A model generated the notes under the pieces. It was not told the origin of the DNA, ran no database searches, and worked only from the letters and a program-made list of their open reading frames with translations. Made by a program: the position numbers and the translations under genes. 64,000 nt of DNA, taken from NCBI GenBank assembly GCA_963930775.1, contig OZ005689.1, forward strand, positions 32,163,235-32,227,234. Reading direction: 5' to 3'. Positions 1-64,000 of the stretch are shown one piece after another; the first letter of the stretch is position 1, and every line of letters begins with the position of its first letter. Source of the stretch: Cliona cf. orientalis (taxonomy: Eukaryota > Porifera > Demospongiae > Clionaida > Clionaidae).

Positions 1-134
1 AGTATCTTGATTGGTGGTTGAACATACAACATGTGGGCATGATTTTCTCACAGATGTACCTATGGCAATATTTATAAATGCTTGCCATCCACGTTCTCTG
101 ACCCGGTTACCAAAGGATGGATGAATCATCTTGA

Positions 135-184
135 TAGTCTCGTGGGCCAGTACATCCCTTGTAAGGGGTTGGCCCGCGAGACTA
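135..184. repeat. Small foldback element, TAGTCTCG family
   Basis: Short inverted repeat beginning TAGTCTCGTGGGCCAG and ending TTGGCCCGCGAGACTA. It is flanked by TCATCTTGA on the left and TCATCTTAG on the right, which fits an old 9-bp target duplication with two changes. The termini match the larger foldbacks at 35935 and 44596. Confidence 0.6.
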
Positions 185-884
185 TCATCTTAGAACCTTG
201 GAACATCATCTCATGTTTTGAACATGTACGTACTTTTGATCCAGACCACGTGCCAGGGATTGATTTACGCGTGCGCAACCTATAACTAGTTAGTAATAAT
301 TATTGGTGACCCGGAAATGACTGACAGCACTGTTTACTATGGCGCTATATGACCATTTAGTACTTTTATTATGCTCTTAGAAGGCTTGTAGGAAACACTC
401 AGATAATGTTTAGCACACCAAATGTGGTTTACCCAGTGAACAAAAGGGTAAACTTACTTTTGGTGTTTGAATTATGTTCATGTCTGTTTTAGTTTGTGAG
501 ATTATCCAGCAACAAAAGTGTCCATCTTGTCAAGTAAATTATACCACCTTGAGGGATCTTGCACTCTTAGAGTATCTTCCAGCACAAAAGAATATGGTTC
601 ACCCGATAAAGCAAGACTGGGGCTTACTACTCATGCTGTGTAGAACCCTGTGAGAGCTTCACTTTCTAAGATAATTAATCCAGCAAAATCTATTGCCAGG
701 ACATCAAACATGTAGCTATACCAAAGGTTTTCACTCACAGAGCGCACACAGAACCACGCTCACCCCAAACTGGCTTTCAGCACATTGTACTACGACTATA
801 GTCTGCCGTAGAAGCCCTCACAGACGCTGACTCCGTTGTCAAGCCGACCGCCATTGGTGTTTCCAAGACAGCCTCTGTAGCTTC

Positions 885-1111
885 TTACCGCTCGCGATAT
901 TTTTTACCCGTAACGATGATTGCAAAAACGGAAATGTGTACTTTGTAATAGGGCGGCGCGCACGTTTCCAGTCCATCTGAAAGATAATGTATAGTCCCTG
1001 ATATTATTGCGTGTATTCGCGTAATACATACGCGCGCGTGCGTAATCATACGCACAAACACATAATTTCCGTTTTGCCATATCATTAAACAGTGGGTTTT
1101 AGTGTAGACTG
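885..1111. repeat. Decayed family-D element end
   Basis: Ends in TTTTAGTGTAGACTG, the right terminus of family D. Inside it has the same block of alternating ACGCGCG and CGTAATACATACG motifs as the complete copy at 8880-9810. The left end is not recognisable. Confidence 0.5.
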
Positions 1112-1766
1112 TCAAGCACACAAGTATTCCAAACAGGAGCAGCCAGTTTGGCATAATTTTGCACATCCTTAAGTACGGTAAGCATTAATACTCAGCTGGA
1201 GAACGGCGCAGTAGATCAATCTATATAATTATAGCTATTAGGCATAGCTATCCGAGTCACAGCTACCTTGTCACTGCATATCTGATAATCATACTAACCG
1301 TGAATGATATCCACTGGCATGGTTCCAACTCGAGATAAATAAGTGACTCTGGTCGATTGTTATCCAATAGTACAGAGCTATCATCCTTTTAGCTCAAGGC
1401 GCTAGGGCACACCACCACCGCACTGCGATTCTAAACATTGATGACGACCTTTACCAATCACGCACATGGTGTATGAGCATGCGCACTGAGTCGTTGCTAT
1501 GCAAGATCATGCACAAATAAGTATATAAATAAATATACACCGCATCCGGTTTCTCATGTATTCGGGGCTCGCTCAGGCTCGCCCCGAATTATTTTCAAAT
1601 TTCAGGTTTGGTGTACACTGTATAGTTCAGCCCCAAGGAGTGGGTCAATAGATTATTAATTTCTCACTACCCAATTGACCACATGCTTACTTAGAGGTCG
1701 AAAACACCAAATAGACAAATCAATTCTGTCAACACATGGTTGCCAAGGGTTGAGTACACATCTTGG

Positions 1767-1814
1767 TAGCCTAGTGGGCCAGCCCATCCCGTGTGAGGCT
1801 GGCCCACAAGACTA
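1767..1814. repeat. Small foldback element, TAGTCTCG family
   Basis: Begins TAGCCTAGTGGGCCAG and ends CTGGCCCACAAGACTA, an imperfect inverted repeat of about 20-bp arms. It is a decayed relative of the foldback at 135-184. The flanks (ACATCTTGG and TCATCTCAG) resemble each other weakly. Confidence 0.5.
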
Positions 1815-1988
1815 TCATCTCAGTACTTTTGCACACCATCTCCCATTCTGAAATCATCATACTGCCAAGGAAACTACCGGCTCCAGTATGGTCGTTGGAG
1901 TATGCACTTTGACCTAGACTATGAGCGTGAGTTCGAGTTGCGCATGCGCAAAGCTGGATCCTATAACCCCGCCCAGCTAGTTATTATA

Positions 1989-3345
1989 ACTAGTGGTGAT
2001 GAAAGTCATCTGTGCGGGGCGAGCCTTCGCGAAAATCACAAGATTTATCATGCTCATGGTATAGACTACCATCACATCGGCATGGGGCTGGTACCCCAGA
2101 CTACAGCATGCAGCATGTCGGTCAGTCCCAGGCTGATTCAGTTGCATGCATGAACAGTTGCCTTAATACAGGCCTGGTTCCTGTCTAAGAAGCTACCACG
2201 AGAGTGAAGGTATCATAGACTGCCAGTAGTCCAATGATGTTGATCACCTCAGTGTAGCTACTCCAGTCTACATCATGGTCATGACCATCATGAGTCCCAG
2301 ACTTGAAGCATATACCTGTACCAGGCTAAGCCAGGGGACAAGCCTCCATGCAGTCACCATCATGTTCAGAGAAGTATCAGTGACGTTAATAGTAGACCTG
2401 AGCCTTGCCACCATGGTCCAGCACTCACCTTTCCAGTTTAAATTCATGCATTTGCCTACACCGTGATCTACCAACTTGAGTTGTCATTCAGATCGTGTTT
2501 AGTGCATGTGTAGTAAGTATGCGCTTGACGACCATTACCTATGCGTAGTAATTAATTAATCAACTCTCTCCTTACTGAAATGATCACCCCACAAATTAAA
2601 CATACAAGAATATATGTGACCGGATTTGGGAAAACCCTCCGTATGGGATTTTTTCAGAAAATTGAGTTGGATGCATGGTTGATAAGCTCTACCATAGAGC
2701 TAACCCGCGTTCAAGTCTTAGGCCGATCGCGTGCTTCGTTGTGGAGATACAGCGCTTTGTTTGTGATCGCGCCACACCCCCAATAATCGAGAAATTATGG
2801 TCTGAAGGCGTTGCTATGCACGCGTATGGCGTTTCTGCATACTACGCGTGACTCGGAAATCAATTAAATGGACCTGGGCGGAGCCGTTCGAAATGAACGT
2901 AAAGATCGAGCAAGAGTTGAATTTCGTTGTTGACAAGGACAGGCGATTGTTCTTAGATGCCCAAGAAGCTAAAAGGGTAAGCCAACGTACAGTAGATCGA
3001 TGAATCTAGCTGTATCTACTAGGTAGAGAATTCTAATTACCGCCCATAGCAACAGGCTCCGTGTACGGTGGCTGTGCCGACTAGGTGGGTCAAAATGAAG
3101 GCTTATTTCGCCTTCGTATAGCACGACTAGCCTCCGTAGAAGACGGCAACAGTTAGAAGAAGGGTTGTTGGACATGTATATGACAAAATCTGGACTTTGG
3201 CAAATTTAGACCTGAGCTACTAAAAACGCGCATTGCGCGAATCGCGCGCGGATCCCATACAGAGGGTTTTCCCAAATCCGGTCACATATATATAACCGCT
3301 TCCTGTACCTCGTGTATTCGGGGCTTTCTCAGGCTCGCCCCGAAT
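1989..3345. mobile_element. Family-B nonautonomous element interrupted by a family-A element
   Basis: The left end is ACTAGTGGTGATGAAA followed by a GGGGCGAGCCT block. The right end is a palindromic GGGGCTCGCTCAGGCTCGCCCC-type block near 3320-3345. The same two ends bound copies at 18620-19213 and 35504-36224, with partial copies near 1541-1591 and 13696. A family-A element sits inside at 2615-3286, so B is the older insertion. No coding capacity is seen. Confidence 0.6.
2615..3286. mobile_element. Family-A nonautonomous TIR element, copy 1
   Basis: 672 bp with inverted ends starting TGTGACCGGATTTGGGAAAA, flanked by TATA on both sides. Four copies lie in the window (7578, 14359 and 20828-27608 are the others). 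All carry the same internal blocks: a perfect hairpin AGCTCTACCATAGAGCT, a short ATG frame starting MNVKIEQELNF that runs into a GTRAGC splice donor, and on the other strand a 67-68 codon frame starting MSNNPSSNCCRLL. It lacks a transposase. Confidence 0.85.
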
Positions 3346-3352
3346 TATTTGT

Positions 3353-4100
3353 AGTTAAAGTGTCAAACCTGCGCAGGCGCACCAAGGCGCCACGCCTGCA
3401 ATGCAGCTACAACACATACATACTTTTAAAAGTGACAACCCAAATCAATTCTATTTGACTTACAGAACATGGGAGTGCGGTTTTGCTAACAAGCTAGGTG
3501 AGACAATTAAAAAGTGATGAACATCCACCCACGCATTTTTTTCCTACATCAACCTTAATTGGGGTGCACTAGATAAATGGTTGAAGGTACCCAATTAATG
3601 GCTTGCAACTGTCGTGTTGGCCCATGACCCTCTCTCATCATTGGCCTCCCCTATGACTACCCACACCCTTCTGGTAGCTGATACTTTGCCTAAAACAACT
3701 TTGTTGCTATAGGCATTGGCCAACAAAGGCCATTGCAAGGAAGTGATGCAATGTGTTACAGATTGTAAGTGCAATACTGCAGTACATAGCTACTAATTTT
3801 TGTATTGGACCTTTTCCCTATTGATTAAACTTTGCTGGACCATTACTTTTGCCTGCTCGCTGGTTTTTGTGTTGTTTACAAGTGCACTGCTCTGTGATGG
3901 AATTACGTTCTCAAGTTGAAGTGAGTGCCAACTGTTTGTACTTTCTTTTTGTATTAGCACATTGATTTCTTCAAGTCCAGGGATTTTTCTAGAAAACTCG
4001 ATCGGGGGGGGGGGGGGGGGGGGGTGGCAAATTGGGATTTCCTAAAGTTGAGGGGGGTCAGCGATAGTTAGCAAGTGGTAAGGTTTTAGGGCTGAATTGT
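3353..4100. other. Intergenic, no gene seen
   Basis: No coding signal. It contains a segment near 3440-3560 related to one at 14156-14270 and a run of about 20 G at 4004-4024. Confidence 0.5.
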
Positions 4101-5448
4101 ACAAGTATAAAAAACAATTGAATAAAATTGAAGGATAAAGTAGGGATGGCAGGGCCAAAAAGTACACAAATAAGATTTGTGGGGATAATCACATCCACTA
4201 TACATCCCTACGCTTGCTTTTCTCGCACCTATTGATGTTGATTCCCATACGGGAAGCGGGTACTTCTGCTTCAGTTTGATAGTACTAGCTATCCTTTGAG
4301 TCTTCTTGACTCTCAGTATGCATGTGGGAGAAATTGTTATTAAATTTTATTACGACTCCTGAGGGGGTTGCTGGTCAGTTGATTGTTGCAGCTACCAAGA
4401 GTATATAATAGAGAGAGAAGGGAGAGTATCCTACTCCATATACCCTCGTGCAAACGCATTGTGGATGATTAAATCCGTATAGCTTTGCAAAAGGTCCTAT
4501 ATTACACATACCACCTTGTAGTCTTGCAGCTACTCAAAAAGCAAGCGTAGGGATGTATAGTGGATGTGATTATCCCCACAAATCTTGTTTGTGTACTTTT
4601 TGGTCCTGCCATCCCTACTTCATCCTTCAATTTTATTCAATTGTTTTTTATACTTGTTACTGTTCTTGTTTTATTGCCTTCTGGGCAAAACCGGCGATTC
4701 ATATCTTTCAGCAATATCATCTGGCATGATTTGCCCATTCAATTATCAACTTTATTGTGAATGGTTAAACCTAATTAAATTGTCTGTATTTTCTTTAACT
4801 TCACTGTCTTATAAAATTTAAGTGTGAGTGTATAATAATTACAAGTATAAAAAACAATTGAATAAAATTGAAGGATGAAGTAGGGATGGCAGGGCCCAAA
4901 AGTACACAAACAAGATTTGTGGGGATAATCACATCCACTATACATCCCTACGCTTGCTTTTCTCGCATCTATTGATGTCGATTCCCATACAGGGATTAAG
5001 TGGGCACTTCTGCTTCAGTTTGATAGTGCTAGCTACCCTTTGAGTCTTGTTGACTCTATGCATGTGGGAGAAATTATTATTAAATTTTAATATGACTCGT
5101 GAGGGGATTGCTAAGTCAGTTGCATTGTTGCAGCTACTCAAAAAGCAAGCGTAGGGATATTTATGTATAGTGGATGTGATTATCCCCACAATTCTTGTTT
5201 GTGTACTTTTGGGCCTTACCATCCCTATTTTATCCTTCAATTTTATTCAATTGTTTTTTATACTTGTTACTGTTTTTTTTATTGCCCTATGCGCAAAACC
5301 AGAAATTCATATCTTTCAGCAATATCATCTAGCATAATTTGCCCATTCAATTCTCAACTTCATTGTGAATGGTTAAGCCTTATTAAACTGTTTGTATTTT
5401 CTTTAAGTTCACTATCTTATAAAATTTAAGTGTGAGTGTATAATAATT
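4101..5448. repeat. Two tandem units, each with a family-C element
   Basis: Two successive units (4101-4840 and 4841-5448) share both a family-C inverted-repeat element and the same trailing sequence ending ATAAAATTTAAGTGTGAG. The C elements lie at about 4101-4657 and 4841-5267. They start ACAAGTATAAAAAACAATTG, end in its complement, and carry long inner inverted repeats around GGGGATAATCACATCC. Inner frames are short and not convincing as genes. Confidence 0.7.
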
Positions 5449-7430
5449 ATAATAGTGTACTTAGTAGAGATCTTCAAATTATATGTTCCTGGATATAGCA
5501 TCAAAAGGTTGAACGTAGCTGGATGAGTGTACACATGTAATGATTTCAGGTTGTCGACAACCTCGGAGTGAAAGGTAGCACATTTAATGTACTGAACGGA
5601 GAAATGATCCATTAGCATCAATTTTATGCACAGAAACGAATGGACACTGGTGTTGAAGAAACGTAGCACATTATTGCCAGCTATGATGCTACCATGATAC
5701 TAAAATCATCCATGCAGTCAGTCACTGTCCCAGAATGTTTTCTTTTGCACCATACACTACTGAGCATACCATAAATCATGATCAGTGGGATTCTCGAGAC
5801 ATAGCTAGCTGCAGCTGCATGCAGATAACCAGTGCCAATCCGTTGTTCCAACCCTATGACTATAGTATACGTAGTAATAGTATGGCCAATGCGATTGTAC
5901 CCATGCCCCTCTCATTAACTCGTTCCTAGCTCCTGGGCCACAAGTTTAGCTGCAGTAGCAGCCGCGATGATAACTTTCTGCTTAGAGAACGATATTTAGA
6001 TGCCAGTAAGTTTATTGTTGGTAGCAGCTAGCCATTGATACTCGATCGACACTTTCGAGGCGCGAGCACTCGATGGAGCGCTAGCGCTCGAGCTCGAGCT
6101 AGCTATCTATGTTACTTGCAAATTTGTCACGTCACTAGCTGTATGCCGGCGCGCGCCAGACTTCTGTCACATGACTTTACCGTGGCTACACATTATGAGC
6201 ATGTGCATTATATGACAAAATGGCATATCGGGCACGCCCAATAATTAACCCGTTGCATAAACTCACGATCGGCGTTCCTGTCAAGATAAAAGAAAAGTTG
6301 CGTGTCACTGCACTGCGCGCTACAAAATGGAGTCGATTTATACCCTAACTAAGGTGAGCGGTCAAGGCAGTCTTGAGTTAGCCCTGATAATAAAAAAGAA
6401 AGAAAGAATGAGAAACAGCTATTGTTTTGATGAACGATATTGGTCTTGATGATACAGAATTTGCTGCAGATTCTGTTTTTCACAGTTAGAAATTCCATAA
6501 AATTACCTGTTCTGAGATATTTGGGTGTTTGTAATGTATTACATATATATTATGGGAGTGTTTGGGTCATCCCTACTTATAGAGTCTACCGATTCTATAA
6601 TAATAGTGTACTTAGTAGAAATCTTCAATTTAAATGTTCTTGGATGTAGCATCAAAAGGTTGATCGTAGATGAGTGTACACATGTAATGATTTCAGGTTG
6701 TCCACAATCTCGGAGTGAAAGGTAATTAGCACATTTAATGTAGCCATGCCCCTCATTAACTCGTTCCTAGCTCCTGGGCCACAAGTTTAGCTGCAGTAGC
6801 AGCCGCGATGATAACTTTTGCTTAGAGAACGAACTTTAGATGCCAGTAACCTTATTGTTGGTAGCAGCTAGCCATTAATACACGATTGGCACTTCGAGGC
6901 ACGAGCACTCGATGGAGCGCTAGCACTGTAGCTACCTGGCAAATTTGTCACATCACTAGCTGTATTGCCGGCGCGTGCCAGACTTCTGTCACATGACTTT
7001 ACCATGGCAACACATTATGAACATGCGCATTATATGACAAATGGTGTATCAATAATTAACCCGTTGCATAAACTCACAATCACGTATCTGTCAAGATAAA
7101 CAAAAAGTTGCGTGTCACTGCACTGCGTGGTACAAAATGGAGTCGATTTATACCCAAAGTAAGGTGAGCGGTCAAGGCAGTCTTGAGTTAGCCCTGATAA
7201 TAGAAAAGAAAGAAAGAAAGAGAAATGGCTATTTTTCAAACGTCTGGTTCTGACATGTACAATTGTTTTGATGAATGATATCGGTCTAGATGATACAGAA
7301 TTTGCTGGAGATTCTGTTTTTCACAGTTAGAAATTCCACAAAATTACCTGTTCCGAGATATTTGGGTGTTTGTAATGTATTACATATATGGGAGTGTTCG
7401 GGCCTTCCCTACTTATAGTCTACCGACTCT
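5449..7430. repeat. Diverged tandem duplication of about 1 kb
   Basis: The blocks at 5452-5600 and 5900-6480 recur in the same order at 6601-6740 and 6745-7400, including CTCCTGGGCCACAAGTTTAG and GCACTCGATGGAGCGCTAGC. Small indels separate the copies. No gene is recognised in either unit. Confidence 0.65.
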
Positions 7431-7577
7431 ATGATATTTATTGTTACGCTCCTGCACCTGCAGGTGTAATGCTGCTTTAGTAATAGAAAATACATGACAT
7501 TGTAGTGGGGTCGATGAGACCATATCAAGGAGTGGGTGCAGGAGGCCTAGGGGTGCGGAAGCTTTAGCATATTTATA

Positions 7578-8246
7578 TGTGACCGGATTTGGGAAAACCC
7601 TCCGCATGGAATTTTTTCAGAAAATTGAGTTTGATGCATGGTTGATAAGCTCTACCATAGAGCTAACCCGCGTTCAAGTATTAGGCCGATCGTACGCTTG
7701 GTTGTGGAGATACAGCGCTTTGTTTGCGATCGCGCCACACCCCCCATAATCGAGAAATTACGGTCTAAAGGCGTTGCTATGCACGCGTATGGCGTTTCCG
7801 CATACTAGCGTGACCCGGAAATCAATTAAATGGACCTGGGCGGAGCCGTTCGAAATGAACGTAAAGATCGAGCAAGAGTTGAATTTCGTTGTTGACAACG
7901 ACAGACGATTGTTCTTAGATGCCCAAGAAGCTAAAAAGGTGAGCGAACGTACAGTAGATCGATGAATCTAGCTGTCTCTAGGTAGATTATTCTAATTACC
8001 GCCCATAGCAACGGGCTCCGTGTACGGCGGCTGTGCCGACTAGGTGGGTCGAAATGGAGGCTTATTTCGCCTTCGTATAGCACGACTAGCCTCCGTAGAA
8101 GACGGCAACAGTTAGAAGAAGGGTTGTTCGACATGTATATGACAAAATCTGGACTTTGACAAATTTCTACCTGAGGCTACTAAAAACGCGTATTGCGCGA
8201 ATCGCGCGCGGATCCCTTACGGAGGGTTTTCCCAAATCCGGTCACA
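7578..8246. mobile_element. Family-A nonautonomous TIR element, copy 2
   Basis: Same TGTGACCGG ends and internal blocks as the copy at 2615, flanked by TA on both sides. Here the short forward frame is open from ATG 7774 through SIKWTWAEPFEMNVKIEQ and on past the GTGAGC donor near 7939. Confidence 0.85.
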
Positions 8247-8879
8247 TATTTTAAGAGTGTAAAAAAATGGCTTTCCACTATGATTACTCCGGTAACCTAC
8301 CAAATTATCGGAACTACACCATTAAGGTATTGGGAGCTACAGTACTCTGTTGTTAGTGAAACTATCATCATTGATCAACACCTACCTCAGGGGGGCAAAA
8401 TCATTTTCAGGGGGGATTGCCCTCTTGCTCCCCCCCCCCCTAAAAAATCTGCAAGTCCTCCTTTGATTGAGATTGTGTCACCCCAGAAAAAATCTTCTAA
8501 CTAGAGCGCTCTCGCATCTGCATACTGCTTATACAGATGAGAGCTGCAGCAGTATGCTGAAATACAGAATTTTGTGATAAGCATGAACACAATTCTTTGA
8601 CGACTTCAACAGATTTTTTGTGCTTACAAGTCACTCAGCTGCCAAATCTCCTGATCTGGAGATTTTTGTGCTGATGATAGACAAAATCCCTTGTGCATGC
8701 ATGCGTGGTAATAACCAGTAACATAAAATTAATGGTAGTACATGTATAGTGCTAATGTAATTAGCACATAATCTGATATCAGTAGTTTGGCCAGTGGGAT
8801 TACCATCCTTAGACAGAACTTTAGTGAGTTAAGTGAAGTGGTTTAGAAGTAATCCCAGAAAACCCATAACATGTGTGGT
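8247..8879. other. Intergenic, no gene seen
   Basis: Unrecognised sequence with one C-rich tract (about 8430-8441). The 103-codon frame that overlaps it starts inside the family-A end and has no protein-like features. Confidence 0.5.
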
Positions 8880-9810
8880 CAGTCTACACTAAGACCACCG
8901 GAAGTCCATATACGTACAATACATTTTAATGTCAACGCGCGGTTTGCATGGCGCCTATGGGGGTTAATGATATGCATGCCATACACGTGGGGTCAAAAAT
9001 AGTGCATGTCTATGTACAACTGTATCTTCTAGTGTGAGTTAGCTATCGTTCTATCTAAAGTACCATTGTAAAGAAGAAGAGCTGAGCTTCACATTGATAC
9101 CAAGAACAAGACTAAGCGTGCTGAGATGACAGAAGTAGACATGAACCAGTTTTCAGCCGCGTATGGCTGATGGCATCTTTGAATTCGGGGCAAATCTGTA
9201 ACACTCACACCAGCACTAGGGGACTTGGTCCACTAGTAGGTAAGTACCAGGGCAGTTACTCCGTTGAATCCCGAGTCTTCCAGGGTCACCCAGCCACCAC
9301 GAGCACTCTTTGAAAATCTAAAATAATTTATCACTTTAGCCTGTTTTATTTTCTTGATAGTAGCTAGCTAGACTGTCAACTAAAGAAAATACTGAACTTT
9401 AGCTACTAAATTAGCTATGTTATAGCTACCAACTCTTCGTCTTGAGTACTTTCTTCCTGACAGTTCAACTCGCTCGTCCATTTCTTGATCTTTTCTGGCT
9501 GAATGGAACTTTGAATTCGGGGCAAATCTGTAACACTCATTCCAGAACGAAAAACGAGGCATCCTCGATGTCTATACCATAGTGGCAGTGTATAGCAATA
9601 GCGTGGAATAGAACCGCTCGAGGCGCTTCGAGAAACGAGCCTTCGAAAACGAGAAAAATTCATTCTGTCCTGGGTAGGGCGCGGTACACGGATAGATATA
9701 CGGACGTATACGAGATTATTGCGTGTACCCGCGTAATACGTACGCGTAATCATACGCAGGAAAACATCATTTCCGTTTTGCCATTAAATGGTAGGTCTTA
9801 GTGTAGACTG
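8880..9810. mobile_element. Family-D nonautonomous TIR element, copy 1
   Basis: 931 bp starting CAGTCTACACTAAGACC and ending in the complement, GGTCTTAGTGTAGACTG. TGGT lies immediately outside both ends, which fits a 4-bp target duplication. A second copy at 18287-20535 is flanked by AAAA on both sides. It ends only 38 bp before the first visible exon of the Mutator-like gene, so it probably inserted in that gene's 5' intron. Confidence 0.7.
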
Positions 9811-9848
9811 TGGTGTACGCTACCTCAGTTCTTTTACTTCATTTATAG

Positions 9849-12800
9849 GACTTTGATATCAGTTTCACTACAAATGAAGATCCTGCTGATGAATCGTTTG
9901 TGATTGAATCTGCTGATGATTCTATTCACCTCTCTACACCACCTCCTCCGTATATATGTAGTCGTACCATACAGGCTGTTAATGTACCACAGAAGCTTTG
10001 CTTTATGGACTTGACCCAGCTCGATAAGTTCATAAAGCAATTAAATAGTATGCGAATGTGTGCCACACAAGGGTGCATGGGTGAACTAACTCCCGTTAAA
10101 GTGAGCACCTTTGGGCTTGGAGGAGCTGTTTCCATAAAATATAACTGTAATGGTTGTGGTAAACATGAGGCACACTTTGAAACATCCTCCAAGAATGAGT
10201 TGTACAATACCAGTGACATTAGTATGTCAGTACAGGTGGCATTCATTGTGGCAGGATGCACCCATACCACCTATTACAAGACATTAAAGCATGCACTGGG
10301 TATTGACGCTGTTCAGTGGACTACCTTTCAGTCAACCATCAAACGAATGTTTCCCATTGTACAAGAGATGGTTGACAGAATGTGTGAAGAAGCTAAAACA
10401 GAGATGAAAACCATGAACCAAGATGAACTTGGTTCATGGAGTCGTGCTGTCACATCTGCTGACGGTGCATGGATGACACGTGGTCATCACAGCAAGAATT
10501 TTACCTTCAGTATTCGCAATTATTATACTGGAGCTCTTCTTTATCGAAAGCATCTCTGCCAGAAAGGCAGAGATACTTTGATGAATGAGGAACTCTACCA
10601 GGGAACATCCAAGGGAGCAGAGGGATATGCAGCACGCCTCACTTTCAAAAAGGCAAAGGAGGAAGGCATCAACATTGCTATTCATTGGCAAGATGCTGAC
10701 TCCTCCTCTTCAAATGCAATGATAGAGCACTTTCCTGATGCAGAGATAATGATCTGTGGTGGGCATGCTGGGAAGGCTCACAAAAAGCAACTGGAAACAC
10801 TTGCTAAAAAGAAATCTTTCACTGATACGTACAAAAAGAAGTATTGTAAAAGATTTCCACAGGTTGATTCAGTGGTGTGTCATTGTGAGAAACGACACAC
10901 ACCTGGGTGTGGCTGTTTGTCAGTTGCATTTATAGAGAAAGCACGGAACAATTTTTCATTTATTCTCTCAAACAGCGAGTCTGCGCACGATTTTGCTGAA
11001 GCTTTGAAAGTATTGCCTAGGCATGCACGTGATGAACACGAGTGGGATGGAGGGAAGTGCATGTTTCATGAACTAAAAGTGTGCTCTTGTGGCAAGTGTG
11101 AAGATGATGCTGATCTCAAGTGTGATGGCAAGGATTATCACACCAGACAGATACTTAAGTGTCCTATGCACTCCTTAGCCTATGAAATTGAGTGCCATCA
11201 AAGGGCTTCAATGTCTGAAAAATTAGTTCACCCCATTCTCAAACGAGGCCACTCAAACTGGCTTGAAGCGTCACATAACATTTTTATACGCTTTCGGCCA
11301 AAGCATATCCACCTGGAAAGGCTTCATTATACTCTGTCCACAGAACTTGCATTACTACAGTCTAACATGACATACATGTATCGAAAGCGTGGACCACAGT
11401 ATCATTGGGTTGTTGAATTGTTCAGACGTTTGAAGATACCAGTGTATGATGATGTTCACCGAGCACTTGAAAATTTCAATGATCTGAGAATGAAGCAACT
11501 GGAGTTGGCAAAGACTGAAAAGTCCAAAAAGAGGAGGATCCAACTAAAAGGAGAGAGGACAAAAGATGCACAGCGCCGTAAGCTGTGGTCAAAAAAGCAT
11601 GGCCATGATACGTATGGTGATGATGAAGACAGTGATACAGCTGAACTCATGCCCAAGGTAACAAAGAAAGGTAAAAAGGGACAAATATCTATTAAAGGGA
11701 AGTGTAAAGCATGTGGGTCCTCAACTCACTTGCGGTCCTCCAATAAGTTGTGCCCCTACAACAAAAAGCGAGTTGGTGATGCTCCCACTCTACCACACAA
11801 ACATGATGTATCATCTTCATTTGAGAGTGACCTGTCAGAAAACCAAGATGACAATTTGTCACCATCAGGTGACTTTTTGTCTCAGACAGATGAAAGTGAT
11901 AGTACATCTGCTGATGATTGGTGCTATGAAGATGACATCATTAGTAGTGACATGTGTGTATGTGGAGCACTTGGTCGAGCACACAAACGAGATTGTCCCA
12001 TGAGTTCAAGGTGTAGTCTTCCTACAGAAATATATCATACAGATTCTCGACTGAATCAGTCTGATTTTGAATGGGGGGCTGTTGCCAAGGCTCAGCCGAA
12101 ATTAAGCAAGTCTGGCAAGAGGATTTGTCAGGAAGATGATGAGCTTCCTGTAACGAAAAAACCTCGAACCATTACATCCTCTTTTGAGGTTGGAGACTAT
12201 GTCTGCCTGCATAGTATTAGATTGATTAATCAGCATGTACCCTGTCGTATAGTGACAAAATCTAGGAAAGGCTACCAGCTTTACTGCAGGAAAGGCATTC
12301 TCAACTGAAGCTACTCCAGCAAAGAGCTAACCATCTTAGATGGTGACAGTTTTATTTCACTTGACACCTGGCGTCGAGCATCCAGAATCTCTTTTAAGAC
12401 TGTAACAGATGATCTAACTTGTTTGGAGAAATGCGATTGCAATATTAGCAGCAAGTCCATAGAAAGTGTGATTGACCTCACTGATGATTCTGATGTGATG
12501 AGTACTGATAGTGCAATGTGGGTGTGCAATGTATTGTACTCTCTATCTAATGATGACAAGGAAATAACATTGTCACCGTCTGGTTGGCTCAACGATAGCA
12601 TCATCTCAGCTGCACAGATGCTCATATTACAGCATTTCCCTCACGTGTCTGGACTGCAACCACCAACGCTTCAGCAAGCTTGGGCATTTGATGTGCATAG
12701 AGAATTTGTTCAGATTCTTCACATTCACAACAGCCACTGGTGTGTTGTTTCTAATATTGGATGTGAGGATGGAGTAATTAATTACTATGACAGCATGTAT

Positions 12801-13259
12801 CCTTCCATTTCCTCAAAGACTATGCAACTCATAGCAAGTCTTATGTTCAGCTCAGCATCAGAGCTTGAGGTTAGAATTATGGATGTGGGACAGCAAACCA
12901 ATGGCTCAGACTGTGGTATCCTTGCCATAGCCTTTGCCTTTGATATTTGTTGTGGTGAAGATCCATGCAGTGTAAGATTCAACCATAAATCCATAAGGTA
13001 CCACTTGGCCAAGTGTTTGGAGGAGTGTAAGTTTACCCGCTTTCCGGTACTTGGTGAGCGAAAATCCTCCGATATATAGCACATTCAGAAGACGGACCTT
13101 CATTGCTCCTGCCGATTACCTGAAAAAGTTGGTGTTGATCAAATGGCAGAGTGCGATGCTTGCAAAGTTTGGTACCATCAACACTGCATGGATATTCCAC
13201 CTGAAGTATTTGAAAATCCCAATACTCCCTGGAAGTGTAAAAAGTGTGAATCGCTGTGA
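9849..13259 (+). pseudogene. Mutator-like transposase fused to Ulp1 protease and PHD finger, copy 1
   Basis: One frame of 1137 codons opens after a splice acceptor (TTTATAG, 9848), so an upstream exon is missing. It is interrupted by TGA at 12306-12308 and TAG at 13077-13079. In order it shows: a zinc ribbon with two Cys pairs; the transposase core with SADGAW, QDADSSSSNA and NWLEASH, which I read as the D-D-E residues of Mutator-like (MULE) elements; Cys/His-rich blocks; a zinc knuckle CKACGSSTHLRSS; an SH3-like segment ending YQLYCRKGILN; a C48/Ulp1 protease domain with HWCVVSN, YYDSMY and QTNGSDCG (His, Asp, Gln and Cys of the active site); and a C-terminal PHD finger with CSC, CDAC, WYHQHC and WKCKKC. 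The other copy has an Arg codon where TGA stands. With two stops it is probably dead, but the decay is mild. Confidence 0.85.
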
Positions 13260-13324
13260 AATACTGTGTCATCCTATTGCTCATATTCCTCCACTGATAT
13301 TATTGTAAGTTAGCTTGTCGCTGT

Positions 13325-13450
13325 AAAGGAGTATGAGAGGGTGGTAGGGTGGGAGGGCAGCGGTGCAGTGTCACCTCCTCGTGATGGTGCTGCCTGGGCC
13401 CTCAGAAATAGGCTTCTGAGGGGCTGAGAGCACTGCAAAGGTGTCCTTGC
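13325..13450. other. Conserved 3' tail of the Mutator/Ulp1/PHD element
   Basis: This block, rich in GAGGGTGG and GGGAGGG motifs, is conserved with 59265-59415 downstream of the other copy, so the element extends past the PHD finger stop. On the opposite strand both copies can encode a similar peptide around RCPPTLPPSHTP. In this copy a 1-bp deletion breaks that frame. Confidence 0.55.
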
Positions 13451-13805
13451 TCATACTTAAATACAGCAAATGTATAGAATCATATACTGTCAATTTATTT
13501 GAAATATGCTAGTCTAGCGCTAATGTAGTATAATTATACATAGGAATTATTCGAGACCATTAGTACTTTAATGATTAGTTAATCAAGGATTAGTTTTGCC
13601 CATACTTAGCAGAGTTGCTGGTACATGTATTACCAGTAGGTGTTTTCACGGTTCATCACCATGTCATAAACTCTTAGGTGTGATTTGTGCTTAGTAAAAA
13701 CTAGTGGTGATGAAAATCATTTGTGCGGGGCGAGCCTTCACGAAAGTCATAAGATTTGTCATATTCATGGTATAGACTACCATCACATGCATCAGTGGCA
13801 TGGCC

Positions 13806-14110
13806 TAGCCTCGTACCCAGGCCCGAAAGAGGAGGAGAAAGGGCCTGGTACCTATTGCACGCGCATGCGCCAACTACCCCAGGAAAACCTGGGGTAACGC
13901 TTCTTGGCATTACTTATAGCCTCATGCCCAAGCAGCGTGAAAGGCACAAAGCACCTTCCCCCCTCGCTTTGTGCCTTTTCGCGCTGCCTGGGAACGAGGC
14001 TAAGTAAAGCCAAGAAGCGTTACCCCAGGTTTTCCTGGGGTAGTTGGCGCATGCGCGTGCAATAGGTACCACGCCCATTCTCCCCTCTTTCGGGCCTGGG
14101 TACGAGGCTA
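13806..14110. mobile_element. Foldback element, AGCCTCGT family, with 10-bp target duplication
   Basis: 305 bp with arms of roughly 130 bp starting TAGCCTCGTACCCAGGC and ending in the complement. The direct repeat TGGCATGGCC flanks it at 13796-13805 and 14111-14120. It carries no gene. Related ends occur at 41856-42083, 49205-49432 and near 56964. Confidence 0.8.
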
Positions 14111-14358
14111 TGGCATGGCCCTAACCTTCGAAACTCTCTTCTCCTGGACATGGAGAAGATGGGAGTGCCGTTTTGTAAACAAGCTACTTGAGACCATCTA
14201 AAAGGTGTATTTCCGATGAATTTGGAGAATATCCACCCACGCACTTTTTATTTATTCAACTAAAAACCATAATTAAAGTAGTTTATATGGGAAATAATGG
14301 CTAAAAGTTGGCTACCCACTAGTACAGTGCTACTGAGCAAGAGAGTACACACAGTATA

Positions 14359-15026
14359 TGTCACCGGATTTGGGAAAACCCTCCGTAACTAATTTTTTCT
14401 GAAATCAAGTTTGATGTATGGTTGATAAGCTCTACCATAGAGCTAACCCGCGTTCAAGTTTTAGGCCGATCGCGCGCTTCGTTGTGGAGATACAGCACTT
14501 TGTTTGCGATCGCGCCACACCCCCAATAATCGAGAAATTACGGTCTAAAGGCGTTGCTATGCACGCGTATGGCGTTTCCGCATACTACGCGTGACCCGGA
14601 AATCAATTAAATGGACCTGGGCGGAGCCGTTCGAAATGAACGTAAAGATCGAGCAAGAGTTGAATTTCGTTGTTGACAACGACAGCCGATTGTTCTTAGA
14701 TGCCCAAGAAGCTAAAAAGGTGAGCGAACGTACAGTAGATCGATGAATGTAGCTGTATCTAGGTAGAGAATTCTAATTACCGCCCATAGCAACGGGCTCC
14801 GTGTACGGTGGCTATGCCGACTAGGTGGGTCAAAATGAAGGCTTATTTCGCCTTCGTATAGCACGACTAGCCTCCGTAGAAGACGGCAACAGTTAGAAGA
14901 AGGGTTGTTCCACATGTATATGACAAAATCTGGACTTTGACAAATTTCTACCTGAGCTACTAAAAACGCGCATTGCGCGACTTGCGCGCGGATCCCTTAC
15001 GGAGGGTTTTCCCAAATCCGGTCACA
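14359..15026. mobile_element. Family-A nonautonomous TIR element, copy 3
   Basis: Ends TGTCACCGG and CCGGTCACA, flanked by TA. It has the same internal blocks as the other copies, including the minus-strand 67-codon frame and the forward frame with a GTGAGC donor. Confidence 0.85.
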
Positions 15027-15142
15027 TATGCTTATTGCAGATTTTTCAGGTATGTATCCTGATCTCACTTGGTACCCAGTTAGGTCAATGGATGGACCAT
15101 CTACATCCTCAGTGACAGGCTGAGCTCACCTTTCATAGGGCT

Positions 15143-15451
15143 TCAGTATGCAATGAACACCTTAGGTGCTAAACCGTCGGCGCCGTGAGCAGTAGCTATT
15201 ACATGTGCTAAGTTTGGTGACCCAGTGAACCCTAGGTGGGAGGGGCTTCTGCTAATAATAGTGAAATACACAGCAAGGTTATGTACCTCCATAGGATCCA
15301 TATCCAGTGGTAAGCTATAGATTTGTGCGATATGATAGACAGCTTGGATGGTATTCAATATTGGAGACTGCATGGTTCTGAAGCACTCTGATAAAATTGC
15401 ATTGCATGTTGGAGAGCCAGCTGGGATCAGGAAGCCGCCTAATAAAGTCAT
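15143..15451 (-). CDS. Possible coding fragment, unidentified
   Basis: A 102-codon minus-strand frame containing IPAGSPTCNAILSECF and LPLDMDPMEVHNLAVYFTII. The composition is protein-like and a plausible acceptor (TTATTAG) lies near its start, so it could be one exon of an unknown gene or a transposon remnant. I do not recognise the family and see no adjoining exon. Confidence 0.2.
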   Translation of the reverse strand: MTLLGGFLIPAGSPTCNAILSECFRTMQSPILNTIQAVYHIAQIYSLPLDMDPMEVHNLAVYFTIISRSPSHLGFTGSPNLAHVIATAHGADGLAPKVFIAY

Positions 15452-16778
15452 TCATAATTATTACTGTAAACTAGGTTAGATTATGGAATATGATCAAAAA
15501 GGCATGCATATATATGCCCATGTAGCAAAGTAGGGCTGAAACGTGGGAGTGGCAATATTGACGACCTCATTCAAGCCCCTCCCAATGCTACACTGAAACG
15601 TGGGAGTGGCCTGAGGGCAGAAAAGTCAAGAAGCTTATCTGCCAGTGTACTAGGTACTAGGACAAAGAGTTATGAGCTAGTCGTGTTGTTGGATCTAGCA
15701 TATATACCGCTAATGATACTTACCCTTGGAGTTGAAAATAAGCCATTACCGTCGATGGAAACCAGGTAAGCTCGTCATAGGGGGCGAGAAAGTGGCGGTG
15801 ACCAGCAAATGACGCCATAACTCTTGAACAAAGCGTTTTCAGCGAAAGCGACACGATAAAAACCTTCAAAACACCATAAAGAACCCCATGACACCTACTT
15901 TTCCACGTATAAACGAGGTAGGTAGCAGATTTCGTGGTAACAGACAGACACACACACAGACAGACAGACAGAGCGACTACCGTAACCTTACGGCGCATGC
16001 GCGCCGACAGGTAAAAATGTCCAAAAATTAATATTAGGCACTCTATCACAACAATCTATTGTAGTTAAGGTTATGGGATAGTGTTCCACCCACGCATGGA
16101 AATTATCGCGCACACCCATACAAGTGCAATATATTTTATGCACGTGACCAATAAAGATTGTCGCTAACCGCGTTGGAGACACTCAAAAGTAGCCGTTTGA
16201 ACCGTGCATCAAATCTTGCAGCCATTTTGCCAAAAAAATTTCGCTGTGCATTTTTTTACAATAGCATTATTATTAGAGCAGTGCCATGTATAGCATTTTT
16301 TTTCTGTGAAATTGTAGTCCTGCTTTGCGGTTCAAGCTTTTGTACCCATTATTTACTGCTCTTTGAGCTGCTCAACAGCTGCCTAACGCTTGCGTGCCTT
16401 TCAGCAATTCCACCCAACAAAAAAGGCTCCATGTGGTCCTGCATCATATCGTATGTCATAAGTTTTATTTCATAATTGGCTGTCAGCTTGACAAAAACTG
16501 ATGCACGGTTCTATCAAGTATACCTGCATCAATGGCTAAAGAGTGTCTTCTTATTTCTCTATCATAGCGATGGTATTTCAGTAGCTCTATGTGGCTGTAG
16601 TTAGTTTGTACGATGTATGATGTATGCACTGTTGGACTGAAATAAACAACTTTGTTTTTTGTCGCGAATATTTCACTTGAACTCTGACCCGTGACCTTAA
16701 GAACACATGAAGATAAGCAACAATAGGACACACCTTTGTGCCAAATATGAAGTCTTAATTACAAATAGTCCTGGATAT
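15452..16778. other. Intergenic, no gene seen
   Basis: Contains a short CAGA/CACA simple repeat at about 15943-15972. The reading frames are short and lack protein-like features. Confidence 0.5.
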
Positions 16779-17148
16779 ACAAGCATAAAAAACAATTGGA
16801 GGGATGAAGTAGGGATGGCAGGGCCAAAAAGTACACAAATAAGATTTGTGGGGATAATCACATCCACTATACATCCCTACACTTGCTTTTCTTGCTGCAC
16901 CTGTTGATGTCGACTCCCTTACAGAGAAGTGGGTACTTCTGCTTTAGTTCGTTAGTTCTATAGCTATCCTTTGAGTCTTGCGGGCGAAATTATTAATATA
17001 TAGGCTTGTGAGGGGGTATAATCAGTTGATTATCACACTGACAGTATTGGTCAGTTTACTAAGTTCCTGTGCCCCATACAATAGCTACTCAAAAGCAAGC
17101 GTAGGGATGTATAGTGGATGTGATTATCCCCACAAATCTTGTTTGAAG
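16779..17148. repeat. Family-C element, truncated
   Basis: Starts ACAAGCATAAAAAACAATTG and contains the two inner inverted blocks GGGGATAATCACATCC and GGATGTGATTATCCCC. The right TIR is missing after about 17148. Confidence 0.65.
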
Positions 17149-18286
17149 ACATCCATTTTTTTACAAGCATTTATGAGGATTTACAAGTGTTCTATGAGGA
17201 GTTACAAGGGTTCTATGAGGAATTACAAGGGTTCTATGAGTCCATTTAGAACCCTAGTTCGGACCAATGAGATTACAGTATTTGTTACAAGTAGGATCTA
17301 AATGTACGTATAAATCATGCAGAAACATACTGTAGTAATCATGGTGTAACATATTTACATGTACATGTAGATCCTATCAGTAGGCTAAAAAGTTCTTATG
17401 CAATACCAGCAGTAAGCCATAAACCAAGCACATAGCATCCAATTCTTCGAGGGCTAGTGCACGCTCAAGCAGCACATGGTCAGCTGTTGAATTTCCCAAC
17501 TCATATAGTCACTCCCATTATCAATATTGCTAATGGATGTACTTTAGATAGAATCCAGTGCACTACATGCAGTTGTCAACTGCCAGCTGCGAGGACAAGT
17601 CCAAAGCCAAATGGCCCATGTACATGTATCTACACACATGTACATGTACATGTAGTAAGCCTACATGTGTATAGTTCAGTTTCACCTCTCTATGCAAGGC
17701 TGCCATGATGGTTGAACGATTGTTGCTATGTAGCTATAACCCAAAGAATTTTGCAAATGTTCCACGAGGGGGTTGTAAATGGCTACAGAACACTTGTACA
17801 TGTATCTTAGTTCTGACCAATGAGTTTAATTTTGTACTTCAATACTCAATAAACTAATAAACATAAGGAGAGTGCTTCTTCAAGGGCTTATCAAACCAAA
17901 AGAGAAGAGAGCATGTAACCTAGCTACAAATAGCATCCAGGCAGCTGATATTACTATGGTATGTACATGTACATGTACCATACTATTTCCACGTTTAAAT
18001 GTTATTATGGATATACGTGTAGGAGAGTGCATACATGTAGGAGTTGTACATGTATGTTGGCTCCTCCTTGGAACCTACATGTATAAGCCCTTGGTAGCTT
18101 GAATACTGTATATGCGAAATGACATGAAAATATTTTAATGACAGATTTAGCGACACTAATTATTGGGTTGTGTCGGTGGTTGTGATGCTGATGAACTGCC
18201 TGCCCACATGATCCTTGGAGAAAAGTCCCTGATTAGAAACAGAGGTACAACTTGGAACCTTAGTGCTAGCATGCTTATTCACAAAA
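17149..18286. other. Intergenic rich in TACATG/CATGTA motifs
   Basis: Repeated TACATGTACATG-type runs occur at about 17355, 17620-17660, 17960 and 18010-18060. A short direct repeat with GAGTTACAAGGGTTCTATGA motifs lies at about 17180-17240. No gene is recognised. Confidence 0.5.
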
Positions 18287-20535
18287 CAGTCTACATGAAA
18301 AATCCATATACGCATGATACATTATAATGTCAATGCACGGTTTGTATGGCGACTATGGGGGTTATGATATGCACGCCGTGCACGTGTGGGCAAATATAGT
18401 GCACAACTGTATCTTCTAGCGTGAGTTAGTTCTCATTCTACTTAAAGTATCATTGAAAAGAAGAGCTGAGTTTCACATTGATACCAAAAACAAGACTAAG
18501 CGTGCTGAAATGACCGATGCAGAGATGATCCAGTTTCCGGCCGTGAATGGCTGATGGCATCTTTGAATTGGGGGCAAATCATCAAAACAGTGCCAGGGCA
18601 CTTGATCCACAAGTAGGTAAGCGAGCCTGAGCGAGCCCCGAATACACAAGAGACAGGAAGCGGTTTTATATGTGTATGTACATATAATATATACATTTTA
18701 TATATATGTTTGTGAGGTGATCATTTTAGTGAGGAGTGAGATAATTATTAACTTCTCAACTACGCGCAGGTAGTGGTCGTCAGGAGCATACACATACCCT
18801 CACACTGCACACGATCTAAATGACAACTTGGCCACTGATCTGGCAAAGGCATGAAACTGGAAGGTGAGTGCTGGACCACGCTGGCAAGGCTCACGTCCAC
18901 AATTAACATTAGCTCAGTACAGGTACTGATGGTCATGACATATAGACTGGAGTACTCTAGCTATTGATCAACATCATAGGACTACTAGCAGTCTATGATA
19001 TATACCTTCACTCTCGTGGTAGCTTCTTAGACAGGAATCAAGGCCACTCTGGCAGTATTCATGCAACTCAACTTTATCAGACTGACTGAGATGTTGCTGT
19101 AGTCTCGGGTACCAGCCCCATGCCACTGATGCATTGTGATGGTAGTCTACACCATGAGCCTTTTGACTTTCGTGAAGGCTCTCCCCGCACAGATGATTTT
19201 CATCACCACTAGTTTATAACCTTATTCTGTTCTATTTTCTTAGTAGCTAGCTAGCCAGACTGTCAACTAAAGAAAAATTAATACTAAATTTTAACTACTA
19301 AATAATACTGTTTAGGAAGTTTCTATGTGATTTAGAAGACCAAAGGGCTCTATGTAGAATCCAGAGTGAAGCGAGGGTTCTACTGAGCCCTGAGGTCTTC
19401 TAAGTCACATAGAAATAGACTAGACAGTGTCTAACTCCTTTAGATACTAGCACTAGCAACAATGCCTAAAGTGTGATAAAATAAACAACTGAACCACAGG
19501 TAAAAAAATTTACCAGGTTTATTTTGGAGCATACAAGGTTTTCTTAGTATAGGTTACATCACGAGATGCAGGTCTCTACGGGATTTACACACCGAGGGCC
19601 GCAGGACAACACATCTACGACCTAGCAACTGTAGCGTCGGCCATAAAAGGCTCGAGCACGTACCTAGCAACAGTTCAAAAACCATCGTCGTAGATCAAGT
19701 TGACACTAGACATCGATGAACAGTAAGCCGACGCCGTTTTCAGTCCAACTCAGGCTTCTTCCTTGACATTCAGAACCACAATACTATCATCGCTGTGTAG
19801 AAAAGGTGCCGCATGCAGTCGCTGTGTCCATTTCAACTTGAGTGCACGTAGCCTTCTTGTTAAACTGCTGACTTGGCAATCATTTGCTCCATCCATACAA
19901 TTAATACGGTAAGACCCGCCCACCGATTATTAGCATAGCATAGCAGTATAGCACTAATTACCCTAGCAGGCATGATTACGTAAAAATTTCACAGCCTCAG
20001 AGATAGGTGAATAATTATTGACCTCCTAGGAGGTCAATAACTGATTTATTGACCTCATATACTGCAATCTGATTGGTCAGAATGTTACAACCATGGTACA
20101 AGACACACAGATACCTGTCAGTAGCCAATCAAATTGCAGTATTTGTTACAGCTATGATCTAAACTAGGTTATGGCTACAAACTCTTCGTCTTGAGTACTT
20201 CATGATAGTTCAATTTGCTCGTCCATTTTCTGGCTACATGCAAATGGAACTTCGAATTGGCAGTAACTCTTATTCCAGAATGAAGAACGAGACACATTAG
20301 TAGCAGTAGTGTGGAACAGAATTGCTCGAGGCGCTTCGAGAAATGAGCCTTCAAAAATGAGAAAATCTCATTTTGTCCTGGGTAGGGCGTGGTACACGGT
20401 GGATACAGACGTATACAATATTATTGTATGTACTCATGTAATACATACATATGTACATGTACAGGCGTGTGCATAATCGTACGCACAAACACATCATTTC
20501 CGTTTTAAACGGTAGTTACGTCTTAGTGTAGACTG
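18287..20535. mobile_element. Family-D element, copy 2, with two nested insertions
   Basis: Starts CAGTCTACATG and ends GTCTTAGTGTAGACTG with AAAA outside both ends. Compared with the copy at 8880-9810 it is interrupted by a family-B element (18620-19213, minus orientation) and by unrelated DNA at about 19309-20165. No gene is recognised. Confidence 0.65.
18620..19213. mobile_element. Family-B element nested in family D
   Basis: Reverse orientation relative to the copy at 1989. It begins with the GCGAGCCTGAGCGAGCCCCG end and finishes with the complement of ACTAGTGGTGATGAAAATCA. The surrounding sequence resumes the family-D consensus (GTAGGTAA before, TTCTTAGTAGCTAGCTAG after). Confidence 0.65.
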
Positions 20536-21373
20536 AAAACAGGTGCACATTTAGGGGGTGTCAGAAGGATGGTAGCATTTATTATTGTACTGTCCCAGGC
20601 AAGCACCCAGTCCCGGAAAAGTGCCTATGTATCGCATTTCAAGGGGTCAATGTAGCAGCTTCTATACCAATTTATATCCTGCATGCATAAGCACCCAAAA
20701 ATCGTGAGTTACATGTACGTTTTAGCACCCACAGGCACTTATCCGGGACACTATGGTACATACATACATGTACATTTACATGTATGATATGGACATGGAT
20801 ACGAAACAAATCTATAAACTAGGCATTTGTGACCGGATTTGGGAAAACCCTCCGTATGGGATCCGCACGCGATTCGCGCAATGCGCGTTTTTAGTAGCTC
20901 AGGTCTAAATTTGTCAAAGTCCAGATTTTGTCATATACATGTCGAACAACCCTTCTTCTAACTGTTGCCGTCTTCTACGGAGGCTAGTCGTGCTATACGA
21001 AGGCGAAATAAGCCTTCATTTTGACCCACCTAGTCGGCACAGCCACCGTACACGGAGCCCGTTGCTATGGGCGGTAATTAGAATTCTCTACCTAGATACA
21101 GCTAGATTCATCGATCTACTGTACGTTCGCTTACCTTTTTAGCTTCTTGGGCATCTAAGAACAATCGCCTGTCCTTGTCAACAACGAAATTCAACTCTTG
21201 CTCGATCTTTACGTTCATTTCGAACGGCTCCGCCCAGGTCCATTTAATTGATTTCCGGGTCACGCGTAGTATGCGGAAACGCCATACGCGTGCATAGCAA
21301 CGCCTTTAGACCGTAAGTTCTCGATTATTGGGGGTGTGGCGCGATCACAAACAAAGCGCTGTATCTCCACAAC

Positions 21374-21392
21374 CAGAGGAGGTTGGTCACGT
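21374..21392. repeat. Left TIR of the 6.1-kb transposon
   Basis: CAGAGGAGGTTGGTCACGT, identical to the complement of 27458-27476. It is preceded by target duplication CTCCACAAC at 21365-21373. An inner palindrome, CGTATACACA..TGTGTATACG, follows at about 21407-21432. Confidence 0.92.
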
Positions 21393-21475
21393 ACAATAAT
21401 TGACTACGTATACACATAGAACTGTGTATACGCCCCCGCAACCCGGGTCAACCCGCTGACTCAGCAATTTACCTC

Positions 21476-24400
21476 ATGGCTGTTTCGCGCAATTCGAGTG
21501 ACGCACCGCTTACCCCAAGGCGACCTACTGGCTTTAGAGCGTCTGGTGACCGTCGGGAGCGATGTTCACTTAGGGAGAGTGCACATATACAGCGAAAACG
21601 TCTTGTATTTTCCGAAGAAGGCAACACAACAACGTCATCTGGTATGACTGTGCACACCCAGATGTGGAGTGAGGATGAAATAAAGGCTCTGCTTGAGTTT
21701 TTTTTATTTCATGGTCAAGCAGGCGTCTGGCCTTGTCACAAAAGGGAAGTCTTCTGGAAAGGAGCAGCTTCTTATGTAAAGATTCGCTCCAAAAGTAGCC
21801 ACGAACGGAGTGGTAAGCATTTTCTATCATAATTTTTGTCATAGTCCAATCAAACGTTTTGTTATTCAGGTAGTGCATGTCGATACAAAATAGTATCATG
21901 GTTCAAAGAAAGATTTCAGAGCCCAACTGATGCTGAAGCTTTCTACTTCGGTAGTTCTGCATCCTCGAGTGGAGGTGTAGACCAACAGCTTGCCACACTT
22001 TCTTCTTCCTTCTCCAAATGTTGCTCGAGCTTGGGTGTTGAAGTTTCTGGTGATTTCATTGAGCTGTCTGCCAAGGCAATGCTTCACCTAAAAGAAAGCA
22101 AGCGGACCAATGTACTGTACAGTCTTGCGAAGGGTTTAGGAACTCTGCGTTGTGACAAATCTGACACTCGATTTCCAACTAAGAGAATGCCACTAGGTCT
22201 TCTTGAGTATATGGTTAACTTTTTTGAGGCTGAGGAGATGAGAAAGGTGGATACCATTGTCTAGTATGTTGATTATATTTTAGACTACTTTCTGAATTTC
22301 AGATTCCTCACTGTCCAAAAGACTACCGTCTTTGGCAAGAGACCATGTACGTCCAGTTTGGACAAAAATGGTCCAAGCTGCATCACGGTCCCTTATGGAG
22401 TGGTGGAGAAGATTCACGAATGGATACAATGGAGGTATGTATCAGTATATTTTTGCAGTACAATCACATGCAGTGATATTTTGGTATGCTCAGGCTCGTG
22501 TAAATGTCCCTGGTTTGTCAGAGCGCACTTTGCGTAGGAGCATTAGTGCTAGTGGAGTGACCCTCACCCCCGAGATTCAGGTGAGTGATAAAGTGTATGT
22601 CATAGTATGATGCATGCTTCATATTATAGAAGATTGAGTGCCCAGGTATTTCCTACCCCTAACTTGAATTCTTACTTCATGCTTCACGGACTATGTTTCC
22701 ACCTCAGGTGGTTAAGCTTTTTCACTTGAATGATGTACATGTACATGTACATGTAATTATCTCAAGTGTTTTGATCATGCATGTACATTATATGAAATAT
22801 GTTCAGACTTCTGTGCTTGATGAGGCATGCCGAACTCATCCCAATGCGTGGTGGTGGATCAAGACTGATGGCTGTGATCTGGTTTCTGGACTTTGTGAGT
22901 CCATGAAGCTAGAGTGGAGTGGAGATGTTGATTTTAATGATGGTCAGCTTCAAAAGATGCATGAAAATTACCGGCAGTACCTGACATTTGTTAGTGGAAT
23001 TGGCCTGGAAGATAGATGGAATCCTACTCTCATTTTGGAGGATTTATGTACCTGTAGTAAACGATTGGCTGAGGATGTATCCTTTATCTTGACGAGTAAG
23101 TATACACAAACACGTATGCAGGTACATGTACATAATGGTCTACCATTAACATAGTATCTCCCATGGGTGTTTAGGCATAACTGGATTTTTACATGTACGC
23201 ATATCCAGGACACACATTTCTATGGACACTGTGACTTTGACCCCTTGACATGGGCACTTGCATGACCACTACTGTATGTGTGTGTACATGTGTGTGTATG
23301 TCTGTCTGTCTGCACTTGTGAGTTGTGAGTTAGTATTCCTACAACTATGTACTGCTGACTTCACGTACAAAGAAGCTGTTCTTATCTTACAGTACTGAAA
23401 GAGAAGCAGGATGAGTACTGTGAGAAACCCAAGACTGGGTATTCAAATGACAAAACTCTGTACGAATTGGCATGGAAAGTAAGAGAGCTGTCAGATCTGA
23501 ACGAGGAAGGAAGATCACTCCATGTAGAAGCCAAAGTTTTGTCAACAAAAATAGCCGATCCATCATATGATATTGTGGGTGATAACTTTGACCGTCAACT
23601 TTCTCAATTCCGTGAGCGGTTATTATCCTTTGTGAAGCTGGTCACAAGGTTCCGTCGGACTGCAGCCACTCATATTTTGGTCGTCATGATCAGCACCGAA
23701 GACAGGAGAAGTAAGCCATATGCTTTGCCCATTCAGCTCCTTCCATATGTGGGAATTCAAGATATGGAGGCCCGTACACTCATGAATAAAGTGATACAAG
23801 AGATGGTTAATAGAGGCATGAAAGTATCAGGTATGTGGATTTTACAAGCATGACGTCCAGTTAATTTTAATGTTGTCTGTAATGAAGGACTCACTACTAA
23901 TGGAGAATGGAACAGTCTACGGACGAAGGGGAATACAAGGCCGTTATCCATATTGCAGTTGCGATCTGAGGCAAGAGCGAAATACAGTCGCTTAAGCTTC
24001 AAGAGAATGATGAATATGCTCACACCAAGAGGTTAATAAATCATGTATACATGTACATACATGTATTTATTCACTCAATTGACATACTGCAGTGAATCCT
24101 GATGGCTCTATAACTGCGGAGATTCCTAATCCAGCTGTTTCTCCTGAACTCCTCAGAGAAATTTTGCTACTCAAGGCAGAGCACTGTACTGACGAGGACA
24201 TCATCACTCATTTGAGACCAAAAACTGTACCAGAGGGATACGAGTACTCCACATGGATGCCAGGTATATATATGATATATGATACCAATTTTAATAATAA
24301 TGGTATTAAATATGCAACCCAAACTGGTAGGTCGAGAAGAGACCACACTGAAAAAACTTCGTTCCATCTTGGCACAGCTTGAGTACAGATATCTGGTTGA

Positions 24401-26006
24401 GCACTGGGAGATGAAAGGGGTCCCTTTTAAATCACATCTTCATGTCCCCGAGGCCCACCCACTGACCGGTATGATGTTTTGTGAACGCGAGGATGAAGGT
24501 CATGTATTAAAGGTGCTTACTGTACTAATTATGTTTTAGTAATTATTTTTTTACATGTGACTGTGTGCAATACCCTTGTAGTGAGATCCTTTCTTTATAA
24601 TTTTGTATGCATGCACCTTTACATGTGTAGCGCATAGAAAGTTCTTTGCGAAGAGGAGGGACTAGAGGAATTCACTTAGAGCGATTTGTCCAAGCATTGG
24701 AAGATCCATCCACTGGATTGACTTACTCGGCTTTGAGTGGAGTGAGAAAGCAGTCTGTAGAGGACGTGGAGCGTCTATTTGGCCCAGGAGTGATTTCCTT
24801 CATGAAAAAGAATCATTATGAAAATGAAGCTAAATATTTGGAAGTTGTACGCAACTGGAGAAGGTCTGTTGATGAGCGTGGACTATGTGAAGATCAGCGC
24901 CGACAATTTCGTGATGACTTCATTTCCTATATACTTGATGAGTGGATGCCTTGGCACAGAAATTCATTGGATTTTTCAACACTGGAGGTTAACAGGTGTG
25001 TATGTGCATGTATTTACACACATCTCTATCTCCCCCCACCAACTCTCTCTCTCTCTCCCTCTTCCTTCCATTATCCCTCTTCCCTCCTATCCTAATTAAT
25101 TTTATTGTACATGAAAATTTAATAGTACCTGATATAGAGGAATAAACAACCAACTCCAATAAATACACATGTACATGTACAAAGTACACCTGCATATGTT
25201 TAGTACATGCTACAACTTGACAAAGTGTAATCACAATTATTCCTTCATGGCAGTGTGTGATTAGATACACTCTTCTCCCTCTCACATACAAACACACATG
25301 TATATACTCCACACCTGGCACATACACATCATTATACAGAACCTGGCACATACACATCATTATACAGAAGTACTTCAGGAGTACGAGGATTTACACGAGA
25401 GACACTAGTGGCAATTACTGCTGACATCTGCACGAGAAACTATTACCAGGAGTTTATCGCTAGTCGTGGATTACCACTAGAGCACCCTAGAGCTGGAACA
25501 ACCGATGATGTTGAATGTTTCTTTTCGGTACTGAGAGATGTAGTGGGCAAAGACTTTACTTTGAAGCAGGTATGTTCTCCTTTAGTACTGTACATGCTGT
25601 AAAATTTCATTAGCTATCACCAGTTCCTCAACTTATGCAGGTCTGGTATGGATGGAGGAAAATATGTGCTGAGTTTGTGAAGCGTAATGATCCCGAGCTA
25701 CCTTTTTATTATTATACGAGTGCACACACTCGATTTTACGAAGAGGACATGCCAGACTTCAACCAACCACCTAAAAAACAGAGGGAGTTGCGCCGCCCAC
25801 CCCGTAGGGAACTCTTGAGTACAAATGTTGGATCCAGAGTAACTTTTCCTATTTGTGGAAGTGAATCCATAAGGGCTCGGTTTCATAATGTACCCGTAAA
25901 CCTACCACCACCCCCCGGAAGTGAGTATCAGGTACTGGATGAACATTCGTATCATACAACGCAACTGATTTTCTGTGATTGTCTTCATTGTGTCATACTA
26001 CCATAA
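21476..26006 (+). CDS. Putative transposase of the 6.1-kb element, 12 exons, about 1029 aa
   Basis: Exons chained by eye, all in frame with GT..AG introns: 21476-21812, 21870-22246, 22303-22434, 22494-22580, 22807-23095, 23393-23830, 23888-24031, 24093-24263, 24331-24512, 24631-24995, 25368-25569, 25641-26006. An optional 27-nt exon near 22709 cannot be excluded. The N-terminus is basic, then a SANT/Myb-like helix block (from MWSEDEIKALLEFF, about residue 62). Exon 5 has WWWIKTDGCDLVSGL (Asp about 332) and WSGDVDFNDG. Exon 11 has GTTDDVECFFSVLRD (acidic cluster about 887-890) followed by LPFYYYTSAHTRF. I read these acidic residues as candidate D..D..E catalytic positions; that is inference. 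I do not recognise a named transposase family. No stop or frameshift was found in the exons. Confidence 0.75.
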
Positions 26007-26082
26007 TCATAGTATTATGTAAAAAAAAAAAAAAAAACAAGTATGTAAGTGTGCTACAGATACCATGGGTATTACATGTATG

Positions 26083-27274
26083 TCAGTGAAAGGTAGTGCT
26101 TGCACTTCGCACAACAACAGGTGGCCACTTGCCTTGCTTTGTTATAGTTATTCCAGTATACCATCCGGCACCACTGCGATACCAATGTACAATATATTTT
26201 ATCCAATCAAATTTGACTTCGGTTATGAGGTTCTTTTCAAGAGCATAATGAACAGCCTCGACAGCCTCTTGCACGACATAACCTATTCGTTGCCACTTGT
26301 TAGATACATTACATTCAAATGCAATTGCTTGCGCATCTACTGGATTATCTGGCTCGGGCCGTATACGAACAGGAACATGTTCGCCATTGTCCAACTTTCG
26401 AGATGCAAGTATTATCACTTTTTCGATGTACTTCTCTTTCTTGACGCCAACACATTTGAACACAACCGAGTGTTTTATTTTGTTTGTTTCAAGTTCAGGG
26501 GTATCTTCACTAGAAGAAACAGTCGGCTCAGAGCTAGGTTCCTCCAGTTCATCTGGATTTGATGACACGTCAGAACTGCTTGAAGTTTCCATTGCATGTT
26601 CATCCTCCCAAGTCCATTTCCAAATAATGAACACCTGTTGTTTTGAAAAGGACAGTGTACTCACCCTAAGAGATTGACTAAATTCTTTTACCTGCAATTG
26701 TATGTATATACAAAATTCAAGTTGGGATGTGCACACATGCATGCTCACACACACACAGTTGGGGGTGCACAGCATCTCGTGCAACCCATTTAACGACATA
26801 ACATTGTAATTGATTTGTTTATGACCCTCTATCATCATCAGAATACCCTATTGTCACCTAAAACTTATCCCGTGGCCAATAATAAACTTTGATTGTTATG
26901 TCATTATAAACACATATACCGTTAACACACACACACACTAGCACTGGCATGTATAGAATATGTACACTAAAGGTAAACACACTCACCTCTATAAAGAACG
27001 CATCGGGATGTGCTGTGATCACGGCTTTAGCTGGATAGCTTCTCTCCAAGGACGGACACTCTCTCATAAATCCATCAAACACTCCAATCTTGCCCTGTGA
27101 GATCATCTGGTACTTCACGTGCCTTAACTGCACACTAAGAACAGGGAAACTAGGTATAGTATATGTATAGATCTTCCCTATTCTCAAGATTGGCAGAGAG
27201 ATGGGACCTTTCGCATCGCTCTCAGTAGCATCTTCCCCATCAGACGCAGATAAAAGGCTTGCAAAAGTTGCCAT
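26083..27274 (-). CDS. HIRAN-domain protein, second gene of the 6.1-kb element
   Basis: Two exons, 27274-26987 and 26691-26083, joined over a 295-bp intron (donor GTGAGT, acceptor TTGCAG), giving 298 aa. Start ATG 27274 (MATFASLLSASDGED) is chosen over an upstream non-ATG extension. Residues about 115-165 are an acidic Ser/Glu-rich linker. Residues about 168-285 match the HIRAN pattern: FKCVGVK, a basic-hydrophobic strand, GEHVPVRIRPEPDNPVDAQA and QRIGYVVQEAVEAV. HIRAN domains, known from HLTF and Rad5, bind DNA 3' ends or damaged DNA, so a role in handling transposon ends is possible but unproven. The gene converges on the long gene, leaving 76 bp with a poly-A tract between the two stop codons. 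Confidence 0.75.
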
Positions 27275-27457
27275 AAATAAGAGTCGGTATGATCTTGGGA
27301 TCCTAATCTTGTATGCAGAGCCGCTGCTGGATGAGCAGTGAATTCGAAGGTAGCGAGACAGTCTGGAATGACACGGTAAACATACCCGGGTATCCAGCGG
27401 CACCACGTGGGCGCATAGCGCGCGTAAAATGGAATGTCAAGAATTTAATCCCGCGTA

Positions 27458-27476
27458 ACGTGACCAACCTCCTCTG
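27458..27476. repeat. Right TIR of the 6.1-kb transposon
   Basis: Complement of the left TIR over 19 bp without mismatch, followed by the second target duplication CTCCACAAC at 27477-27485. Confidence 0.92.
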
Positions 27477-27608
27477 CTCCACAACGAAGCGCGCGATCGG
27501 CCTAAGACTTGAACGCGGGTTAGCTCTATGGTAGAGCTTATCAACCATGCATCAAACTCAATTTTCTGAAAAAATCCCATACAGAGGGTTTTCCCAAATC
27601 CAGTCACA

Positions 27609-30107
27609 TTTTACACAATAATTCTGGTCAATCAGATTGCTGCATGGGAGGTGTCTATTTCTAGAAGATACCTCCTAAGAGGTTTCTTATTTTATAAGAC
27701 ACTCTTCTCTGAGGCTACATGATCATGCCTGTCAGGCTACTTACACTGGGTGCACTCCACGACTGCGCAACTGTACTGCAAGAGCCTAGCTATATACATA
27801 GCTACTAGGTGAATGATTAGTGAGTCGGTAACTTGAAAAAAGCACCTGAAGTCATGGCCGATTACATGTAAAACGGTGATGAATCAAAGATCTCGCTTTA
27901 CACAGTGAATGACAAAAATAAAGGTAGGGTTGAACTCTAACAGCACTAAAGTGTTATCAACTCAGTGACAGTCTTGTAATGTACTTGCTAGGCTGTAGAT
28001 GCGTCGTCAGGGCCACGTAGCCCATGGTACAAGCCGGTTATATCACTCGGTTCGGTCTCTTCACGGTTTACACAGCCTCGGGCCTCTGGCCCTCGGTGTG
28101 TAAATCTCGAAGAGACCTACACCTCATGATATAACCTATACATTCATACCGACAACAGCTACAAGCCTATCTATATATACAAGCATAAAAAATGAATCGA
28201 AGGATGAAGTACGGCTTAAGTAGGGACGGCAGGGCCAAAAAGTACACAAACAAAATTTGTGGGGATAATCACATCCACATACATGTACATGTACACCCTT
28301 AAGCTTACACTTGCATTTCTCGAATCTCAATTATCATGCACCTGTTGATGATAACTCCCATATGTACTTCTGCAGTTCTATCCTTTGAGTCTTCTTGACT
28401 CTATGCATGTGGAAAAAATTCCTATTCATGATTACTGCTACGATTCATGAGGGGGGATAGTCAGTCGATTATCACATTACTGGTTGGTTTATTCCTGCAC
28501 CTCATAGAGTTAGCAAATGTACCTGGGTGCGTCTAAGACATTTTAGCAATCGCTACGGGCAACTCGATGCGTCTCCATGCTCGACAGTAGCAGCTTTTCT
28601 TTCGTTTTTGTGGTCCATGGGGCAGGTGTCAGGAGAGCTACTTACCTGTGCCTAGACTGTGCAAAGAACGTGGACAAGAACTGGAATGCAAAATTTTTAT
28701 TTATAATTAATGCGAATTTTGACCATGCGTGGGCGGAACACTTTAGCGCAAATACAAAAAAATTATGCAAACGACTACCTTGCTATCTACACGCTAAAAC
28801 CATCTAAAATCCTACTAAAACCTCACTAAAACCAATTTTTATCGACCATCACAAGTATGTTTGATGTCACAATAATGGGATGACGTAACGTGGCTGAAAT
28901 GCATGAGCTATAGCGCTATTGTACATGCTCAGACAAAATCTAAACCGCATGCCATTAGTACAGTGCGCATGCGTGAAGGAAAGCTGTGGAGCAGGCCATC
29001 CACACCCCTCACTTCAGGCTGCTCAAATTCATCACTAAGAAGTGCTGCTCTGCTCAAATGTCGAATCTACCAGACTACAGTGACAGGCTAGGAATGACAA
29101 AGAACAGACCTCGCTTCTCGCTTCGCTTGAAGCTCGAGCGCTCGGTGGTCTGAGCGCTAGCGCAGCCGCTCGGCGCTCCGCGCTGCTCGTTCGACTCGAG
29201 CTAGCTAGCTAGCTAGCTCACTCTGGCCAGAGGCTACTCTTCTTTGTGCACACGGCCCTACAGTTCTGACCAATCCTGAGCCTTGTAGAAGCGAAGCGGT
29301 GCGGACTTCCTCTCCGTCCACGCGACGGCGCCGCGCGTTCATAGCAACTGGGCGTGTCTAAGACACGTATCCATGACATTTTAGCGATTGCTACGGGTAA
29401 CTCGACGCGTCTCCATGCCCTCCAGGTTAGGACACGGACTATATAAGAAAATTGTTGCTCTGAAAAATATTTTTCGTTGTATATATATAATAAAGGGCCA
29501 AAAACGACAGTGGGTGAACCCCAAACTGAATGTGGGGAATTGTCAAAAGTGCATACATTGTACTCTACCAAATTGCCAAAGTTTTTAAATTTGTACAGCT
29601 CATGAAATACATATTTTCAAGATTGGGGGGGGGGGGGGGGGGGGGGGGGCTAAGTCAACATCTGTGGGTTAGCCCACTATGGTTCTCAGCCCTACATTAT
29701 ACATATTATTATAATAGTTGGACCGTAGTTACTAGGACTATTTACAAGCCTAAAGGGACTTATGTAGAATCCAAACCTATGGTTATTCACAAAACAGATA
29801 CACATTAATTTAGGGGGTGTCACAAAGGATGGTTGCATACAGATAACTAGAGCTCTGTAGAGCACATACCCCACACGCGCGTGCGCGTTGCATTTGCATA
29901 ATTATCTGCATTGAGTCGATGGCTGCATGGATATGCAGTGCCTGTAGCTGACGACCCTTACCTATGTATTGTGGTAGGGTAGGTTGTGTGCATGAGCAGA
30001 AAGCACATGGTGGGTAGAGTCAGTAGGCGTGGCCAATGAAAACGCAGCGTTTGCGGTGCTCGTGGGCCTTGCCAAACGATTCGAAGCATAATGATGAAGC
30101 CATCGCA
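27609..30107. other. Intergenic with decayed repeats
   Basis: Holds a truncated family-C element (about 28177-28320) and two related blocks, 28525-28600 and 29350-29480, with CGATTGCTACGGG-type motifs; part of the latter recurs inverted near 58080-58200. It also has a CG-rich, GCGCT-rich patch at 29100-29215, a run of about 27 G at 29623-29649, and a block near 29849-30080 related to 38137-38540. No gene is recognised. Confidence 0.5.
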
Positions 30108-31665
30108 CAAATTAATGTGCACTTTACATTGATTGTTTACCATGCAGATACATAGAATGCAATACTTTATGTACATTTGGTATATATTACTATGGTAACA
30201 ACATCTAATGTCACTAAAACCATTCTCAGTAGAATAGAGCATCCACATGTTCAAAACAGCTACCCTAGCCCACAATAATTTAATCAGTGTACAGTGCCTG
30301 TACGATTTAGCATTGGTATACCATAGTAACAATACTAAGTACCTTAGATGATTTCCACCTGTTCTAACTGCGCCACAGGCGCAGTTAGAGCTTACTGGAA
30401 ATCATTCAAGGAGCTACCATGCTCACTAAGCACAAAAAGTTCCACATAATTAGAAGCATTCATATTCACACGCTACAGTATAATATTATTATAGTCATCC
30501 CGAGTATTAATGTAAAAAAATTGTCCAGAAACCACCACATAGTTGAGCTGGATGCCCATACAATCGGGAACAAGTCCGTCTATGCTCCTAATAGAGCCTA
30601 GAAACTCAGAGTATATGATCAGTGTTGAGAGGTTCAGTACCAGTGGCCACTGCAATATGTTACTTCCTACTAGTACTCAAGATCACCACAGCACACACAC
30701 AAGGCTAGGGGAAGAGGTTCCAGTACCTGTGGCCACTGCAACACGTTACTTTGTACTAGTACTCAAGATCACCACAGCACAAAACAATTTTAGTTATGTT
30801 TCTCAACTAGATGTACTTTCCCACACATCCATACATACATAATGTAAAAGTATAGCTGTATTACCCATAGGCTCCAACTTTTCCGGAACAGCTTCAGGGA
30901 CATAGACCACACCCACTAGATGTGGCCGTCATTAATTAAAACTCCACCTACACCACACCCAATATGATTGAATTTGATGACCACAATGCCTAGAATATAC
31001 TTTCTAGAGCATGAATTTGCAAGCCTAGTAGAGCTCTTGTAGTGTTGCTACTGCAAAAACCAAAGTTTGTAAGGCACTACCACAAGCAGGTTGTTCATTT
31101 TACCACCAATAAGTGATTAGTTGTACTATTACTAGCTATTACTACAGTGTTTATGCTAGTGTCTGGACCTCTTCCGGGACCAATAATACAATTATAGAAG
31201 AGCCTTCCGGGACGCGGGACAATTGCTAAAAATCCGGGACTGTCCCGGAGATTCAGGGACAGTTGGAGCCTATGATTACCCCACCTACCTCTCAGCAAAA
31301 ACGGGGGGATTTACTGTTTTGACTGATTCCTCATCCATTCAGCAAGTCTCTGGATACAATACCAGCTCCATGGTAGCCTATGCATGTACTGGACTAGCCT
31401 AGCGATTTTCTAAATAACGCACACCGGGACTCAAAACATTGCAAAGACATGGCTTCCCTGTACAAACATATGGGTAAACTTTAAAGGGCCGTAACTTTAA
31501 TTCTAAGATATGAATCAAAATTCCACAGGGTCAAATCTCTAGTTTCAACCCATTCTGCGTGCCCATGTAAAAATTATCTCCCCAAGTGCCCCCATGAATT
31601 TTTTTTTTTTCTACTTAGTGTGTAACAAGCTACCGTGCACACTACTAAGCAGAAAAAAAAAACTG
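30108..31665. repeat. Family-E repeat, copy 1
   Basis: About 1.5 kb sharing blocks in order with 31705-34850: GCACAAATTAAT, the TATTACTATGGTAACAACATC block, the inverted pair around CTAACTGCGCC, and a downstream block with GGGCCGTAACTTTAATTCTA. It contains a short internal duplication at 30620-30780. No gene is recognised. Confidence 0.6.
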
Positions 31666-32119
31666 CTGCACATAAGTATACGTACCTGCATTGTATAGGT
31701 TCGCACAAATTAATATGCACTTAGGCTTACTTTATATTGAACGTTTACCATGTAGATACATACACTGCAATACTTCATGTACATTTGGGATATATTACTA
31801 TGGTAACAACATCTAATGTCACTAAAACCATTCTTCAGTAGAGCATCCATAATCAAGTCATGTTCAAAACAGCTACCCCAGCCCACAGTAATTTAATCAG
31901 TATACAGTGCTTGTACGATTAATTTTAGCATTGGTATACCATAGTAACAATACCAAGTACCTTAGATGATTTCCACCTGCTCTAACTGCGCCTGCGGTGC
32001 AGTTAGAGCTTATTGAAAGTCATCTAAGGAGCTACCATGCACACTAAGCAGATAAAAGTGCCACATAATTAGAAACATGCATGCATGTGTATATAAATAT
32101 TCACACACTACAGTATATA

Positions 32120-33380
32120 TGTGACCCGCTATGGAAAAACCGACCACTCGCGATTTTTCATGAAAATCGCGTTTTGGGTATAGGTCGACGCAGAATTTAC
32201 TGTAGAGTTTAACGGTCAAAGAGCCAGGCTCTAAAAAGTTTCCTAAGCCGAGTTATGGCCAAAAAATTGTACACGGGTCACCCGTGCCTCAGTTCACAAT
32301 TTTTGAAACGGAGCGTTTTGTACGTACATAGCTAGCTCAACGTTCAATGTTTCCGTATACGCTCCGTATTACACCACGCGGTTAGCGCCATAATGAATTT
32401 GCCGGGAAAGATGGCCACAGAGAGAGCGCCAGTACAGCGGTCCTGGTCTTAGGGAGAAGATATCGAGAGAAGCGATGGACTCTACACTTCGTAAGTTGTC
32501 TATGATTGTTCTTATAGCTAAGGCTGCATGTAATAAACACCCCTGGGTGTGATTCAACATGAAGTACTTCTGGCGAAGTACGAAGGAGTGTGACACATGA
32601 GAGAGCCATTCGTAGCTGTGAATTTACTAGCTAGCTGTGTGCGCTGTTTGGTATGAGCTACGGTTGTGAAAAGCTCAGTATACCTTTTGTTGTAGAAAAT
32701 GTAATTTTGAAGGCTCTGTACTGCGCTGTGCAGGCAGGTTGGGAAAAGCCTTTGTTGTAGAAAATGAAGGCTCTGTACTGCGCTGTGAGTCTACCAACTG
32801 ACTGGATGTGATGCTCTCACTGTGAGGATGAGTCTGCTCATTGTTTAAGATTTGGAAAGCTAAGGTACATGTATAGTAAACAGGGAGAGTTTGTGTGTAT
32901 GTTGAAGAGTGTGCGTGTACGTGTGCATGTATGCGTGCATGTACATGTGTACATGTATGATGTACTTGTAGAAATTGGGGGGAGGAGGAAGGAGAGAAGG
33001 GCTTAAAGCCAGCGACAAACATGAGGAAGGAGAGTCGACTAGTCTTGCATGAGATCGTATACGGTGGGAAAGGTATGTATCCAAGCTGGCACATTTGAGC
33101 TGGGGGTTGTGTGGATGTCAACGAGGATAGTGGCTGTTGACTCAACAGTGATTCTAGATCTGATACTGATACATTGACAAGGTAGCTGTTTATGAAGTTT
33201 GCTGCACAGGTACTAGTTCCTTCATCCTCGTCCATAACCGTACAAGTAACATGCATGTCGAATTATCCGTGAATGTACGTGTATGTCCATGTAATTTACC
33301 TCGGTATGATGTACCTCCTCTTTCTCTTTCTCTCTAACTCTCTCTCTCTCTCTCTCTTTCACTCTCTCTCCCTCTCTCTC

Positions 33381-33425
<45 letters not shown>

Positions 33426-34122
33426 GTTCCCCCCTTCTCCCCCCTTTCCATCTATCTCTTTCTCTCTTCTCCCTGCCCCCCCCCCCTCCCTCATAGATTC
33501 TCTGAGTCTTCAGACAGCTCAAGGCACTGTTGTGCTCAAGGTAGTGGGCTCCCTCAGGCAGGACTGGGCTGCTGCTGTTGAGCTCTGCTGGTCTACATAG
33601 ATAGTTAGGCATTGATATTGATTTTAGTAAACAATTCAATTCAGTATTATGACAGTGTATTGTATGATTAGGGGGTGGGGTGGATGGGTGGGACTGTCTT
33701 CTTGATTGACTTCTGGTGCCGTCGATCGTGGAGCCGAGGGTGAGTGGCTGCTCTGTGTAGGATCGAAAGCAAGACAAGGGCCTCGAGTCGGCCACTACTG
33801 ACTTACTGTGCTATGCTAGCTCGCTAAGCGCGGGTATCGTCATGGTGATCGACCGCGACTTGTAGATTATAATAGATCGATAACACTGTAGGTCCGTTCA
33901 CGTAGCTAGCTAAAACTGAACGCCATTCTTTCTTTCGAGCGGTACACACACTGAACAAGCTTGGATCGCGCTGAAATTTTATAAATGGATGGGCAAAGGA
34001 CTATACTTTCAGAATATCCAAAGAAAAAAAATTCGAAAAAATAACGTTGAGTCGAGTATCGAACCCCCTACTGCAAAATCATATTTTAGCGCGAGTGGTC
34101 GGTTTTTCCATAGCGGGTCACA
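32120..34122. mobile_element. Element F, 2.0 kb with 33-bp TIRs
   Basis: The ends start TGTGACCCGCTATGGAAAAA and match their complement over about 33 bp without mismatch, in a TA-rich target inside family E. The first seven terminal bases (TGTGACC) are shared with family A, which suggests related transposases. A possible first exon, MDSTL, meets a GTAAGT donor near 32492, but no transposase is recognisable. The 193-codon minus frame at 32675-33256 is low-complexity (Thr/His/Ser-rich) and unconvincing. Confidence 0.7.
33329..33421. repeat. (CT)n microsatellite
   Basis: About 90 bp of imperfect CT repeats inside element F. Arg/Glu-rich and Ser/Leu-rich frames across it are artefacts of the repeat. 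Confidence 0.9.
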
Positions 34123-34850
34123 TATGATAATATTATTATAGTCATCCCGAGTATTACTGTAAAAAAATTGTACAGAAACCACCACATAGTTGAACTGGAT
34201 GCCCAGGCCGTCTATGCTTCTAATAGAGCCTAGAAGTATATGATCAGTGTTGAGGTTCCGTACCAGTGGCCGCTGCAATACGTTTAATACTTCCAAGATC
34301 ACCACAGCACACACACAAGGCTAGGGGAAGAGGTTCAGTACCAGTGGCCCCTGCAACACGCTACTTCCTACTAATAATCAAGATCACCACAGCATACACA
34401 CAAGGCTAGGGGAAAAAGCACAAAACAATTTTAGTTATGTTTCTCAACTAGATGTACTTCCCACACATCCACGCATAGCTACACAATGTAAAACTATAGC
34501 TGTATTATCCCACCTACCTCTCAGCAAAAATGGTAGAGATACTGTTGTGGCTGATTCTTCATCCATTCAGCAAGCCTCTGGATACAATACCAGCTGCATG
34601 GTAGCCTATGCATGTACTGGCCTAGCGATTTTCTAAATAACGCACACCGGGACTCAAGACATTGCAAACACATGGCTTCCCTATACAAACATATGGGTAA
34701 ACTTTAAAGGGCCGTAACTTTAATTCTAAGGAGTGAATCAAAATTTTCTCATATCTAATCTCGTTTTTCGACCCATTCTGCGTGCCCATGTAAAAACAAG
34801 TGTTCCCAGTTCCCCCACAAATTATTTTCTTTTTTTATTTTCTACTTAGC

Positions 34851-34974
34851 ATCTCGAACTTGTATGTCATTAATCTGCCACAGTACACTACCAGTTCCAT
34901 GACATGAGAAAGTTGAATTTGTACCCAGAGCTGATGTGGTAGACACTGGAGGCTGTGTTATTAACCGGGCTGTG

Positions 34975-35022
<48 letters not shown>

Positions 35023-35503
35023 ACGTGTGTAAGAGAGAGTGTTTGTATGTTTGTATAACACTTAAACACGTGTAGAATGATAGTATTGTTATACATGTAC
35101 ATTAATACTTTGTTACACATGTGAGGGTTGATTTAATGTTGAACTGTTGTTTTTAAAGTATGTAATAATCACCTCTAAGATAAACAGAATTAATGAAGTG
35201 ATCATAATACCATACTATACAATGATATATTACCCCATGGGTTTTTTTTTCCTCTTCTAGCTGGCTTAAACAATCTGTGTGGTACTATAGTACAGTCAGG
35301 CTAGCTGCTATCAACACAGAATGTGAATTAAGGCCTCCATTTATGTTAGGCTAAGCCTGAACTATCATGCATGTGTATGTACACAGCTCCAACTTTCAAT
35401 CAGGAACTTGTTATGAGACATTATTAGCACATCAATAATAGCAATACTTGCCAAAGCAATAATAATACACACATCACTCAAAAGCTACATCTGTCAAATT
35501 ATT
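34851..35503. other. Intergenic, no gene seen
   Basis: Apart from the GT microsatellite I recognise nothing in this stretch. Confidence 0.5.
34979..35022. repeat. (GT)n microsatellite
   Basis: About 22 uninterrupted GT units. Confidence 0.95.
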
Positions 35504-36224
35504 ACTAGTGGTGATGAAAATCATCTGTGCGGGGCGAGCCTTCGCAAAAATCACAAGATTTCTTTGAAAGCACACAGGCATGCATACGCACATGTGGTTG
35601 GTACCCCAATAGCTAGGCCTGAGAAGTTACCACGACAGTGAAGGTATCACAGATGGCTAGTATAATAGCTATAGTCCAATAATGTTGATCACCTATAATA
35701 CATTTAGTATTCTACATGCTATGATCATGATTCCAAGTCAGTACAAGTAAAGTATTTGTAACCAGGCCCTGAGAAGATAAACCTCCATGCAGTCATCTTC
35801 ATGCTCAGGAAAGTGGAGTCTACCAGTGATGTTAATCGTGGACCTGAGCCTTGTCAGAGTGGTACAGCACTCACCTTTCCAGTTTTTTTTGCCTTGCCTA
35901 CACTCGAGTTGTCTCTCAGATCGATGGTGCAGTGTAGTCTCGCGGAGCCAGACCCTTACGCGCGGGGAGAGGTTTAGGGTTAGGGTTAAAACCCTAACCC
36001 TCTCCTCCCGCGTAAGGGTCTGGCTCCGCGAGACTAGGTGCAGTGAGGGCGTATGCGCATGTGCATGACGACCATTACCTTACGCGTTCAAAATTTAACT
36101 CTCTTCTCACTGAAATGATCACCCCACAAACATACATACAAGTATATATATATATATATATATACATATAAAACCGCTTCCTGTACCTCGTGTATTCGGG
36201 GCTCGCTCAGGCTCGCCCCGAATT
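35504..36224. mobile_element. Family-B element carrying a nested foldback
   Basis: Starts ACTAGTGGTGATGAAAATCA and ends with the palindromic GGGGCTCGCTC / AGGCTCGCCCC block. It holds a foldback element at 35935-36036 and a TA microsatellite near 36145-36163. No coding capacity is seen. Confidence 0.65.
35935..36036. mobile_element. Foldback element with telomere-like core and 9-bp target duplication
   Basis: 102 bp starting TAGTCTCGCGGAGCCAGACC and ending in the complement. The centre is TTTAGGGTTAGGGTT facing AACCCTAACCC, i.e. inverted TTAGGG units. GGTGCAGTG is duplicated perfectly at 35926-35934 and 36037-36045. Confidence 0.85.
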
Positions 36225-37379
36225 ATAGCCTCAATACAAATTCACCAGTATAATGGAAACCTTTAAGGTGAGCTACCAGATAGATAACATAATAATAATA
36301 ATTATACCTAAGCACTGTGGTCTATGACTCCATTAATCAAAATTCTGAAGTTAAATTGCATTTATCCAAACAGGCTTTTCAGTGCAATGGCGGGAGAGGG
36401 AAATAATACTGATACAAAGCCCATTGTTTAGTTGCCTTTTATTGACTCTGAATAATAAGACATACTACGGCTCAAATCATAGGTGATTATTAGGAGCATT
36501 GTACAGGGGAGGGCCAAGGGGGTTTCTACTACTTATAATGGGTGCATGCTTGAATACTGTCAAATAAGGTTGGCATCTTTAGAAGGCATAACAGGCTAGA
36601 AGTACTATAGGTGTGACAAGATAAGAAATTTCCTACAGTCCTCTGATGAGATATACAGCTATGAACGGATTGTACTTTATTATATATGGTGGTACACACG
36701 CTTTACTAAGGTGATTGCATGCACAGAGCCTCCGCAAAATTTATAGCTAAAGTTTGATGTGGTTACATTATCTAAACATCTAGTGCAAACATACCAATCA
36801 AGAGAGGAGGGTAAAGAATCTGTACTGCGCCACTGCCAGTGGAGTATGCGTAATATTGATGGGTTTAACTCACACACACTTTTGCCTACCAACTTGTTAC
36901 AAACATAGGAAATGTCCAAAGCAGATTCTCATCCAAACCTAAAAATTAATTCATATACATGAAGGCCAGAGAAATTTTAGTTGAATTACTCAATAGATTA
37001 CCTAGTACACACATGCATGTTACATGATTGTGAGCGACGCAAGGTTCCCTCTCAGGTATGCTGTTGAACTAGCATGACTTCCTTGTTGCTCCCTGAATCT
37101 GAATACATCCCTATTTGCCTAACTGGATCTACCTCAATAGTGTGCTTGCACAATTCTTCACTCCATAACCACCATTGTGACCGATCTATCACCGTCACTC
37201 TAATAATGGTTGATCAGATAGCCAGTACATGTACATGTATGTGCATCAAACGTTTGCTTTTTAGTATCAGCATTCTACATTTCACAATCTACGAAACATT
37301 TGGAAATTCTGCGGAACATGGTTTTACACCGTCCAAAGATTAAACTGGCTGTTGGATTGTGAACAAGACTAGTGTGTAA
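36225..37379. other. Intergenic, no gene seen
   Basis: I see no convincing coding or structural feature between the family-B element and the left edge of the inverted duplication. Confidence 0.5.
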
Positions 37380-37546
37380 CAAGCTAGCATGCACACTAAG
37401 CAGAAAAAAATTGTCCAGAAAACCACATAATACACCTAGGATGCACAGTAGAGCCATACAAAGCAAATGAACAACCTAGGATGCACAGTAGAGCCATACA
37501 AGGCAAGCAAACAACCTATACTCCAATTTTCCACTCTGATGGAACT

Positions 37547-39110
37547 CTACAGCTTAGGAGTGATTGATTGAACAAACGTGCAATAGAGGGAGCAATCTGT
37601 GTATTTTAACATTCGTGTGGAAATTCCATCTGGCCCGTTGGATTTACTGACATCAAGGGATTCCAGCAGCTCACATATATTCTCTTCGGTACATAAAAAT
37701 TCAGGCGGAAAATCATTAGGATTTAGCATCTGAGGCAGAGCATCGTCATCACCTTTGGATAATTGTGGTACTGATTGATTAAAACACTTAGAGAAGAAGA
37801 TGTTCAATAGATTTGCCTTCTCGGACCTGTATTAGCTTTGCAAGAATCACTTGAGAGTGTAGGTTATTTAAGAACTTAACAGCTCTCCAGAATTCCTTAG
37901 GATTCCTAGGATTCAACGTTTTGAAAAAGGTAGACTTAGCCTTACGCATCTCGCTGACTAGCTTGTTCCGTGCAGATTTGTATTTGGTATAGACTCCAGA
38001 TCTCTTGGCCCTTCTGTAGAGAAGATTTCTCCTTTTCATAGATGTCACTAGCTTTCTATTCAGCCAGGGTAGATTTTTCCGGCTTGGTAGTCTTCTCTTG
38101 GGAATGCATTCCTCCATAATAGACATAAATTTACTGTGCCAACTAGAGCTCTGTAGAGCACATACCCCGCATGCACATTGTGCAATCTATGATTACTTTT
38201 GTGTGCATGGCTACTTTGTGAACTTCAGAAAATTAGTTGAAGTGCTGGTTAATTGTATGTAGCTACCAGAAGTCTGACAAAAAGCACTCTTTTTTTACCA
38301 CTATACTAATACTTTCAATATTTTTTGTAATAATATAGCCATAGGGCTGCAGATTTCAGCTCCGTCAGCGGATGCGGATGGACTATAGATTTCACGAGCA
38401 TTATTAATTTCGACGATCTTTACCAGTAATATTCTTGGCTACTTTAATAGTTGTGCGCATGAGCAGAAAACACAATGTGCATGCATTATGCATTGAGTAG
38501 GCACTGTCGATAGGCTTGGCTACGTTAGCTAACAAAAAGGCACTATTTGTGACGCCCGTGGACCGTGTCCATCGATTTGACGCACACTGAAGATAGTTTT
38601 TCGCCAAATTCGATTGATTCGTTGTGCTTTCGAGTCGCTTAGATGCCTACATCTCGAGATATGGCGATTTTTGTGCTCACGACGACAACGATGGCAACGA
38701 CACAACCGATTACTTTACCCCTTGTGCATGCGCGTGGGGTAATTAGTCCATGATACATCAATATTGTCGTCTGACAAGGATTCCCAGTCAACACTCTCCA
38801 AGAGTTCACCTGCTCTAACCCAGTCAGCATGTCTGTATAACCATACAGTGTGACCCTTTGAATGATTAGGACAGTTGTGGCTGCTAGATGATCTCCACAA
38901 AAGCCTTGTTAGAAGGCCATTGTGGTCTGAATTATCCAGTGGCGGGATGACTGTACAGGAACATGTCAACAATGGGTTAGAAACAGTTTCATGACTGGGC
39001 AGACTTTTGACTGGTAGTACTTCAGCCAGAGATGGAGCTTGCACTATCCTGAATCTGTTTGTTATAATCCACGCTATACATGTATGTTTCTCTCTCCTTT
39101 CTATGTACAT
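37547..39110 (-). pseudogene. Non-LTR retrotransposon fragment (endonuclease end, linker, RT start)
   Basis: Read on the minus strand. 39110-38740 encodes PPLDNSDHNGLLTRLLWRSS, typical of the end of an AP-endonuclease domain, then a linker with WLYRHADW. After an inserted repeat (about 38750-38137), 38126-37863 gives MSIMEECIPKRRLPSR and NPKEFWRAVKFLNN, and 37807-37620 gives KSNGPDGISTRML, the start of a reverse transcriptase domain. It resembles CR1/Rex-type elements. It is frameshifted, interrupted and lacks the RT core. Confidence 0.7.
38137..38750. repeat. Nonautonomous repeat inserted in the retrotransposon fragment
   Basis: Separates two halves of the retrotransposon linker. Its end (AGAGCTCTGTAGAGCACATACC) is shared with a repeat near 29849. 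The right-arm equivalent is about 52937-53567. Confidence 0.45.
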
Positions 39111-39239
39111 CAGCCATTTTGTAGTTTCTCTGCATTCTCTGGCTGACGACCCTTACATGAAATACATAGCTGTATACTTGTGTGTGTGTGTGTTTCTCCT
39201 GAACCCCTTTTGTTCACAATGCCATCCACATGTCCACTA

Positions 39240-39470
39240 AGCATTCTATTACAACATAGCCTTGTGTGTCTGCTACATATGTATGTCCTCTGAGTGCAGT
39301 CTGTTACAACATGAGCCTTCTGAGTCCACTAAGCCTGCTACACGTACATGTGTGTCCACTATGCATTCCCTAGCCCTTACAACATGAGCCTTGTGTGTCT
39401 GCTACATATGTATGTCCTCTGAGTGCAGTCTGTGAGCCTTCTGTGTCCACTAACCAACTGGGCCTACATG
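39240..39470. repeat. Imperfect tandem repeat
   Basis: Repeated blocks of CATGAGCCTTSTGTGTC, GCTACATATGTATGTCC and GAGTGCAGTCTGT in the left arm. The mirror lies at about 52205-52440. A degenerate relative lies at 58780-58980. Confidence 0.6.
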
Positions 39471-40114
39471 TACATGTTGAAAGTTACTAAGGAACCAAGT
39501 ACATTAGAGTACTATTTAAGTGTTTTGTACAAGTGGTTGTTGAGCAGCCATACAGCACGGTTACTATATGCAAATATGACTTGGGTTCAGCTTGGGAACA
39601 ATTGTGACTCTTTCAGATGATCTTCATTGACTTACTATCTGGAATAGGCAGCCAACAATGGCTAAAAATCATTTTTAGTATAGCAACCATGTAATTAAGG
39701 TGCAAAATGTACTTGTGACAACATTGTGGCAAACTTCAAACAAATTAGTTATCTGTCAGTGAGGGAGCAATATGAGCCCTTTGTGGTTACCAGGTCTCAA
39801 ACCCAGGCTGTTAGCCAACTTAGCACTTCTACATAACCATATAAGGAGTCAGCTAGCCACAAATGTCTATATTCAAATGTAGTAATTAATGTTTGTGTAT
39901 TATGTATTATACATAGTAGCTGATCTGTGTAGTCTAGGCCTTACTGTTTTTCAATGGGACAGAAGGAGTTCTCTGCTCTCATAATGTTGTTCATTTCACC
40001 TCTATATTGCCGTAATACCGTGATAACAATAATTGATACATTACAAAGTAGGTACATTCAAGCAAGTAATATAATTCATCACAATAACAGTACGTGACAC
40101 ATGTACATTGCATA

Positions 40115-40668
40115 TTAATTTGTAATGTTTACATATAGGTCTGTCATCACACCTTGGATGTGAGTTGGTGCTGGTGAGTCCAAATCAATGAGATTTGTAC
40201 TGATGGAAGATCTTGGTAAAGGAGTAGTGCTACCACTGGTGGAGTTGCTACCTGGAGTGGGAGCTTGGACTGGAGAAGGATTGACAGCACCACCAGCAGC
40301 AGGACCGTACGTGCGTGGTGAGCTGCACGTCCAGTGGTCTGTGTAGTAAGTGTACACCATAACAAGTTCCATTATTTAGCGAGTATTCATGTAGCTACTG
40401 TCGAGTTACCTCTCCTTTCCTACGTCTTTGTCTCTTTCTCCTCCTCCTTTTCCCACTTCTCCCCTTGTAGTTAGCCATGTTGTAGTCTACATTTCAGCTT
40501 ATGTACACATTCCATTTTGTGTGTGCACCTGTTTGTGACATTTCCCTTCTTTTCCATCTTGCCTCCAGCTCCCTCAGCCACCTCTCCCTGGAGACAAGCT
40601 GGTGCTCATAGTGCTGTTGCTGTTCCTGGAGCTGTACCAGCGTATGAAGAGCAAGTCCCGTGGGACTA
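40115..40668 (-). CDS. Possible 3' end of a spliced gene, left-arm copy
   Basis: Mirror of the pair of putative exons at 50620-50759 and 50947-51170. On the minus strand the exons would be about 40668-40529 and 40338-40115. They encode a Gln/Glu/Arg-rich coiled-coil segment, then a Ser/Thr/Pro-rich tail containing STNLIDLDSPAPTHIQ. See the right-arm entry for details. Confidence 0.3.
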
Positions 40669-40754
40669 CTGGAAGCTACTGGAAGAAGTCAGTTATATGT
40701 ATTTTCCTTCTCTTTGGAGACTTTCCATTTTTGATCAGCTGTGTAGACTGGAAT

Positions 40755-41114
40755 TACCGTATTTATTCAAATAGTAGCCACGGCTACTATTAACTTCAGC
40801 CTTGCTGGAGTGCGGCTACTTATCGAGGGTGGCTCTTATTCGAGGGCGGCCTTATGACACCTCTTGGTGACATTGACATGGTAGACTGTTTTTTCAGGAC
40901 TGATCTTCGAATATTCGAGCTATATGATCGAGAAAAAAGCAGCAAAACCAAGCCAATAATGGATGTTTTCTGCCATGATTTTGCCTCGAACTAACGATCG
41001 TTGGTGGCTTGCGATCTAGGCCACGCCCACTTAATTGTGTTCACGCATGCGTGCGGCTACTATTTGAGGGCGGCTACTAATCGGGGTGCGGCTTCTATTC
41101 AAATAAATACGGTA
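40755..41114. mobile_element. MITE with TACCGTATTTATT ends, left arm
   Basis: Inverted ends TACCGTATTTATTCAAATAG and CTATTCAAATAAATACGGTA, rich in GGCTACT/AGTAGCC blocks. The mirror copy is 50174-50533. It carries no gene. The element at 62998-63196 shares the TACCGTA terminus. Confidence 0.75.
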
Positions 41115-41458
41115 TTCAAAGTGCCGAATAATATGCTATAATTAGAAACTTTATAGTGCGAAATAATTGTATTGTGCTTGCCGAATTTGCCCGTAAATTA
41201 GAGAGTATTCACCTAGATTGTGCGCTAGGGTGCCGAATTTTTACCATTTTTGTCCTCAATCTTTGGTAACTTTCAAGATACGCATATAAAAGCAAAACAC
41301 CAGAAAGGAAGTAGGGATGAAGTACCAAAAAACATGCAAATAAGAATAGCAACAATAGCAACCAAGGTCAAAGGTCAGTCCCTACTTCCTCGACATGATG
41401 TCACCACAATTGGTTATTGAGTAGATATCAAAGGTTGTCAATGGAATCATCATCCACT

Positions 41459-41695
41459 TCACTGTAAAGCCATGCAGTTTTGTATGGCTTTCCTTATGTC
41501 CTCAACGTTTATTAGAGTACGCCATATGATGTTAGAGGATGTTGGTTTTCCATTGACAATGATGTACAACTCTGGATCAGGTAAAGCAGTTTCTCCACTG
41601 CTAGAGCGCTTTACCTGATCAATCTTCTTGTTTAAAGGCAACAGAAGAAAGAACTCCCTTCCCTTACATTCTTTCAGAGAATTGTAGGTTGGCAC
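41459..41695 (-). pseudogene. Helitron-like fragment, left arm
   Basis: A 78-codon frame with LKECKGREFFLLLPLN and PDPELYIIVNGKPTSSNIIW. From memory of animal Helitrons, this pattern sits in the region N-terminal to their helicase-replicase core. No Rep or helicase motif is nearby, so it is an isolated remnant, identical in the other arm. The identification is moderate. Confidence 0.45.
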
Positions 41696-41855
41696 TTAAT
41701 TGTAGCAGTGTATGTGCCTAACCTAACGACAGTCTGATGGCATTTTGCCCTTAATTTGAATGAGCTGGGCACACAAAATATTCAGTTCTGAAAACTCTGG
41801 TGGACTGTTTCAAGTCCAGTTAAGACACAACCTCTATCAACGTACCATAGGTGTG

Positions 41856-42083
41856 GCCTTGTTTCCAGGCTCCCTCAATTTTTCAATTTTACACGCAGAG
41901 AAAGGAGGGAGCCTGTTAAAATTTATCACATGCGTGACGTAGGGGTAGAAGCAACTTGAATTGAGACTAGCCCGCCGCACTCCAAGTTGCTTCTACCCCT
42001 ACGTCACACATGTGATACATTTTACCGGGCTCCTTCCTTTCTCTGCATGTAACATTGATCAGAGGGAGCCTGGGGACCAGGCT
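41856..42083. mobile_element. Foldback element, left arm
   Basis: 228 bp with long inverted arms (GCCTTGTTTCCAGGCTCCCT at the left, complementary sequence at the right). It is flanked by the 12-bp direct repeat ACCATAGGTGTG at 41844-41855 and 42084-42095. It is related to the foldback at 13806-14110. Confidence 0.75.
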
Positions 42084-43004
42084 ACCATAGGTGTGCATTT
42101 GACACTCTGTACTCTCTTGCCACAGGCAAGAATGTATGTGTGTGAGATAATTACTGTATACGTAGTGGATACATTTAGTATCTGGAATAGCGTATTAAAA
42201 TTATGTATATTATGCTATGTTTGTGTTCTACAGTGAATAAAACTCTTCATCTCTCTCACATACACATACACACACACACACACTCTCTCTCTCTCACTCA
42301 CTCACTCATACAAATACACACATAATTGTAACAGGTATGCATCACAACAACCATAGCAAAACATTGGAGCGCTGGATGTGCTAACAACTGCTTTACCCCC
42401 TGTGTTATTGTGTGCCTACAACAACAATCGTCTTGTGGGTTCACAGTTTACAGGGTGGGGACTTCCATCAATGATTTCATCAGTGGAATATGATGTGTAC
42501 ATGTACCTTCCAGTGAAATTCCACCTACCCTTGACAAGCTTTCCAAATAGAAGATGCATGCAGTGTCCATCAATCCTTTGTAAGGCCTGGGAATGAATCT
42601 AGACTGCTATGATGAGTGTGATGCTAATAAGTGTTGCTATTATTATGCTTACATAATATTATTTATCAAAGTTTAATGTGCTAGGTACACATAATCATCA
42701 CATTCTCAAAAGTGATATTCCAAATAAGGAAGTTTTTAGCTCTACGCCACTATGCATACTTACACACTGCACTCCTTAGCAGCCATATGCTTATGGGTCC
42801 CATCCTTGAAAACTTTGCCTAAAATCCCAATAATAATTTAATATAGTTTGTAAGCAGATATACATGTACATTATTATACTGCTCATAAACATAAAAGAAT
42901 CTAGTTACAATAATATCTACACACAAATCTAACAAATAATAATTATTATATTATACAATACTGCTCATAAAAAAAATAATATATATACTTATAATTCTCA
43001 TTCT

Positions 43005-44276
43005 CTATACATAAAACTCGAGTTTATTCTTTTCCATGGCCCATTGTACTAGTCTACTGTGAAACACAACACTTCCATCACTCTGATATCTAAGGAGATT
43101 TGCAGACACAAGGTGCTCTATTTCTTTTTTAACGATTGCTGCATCTGCATCCAGCTTTTTCAGCTGATCTTGACTGATACTTCCCGTAGATGATAGATGG
43201 TCCATAATCACCTTCTGTAGCTTGCGTTGAGCAGGAGGATATGTCATTACACTTTCCATGTCGCGTTTTACATTGTGGGTCAAGAGAAAGTCTGTGATGG
43301 AGCTGAACTGAGCATCAATCTTCTCTACATTCTTCGTTTTTAGACTTCTATATTCCAGCATCGCCGACGATAGATGAACAAATCTACCACCACATGCAGA
43401 AACGATCTCTTCAGCGAGCTCCTTTGGAACTGTGCTACTCAAATAGCGTATAGCTTCTTTATCAGGAATGTCCACTACTTCCACAATTTTAGCCATTCTT
43501 GACCTTGAAGGTGATTTTTGAATCAGTGGCATCACGCTGCCTTCACTACTCACAAGTATCACTTTCAATGTACGAGAGTTTGATAGAAATTTTGCTCTGT
43601 CTACTACCTTCAAAAACACCTGTTTGTAATCTTTGGCTAGCAGGTCAATGCCATCAATCACCAATACAGGTGTGTTGCCATGCTTAGACTTAAACTTCTT
43701 GGCCTGTTCACCTATTTTGTCAAGAACATATGCGATCGCTGACTCATCACTGGGTATCACATGATATTGGGGACACGAATTTAGGGTGAGGTAGGTAAAG
43801 ACAAAGTCTATGAACCTTTCTGGGCGCTGAATCATCCCAGCCGCTTCGCCGACATCCTGTGCGAAACACACGGGATCAAAAACCTCATAGTACAGAACAC
43901 CTTCAGGATGACAACGACACACTTTTCTCAACATTGCGGTCTTTCCCGTGCCAGACGGTCCAATGACTACTCCGAATTTGTCGTCTTCCTTGTCAGGATG
44001 TAAGAGCACGTTCAGGTCATCTTCCAAGGATGGGCGGTCGATTGTAATAAAGGTTGGGAGAAGTTCTGGCTTGGTACCCTCTTCAATCTTCTTCAGGATA
44101 GGTGTTTCAAGTCTCCAGCGTGAAAGGGATATTAGGCCATAGTGCACGAACGGTATTGACAAGACAGCAGCTGCCGCCCTTGATGACTTCGGGTACTTCG
44201 TGGTTATTGTTAACGCCCGAGTGGAAGTGGCTCTGGCGAAGACAGCAGCTGCCTTAAACAATCCTAACAACGACAT
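43005..44276 (-). CDS. P-loop ATPase, left-arm copy, 423 aa
   Basis: Intronless. ATG 44276 is chosen; a longer frame exists only with a non-ATG start, and the other copy lacks it. Residues 1-40 are basic, Ala/Ser/Thr-rich and free of acidic residues, like a mitochondrial targeting sequence. A hydrophobic stretch follows (AAAAVLSIPFVHYGLISL, about 37-54). Walker A is GPSGTGKTA (about 107-115) and Walker B is VLVIDGID (about 207-214); VILVSSEGS (about 240) may be sensor 1. The C-terminus (about 350-420) looks like a winged helix. It resembles archaeal-ATPase/STAND-type NTPases; the precise role is unknown. It differs from the right-arm copy at 18 residues. Confidence 0.75.
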   Translation of the reverse strand: MSLLGLFKAAAVFARATSTRALTITTKYPKSSRAAAAVLSIPFVHYGLISLSRWRLETPILKKIEEGTKPELLPTFITIDRPSLEDDLNVLLHPDKEDDKFGVVIGPSGTGKTAMLRKVCRCHPEGVLYYEVFDPVCFAQDVGEAAGMIQRPERFIDFVFTYLTLNSCPQYHVIPSDESAIAYVLDKIGEQAKKFKSKHGNTPVLVIDGIDLLAKDYKQVFLKVVDRAKFLSNSRTLKVILVSSEGSVMPLIQKSPSRSRMAKIVEVVDIPDKEAIRYLSSTVPKELAEEIVSACGGRFVHLSSAMLEYRSLKTKNVEKIDAQFSSITDFLLTHNVKRDMESVMTYPPAQRKLQKVIMDHLSSTGSISQDQLKKLDADAAIVKKEIEHLVSANLLRYQSDGSVVFHSRLVQWAMEKNKLEFYV

Positions 44277-44308
44277 CTTCGACGATCTCGCGCTCAAAAC
44301 TCAGAGAG

Positions 44309-44316
44309 TATAAATA
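44309..44316 (-). promoter_or_regulatory. TATA-like motif upstream of left ATPase
   Basis: TATTTATA on the minus strand, 33-40 bp before the ATG, at the mirror position of the motif at 44773. It is only suggestive because it is so close to the start codon. Confidence 0.25.
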
Positions 44317-44351
44317 ACGTGAACACTGGGGATAATGTACTAGTACACTGA

Positions 44352-44737
44352 CTGTACTGTACTAAGACCTACCGTTTAATTTAATGGCAAAACGGAAATG
44401 ATGTTTTCCTGCGTAGTCTCAGGAATGTCAATTAGCCGCTCTGATTAACATTCCAAAGGCGCGTGCTCTATGTGCAGTGCTAACTAAGAGGGGCTCCCCA
44501 ACTAAATCAATAGCGGTGAGTTCGAAAATCGCAACGACAGAAAAAATCTAGCCTCTACTAGCGATTTAATTAGTGAACTATTAGCCTCTGGACCGTAGTC
44601 TCGTAAACCAGACTCCTATTCCGCAGCGCTGCTGGGTGTATTTCATCACCAGCGAGGTGTCGCTGGGTCGCTGGTGATGAAATACACCCAGCAGCGCTGC
44701 GGAATAGGAGTCTGGTTTACGAGACTAGTGTAGACTG
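44352..44737. repeat. Palindrome spacer with family-D-like ends
   Basis: 386 bp between the arms. The left end (TGTACTAAGACCTACCG, then GGCAAAACGGAAATGATG) and right end (AGTGTAGACTG) resemble the two termini of family D. The spacer therefore looks like a short D element that now contains the hairpin at 44596-44727. Confidence 0.55.
44596..44727. mobile_element. Perfect hairpin, 60-bp arms and 12-bp loop
   Basis: Arms 44596-44655 and 44668-44727 are exact complements beginning TAGTCTCGTAAACCAGACTC. The terminus TAGTCTCG and the CCAGAC block relate it to the foldback at 35935. Unlike that one, no direct repeat flanks it (CTGGACCG against GTGTAGAC). Confidence 0.85.
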
Positions 44738-44772
44738 TCAGTGTGCTAGTACATTATCCCCAGTGTTCACGT

Positions 44773-44777
44773 TATTT

Positions 44778-44780
<3 letters not shown>
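44773..44780 (+). promoter_or_regulatory. TATA-like motif upstream of right ATPase
   Basis: TATTTATA 59-66 bp before the ATG at 44839. A (CT)n tract (44781-44813), expanded relative to the left arm, separates it from the start codon. Confidence 0.25.

Positions 44781-44813
<33 letters not shown>
44781..44813. repeat. (CT)n tract in the 5' leader of the right ATPase gene
   Basis: About 16 CT units. The mirrored leader of the left copy has only about three, so the tract has changed length since the duplication. Confidence 0.85.
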
Positions 44814-44816
<3 letters not shown>

Positions 44817-44838
44817 TTCGAGCGCGAGATCGTCGAAG

Positions 44839-46110
44839 ATGTCGTTGTTAGGATTGTTTAAGGCAGCTGCTGTCTTCGCTAGAGCCACTTCCACTCGGGC
44901 GTTAACAATAACCACGAAGTACCCGAAGTCATCAAGGGCGGCAGCTGCTGTCTTGTCAATACCGTTCGTGCACTATGGCCTAATATCCCTTTCACGCAGG
45001 AGACTTGAAACGCCTATCCTGAAGAAGATTGAAGAGGGTACCAAGCCAGAACTTCTCCCAACCTTTATTACAATCGACCGCCCATCCTTGGAAGATGACC
45101 TGAACGTGCTCTTACATCCTGACAAGGAAGACGACAAATTCGGAGTAGTCATTGGACCGTCTGGCACGGGAAAGACCGCAATGTTGAGAAAAGTGTGTCG
45201 TCGTCGTCCTGAAGGTGTTCTGTACTATGAGGTTTTTGATCCCGTGTGTTTCGCACAGGATCTCGGCGAAGCGGCTGGGATGATTCAGCGCCCAGAAGGG
45301 ATCATAGACTTTGTCTTTACCTACCTCACCCAAAATTTGTATCCCCAATATCATGTGATACCCAGTGATGAGTCAGCGATCGCATATGTTCTTGACAAAA
45401 TAGGTGAACAGGCCAAGAAGTTTAAGTCTAAGCATGGCAACACACTTGTATTGGTGATTGATGGCATTGACCTGCTAGCCAAAGATAACAAACAGGTGTT
45501 TTTGAAGATAGTAGACAGAGCAAAATTTCTATCAAACTCTCGTACATTGAAAGTGATACTTGTGAGTAGTGAAGGCAGCGTGATGCCACTGATTCAAAAA
45601 TCACCTTCAAGGTCAAGAATGGCTAAAATCGTGGAAGTAGTGGACATTCCCAATAAAGAAGCTATACGCTATTTGAGTAGCACAGTTCCAAAGGAGCTCG
45701 CTGAAGAGATCGTTTCTGTATGTGGTGGTAGATTCATTCATCTATCGTCGGCGATGCTGGAATATAGAAGTCTAAAAAAGAAGAATATAGAGAAGATTGA
45801 TGCTCAGTTCAGCTCCATCACAGACTTTCTCTTGACCCACAATGTAAAACGCGACATGGAAAGTGTAATGACATATCCTCCTGCTCAACGCAAGCTACAG
45901 AAGGTGATTATGGACCACCTATCATCTACGGGAAGTATCAGTCAAGATCAGCTGAAAAAGCTGGATGCAGATGCAGCAATCGTTAAAAAAGAAATAGAGC
46001 ACCTTGTGTCTGCAAATCTCCTTAGATATCAGAGTGATGGAAGTGTTGTGTTTCACAGTAGAGTAGTACAATGGGCCATGGAAAAGAATAAACTCGAGTT
46101 TTATGTATAG
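44839..46110 (+). CDS. P-loop ATPase, right-arm copy, 423 aa
   Basis: Same length and layout as the gene at 43005-44276: basic N-terminus, hydrophobic segment about 37-54, Walker A GPSGTGKTA, Walker B VLVIDGID and a winged-helix-like C-terminus. It has no intron or disruption. The start codons of the two genes are 562 bp apart, head to head. By eye about 18 residues differ (for example RRR for RCH after Walker A, and TQNLYP for TLNSCP), with about 5 silent changes. Both Walker motifs are unchanged. Both copies could be functional. Confidence 0.75.
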   Translation: MSLLGLFKAAAVFARATSTRALTITTKYPKSSRAAAAVLSIPFVHYGLISLSRRRLETPILKKIEEGTKPELLPTFITIDRPSLEDDLNVLLHPDKEDDKFGVVIGPSGTGKTAMLRKVCRRRPEGVLYYEVFDPVCFAQDLGEAAGMIQRPEGIIDFVFTYLTQNLYPQYHVIPSDESAIAYVLDKIGEQAKKFKSKHGNTLVLVIDGIDLLAKDNKQVFLKIVDRAKFLSNSRTLKVILVSSEGSVMPLIQKSPSRSRMAKIVEVVDIPNKEAIRYLSSTVPKELAEEIVSVCGGRFIHLSSAMLEYRSLKKKNIEKIDAQFSSITDFLLTHNVKRDMESVMTYPPAQRKLQKVIMDHLSSTGSISQDQLKKLDADAAIVKKEIEHLVSANLLRYQSDGSVVFHSRVVQWAMEKNKLEFYV

Positions 46111-46193
46111 AGAATGAGAATTATAAGTAATTATGTAATATTATTATTGATTTGTGAGCAGTATTGTATAATACATGTATATTGGGCTAATCC

Positions 46194-46661
46194 ATTTAAT
46201 AGCTGTACACCCCCTATGGATGAGCAAGAAGGAAGATTTGGCCCCTAGACACAATTAAAAGTAGCTGTACACCCCCTATGGATGAGCAAGAAGGAAGATT
46301 TGGCCCCTAGACACAATTAAAAGGCAATCATCCCCCCTGGACAGTCGTTAATTAGGTCACTGTTCCCCCAAGATGTAATTAAGAGCATCATTTATTCCCT
46401 TGAATACTTAATTAAATGAAGTTTATTCCCCATGGACATAAATCATGCATAATTTACAAAAGGGAAATCACCTAACAGGGATGAGGCATCCCCCTAGACG
46501 CCATCAATAGCGATACTTTTACCCCTAGACACAATCAAAAATACCCCGCTTTTCTTCATTAAAATCAAAATTTGACCCTCTGGACAAGGCTCAAAATATC
46601 CCCCTGGACATTCGTTAACGATCATCCATAGGGGGTGTATGCTTATCAAATGGAATAGCCC
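46194..46661. mobile_element. 468-bp MITE with 3-bp target duplication, right arm only
   Basis: Ends GGGCTAATCCATTTAATA and TATCAAATGGAATAGCCC, imperfect TIRs of about 35-40 bp, with ATT outside both ends. A unit of about 64 bp (GCTGTACACCCCCTATGG..) is tandemly duplicated inside. The 3-bp duplication and GGG terminus suggest a Harbinger-type element (inference). Confidence 0.7.
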
Positions 46662-46889
46662 ATTATTTGTTAGATTTGTGTGTAGATATTATTGTAACTA
46701 GATTCTTTTATGTTTATGAGCAGTATAATAATGTACATGTATATCTGCTTACAAACTATATTAAATTATTGGGATTTTAGGCAAAGTTTTCAAGGATGGG
46801 ACCCATAAGCATATGGCTGCTAAGGAGTGCAGTGTGTAAGTATGCATAGTGGCGTAGAGCTAAAAACTTCCTTATTTGGAATATCACTT

Positions 46890-47040
46890 GCCATGTATAG
46901 CGGTCATGTTTTGATAGGTACAAGTACAATGGCGTGAAGTGTAGAGAGGAGTGTCAATATGGAGTTCAACAAAGCCCGTTTTTTGTTTTTTTTTGGGGGG
47001 GGGGGGGGGGGAATACTCACATAATATGGATGTCTTACTT
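46890..47040. other. 151-bp insertion, right arm only
   Basis: ACTT occurs on both sides (46886-46889 and 47037-47040), once in the left arm. It contains a T-run then about 18 G near 46994-47011. It has no clear TIR. Confidence 0.5.
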
Positions 47041-47895
47041 TTGAGAATGTGATGATTATGTGTACCTAGCCTAGCACATTAAACTTTGATAAATAATAAT
47101 ATTATGTAAGCATAATAATAGCAACACTTATTAGCATCACACTCATCATAGCAGTCTAGATTCATTCCCAGGCCTTACAAAGGATTGATGGACACTGCAT
47201 GCATCTTCTATTTGGAAAGCTTGTCAAGGGTAGGTGGAATTTCACTGGAAGGTACATGTACACATCATATTCCACTGATGAAATCATTGATGGAAGTCCC
47301 CACCCTGTAAACTGTGAACCCACAAGACGATTGTCGTTGTAGGCACACAATAACACAGGGGGTAAAGCAGTTGTTAGCACATCCAGTGCTCCAATGTTTT
47401 GCTATGGTTGTTGTGATGCATACCTGTTACAATTATGTGTGTATATGTATGAGTGAGTGAGTGAGTGAGAGAGAGAGAGAGAGAGAGAGAGTGTGTGTGT
47501 GTGTGTGTATGTGTATGTGAGAGAGATGAAGAGTTTTATTCACTGTAGAACACAAACATAGCATAATATACATAATTTTAATACGCTATTCCAGATACTA
47601 AATGTATCCACTACGTATACAGTAATTATCTCTGATAAATGATCTGAGATCCTGGAGAGCTTCATATAGCAGCTCAAAGTTGTTCGAGTGTCTAGCACAA
47701 AATCATGGTCCAGTCCCGCCATTGACGGTTATTTTGGAAGGTACAAAATTCAAATAGTTCGCGAGTCTAGCTTGAGCGTTTGTTCAGGCACAAAATAATG
47801 GTCGAGTCCATCGATGGCTACTTCAGAAGCTAAGCACAGCTCAAACAGTAGAAAAAAACTTGGATTTCTATTGACCGCGTGGCATACTAAAAACC

Positions 47896-48055
47896 AGTTA
47901 ATGCACCGGATACGTTCGTATTCTACGGAAATTATTGGGCTCGGGAAAGTTCTCGAAACTCATGTAGGACTCGGCTTTGCCTCGTGCTACATGACCTTCT
48001 CGAACTTTCCCTCGCCCAATAATATCCGTAGAATACTCGCGCCGGTGCATTAACT
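47896..48055. repeat. Imperfect hairpin with about 70-bp arms
   Basis: Begins AGTTAATGCACCGG and ends CCGGTGCATTAACT, with matching inner blocks ATTCTACGGA, ATTATTGGGC and TCATGTAG. It is MITE-like and has no gene. Confidence 0.7.
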
Positions 48056-48113
48056 ATTTATCTGGAGTCAATGTTAAATTGTCATCCACAACAGGCACAA
48101 CTTGTAAGTAAAG

Positions 48114-48147
<34 letters not shown>

Positions 48148-48284
48148 GTAATCCCAAAAACTCCAAGCCAAACCCCCTACAACAGGTAGGTATAGAATAT
48201 ACAACAATCTTTTGGATAAGCAAAATCTTGGAGATGCAATATAAAGGCAATATCTGGGTGGAAGGTATAAAACAAAGGTCTTAC

Positions 48285-48465
48285 TAGAGGCAAGAGTACG
48301 AACATCAATACATTCCCTAAAATATCCAGTGGCCAGAGATAAAATCTCTGTTACTCTTTCCTCTACCAACAGAAGCTTAAACCTCCTGGGCCCAAAATTG
48401 TAATTGTCATCACACAAGTGCATGTTAATGCAAGCAAGCTCACAGCCCTCAGTAGGTACATGCAC
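48285..48465 (-). CDS. Orphan exon of an unidentified gene
   Basis: Read on the minus strand: acceptor TTTGTAG, then an open 60-codon exon (VHVPTEGCELACINMHLCDD, then RRFKLLLVEERVTEILSLAT, then YFRECIDVRTLAS), then donor GTAAGA. Splice signals on both sides and protein-like composition support a real exon. I find no partner exons and do not know the family. Confidence 0.35.
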
Positions 48466-49204
48466 CTACAAAGAAAGAAGAACACCTAAACTCAGTCATG
48501 GAAGCTACATCTTGCAACAAGATACATGGGAATTAGCAAACATGCTGACTAAGGTACATGTATTAAATGACAACATACACTTACTGTAGTTCCAACTACC
48601 AACATTCAAATTAACTTAACTCCAAATTACCACACGCAACAAACCTGACAAAACATTCCCTAATGGCTCTCTCTCTCTCTCATAGAGATACTCAGTGTTG
48701 TACATACAACTGTGTGTTACAATGCACCAGTTAATGTGTCAGTCCTCCATCAACACTGCCACCGATCACTCCAATAATGCCATAACTTTTGAGAGAAATA
48801 TTTACAGCAAAATTCACAATTTGATAACCTCCTAATTCTGATTGGGAAGGCGCTCATACTCTTCTTGGATAGCGAACACCAATGGTGGAGCCAGAAAATT
48901 AATTCTTGAACACACACACACAAAATATCATGTGAGCGTGATGTGCTCCATTAAGAAAAATACCCTTAAGGTATGTGGGAACCCCACAAGTAACAAGTAC
49001 CTCCCTGCCACATGGTATCCAATCAGATTTTCACACACAACCACATCAGCAGATAACTATAACACAAAGGCACCTCAGATAACTCTAGCCATGCTCCACA
49101 ACAACTACCTTGACAGCCCACACTGGGAGATAGCACACACACACACACACATACATTCTTGCCTGTGGCAAGAGAGTACAGAGTGTCAAATGCACACCTA
49201 TGGT

Positions 49205-49432
49205 AGCCTGGTCCCCAGGCTCCCTCTGATCAATGTTACATGCAGAGAAAGGAAGGAGCCCGGTAAAATGTATCACATGTGTGACGTAGGGGTAGAAGCA
49301 ACTTGGAGTGCGGCGGGCTAGTCTCAATTCAAGTTGCTTCTACCCCTACGTCACGCATGTGATAAATTTTAACAGGCTCCCTCCTTTCTCTGCGTGTAAA
49401 ATTGAAAAATTGAGGGAGCCTGGAAACAAGGC
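49205..49432. mobile_element. Foldback element, right-arm mirror
   Basis: Mirror of 41856-42083, with the same 12-bp direct repeat (here CACACCTATGGT) on both sides. It therefore inserted before the duplication. Confidence 0.75.
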
Positions 49433-49592
49433 CACACCTATGGTACGTTGATAGAGGTTGTGTCTTAACTGGACTTGAAACAGTCCACCAGAGTTTTCAG
49501 AACTGAATATTTTGTGTGCCCAGCTCATTCAAATTAAGGGCAAAATGCCATCAGACTGTCGTTAGGTTAGGCACATACACTGCTACAATTAA

Positions 49593-49829
49593 GTGCCAAC
49601 CTACAATTCTCTGAAAGAATGTAAGGGAAGGGAGTTCTTTCTTCTGTTGCCTTTAAACAAGAAGATTGATCAGGTAAAGCGCTCTAGCAGTGGAGAAACT
49701 GCTTTACCTGATCCAGAGTTGTACATCATTGTCAATGGAAAACCAACATCCTCTAACATCATATGGCGTACTCTAATAAACGTTGAGGACATAAGGAAAG
49801 CCATACAAAACTGCATGGCTTTACAGTGA
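49593..49829 (+). pseudogene. Helitron-like fragment, right arm
   Basis: Same 78-codon frame as at 41459-41695, identical in protein sequence. No helicase or Rep domain is adjacent. Confidence 0.45.
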
Positions 49830-50173
49830 AGTGGATGATGATTCCATTGACAACCTTTGATATCTACTCAATAACCAATTGTGGTGACATCATGTCGAGG
49901 AAGTAGGGACTGACCTTTGACCTTGGTTGCTATTGTTGCTATTCTTATTTGCATGTTTTTTGGTACTTCATCCCTACTTCCTTTCTGGTGTTTTGCTTTT
50001 ATATGCGTATCTTGAAAGTTACCAAAGATTGAGGACAAAAATGGTAAAAATTCGGCACCCTAGCGCACAATCTAGGTGAATACTCTCTAATTTACGGGCA
50101 AATTCGGCAAGCACAATACAATTATTTCGCACTATAAAGTTTCTAATTATAGCATATTATTCGGCACTTTGAA

Positions 50174-50533
50174 TACCGTATTTATTTGAATAGAAGCCGC
50201 ACCCCGATTAGTAGCCGCCCTCAAATAGTAGCCGCACGCATGCGTGAACACAATTAAGTGGGCGTGGCCTAGATCGCAAGCCACCAACGATCGTTAGTTC
50301 GAGGCAAAATCATGGCAGAAAACATCCATTATTGGCTTGGTTTTGCTGCTTTTTTCTCGATCATATAGCTCGAATATTCGAAGATCAGTCCTGAAAAAAC
50401 AGTCTACCATGTCAATGTCACCAAGAGGTGTCATAAGGCCGCCCTCGAATAAGAGCCACCCTCGATAAGTAGCCGCACTCCAGCAAGGTTGAAGTTAATA
50501 GTAGCCGTGGCTACTATTTGAATAAATACGGTA
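50174..50533. mobile_element. MITE with TACCGTATTTATT ends, right-arm mirror
   Basis: Mirror of 40755-41114, nearly identical. It was present before the duplication. Confidence 0.75.
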
Positions 50534-50619
50534 ATTCCAGTCTACACAGCTGATCAAAAATGGAAAGTCTCCAAAGAGAAGGAAAATACATATAACTGAC
50601 TTCTTCCAGTAGCTTCCAG

Positions 50620-51170
50620 TAGTCCCACGGGACTTGCTCTTCATACGCTGGTACAGCTCCAGGAACAGCAACAGCACTATGAGCACCAGCTTGTCTCCAG
50701 GGAGAGGTGGCTGAGGGAGCTGGAGGCAAGATGGAAAAGAAGGGAAATGTCACAAACAGGTGCACACACAAAATGGAATGTGTACATAAGCTGAAATGTA
50801 GACTACAACATGGCTAACTACAAGGGGAGAAGTGGGAAAAGGAGGAGAAAGAGACAAAGACGTAGGAAAGGAGAGGTAACTCGACAGTAGCTACATGAAT
50901 ACTCGCTAAATAATGGAACTTGTTATGGTGTACACTTACTACACAGACCACTGGACGTGCAGCTCACCACGCACGTACGGTCCTGCTGCTGGTGGTGCTG
51001 TCAATCCTTCTCCAGTCCAAGCTCCCACTCCAGGTAGCAACTCCACCAGTGGTAGCACTACTCCTTTACCAAGATCTTCCATCAGTACAAATCTCATTGA
51101 TTTGGACTCACCAGCACCAACTCACATCCAAGGTGTGATGACAGACCTATATGTAAACATTACAAATTAA
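50620..51170 (+). CDS. Possible 3' end of a spliced gene, right-arm copy
   Basis: Two putative exons (50620-50759 and 50947-51170) join in frame (acceptor CTTCCAG, donor GTGCAC, acceptor ACACAG). The first encodes a coiled coil (HTLVQLQEQQQHYEHQLV and ERWLRELEARWKRREM). The second encodes a Pro/Ser/Thr-rich tail (TPGSNSTSGSTTPLPRSS, then LIDLDSPAPTHIQ) ending at TAA. I cannot name the gene. The donor is weak and no upstream exon is identified, so this may be a captured gene end. Confidence 0.3.
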
Positions 51171-51774
51171 TATGCAATGTACATGTGTCACGTACTGTTA
51201 TTGTGATGAATTATATTACTTGCTTGAATGTACCTACTTTGTAATGTATCAATTATTGTTATCACGGTATTACGGCAATATAGAGGTGAAATGAACAACA
51301 TTATGAGAGCAGAGAACTCCTTCTGTCCCATTGAAAAACAGTAAAGGCCTAGACTACACAGATCAGCTACTATGTATAATACATAATACACAAACATTAA
51401 TTACTACATTTGAATATAGACATTTGTGGCTAGCTGACTCCTTATATGGTTATGTAGAAGTGCTAAGTTGGCTAACAGCCTGGGTTTGAGACCTGGTAAC
51501 CACAAAGGGCTCATATTGCTCCCTCACTGACAGATAACTAATTTGTTTGAAGTTTGCCACAATGTTGTCACAAGTACATTTTGCACCTTAATTACATGGT
51601 TGCTATACTAAAAATGATTTTTAGCCATTGTTGGCTGCCTATTCCAGATAGTAAGTCAATGAAGATCATCTGAAAGAGTCACAATTGTTCCCAAGCTGAA
51701 CCCAAGTCATATTTGCATATAGTAACCGTGCTGTATGGCTGCTCAACAACCACTTGTACAAAACACTTAAATAG

Positions 51775-52163
51775 CAGGGCCGTAGGAAGGGATTTACAAC
51801 TGGGGAGGCTCTAGCTATGTAGAGCTTTGTGACATTCCAGTAAGCGCGCGCGAAGCGCGCGCGCAAAATTTTAAGCCACGCCCAAAAATAATTAAACCAC
51901 GCCCAAAATCGCACCGTTCAGCATTCGTGAGCAACTCTATTGGCTTATCGCCTATTACAGGACTGTGGCTTGCGCTCATACCTAGATCGACGAACTTGCT
52001 GAATCAGTGCTAGCTGTTTTGCGTGCGGTTTGCGTACCAATCGTGCGCACGCGCGTACGTGCAAATGCCAATGATATGGTGTTGAGCGGTCAAAGGTCAA
52101 GTGGAAGGCACAAAAAGTGGGGCGGCTCGAGCCGCCCCTGCCGCCCCGCCTCCGACGGCCTTG
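51775..52163. mobile_element. 389-bp nonautonomous element, right arm only
   Basis: Starts CAGGGCCGTAGGAAGG and ends CCTCCGACGGCCTTG, with AATAG on both sides (51770-51774 and 52164-52168) and once in the left arm. The interior is GC-rich with GGCGGCTCGAGCCGCC. It carries no gene. Confidence 0.75.
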
Positions 52164-52569
52164 AATAGTACTCTAATGTACTTGGTTCCTTAGTAACTTT
52201 CAACATGTACATGTAGGCCCAGTTGGTTAGTGGACACAGAAGGCTCACAGACTGCACTCAGAGGACATACATATGTAGCAGACACACAAGGCTCATGTTG
52301 TAAGGGCTAGGGAATGCATAGTGGACACACATGTACGTGTAGCAGGCTTAGTGGACTCAGAAGGCTCATGTTGTAACAGACTGCACTCAGAGGACATACA
52401 TATGTAGCAGACACACAAGGCTATGTTGTAATAGAATGCTTAGTGGACATGTGGATGGCATTGTGAACAAAAGGGGTTCAGGAGAAACACACACACACAC
52501 AAGTATACAGCTATGTATTTCATGTAAGGGTCGTCAGCCAGAGAATGCAGAGAAACTACAAAATGGCTG

Positions 52570-54047
52570 ATGTACATAGAAAGGAGAGAGAAACATACAT
52601 GTATAGCGTGGATTATAACAAACAGATTCAGGATAGTGCAAGCTCCATCTCTGGCTGAAGTACTACCAGTCAAAAGTCTGCCCAGTCATGAAACTGTTTC
52701 TAACCCATTGTTGACATGTTCCTGTACAGTCATCCCGCCACTGGATAATTCAGACCACAATGGCCTTCTAACAAGGCTTTTGTGGAGATCATCTAGCAGC
52801 CACAACTGTCCTAATCATTCAAAGGGTCACACTGTATGGTTATACAGACATGCTGACTGGGCTAGAGCAGGTGAACTCTTGGAGAGTGTTGACTGGGAAT
52901 CCTTGTCAGACGACAATATTGATGTATCATGGACTAATTACCCCGAGCGCATACACAAGGGGTAAAGAAAGTAATCGGTTGTGTCGTTGTCGTCGTTGCC
53001 GTCGTGAGCACAAAAATCGCCATATCTCGAGATGTAGGCATCTAAGCGACTCGAAAGCACAACGAATCAATCAAATTTGGCGAAAAACTATCTTCAGTGT
53101 GCGTCAAATCGATGGACACGGTCCACGGGCGTCACAAATAGTGCCTTTTTGTTAGCTAACGTAGCCAAGCCTATTGACAGTGCCTACTCAATGCATAATG
53201 CATGCACATTGTGTTTTCTGCTCATGCGCACAACTATTAAAGTAGCCAAGAATATTACTGGTAAAGATCGTCGAAATTAATAATGCTCGTGAAATCTATA
53301 ATCCATCCGCATCCGCTGACGGAGCTGAAATATGCAGCCCTATGGCTATACTATTACAAAAAATATTGAAAGTATTAGTTCATATCTCCTAATAGTCTAG
53401 ACCTGGTTAAAGAAAGAGTGCTTTTTGTCACAGACCTCTGGTAGCTACATACAATTAACCAGCACTTCAACTAATTTTCTGAAGTTCACAAAGTAGCCAT
53501 GCACACAAAAGTAATCATAGATTGCACAATGTGCATGCGGGGTATGTGCTCTACAGAGCTCTAGTTGGCACAGTAAATTTATGTCTATTATGGAGGAATG
53601 CATTCCCAAGAGAAGACTACCAAGCCGGAAAAATCTACCCTGGCTGAATAGAAAGCTAGTGACATCTATGAAAAGGAGAAATCTTCTCTACAGAAGGGCC
53701 AAGAGATCTGGAGTCTATACCAAATACAAATCTGCACGGAACAAGCTAGTCAGCAAGATTCGTAAGGCTAAGTCTACCTTTTTCAAAATGTTGAATCCTA
53801 GGAATCCTAAGGAATTCTGGAGAGCTGTTAAGTTCTTAAATAAAAATCAGTGCTAGATACCTACACTCTCAAGTGATTCTTGCAAAGCTAATACAGGTCC
53901 GAGAAGGCAAATCTATTGAACATATTCTTCTCTAAGTGTTTTAATCAATCAGTACCACAATTATCCAAAGGTGATGACGATGCTCTGCCTCAGATGCTAA
54001 ATCCTAATGATTTTCAGCCTGAATTTTTATGTACCGAAGAGAATATA
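52570..54047 (+). pseudogene. Non-LTR retrotransposon fragment, right arm, 5' part
   Basis: Mirror of 37547-39110: endonuclease end and linker (52570-52935), inserted repeat (about 52937-53567), linker (53581-53856) and RT start up to the Tc1 insertion at 54047. A few residues differ from the left copy (for example SKIRKAKSTFFKM for SEMRKAKSTFFKT). Confidence 0.7.
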
Positions 54048-54149
54048 CTGCAGATTCAGGTTCCCTTTGAACATTGCGCGGCGCGGGGTGTGACACAGAG
54101 CGTCCGGGTATGGGAATTGGACTTTGTGTAGCACGTGTATAAATCAAGT

Positions 54150-55176
54150 ATGGCGTCAGCTGGTGAGTCGGGCTCAGGTCCTCCTGGTTGCAGTAGCTGC
54201 TCTGTGAACGTTGCACGTACCCAAAGCCCTGTTATAGTGAAAGTAAGTAGAGACAGCCAGTATAATTTTTAGGTATTGAATGATCAAGTTACCGGGCCTA
54301 GTTTGCTCATCCCTCCGATCTCTCTCACTCCCTGCGCACACACTGCCAATAATTATTATTAATTTTCTTGTATTATTACAGGTTATTGGCAATGTCTCTA
54401 CCGCTCATTCAAGCTTGGCCACTATGACTGATATGAGCCAATTGTCACCAAGCTATAACTACTCTGTCAAGATTATGAACCCCAAGAAGAAGTCAGAATT
54501 TGATATTGTCCAGATAAAGGCAAAACAAAGGTTTGCATGTGTTGATGATTTGAAGCAGCAACCGTTAACAGAGCTAAGGGAAAGGATCAGCGATCCACTT
54601 GAGCAAGTTGGATACATTGAGCCAGGACATGGACTTCGTGGCAAACAAAGATGGCTGTCTTCAGATGATGATCTAGATCAGATGTATTCGGTGCTGAAGC
54701 GTAAACCATATGAAGTCACTCTGTGGTGCTTTGCACCATTAATTGTAACTGGGCGAGGTGTGAAGAGGTCATCTGCTAATGCAGAGGAAGGGAACGATAA
54801 ACCAACCAAGACCCCACGAAAGTCATACGATAAGCACGTTGATAAAATGGCTCAAGTGGAGGAGATTGAGGATAAATTACGAGAGAAACACCGTGACAAC
54901 TATAGTCCTGAACAGCTACGTTCATGGGCTCATTTGTATATTATGAAGAAGCACGATTCCCTCGAGACCCCACCTGACAAACCATTCTGGAAGGGAACAT
55001 CCAGCAAAAACAAGTCAGCTGGTGGTACAGCGTCTCCAAGTAAAAGGATTGCTCTTAGAGGGCAGTGTGTTGATCAGCTTTTGAAATGGCATGAGCTGCT
55101 GAAGAAGGGCGCCATTACTAAAGAGCAATACGACGAATTTCAGTCTACGATCATGGAAGATGTCAAAAAATTTTGA
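54150..55176 (+). CDS. Second gene of the Tc1/mariner element, 2 exons, 295 aa
   Basis: Exons 54150-54242 (MASAGESGSGPPGCSSCSVN) and 54382-55176 join over a 139-bp intron (GTAAGT..TTACAG). No domain is recognised with certainty. Residues about 50-140 could be an N-terminal ubiquitin-like or PB1-like fold (RWLSSDDDLDQMYSVLKRKP). The middle is basic (KTPRKSYDKHV). The C-terminus is helical (QLLKWHELLKKGAITKEQYD). Most Tc1/mariner elements carry only a transposase, so this is an accessory protein of unknown role. It converges with the transposase gene, 39 bp between the stops. Confidence 0.7.
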
Positions 55177-55215
55177 TTGAAAATAAACAATAACTGAAGA
55201 CAAAATTAATTAATA

Positions 55216-56205
55216 TTAACAATAAAATTTAGTATGTTTGATCCAAGCCTGACAATGTTCAATTTTAATGTTCTGGAATGCTGCTTTAACAAGTGTTGTT
55301 TTATTAGGAAAAGCTTCCAGAACATCATCATGTAGCTTTAAATATGATTTAACATGACTAAAAGCTGTCTCTATCGGATTCATGTCCGGGCTGTAGGGTG
55401 GTAAATAAATGACTGGGATACCAGCATCATCCAGTAGTTGTTGAACTTCAGCAACATGGTGGATGGAGCAGTTGTCCATCACCACAACCGAGTTTGGACT
55501 TGTGCCATCGTATGGATACATGTTGGGAATCAGGGTAGAGCAGACAAAGTCATAAAATGCATCCCCATTAACACTCTCAGTAGTCAGATCTACATCTATA
55601 ATACCACTAGTCCAAGAGAGTGCAGCTATAGCTGAGATTCTCCTACCACGTACCAGCAGCTTTTGACTAATAGCTCTTTCCCCACGAATAGAATAGCCAA
55701 ATTTTCTCAGCATTTCACGGTTGTCACAGCCAGTTTCATCCACCCAAACAAGGACTTCTTTTGGGAAGAAAGAAATATTGGCTATATAGAGCCCTCTGTA
55801 TTCAACCCTTCTTTGTAGTGCAACGTGCTGAATTTTTTTGCGAGTGATTCCATAACTAGCTAGTAAGCTACAAATTGTAGCAGGGGACACTTCAGTATTG
55901 GTTATCTCCTTCACATGATGGCATACTTCATGAAGATATAGCTTTGGATTATCAAGCACTAATCCAATGACATAAAGCTGGTGATGGTAGTCCAACTTAC
56001 AGAGCTCGGGCCGTTTTCGTGCCTTCTTTGCTTCAACACTGCCAGTGTGTTCAAAAAGCTTGAAGGTATTGTAGGCAGTACCAACAGAAATATTCAAACG
56101 GTGTGCAATCTCTCTGTATCCCAGTCCCATCCCCAGCCTTTGCCAAATCACTCTCCATCTTAGATCCTTAGAGTACGCCGTCGTCCTGCCAGGCTCTGCC
56201 GACAT
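55216..56205 (-). CDS. IS630/Tc1/mariner transposase, DD34E, 329 aa
   Basis: ATG 56205 (MSAEPGRTTAYSKDLRWRVI) is chosen because the longer frame starts at a non-ATG codon within the TIR. Residues about 10-60 form a helix-turn-helix (YREIAHRLNISVGTAYNTF). A second DNA-binding helical region follows. Catalytic residues are D in VLVWVDETGCDNR, D in VVVMDNCSIHH and E in SPDMNPIETAF, with 34 residues between the last two. The length is normal for the family and no disruption is seen, so it is probably active or recently active. Confidence 0.9.
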   Translation of the reverse strand: MSAEPGRTTAYSKDLRWRVIWQRLGMGLGYREIAHRLNISVGTAYNTFKLFEHTGSVEAKKARKRPELCKLDYHHQLYVIGLVLDNPKLYLHEVCHHVKEITNTEVSPATICSLLASYGITRKKIQHVALQRRVEYRGLYIANISFFPKEVLVWVDETGCDNREMLRKFGYSIRGERAISQKLLVRGRRISAIAALSWTSGIIDVDLTTESVNGDAFYDFVCSTLIPNMYPYDGTSPNSVVVMDNCSIHHVAEVQQLLDDAGIPVIYLPPYSPDMNPIETAFSHVKSYLKLHDDVLEAFPNKTTLVKAAFQNIKIEHCQAWIKHTKFYC

Positions 56206-56314
56206 GATCAAATATTTCAATTTTTGAACTTTACCACGCACACGAGACTGCGCATGCTCCACGCCCGCTGTATCCGCGCGCCGCGCAATGTTCAAAGGGA
56301 GCCTAAATCCGCAG

Positions 56315-56465
56315 TATGTGAGCTGCTGGAATCCCTTGATGTCAGTAAATCCAACGGGCCAGATGGAATTTCCGCACGAATGTTAAAATATACAGCAGCA
56401 TCTATTGCTCCCTCTATTGCACGTTTGTTCAATCAATCACTCCTAAGCTGTAGAGTTATTGGAGT
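56315..56465 (+). pseudogene. Non-LTR retrotransposon fragment, right arm, 3' part
   Basis: Continues the reverse transcriptase start beyond the Tc1 element: ELLESLDVSKSNGPDGIS, then ASIAPSIARLFNQSLLSC. It then ends in non-coding repeat. Confidence 0.7.
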
Positions 56466-56605
56466 ATAGGTTGTTTGCTTGCCTTGTATGGCTATACTGT
56501 GCATCCTAGGTTGTTCATTTGCTTTGTATGGCTCTACTGTGCATCCTAGGTGTATTATGTGGTTTTCTGGACAATTTTTTTCTGCTTAGTGTGCACGCTA
56601 GCTTG

Positions 56606-57327
56606 AAAAAAGCAAATTTAAATAAATAATCTAATTCATGGGGGATTTGGGAGCACTTAGGGGGATTATTTTTACATGGGCACGCAGAATGGGTCGAAAC
56701 TAGAGATTTGACACAGGGGAATTTTGATTCACGCCTTAGAATTAAAGTTATGACCCTTTGAAGTTTTCCTATATGTTTGTATAGGAAGCCATGCATTTGC
56801 AATGTTTTCTATGTGAGGAGTGGGGCCACGCGCGCACATCAACGTGACGACCATTACATTACTGAAACATACATGTGCAGTGTGGACTGTATTAGATTAT
56901 AGATTGGGACAGTGCAAAATCCATGAAGTACTACTAGTCCAAGGTCAACCCAGTTGTAGAACACATAGCCTCGTGCCCAGGCCCTTTGAGGAGGGGGACG
57001 AGAAAGGGCCTGGTACACACGGTCAGCGCATGCGCCAATATTTACCGGAATCTATCCGTATTCTATGCCATTGCATCAACAAGCCATGTGGCGCTCGCAT
57101 AATTACAAAGATCGTGCAAGAATACCTTGCGGTTAGTGTAATGTACGATGGTTTACGTACTGAAATACGAGAATACGCGGAAGGTATCCAAGGCAAATAC
57201 GATCACCCAAATTTCTGGTGATTGACAACGCATGCGCAATCAATAGTACCACACTGTCTATGTGTGGCACTCCCCAAGTCAGTCACCTTCCAGCTGCATA
57301 GTGCATTCCTATGGTTACTTTAGTATG
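56606..57327. other. Family-E end and foldback remnant
   Basis: 56606-56810 is family-E sequence in reverse (AGAATTAAAGTTATGACCC, CATGGGCACGCAGAATGGG). 56964-57030 has an AGCCTCGTGCCCAGGCCC end of the 13806-type foldback family without a partner. No gene is recognised. Confidence 0.5.
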
Positions 57328-57688
57328 CATGGGCGGATCTAGGATAGTTCACAGGGTGCCTGTGAACCCCCTCCCCTCCCCCCCCCCCCCGCCTTCACTG
57401 ATTTAGAATGGCAAATGACTTGCTAGATTTCTTACTTATGAACCCAAGGCTTCAAACCAACAAGCTACACTACATATCTGATAAACATTTTGTACTAAAT
57501 CAGACTAAAACAACCTGAAAAGTTGAGTTCTCATGTTTCTAGCAGTTTGTCACCATGCAGTAGTACTTGCTGCCAGTTTGTGGGCGTGGTTTTCCGAAAA
57601 TGGGCGTGGTCCTCCATTAGCGCGCATGCGCACCCAAGCAATGAACCTCTCCTCCCCCCCCCCCCCGGAAATCCTGGATCCACCCCTG
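57328..57688. mobile_element. Nonautonomous element with GGATCCACCCCTG-type ends
   Basis: Starts CATGGGCGGATCTAGGAT and ends ATCCTGGATCCACCCCTG, with GTATG on both sides (57323-57327 and 57689-57693). It contains C-runs at 57371-57390 and 57653-57666. It carries no gene. Confidence 0.6.
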
Positions 57689-59250
57689 GTATGGGTAGAA
57701 TTCTATGGGAAGTCCCATTACTCACAGACAAGTTCATTTATAGCAGTAGGCTTACAACAACTCATCAATGATTGTGGTTGCCAAGATGGTTGCTAAGCGT
57801 AGGTGGTGGGATATAGATACTAGTATAGGGTGCATGTACCATAATAATCTTAAAGCCTACTGTGTGGGTAGATCTAAGTGCCGCACACTTCCGCTATATC
57901 CCGTATAGTCGACCGAGACCAGGATGTGGTTAGGGCAGTATATGCGGCCATGAACTGACGGAGACCTACGAAGCTACGATACACCATACGACGTCGAAGT
58001 TGGTCTCTCACAAGAATATTTCTTACCTGAAGTTGTTTATGGCATGCGGCAAGCACACAGCACTGACACAATGCGACTAGTACACCGAAAAATATTTTTC
58101 AGAGCGACAATTTTCTTATATAATCCATGTCCTAACCTGGAGGGCATAAAAGATGCGCTCTCCTACAAGTTCAGAAGACTCACGATTGGTCAGAATTGTT
58201 GTGCTGTCACTCGTCAAACATACTAATCGACACGAAAAAAAACTCACAAAAGGTTTACAGGAGTCATTTCAAGCTTAGATAGCTCAGTGAACTGGTTATA
58301 CAACGCCATGAAGATGCCATTGGATTCAGCTTTCTGGAACAGTGGTCAAATGCAGCATAATTCTGTGGCTGTCCATATACAGTCATAAACAGCTGTAGTG
58401 ATATCATCAGTCACCATGGATATGTGGTTGACGTCATTGCAGTAAGCATCACTATAGTAATGCGGATGCATTGCTATGGTAGGCTTTAAAATGGTTATAC
58501 CATGCCCTCTCAGGTCGTATGGAATTTATTGCTTTCGCCCTCGGGCTCAGGCAATAGATCCCATACAGCCCTCGCATGCATGGTATAACTATTACATATG
58601 CATATTGCATGCAGATCAGAGCATTTCATGTGACGTCATGATGGACGCATGCACGTGCGTGATGAACATGTGGACAGCCCCATGGCTAAATATAAATGAT
58701 CAATCTCCAGCTAGAAACTGCATGCACTCGCTATCCAGGGACGCCATGATGGAGTTAAACAGATATAATGTGCTGTATTATAGACACGGAAGGCTCAGTG
58801 GATACACAGGGCACAGTTGACTAGGAATGTATAATGGACACAGAATGCACAAAAACATAAAATGCTGTTGTGCAAGGGCAGAGGGCAAAGTGGACACGTA
58901 CACAAGGCAAAGCAAACACAGAAGACTCAGTGAGCACAGAAGGCAAATTGTGAACAGATAGATCAGTCGACAATGATGTTGCACACAGTTACAGGCTCAC
59001 ATCCATGATTGCCAGTGGACATGCATGCAAATGAGAGAGAGAGAGTGAGAAAAACCAACTCCCCAAGTTAACACTAGCAATTTACAAGTGTAAAAAACAA
59101 TGAAAATTGTAAAGTGAAGTAGGGATGGTGGTGCAAAAAGCACACATACAAGAATCTGAGCAGGGATGATAAATATTGCGAATAGACATCTGTAACTACA
59201 TCTTATTCCATGTAGTCAACTTCATGCAATAAGAAGTAGATCTCTATGAT
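57689..59250. other. Intergenic, no gene seen
   Basis: Contains a reversed fragment of the 29350-29480 block (58080-58200), a degenerate tandem repeat (58780-58980) and a family-C end at about 59090-59150. No gene is recognised. Confidence 0.5.
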
Positions 59251-59264
59251 TAACCGATTTGACA

Positions 59265-59415
59265 TGAAGGAGCATGAGCGAGAACAATCAGCAGTACACT
59301 TAGCACTTCAGATACATGGATTGATATCTGAAGCCCCAGGCAACACCATCATCGAGGAGGTGATACTGCAACGTTGCCCTCCCACCCTTCCACCCTCTCA
59401 TACTCCCTCAATTTG
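59265..59415. other. Conserved 3' tail of the second Mutator/Ulp1/PHD copy
   Basis: Conserved with 13325-13450. On + it lies in an open frame (59246-59530) containing ISEAPGNTIIEEVILQRCPP. The sequence lies downstream of the PHD finger stop in both copies, so it belongs to the element. Confidence 0.5.
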
Positions 59416-59558
59416 TCCAAACTGCAGATGCTCCATAAAATATATCAAAACAAAAGGACACGCAATACATTGGAGCTCTCATGCAGTAAGCACACAAAGC
59501 AGACAAAGAAGGAACATGAGCAACACGTGACCACACCTGGACATTACACAGACACTGG

Positions 59559-62500
59559 TTAATCATGGCCTGCACATGCTTTACATTTCCAAGGGACCTC
59601 TGAATCACCAAACACATCATCAGGAATGTCCATACAGTGTTGGTGGTACCATGTCTTGCATACATCACACTCAGCCATTTTATCACCCCTCTCCTCAGGC
59701 AGGCGGCAGGAGCAATGAAGGTCAACTGTCTGAGTAGACTTTACACCAGTACTCCTCCGCTCACCAACTATTGGAAATCGTGAGAGGCTACACTTCTCCA
59801 GACAGTTGGCTAAGTGCTGTCTAATGGCTTTATGATTGAACTTCACCTTGCAGGGATCTGACCCACTGCAGATGTCGTATGCAAATGCTATAGCAAGCAC
59901 ACCACAGTCGGAGCCATTTGACTGTCTGCCAACATCCATCATCTTGACTACCAACTGTGAGGCAGAGCTAAATATCAGACTGGCAATCACACGTAGAGTG
60001 CCAGTGGAAACAGAAGGGTACATGCTGTCATACACCTTAGCTTCTCCTTCACCACAACCAATGTTAGAAACAGCACACCAGTGACTGTTTCGAACATTGA
60101 TTACCTGTACAAATTCTCCTCTATGAACTTGAAAGGTAAGAGTTTGCTGAAGAATAGGATTTTGTAGGCCAGATATGTGAGGAAATTGTTGCAAAATGAG
60201 TAGCTGAGCGGCTTCAATAACTCTGTCAGAGAGCCAACCTGAAGGTGACAGTACTTCCTCTCTGTTGGTAGAAGTCAGAGTGTACAGGGGATTGCACAGC
60301 CAATTCTTACTACTTACAGCTACTGTATCAGAATCATCATCCTGAGTGAGGTCTATGACAGTGTTATTAACTTTGGCTACAGCACACTCACACTTTTCTA
60401 AACAGTTGGGGTCACTGGCAACATCTTGAAGTGAGACTTTGGCACCAGTTCTCCAACCTTCCAGTGACAAAGACCAGTCACTCTTGCACGTGCTTAATTC
60501 CTGCATGACATAGCTACGGTTGAGTACACCCTTGTGGCAGTAAAGCTGGTACTTTTTACCCACTACAAGGACCACACGGCAAGGAACATGGTGCTTATCC
60601 AACCTGTCAGTATGAACACATACTTTATCTCCAACCTTATAGGAAGTACTAGACCTCTGCTTTTTAGCAGATGGGAGTTGGTCTCCACTGACATTTTCTC
60701 TCTTACCAAGCACATTTGAGCTTGGGTTAGTGCCAATAACATCAGATCCACCAGCAGTGTCAGTAGGTGGTGGAATAGGATCAGCAGAAGGACCACTAGG
60801 GAAGAGGACACAACCAGTGTGGTAGCGATTCCTGGAGCTCATGGGACAGTCTTTCTTGTGTGCCCTGCCACCAGCACCACAGGTACACAGGTCACCAGTG
60901 AAGATATTATCTTCAAAACAGCAATCACTGTCAGATGAAGGTATGAAGTCATCAGTGGAGAATTCTTCATCAGATAATGTATCAATGTTTGCTGACTTCG
61001 TGTCATCTTCATGGTGGGACGACTTATTTTTTAACTGCTTATTGAACGGGCAATCGTTGTGGTTAGAGCGCAGGTGAGTAGTAGATCCACAAGCTTTGCA
61101 CTTCCCACCAGCTGAACCTTTTTTCCTTGATACCTTAGGTTTAAGCTCAAGATCATCTTCATCGTCACCACTATCATGATCACCATAAGTGTCATGGCCG
61201 TGTTTGTACGACCACGCCTTACGGCGCTGAGCATCCTTGGTTCTTTCCACTTTCAACTGTATTCTTCTTTTCCTAAACTTCTCAGTTTGTCGACTTTCCA
61301 GCACTTGCTTCCTGGCTTTATTGAATTCTTCCAGTGCCTGATGAACACCATCAAAGACAGGTAGCTTCATGTGCCTAAACAGCTCAATCACCTAGTGATA
61401 CTGCGGTCCACGCCTCTGGTACATGTAGGTCATGTTTGACTGAAGCAATGCAAGCTCCGTTGATACTACATAGTGAAGCCTCTCCAAGTGGATATGCTTT
61501 GGTCTAAACCGAATGAAGACAGTATGAGAAGCTTCCAACCAGTTGGAGTGACCCTTTTTAAAAATGGGATGGATAAGCTGTTTAGACACTGATGCTCTAT
61601 CATGGCACTCTATTTCATAAGCAAGAGCATGGAAAGGACAAGAAAGTGAACACCTGGTGTGATAATCTTTACCTTGGCACTGAAGCCACTCATTGTCCTC
61701 ACACTTGCCACAACTACAAACACGCAATGAATGAAAGTCACACATTCCTCCATCCCATGTGTGCTCATCACGAGCATGTCGTGGCAATGCCTTAGCCTTG
61801 TCAGCAAACTCCTCAGCTGACTCACTCATGGACAGGATCAAGGAGAAGTTATTTCGTGCTCTCTCAATAAATCCCTTTGACAGGCAACCACAGCCAGCTT
61901 GGTGCCTCTTACAATGACAAACCACTTCATCCACAAGAGGAAATCGCTCACGGTAAACCCGCTTCAATCTGGCACTAAAACTTTTCTTTACTGTAAAGTT
62001 TTCAAGACGCTTTTTGTGTGCCCGTGCAGCGTGTCCAGCACATATCATCACCTCAGCATTGGGGAAGTGGTCTGTCACTGCATTGGCAGAAGAGGAATCA
62101 GCATCCTGCCACTGAACAGCTATGTTCATGCCCTCCTCTTTGGCTTGTTTGAAAGTCAGGCGGGCTGCGTGCCCTTCTGCACCTTTAGAGGTCCCTTGGT
62201 ACAGCTCTTCTTTAATTACTCTATCCCTGCCTTTCTGGCAAAGATGCTTGCTGTAAAGAAGAGCTCCATTGTAGTAATTGCGAATACTAAAAGTAGCATT
62301 CTTGCTGTGATGACCTGTAGTCATCCACGTGCCATCTGCTGATGTTACAGCACGACTCCATGAACCAAGTTCCCTTTGATCCATGGATTTCATTTCCAGC
62401 TTTGCTTCATCACACATTCGATCAACCATCATTTTCACTACAGGATACATTTTCTCTATGGTTGATTGAAATGTGGGCCATGAAACAGCATCGATTCCAA

Positions 62501-62954
62501 GTACATGTTTCAGTACCTTGTAATAGGTCATGTGGGTGCAACCGGCAACAATAAAAGCCACCTGAACAGCAGTGCTAATATCACAGCTTCTGCCAAGCTC
62601 AAACTTAGTGCATGTTTCAAATGTGGCTGTCTTACAAACACAACCATTACATGTGTATTTTATAGAAATAGCACCTCCAAGGCCAGCACTCCTCACATGT
62701 TCTGGAACAAGGATACCCTTACAGCTGGGTGTGGTACAGGCACGTATCTGATTAAGTTGCTTCACAAATGAGTCTAATTGGGATAGGTCCATGAAGCACA
62801 CTTTCAAAGGAATACCCGTACATGTACTATTCAGTAATTTCTTCCTAACTACCTGATCCGGAGTAGGAATATACAATGAATCATCCGCAGACACAGTAGC
62901 AAATGATTCATCCAATTCTGATGAAAATTGTTCATCACAGCAAGGACTATCCTC
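59559..62954 (-). pseudogene. Mutator-like transposase fused to Ulp1 protease and PHD finger, copy 2
   Basis: One frame of 1132 codons from a splice acceptor (TTTTGTAG, before 62954) to TAA at 59559-59561, broken only by TAG at 61392-61394. The other copy has TGG (Trp) there. Order of motifs: zinc ribbon (CTTPSCKG, CNGC); transposase core (SADGTW, QDADSSSANA, NWLEASH); zinc knuckle CKACGSTTHLRSN; SH3-like KVGDKVCVHTDRL; Ulp1 protease (HWCAVSN, VYDSMYP, QSNGSDCG); and PHD finger (CSC, CDVC, WYHQHC, WKCKAC). One nonsense change separates it from an intact 1131-residue protein, so it decayed recently. A missing 5' exon is implied by the acceptor. Confidence 0.88.
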
Positions 62955-62997
62955 CTACAAAATGCAACAAGACTATTACTAGCAAAGCTAACTAGAA

Positions 62998-63196
62998 TAC
63001 CGTAAACGTGGGTTTTTAAGTGCATGCGCCTATTGCAAAATCACAGATAAGCCGCTTACTGCATTGTATATAGCTCTAGGCTATCTAGATGGCTAGTGCG
63101 CCTATTTCCTAGTAGTTAAATCAGGAAGGAAGTATGCGCTTATTTCTAAATATGCGCTTAATTCTTAGGTGCACTTAAAAACCCGCATTTACGGTA
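62998..63196. mobile_element. 199-bp MITE with TACCGTAAA ends
   Basis: Starts TACCGTAAACGTGGGTTTTT and ends AAAAACCCGCATTTACGGTA, with inner complement AAGTGCA. It lies 43 bp upstream of the visible exon of the second Mutator-like copy, probably in its intron. Confidence 0.75.
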
Positions 63197-64000
63197 TGCC
63201 ATGGAGCACACTACCTGAAACTGTATATACAAGTAGTACTATTACCAAAGGATACTGTCATCAAGGAGAATCAAGAGGAAGTAAGGATTGTATTGTACTC
63301 GATAATCATTCCCACAAAATTAATGCTTTCCATTAGTTCAAATGTGGAACACTAGCCAAAAGCTGAAAGCACCAAAGATCCTAACACTGCACTTTAAAAT
63401 TTCAAGATATGCACGGATACCAGGGCATAATATGGGGTGAGTCTGACCTCGCCTTGTGATCAACAGTGATCATTGATCGTGAGCAGGCTATGGTAGCTAT
63501 GTCAAAATTAATGATACAAATTCACGGCACTAGATGTTTATACATTAGGGATAGCTATTAATGAATTTTTTTGCAAATTAGGTCGAAATCGCAATATTTA
63601 ATACCCACAAATTTTTAGGTCACGCCCATTTTAATTAAGCCGTGCACACAGCTTTAGCACTGCATCCTAGCCCTAGCAGGCACTCCAACAAGTGCAAAAC
63701 CTGCTAGTCTGAAGTGTGGTTTTACTACTTGTACAGAAGTTGACTACTACAACCACCAATCTCTTAGCTCAATGCATCTGTACAGACACAAGTATAAAAT
63801 GAACACCATTGGTGCTAAACCCTCAGAGCTGTGAGATATTTAAATGAAGCAGCAAGTGCACTGAGCAGATTGCATTTATTAATGCAAGTTTCTCATACCA
63901 CATCAATAGTGCAAGAAGTAGCAACCAGAATTCACGCATGCGCACATTGCATGTGATTGCGTAATACACAACAGTATCATGTGTGCCATACAGTTGTTAG
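63197..64000. other. Intergenic, no gene seen
   Basis: No coding feature is recognised. A phrase near 63805 (AACACCATTGGTGCTAAACC) resembles one near 15156. The missing 5' exon of the Mutator-like gene could lie here or beyond the window. Confidence 0.45.

Follow-up and report, generated by a model that had tools for sequence, protein, structure and literature searches.

The 64,000-nucleotide stretch of the Cliona cf. orientalis genome analysed here (the window; contig OZ005689.1, positions 32,163,235 to 32,227,234) carries at 21374-27476 an intact-looking animal DNA transposon with two genes inside. We read it as a cut-and-paste transposon that belongs to a very divergent branch of the P superfamily and in which the transposase (protein A) has a second protein (protein B) as its constant partner, and assign this reading a probability of roughly 0.86. 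Computed evidence covers the structure of the element, the family defined by its terminal inverted repeats (TIRs) and target site duplications (TSDs), the predicted P-type and HIRAN folds of relatives of the two proteins, and the linkage of gene B to the element end and to gene A. No published description of such an element was found among the titles and opening parts of abstracts searched, a scope that lay outside Repbase.

The element is bounded by 19-bp TIRs (CAGAGGAGGTTGGTCACGT) at 21374-21392 (+ strand) and 27458-27476 (− strand), which are 100% complementary to each other. With up to three mismatches allowed, the TIR pattern occurs at two places in the window and at none in 100 dinucleotide-preserving shuffles. 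The TIRs are flanked by a perfect 9-bp duplication (CTCCACAAC) at 21365-21373 and 27477-27485, and the joined flanks align through the junction with three window repeats representing the empty target site (14358-15044, 2614-3289 and 7577-8249, with 95.1, 97.0 and 95.8% identity, respectively). Each of these features had been proposed in the original prediction and was borne out, as were the two convergent genes that it described as open after splicing.

Gene A (CDS 21476-26006, + strand) encodes a P-superfamily-type transposase of 1029 aa in 12 exons (21476-21812, 21870-22246, 22303-22434, 22494-22580, 22807-23095, 23393-23830, 23888-24031, 24093-24263, 24331-24512, 24631-24995, 25368-25569 and 25641-26006). 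Gene B (CDS 27274-26083, − strand) has three exons (27274-26988, 26691-26666 and 26634-26083) and encodes a protein of 288 aa with an OB fold and a HIRAN domain. The splice sites of both genes were placed by hand, and their coding ends lie 76 bp apart. Independently predicted proteins from Dysidea avara align over most of protein A, with P0001 sharing 49% identity over 92%. In gene A, the intron that precedes exon 11 contains a perfect 28-bp tandem duplication (25313-25368) adjoining the acceptor.

The exact 19-bp end is found only at the two window positions in the 217-Mb genome, and the pattern with up to three mismatches matches 445 + 482 places, against 33 + 32 for the reversed pattern. 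From these 927 places, the first 30 were taken as TIR loci, and a script run over 70 loci identified 19 TIR pairs with an exact 9-bp duplication in ten, one mismatch in three more and none in six. None of the ten exact TSDs extends beyond 9 bp; four of them are identical and hence not independent, leaving seven distinct TSDs. The 13 pairs whose TSD is exact or has one mismatch are all MITEs of 151-172 bp, which may be mobilised by protein A of this branch. The shared TSD (GGCTTGAAC) belongs to the MITEs in L064, L066, L068 and L069 (164-172 bp), pointing to the same repeated target or a duplicated stretch.

Gene B was examined at 20 of the 49 matches listed for it in the genome. An end resembling CAGAGGAGG (no more than one mismatch) lies upstream of gene B at 19 of these loci, compared to 3 of 20 for the reversed pattern, and the end is exact at 17 of 18 distinct gene-B places, the window included. 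Six gene-B loci were inspected: two have both ends and a 9-bp TSD (L072, 5,346 bp, GCACCAAGT; L074, 6,155 bp, ATCACTCCC), and the other four have one end within the stretch. Relatives of gene A are present at five of the six (L071, L072, L073, L074 and L076) and are convergent with gene B in every case, while L075 has gene B without gene A. Because of the ends upstream of gene B and the presence of gene A beside it, gene B is a constant part of a diverse element family; this, together with its identification as a gene for a HIRAN protein, is new relative to that prediction.

At the gene-A end, a conserved subterminal block (21427-21467, + strand; element positions 54-94) has similar counterparts, roughly as far from the end, in L072 and several MITEs. 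It includes the palindrome GCTGA[C/G]TCAGC (GCTGANTCAGC; 21455-21465 in the window), which is present in all three gene-A ends (window, L072 and L074), and in none of seven gene-B ends; among short TIR pairs, 11 of 15 have it. This palindrome resembles a Maf/bZIP site and is perhaps a promoter element. The motif CACGTG lies no more than 150 bp from 11 of 17 gene-B ends, compared to 3% of random window stretches, and also in two of three gene-A ends. Both subterminal motifs may represent promoter or transposase sites. A third motif, CATTCC, occurs at some gene-B ends; the idea that MITEs carry this gene-B-end motif was dropped since CATTCC was absent from all 15 MITEs (both ends, reading inwards, 70 bp).

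Several other features are located in the window. Two near-identical inverted open reading frames of 430 and 423 aa (43005-44297, − strand, with a match to Pfam AAA_22, and 44839-46110, + strand) are about 540 bp apart. An open frame of 359 aa at 55216-56295 (− strand) is of the Tc1/mariner type with DDE_3 and HTH_23 matches. Two related mobile-element-like sets of frames occupy 9900-13079 (+ strand) and 59559-62915 (− strand), the former including a Ulp1 protease (12423-13079) and the latter a PHD finger (59559-61391); a Pfam scan (E ≤ 0.001) gave no family for the frames 9900-12308 and 61392-62915.

The 24 relatives found for protein A include proteins from Dysidea avara, Halichondria panicea and Branchiostoma. 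Sequence searches against the PDB gave only chance-type matches (a single one for protein A, with E 0.13 and no P element transposase; coiled-coil type matches for the family profile, with E 0.35 or worse), and protein A was placed by fold comparison. Of the folds listed as matches to the P0001 prediction, the P element transposase ranks first by a wide margin. In addition, the Pfam family TNP-like_RNaseH_N was matched (E ≤ 0.1) by 16 of the 22 relatives in alignment A3 (P0051 and P0055 of the 24 were left out). According to these models, protein A would combine an RNase H core with a P-type insertion domain and a P-like helix-turn-helix stretch, and the P0001 model has helices added between β-1 and β-2.

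Mutator (MULE) elements have TSDs of 8-11 bp, and the 9-bp TSD had inclined the original prediction toward them. Although TSD length taken alone would suit a Mutator-like element, no MULE family was detected by Pfam scans in the 22 relatives (E ≤ 0.1) or the window protein (E ≤ 1), and the P element transposase is the best fold match by far. MULE transposases do not appear among the listed fold matches, an absence that excludes nothing. We consider a Mutator-like element extremely improbable, and that leaning was not upheld.

The N-terminal part of protein A also departs from the P element. No THAP domain was detected in the window protein (Pfam, E ≤ 1) or in the 22 relatives (E ≤ 0.1; many are without the N-terminus), and the C2CH pattern is absent from residues 1-330. 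A three-helix module is predicted at the place of the THAP domain of P, and these helices, along with a Pfam match of P0010 (E 0.016), weakly suggest a Myb/SANT domain. The missing THAP domain, the 9-bp TSD, the added helical stretch and the PDB sequence search without a P match would all fit a new DDE superfamily only distantly related to P, set apart by its TSD, N-terminal domain, insertion and second gene. However, the P fold match of a relative, the profile matches and the invariant D(2)H motif leave a new superfamily unsupported, and we judge it improbable; where the original prediction had allowed for either a new superfamily or a very divergent branch, only the latter stood. It had also named a clear match to a known superfamily as one result that would speak against it; such a match came from the fold and from weak profile hits, not from sequence searches against solved structures.

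The putative catalytic residues of protein A were placed by motif inspection. D332 (motif KTDGCD; codon 22867-22869, + strand) likely corresponds to D230 of the P element and is invariant in alignment A1 (ten rows, with the window protein and nine of the first 11 relatives). The D(2)H motif of P transposases, located between the second D and the E (PMC4168063), is represented by D713-E-G-H716 (codons 24492-24503, + strand), and both D713 and H716 are invariant in A1. E890 (TTDDVECFF; 25513-25515, + strand) is the candidate third acid equivalent to E531; it is nearly invariant in A1, and in the P0001 model its counterpart falls within helix 954-967. Catalysis by protein A is inferred. The place of the second acid, D303 in the P element, is taken by N558 (TTNGEWN; 23899-23901, + strand).

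Asparagine occupies this place in all six gene-A copies read in the sponge genome (window, L071, L072, L073, L074 and L076). Among the 24 database relatives, 20 show the second-acid motif, with aspartate in 15 (among them the motif-bearing Dysidea proteins as well as P0008 and P0010 from Branchiostoma) and asparagine in five, two of them near-copies (P0046 and P0048); GE was built into the search pattern, so this count says nothing on the glutamate. In A1, E560, two residues past N558, is nearly invariant. The asparagine-bearing copies are either inactive and moved in trans, or the asparagine is tolerated, with E560 perhaps taking over. In the former case, clean copies would be mobilised by an aspartate-bearing relative, in line with the asparagine in all six own-genome copies, the aspartate in the Dysidea and Branchiostoma proteins just named, and the stop codons within conserved stretches of the gene-A pieces in L072 and L076, which make these two copies look broken; an open gene A was shown for the window copy only. 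Nevertheless, the asparagine is common to six diverse copies (aligned pieces share 25-67% identity with the window protein) and to five of the 20 database proteins that show the motif, a pattern suggestive of tolerance more than of decay, and the near-invariance of E560 also argues against inactivity. Mobilisation in trans is plausible but less likely than not. A more specific scheme, which we regard as unlikely, would be a two-protein P-class system where the element's own OB and HIRAN protein captures the 3′ single-stranded ends produced by the transposase, the target cut has widened to 9 bp and the second acid has moved to glutamate (D...E...E). In this scheme the aspartate would have become free to change to asparagine because the second acid moved two residues on.

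The Drosophila P element (6p5a and 6pe2) has a similar RNase H core and insertion domain by fold, and the places of its D230 and E531 are matched in the window protein. It is likewise a TIR-bounded cut-and-paste transposon with internally deleted derivatives, and its TIR begins with CA, as does that of the window element. In contrast to the P element, the window copy has no detected THAP domain, helices between β-1 and β-2, asparagine for D303, and the extra gene B. The TSD of the P element is 8 bp and its TIR 31 bp (PMC7776569), compared to 9 and 19 bp in the window. Galileo, another member of the P superfamily, has the DDE triad and, like the window protein, the D(2)H motif, and its TSD is 7 bp (8 bp in three copies) with a THAP domain and long TIRs (PMC4168063). 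The sponge genome itself contains canonical P-like elements (L026-L033 and L041; ends in L077-L080), which belong to the same superfamily by their core and have TIRs (CATAGATATTAGAGCGCGGG) starting with CA. Two copies (L077-L080) have a 7-bp TSD and TIRs with 20 bases in agreement, starting with CATAG, and aspartate is the second acid in all six aligned reading frames (alignment A5, six frames from 20 P-like loci). Nine canonical P-like loci share about 98-100% identity over 3.4 kb, which suggests recent activity. The narrow definition of P/THAP9 elements includes a TSD of 7-8 bp, whereas the window element, L072 and L074 have 9 bp. Since the element differs in its TSD, its helical addition and its gene B, and no THAP domain was detected in it, we assign it to a deep branch of its own within the P superfamily, outside P/THAP9 in the narrow sense.

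Protein B was identified as a HIRAN protein by its Pfam profile (26093-26470, − strand; about residues 160-285, borders approximate), and the predicted fold of its relative P0015 contains both HIRAN and OB domains. An NCBIfam scan of protein B produced a chance match only, and neither the protein nor the B profile matched PDB sequences. In the viral contig collection searched, there was no sign of a virus: P0001 had no match, and no match to the B alignment was confirmed by tblastn (alignment A4 comprises 27 of 31 B relatives). The C-terminal half of P0015 resembles the HIRAN domain of HLTF by fold. Unlike HLTF, protein B is without helicase or RING domains, has an N-terminal OB fold and is encoded by a transposon. 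The HLTF HIRAN domain binds the 3′-OH end of single-stranded DNA (PMC11237066), and the P transposase cuts at the transposon 3′ ends and 17 bp inside on the other strand, generating 17-nt 3′ extensions (PMC7776569). Such tails are therefore a candidate substrate for an OB and HIRAN protein whose gene lies next to that of a P-type transposase. By analogy, we tentatively regard the holding or protection of 3′ single-stranded ends at the transposon or donor gap as the likeliest role of protein B. It is also quite conceivable, if short of an even chance, that protein B serves the element otherwise, for example by counteracting silencing or repair or by regulating transposition: in another study the HLTF HIRAN domain showed a preference for fork structures (PMC4666394), but the OB and HIRAN combination suits binding of single-stranded DNA ends and agrees with the 3′ tails that P cleavage leaves.

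In the proposed mechanism, protein A would bind the CAGAGGAGG TIR and the subterminal sites, excise the ends and join them to the target strands at a 9-bp offset, thereby generating the 9-bp TSD. A staggered P-type cut would leave 3′ single-stranded ends, and protein B, expressed from the opposite end of the element, would hold or protect them. A search for P-type excision footprints returned no places and gives no support to a P-type stagger in this family.

P elements have unusually long 3′ single-stranded tails at their cut ends (PMC7776569), and a deep branch with its own OB and HIRAN protein would offer a natural way to test the handling of such tails and supply new end-binding factors. 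With this branch, the P superfamily would cover a wider range of TSD lengths and DNA-binding domains, and possibly of catalytic residues. The CAGAGGAGG end together with the 9-bp TSD allows unclassified elements and MITEs of this genome to be named, and this perhaps extends to other sponges and to lancelets, where relatives of protein A are present.
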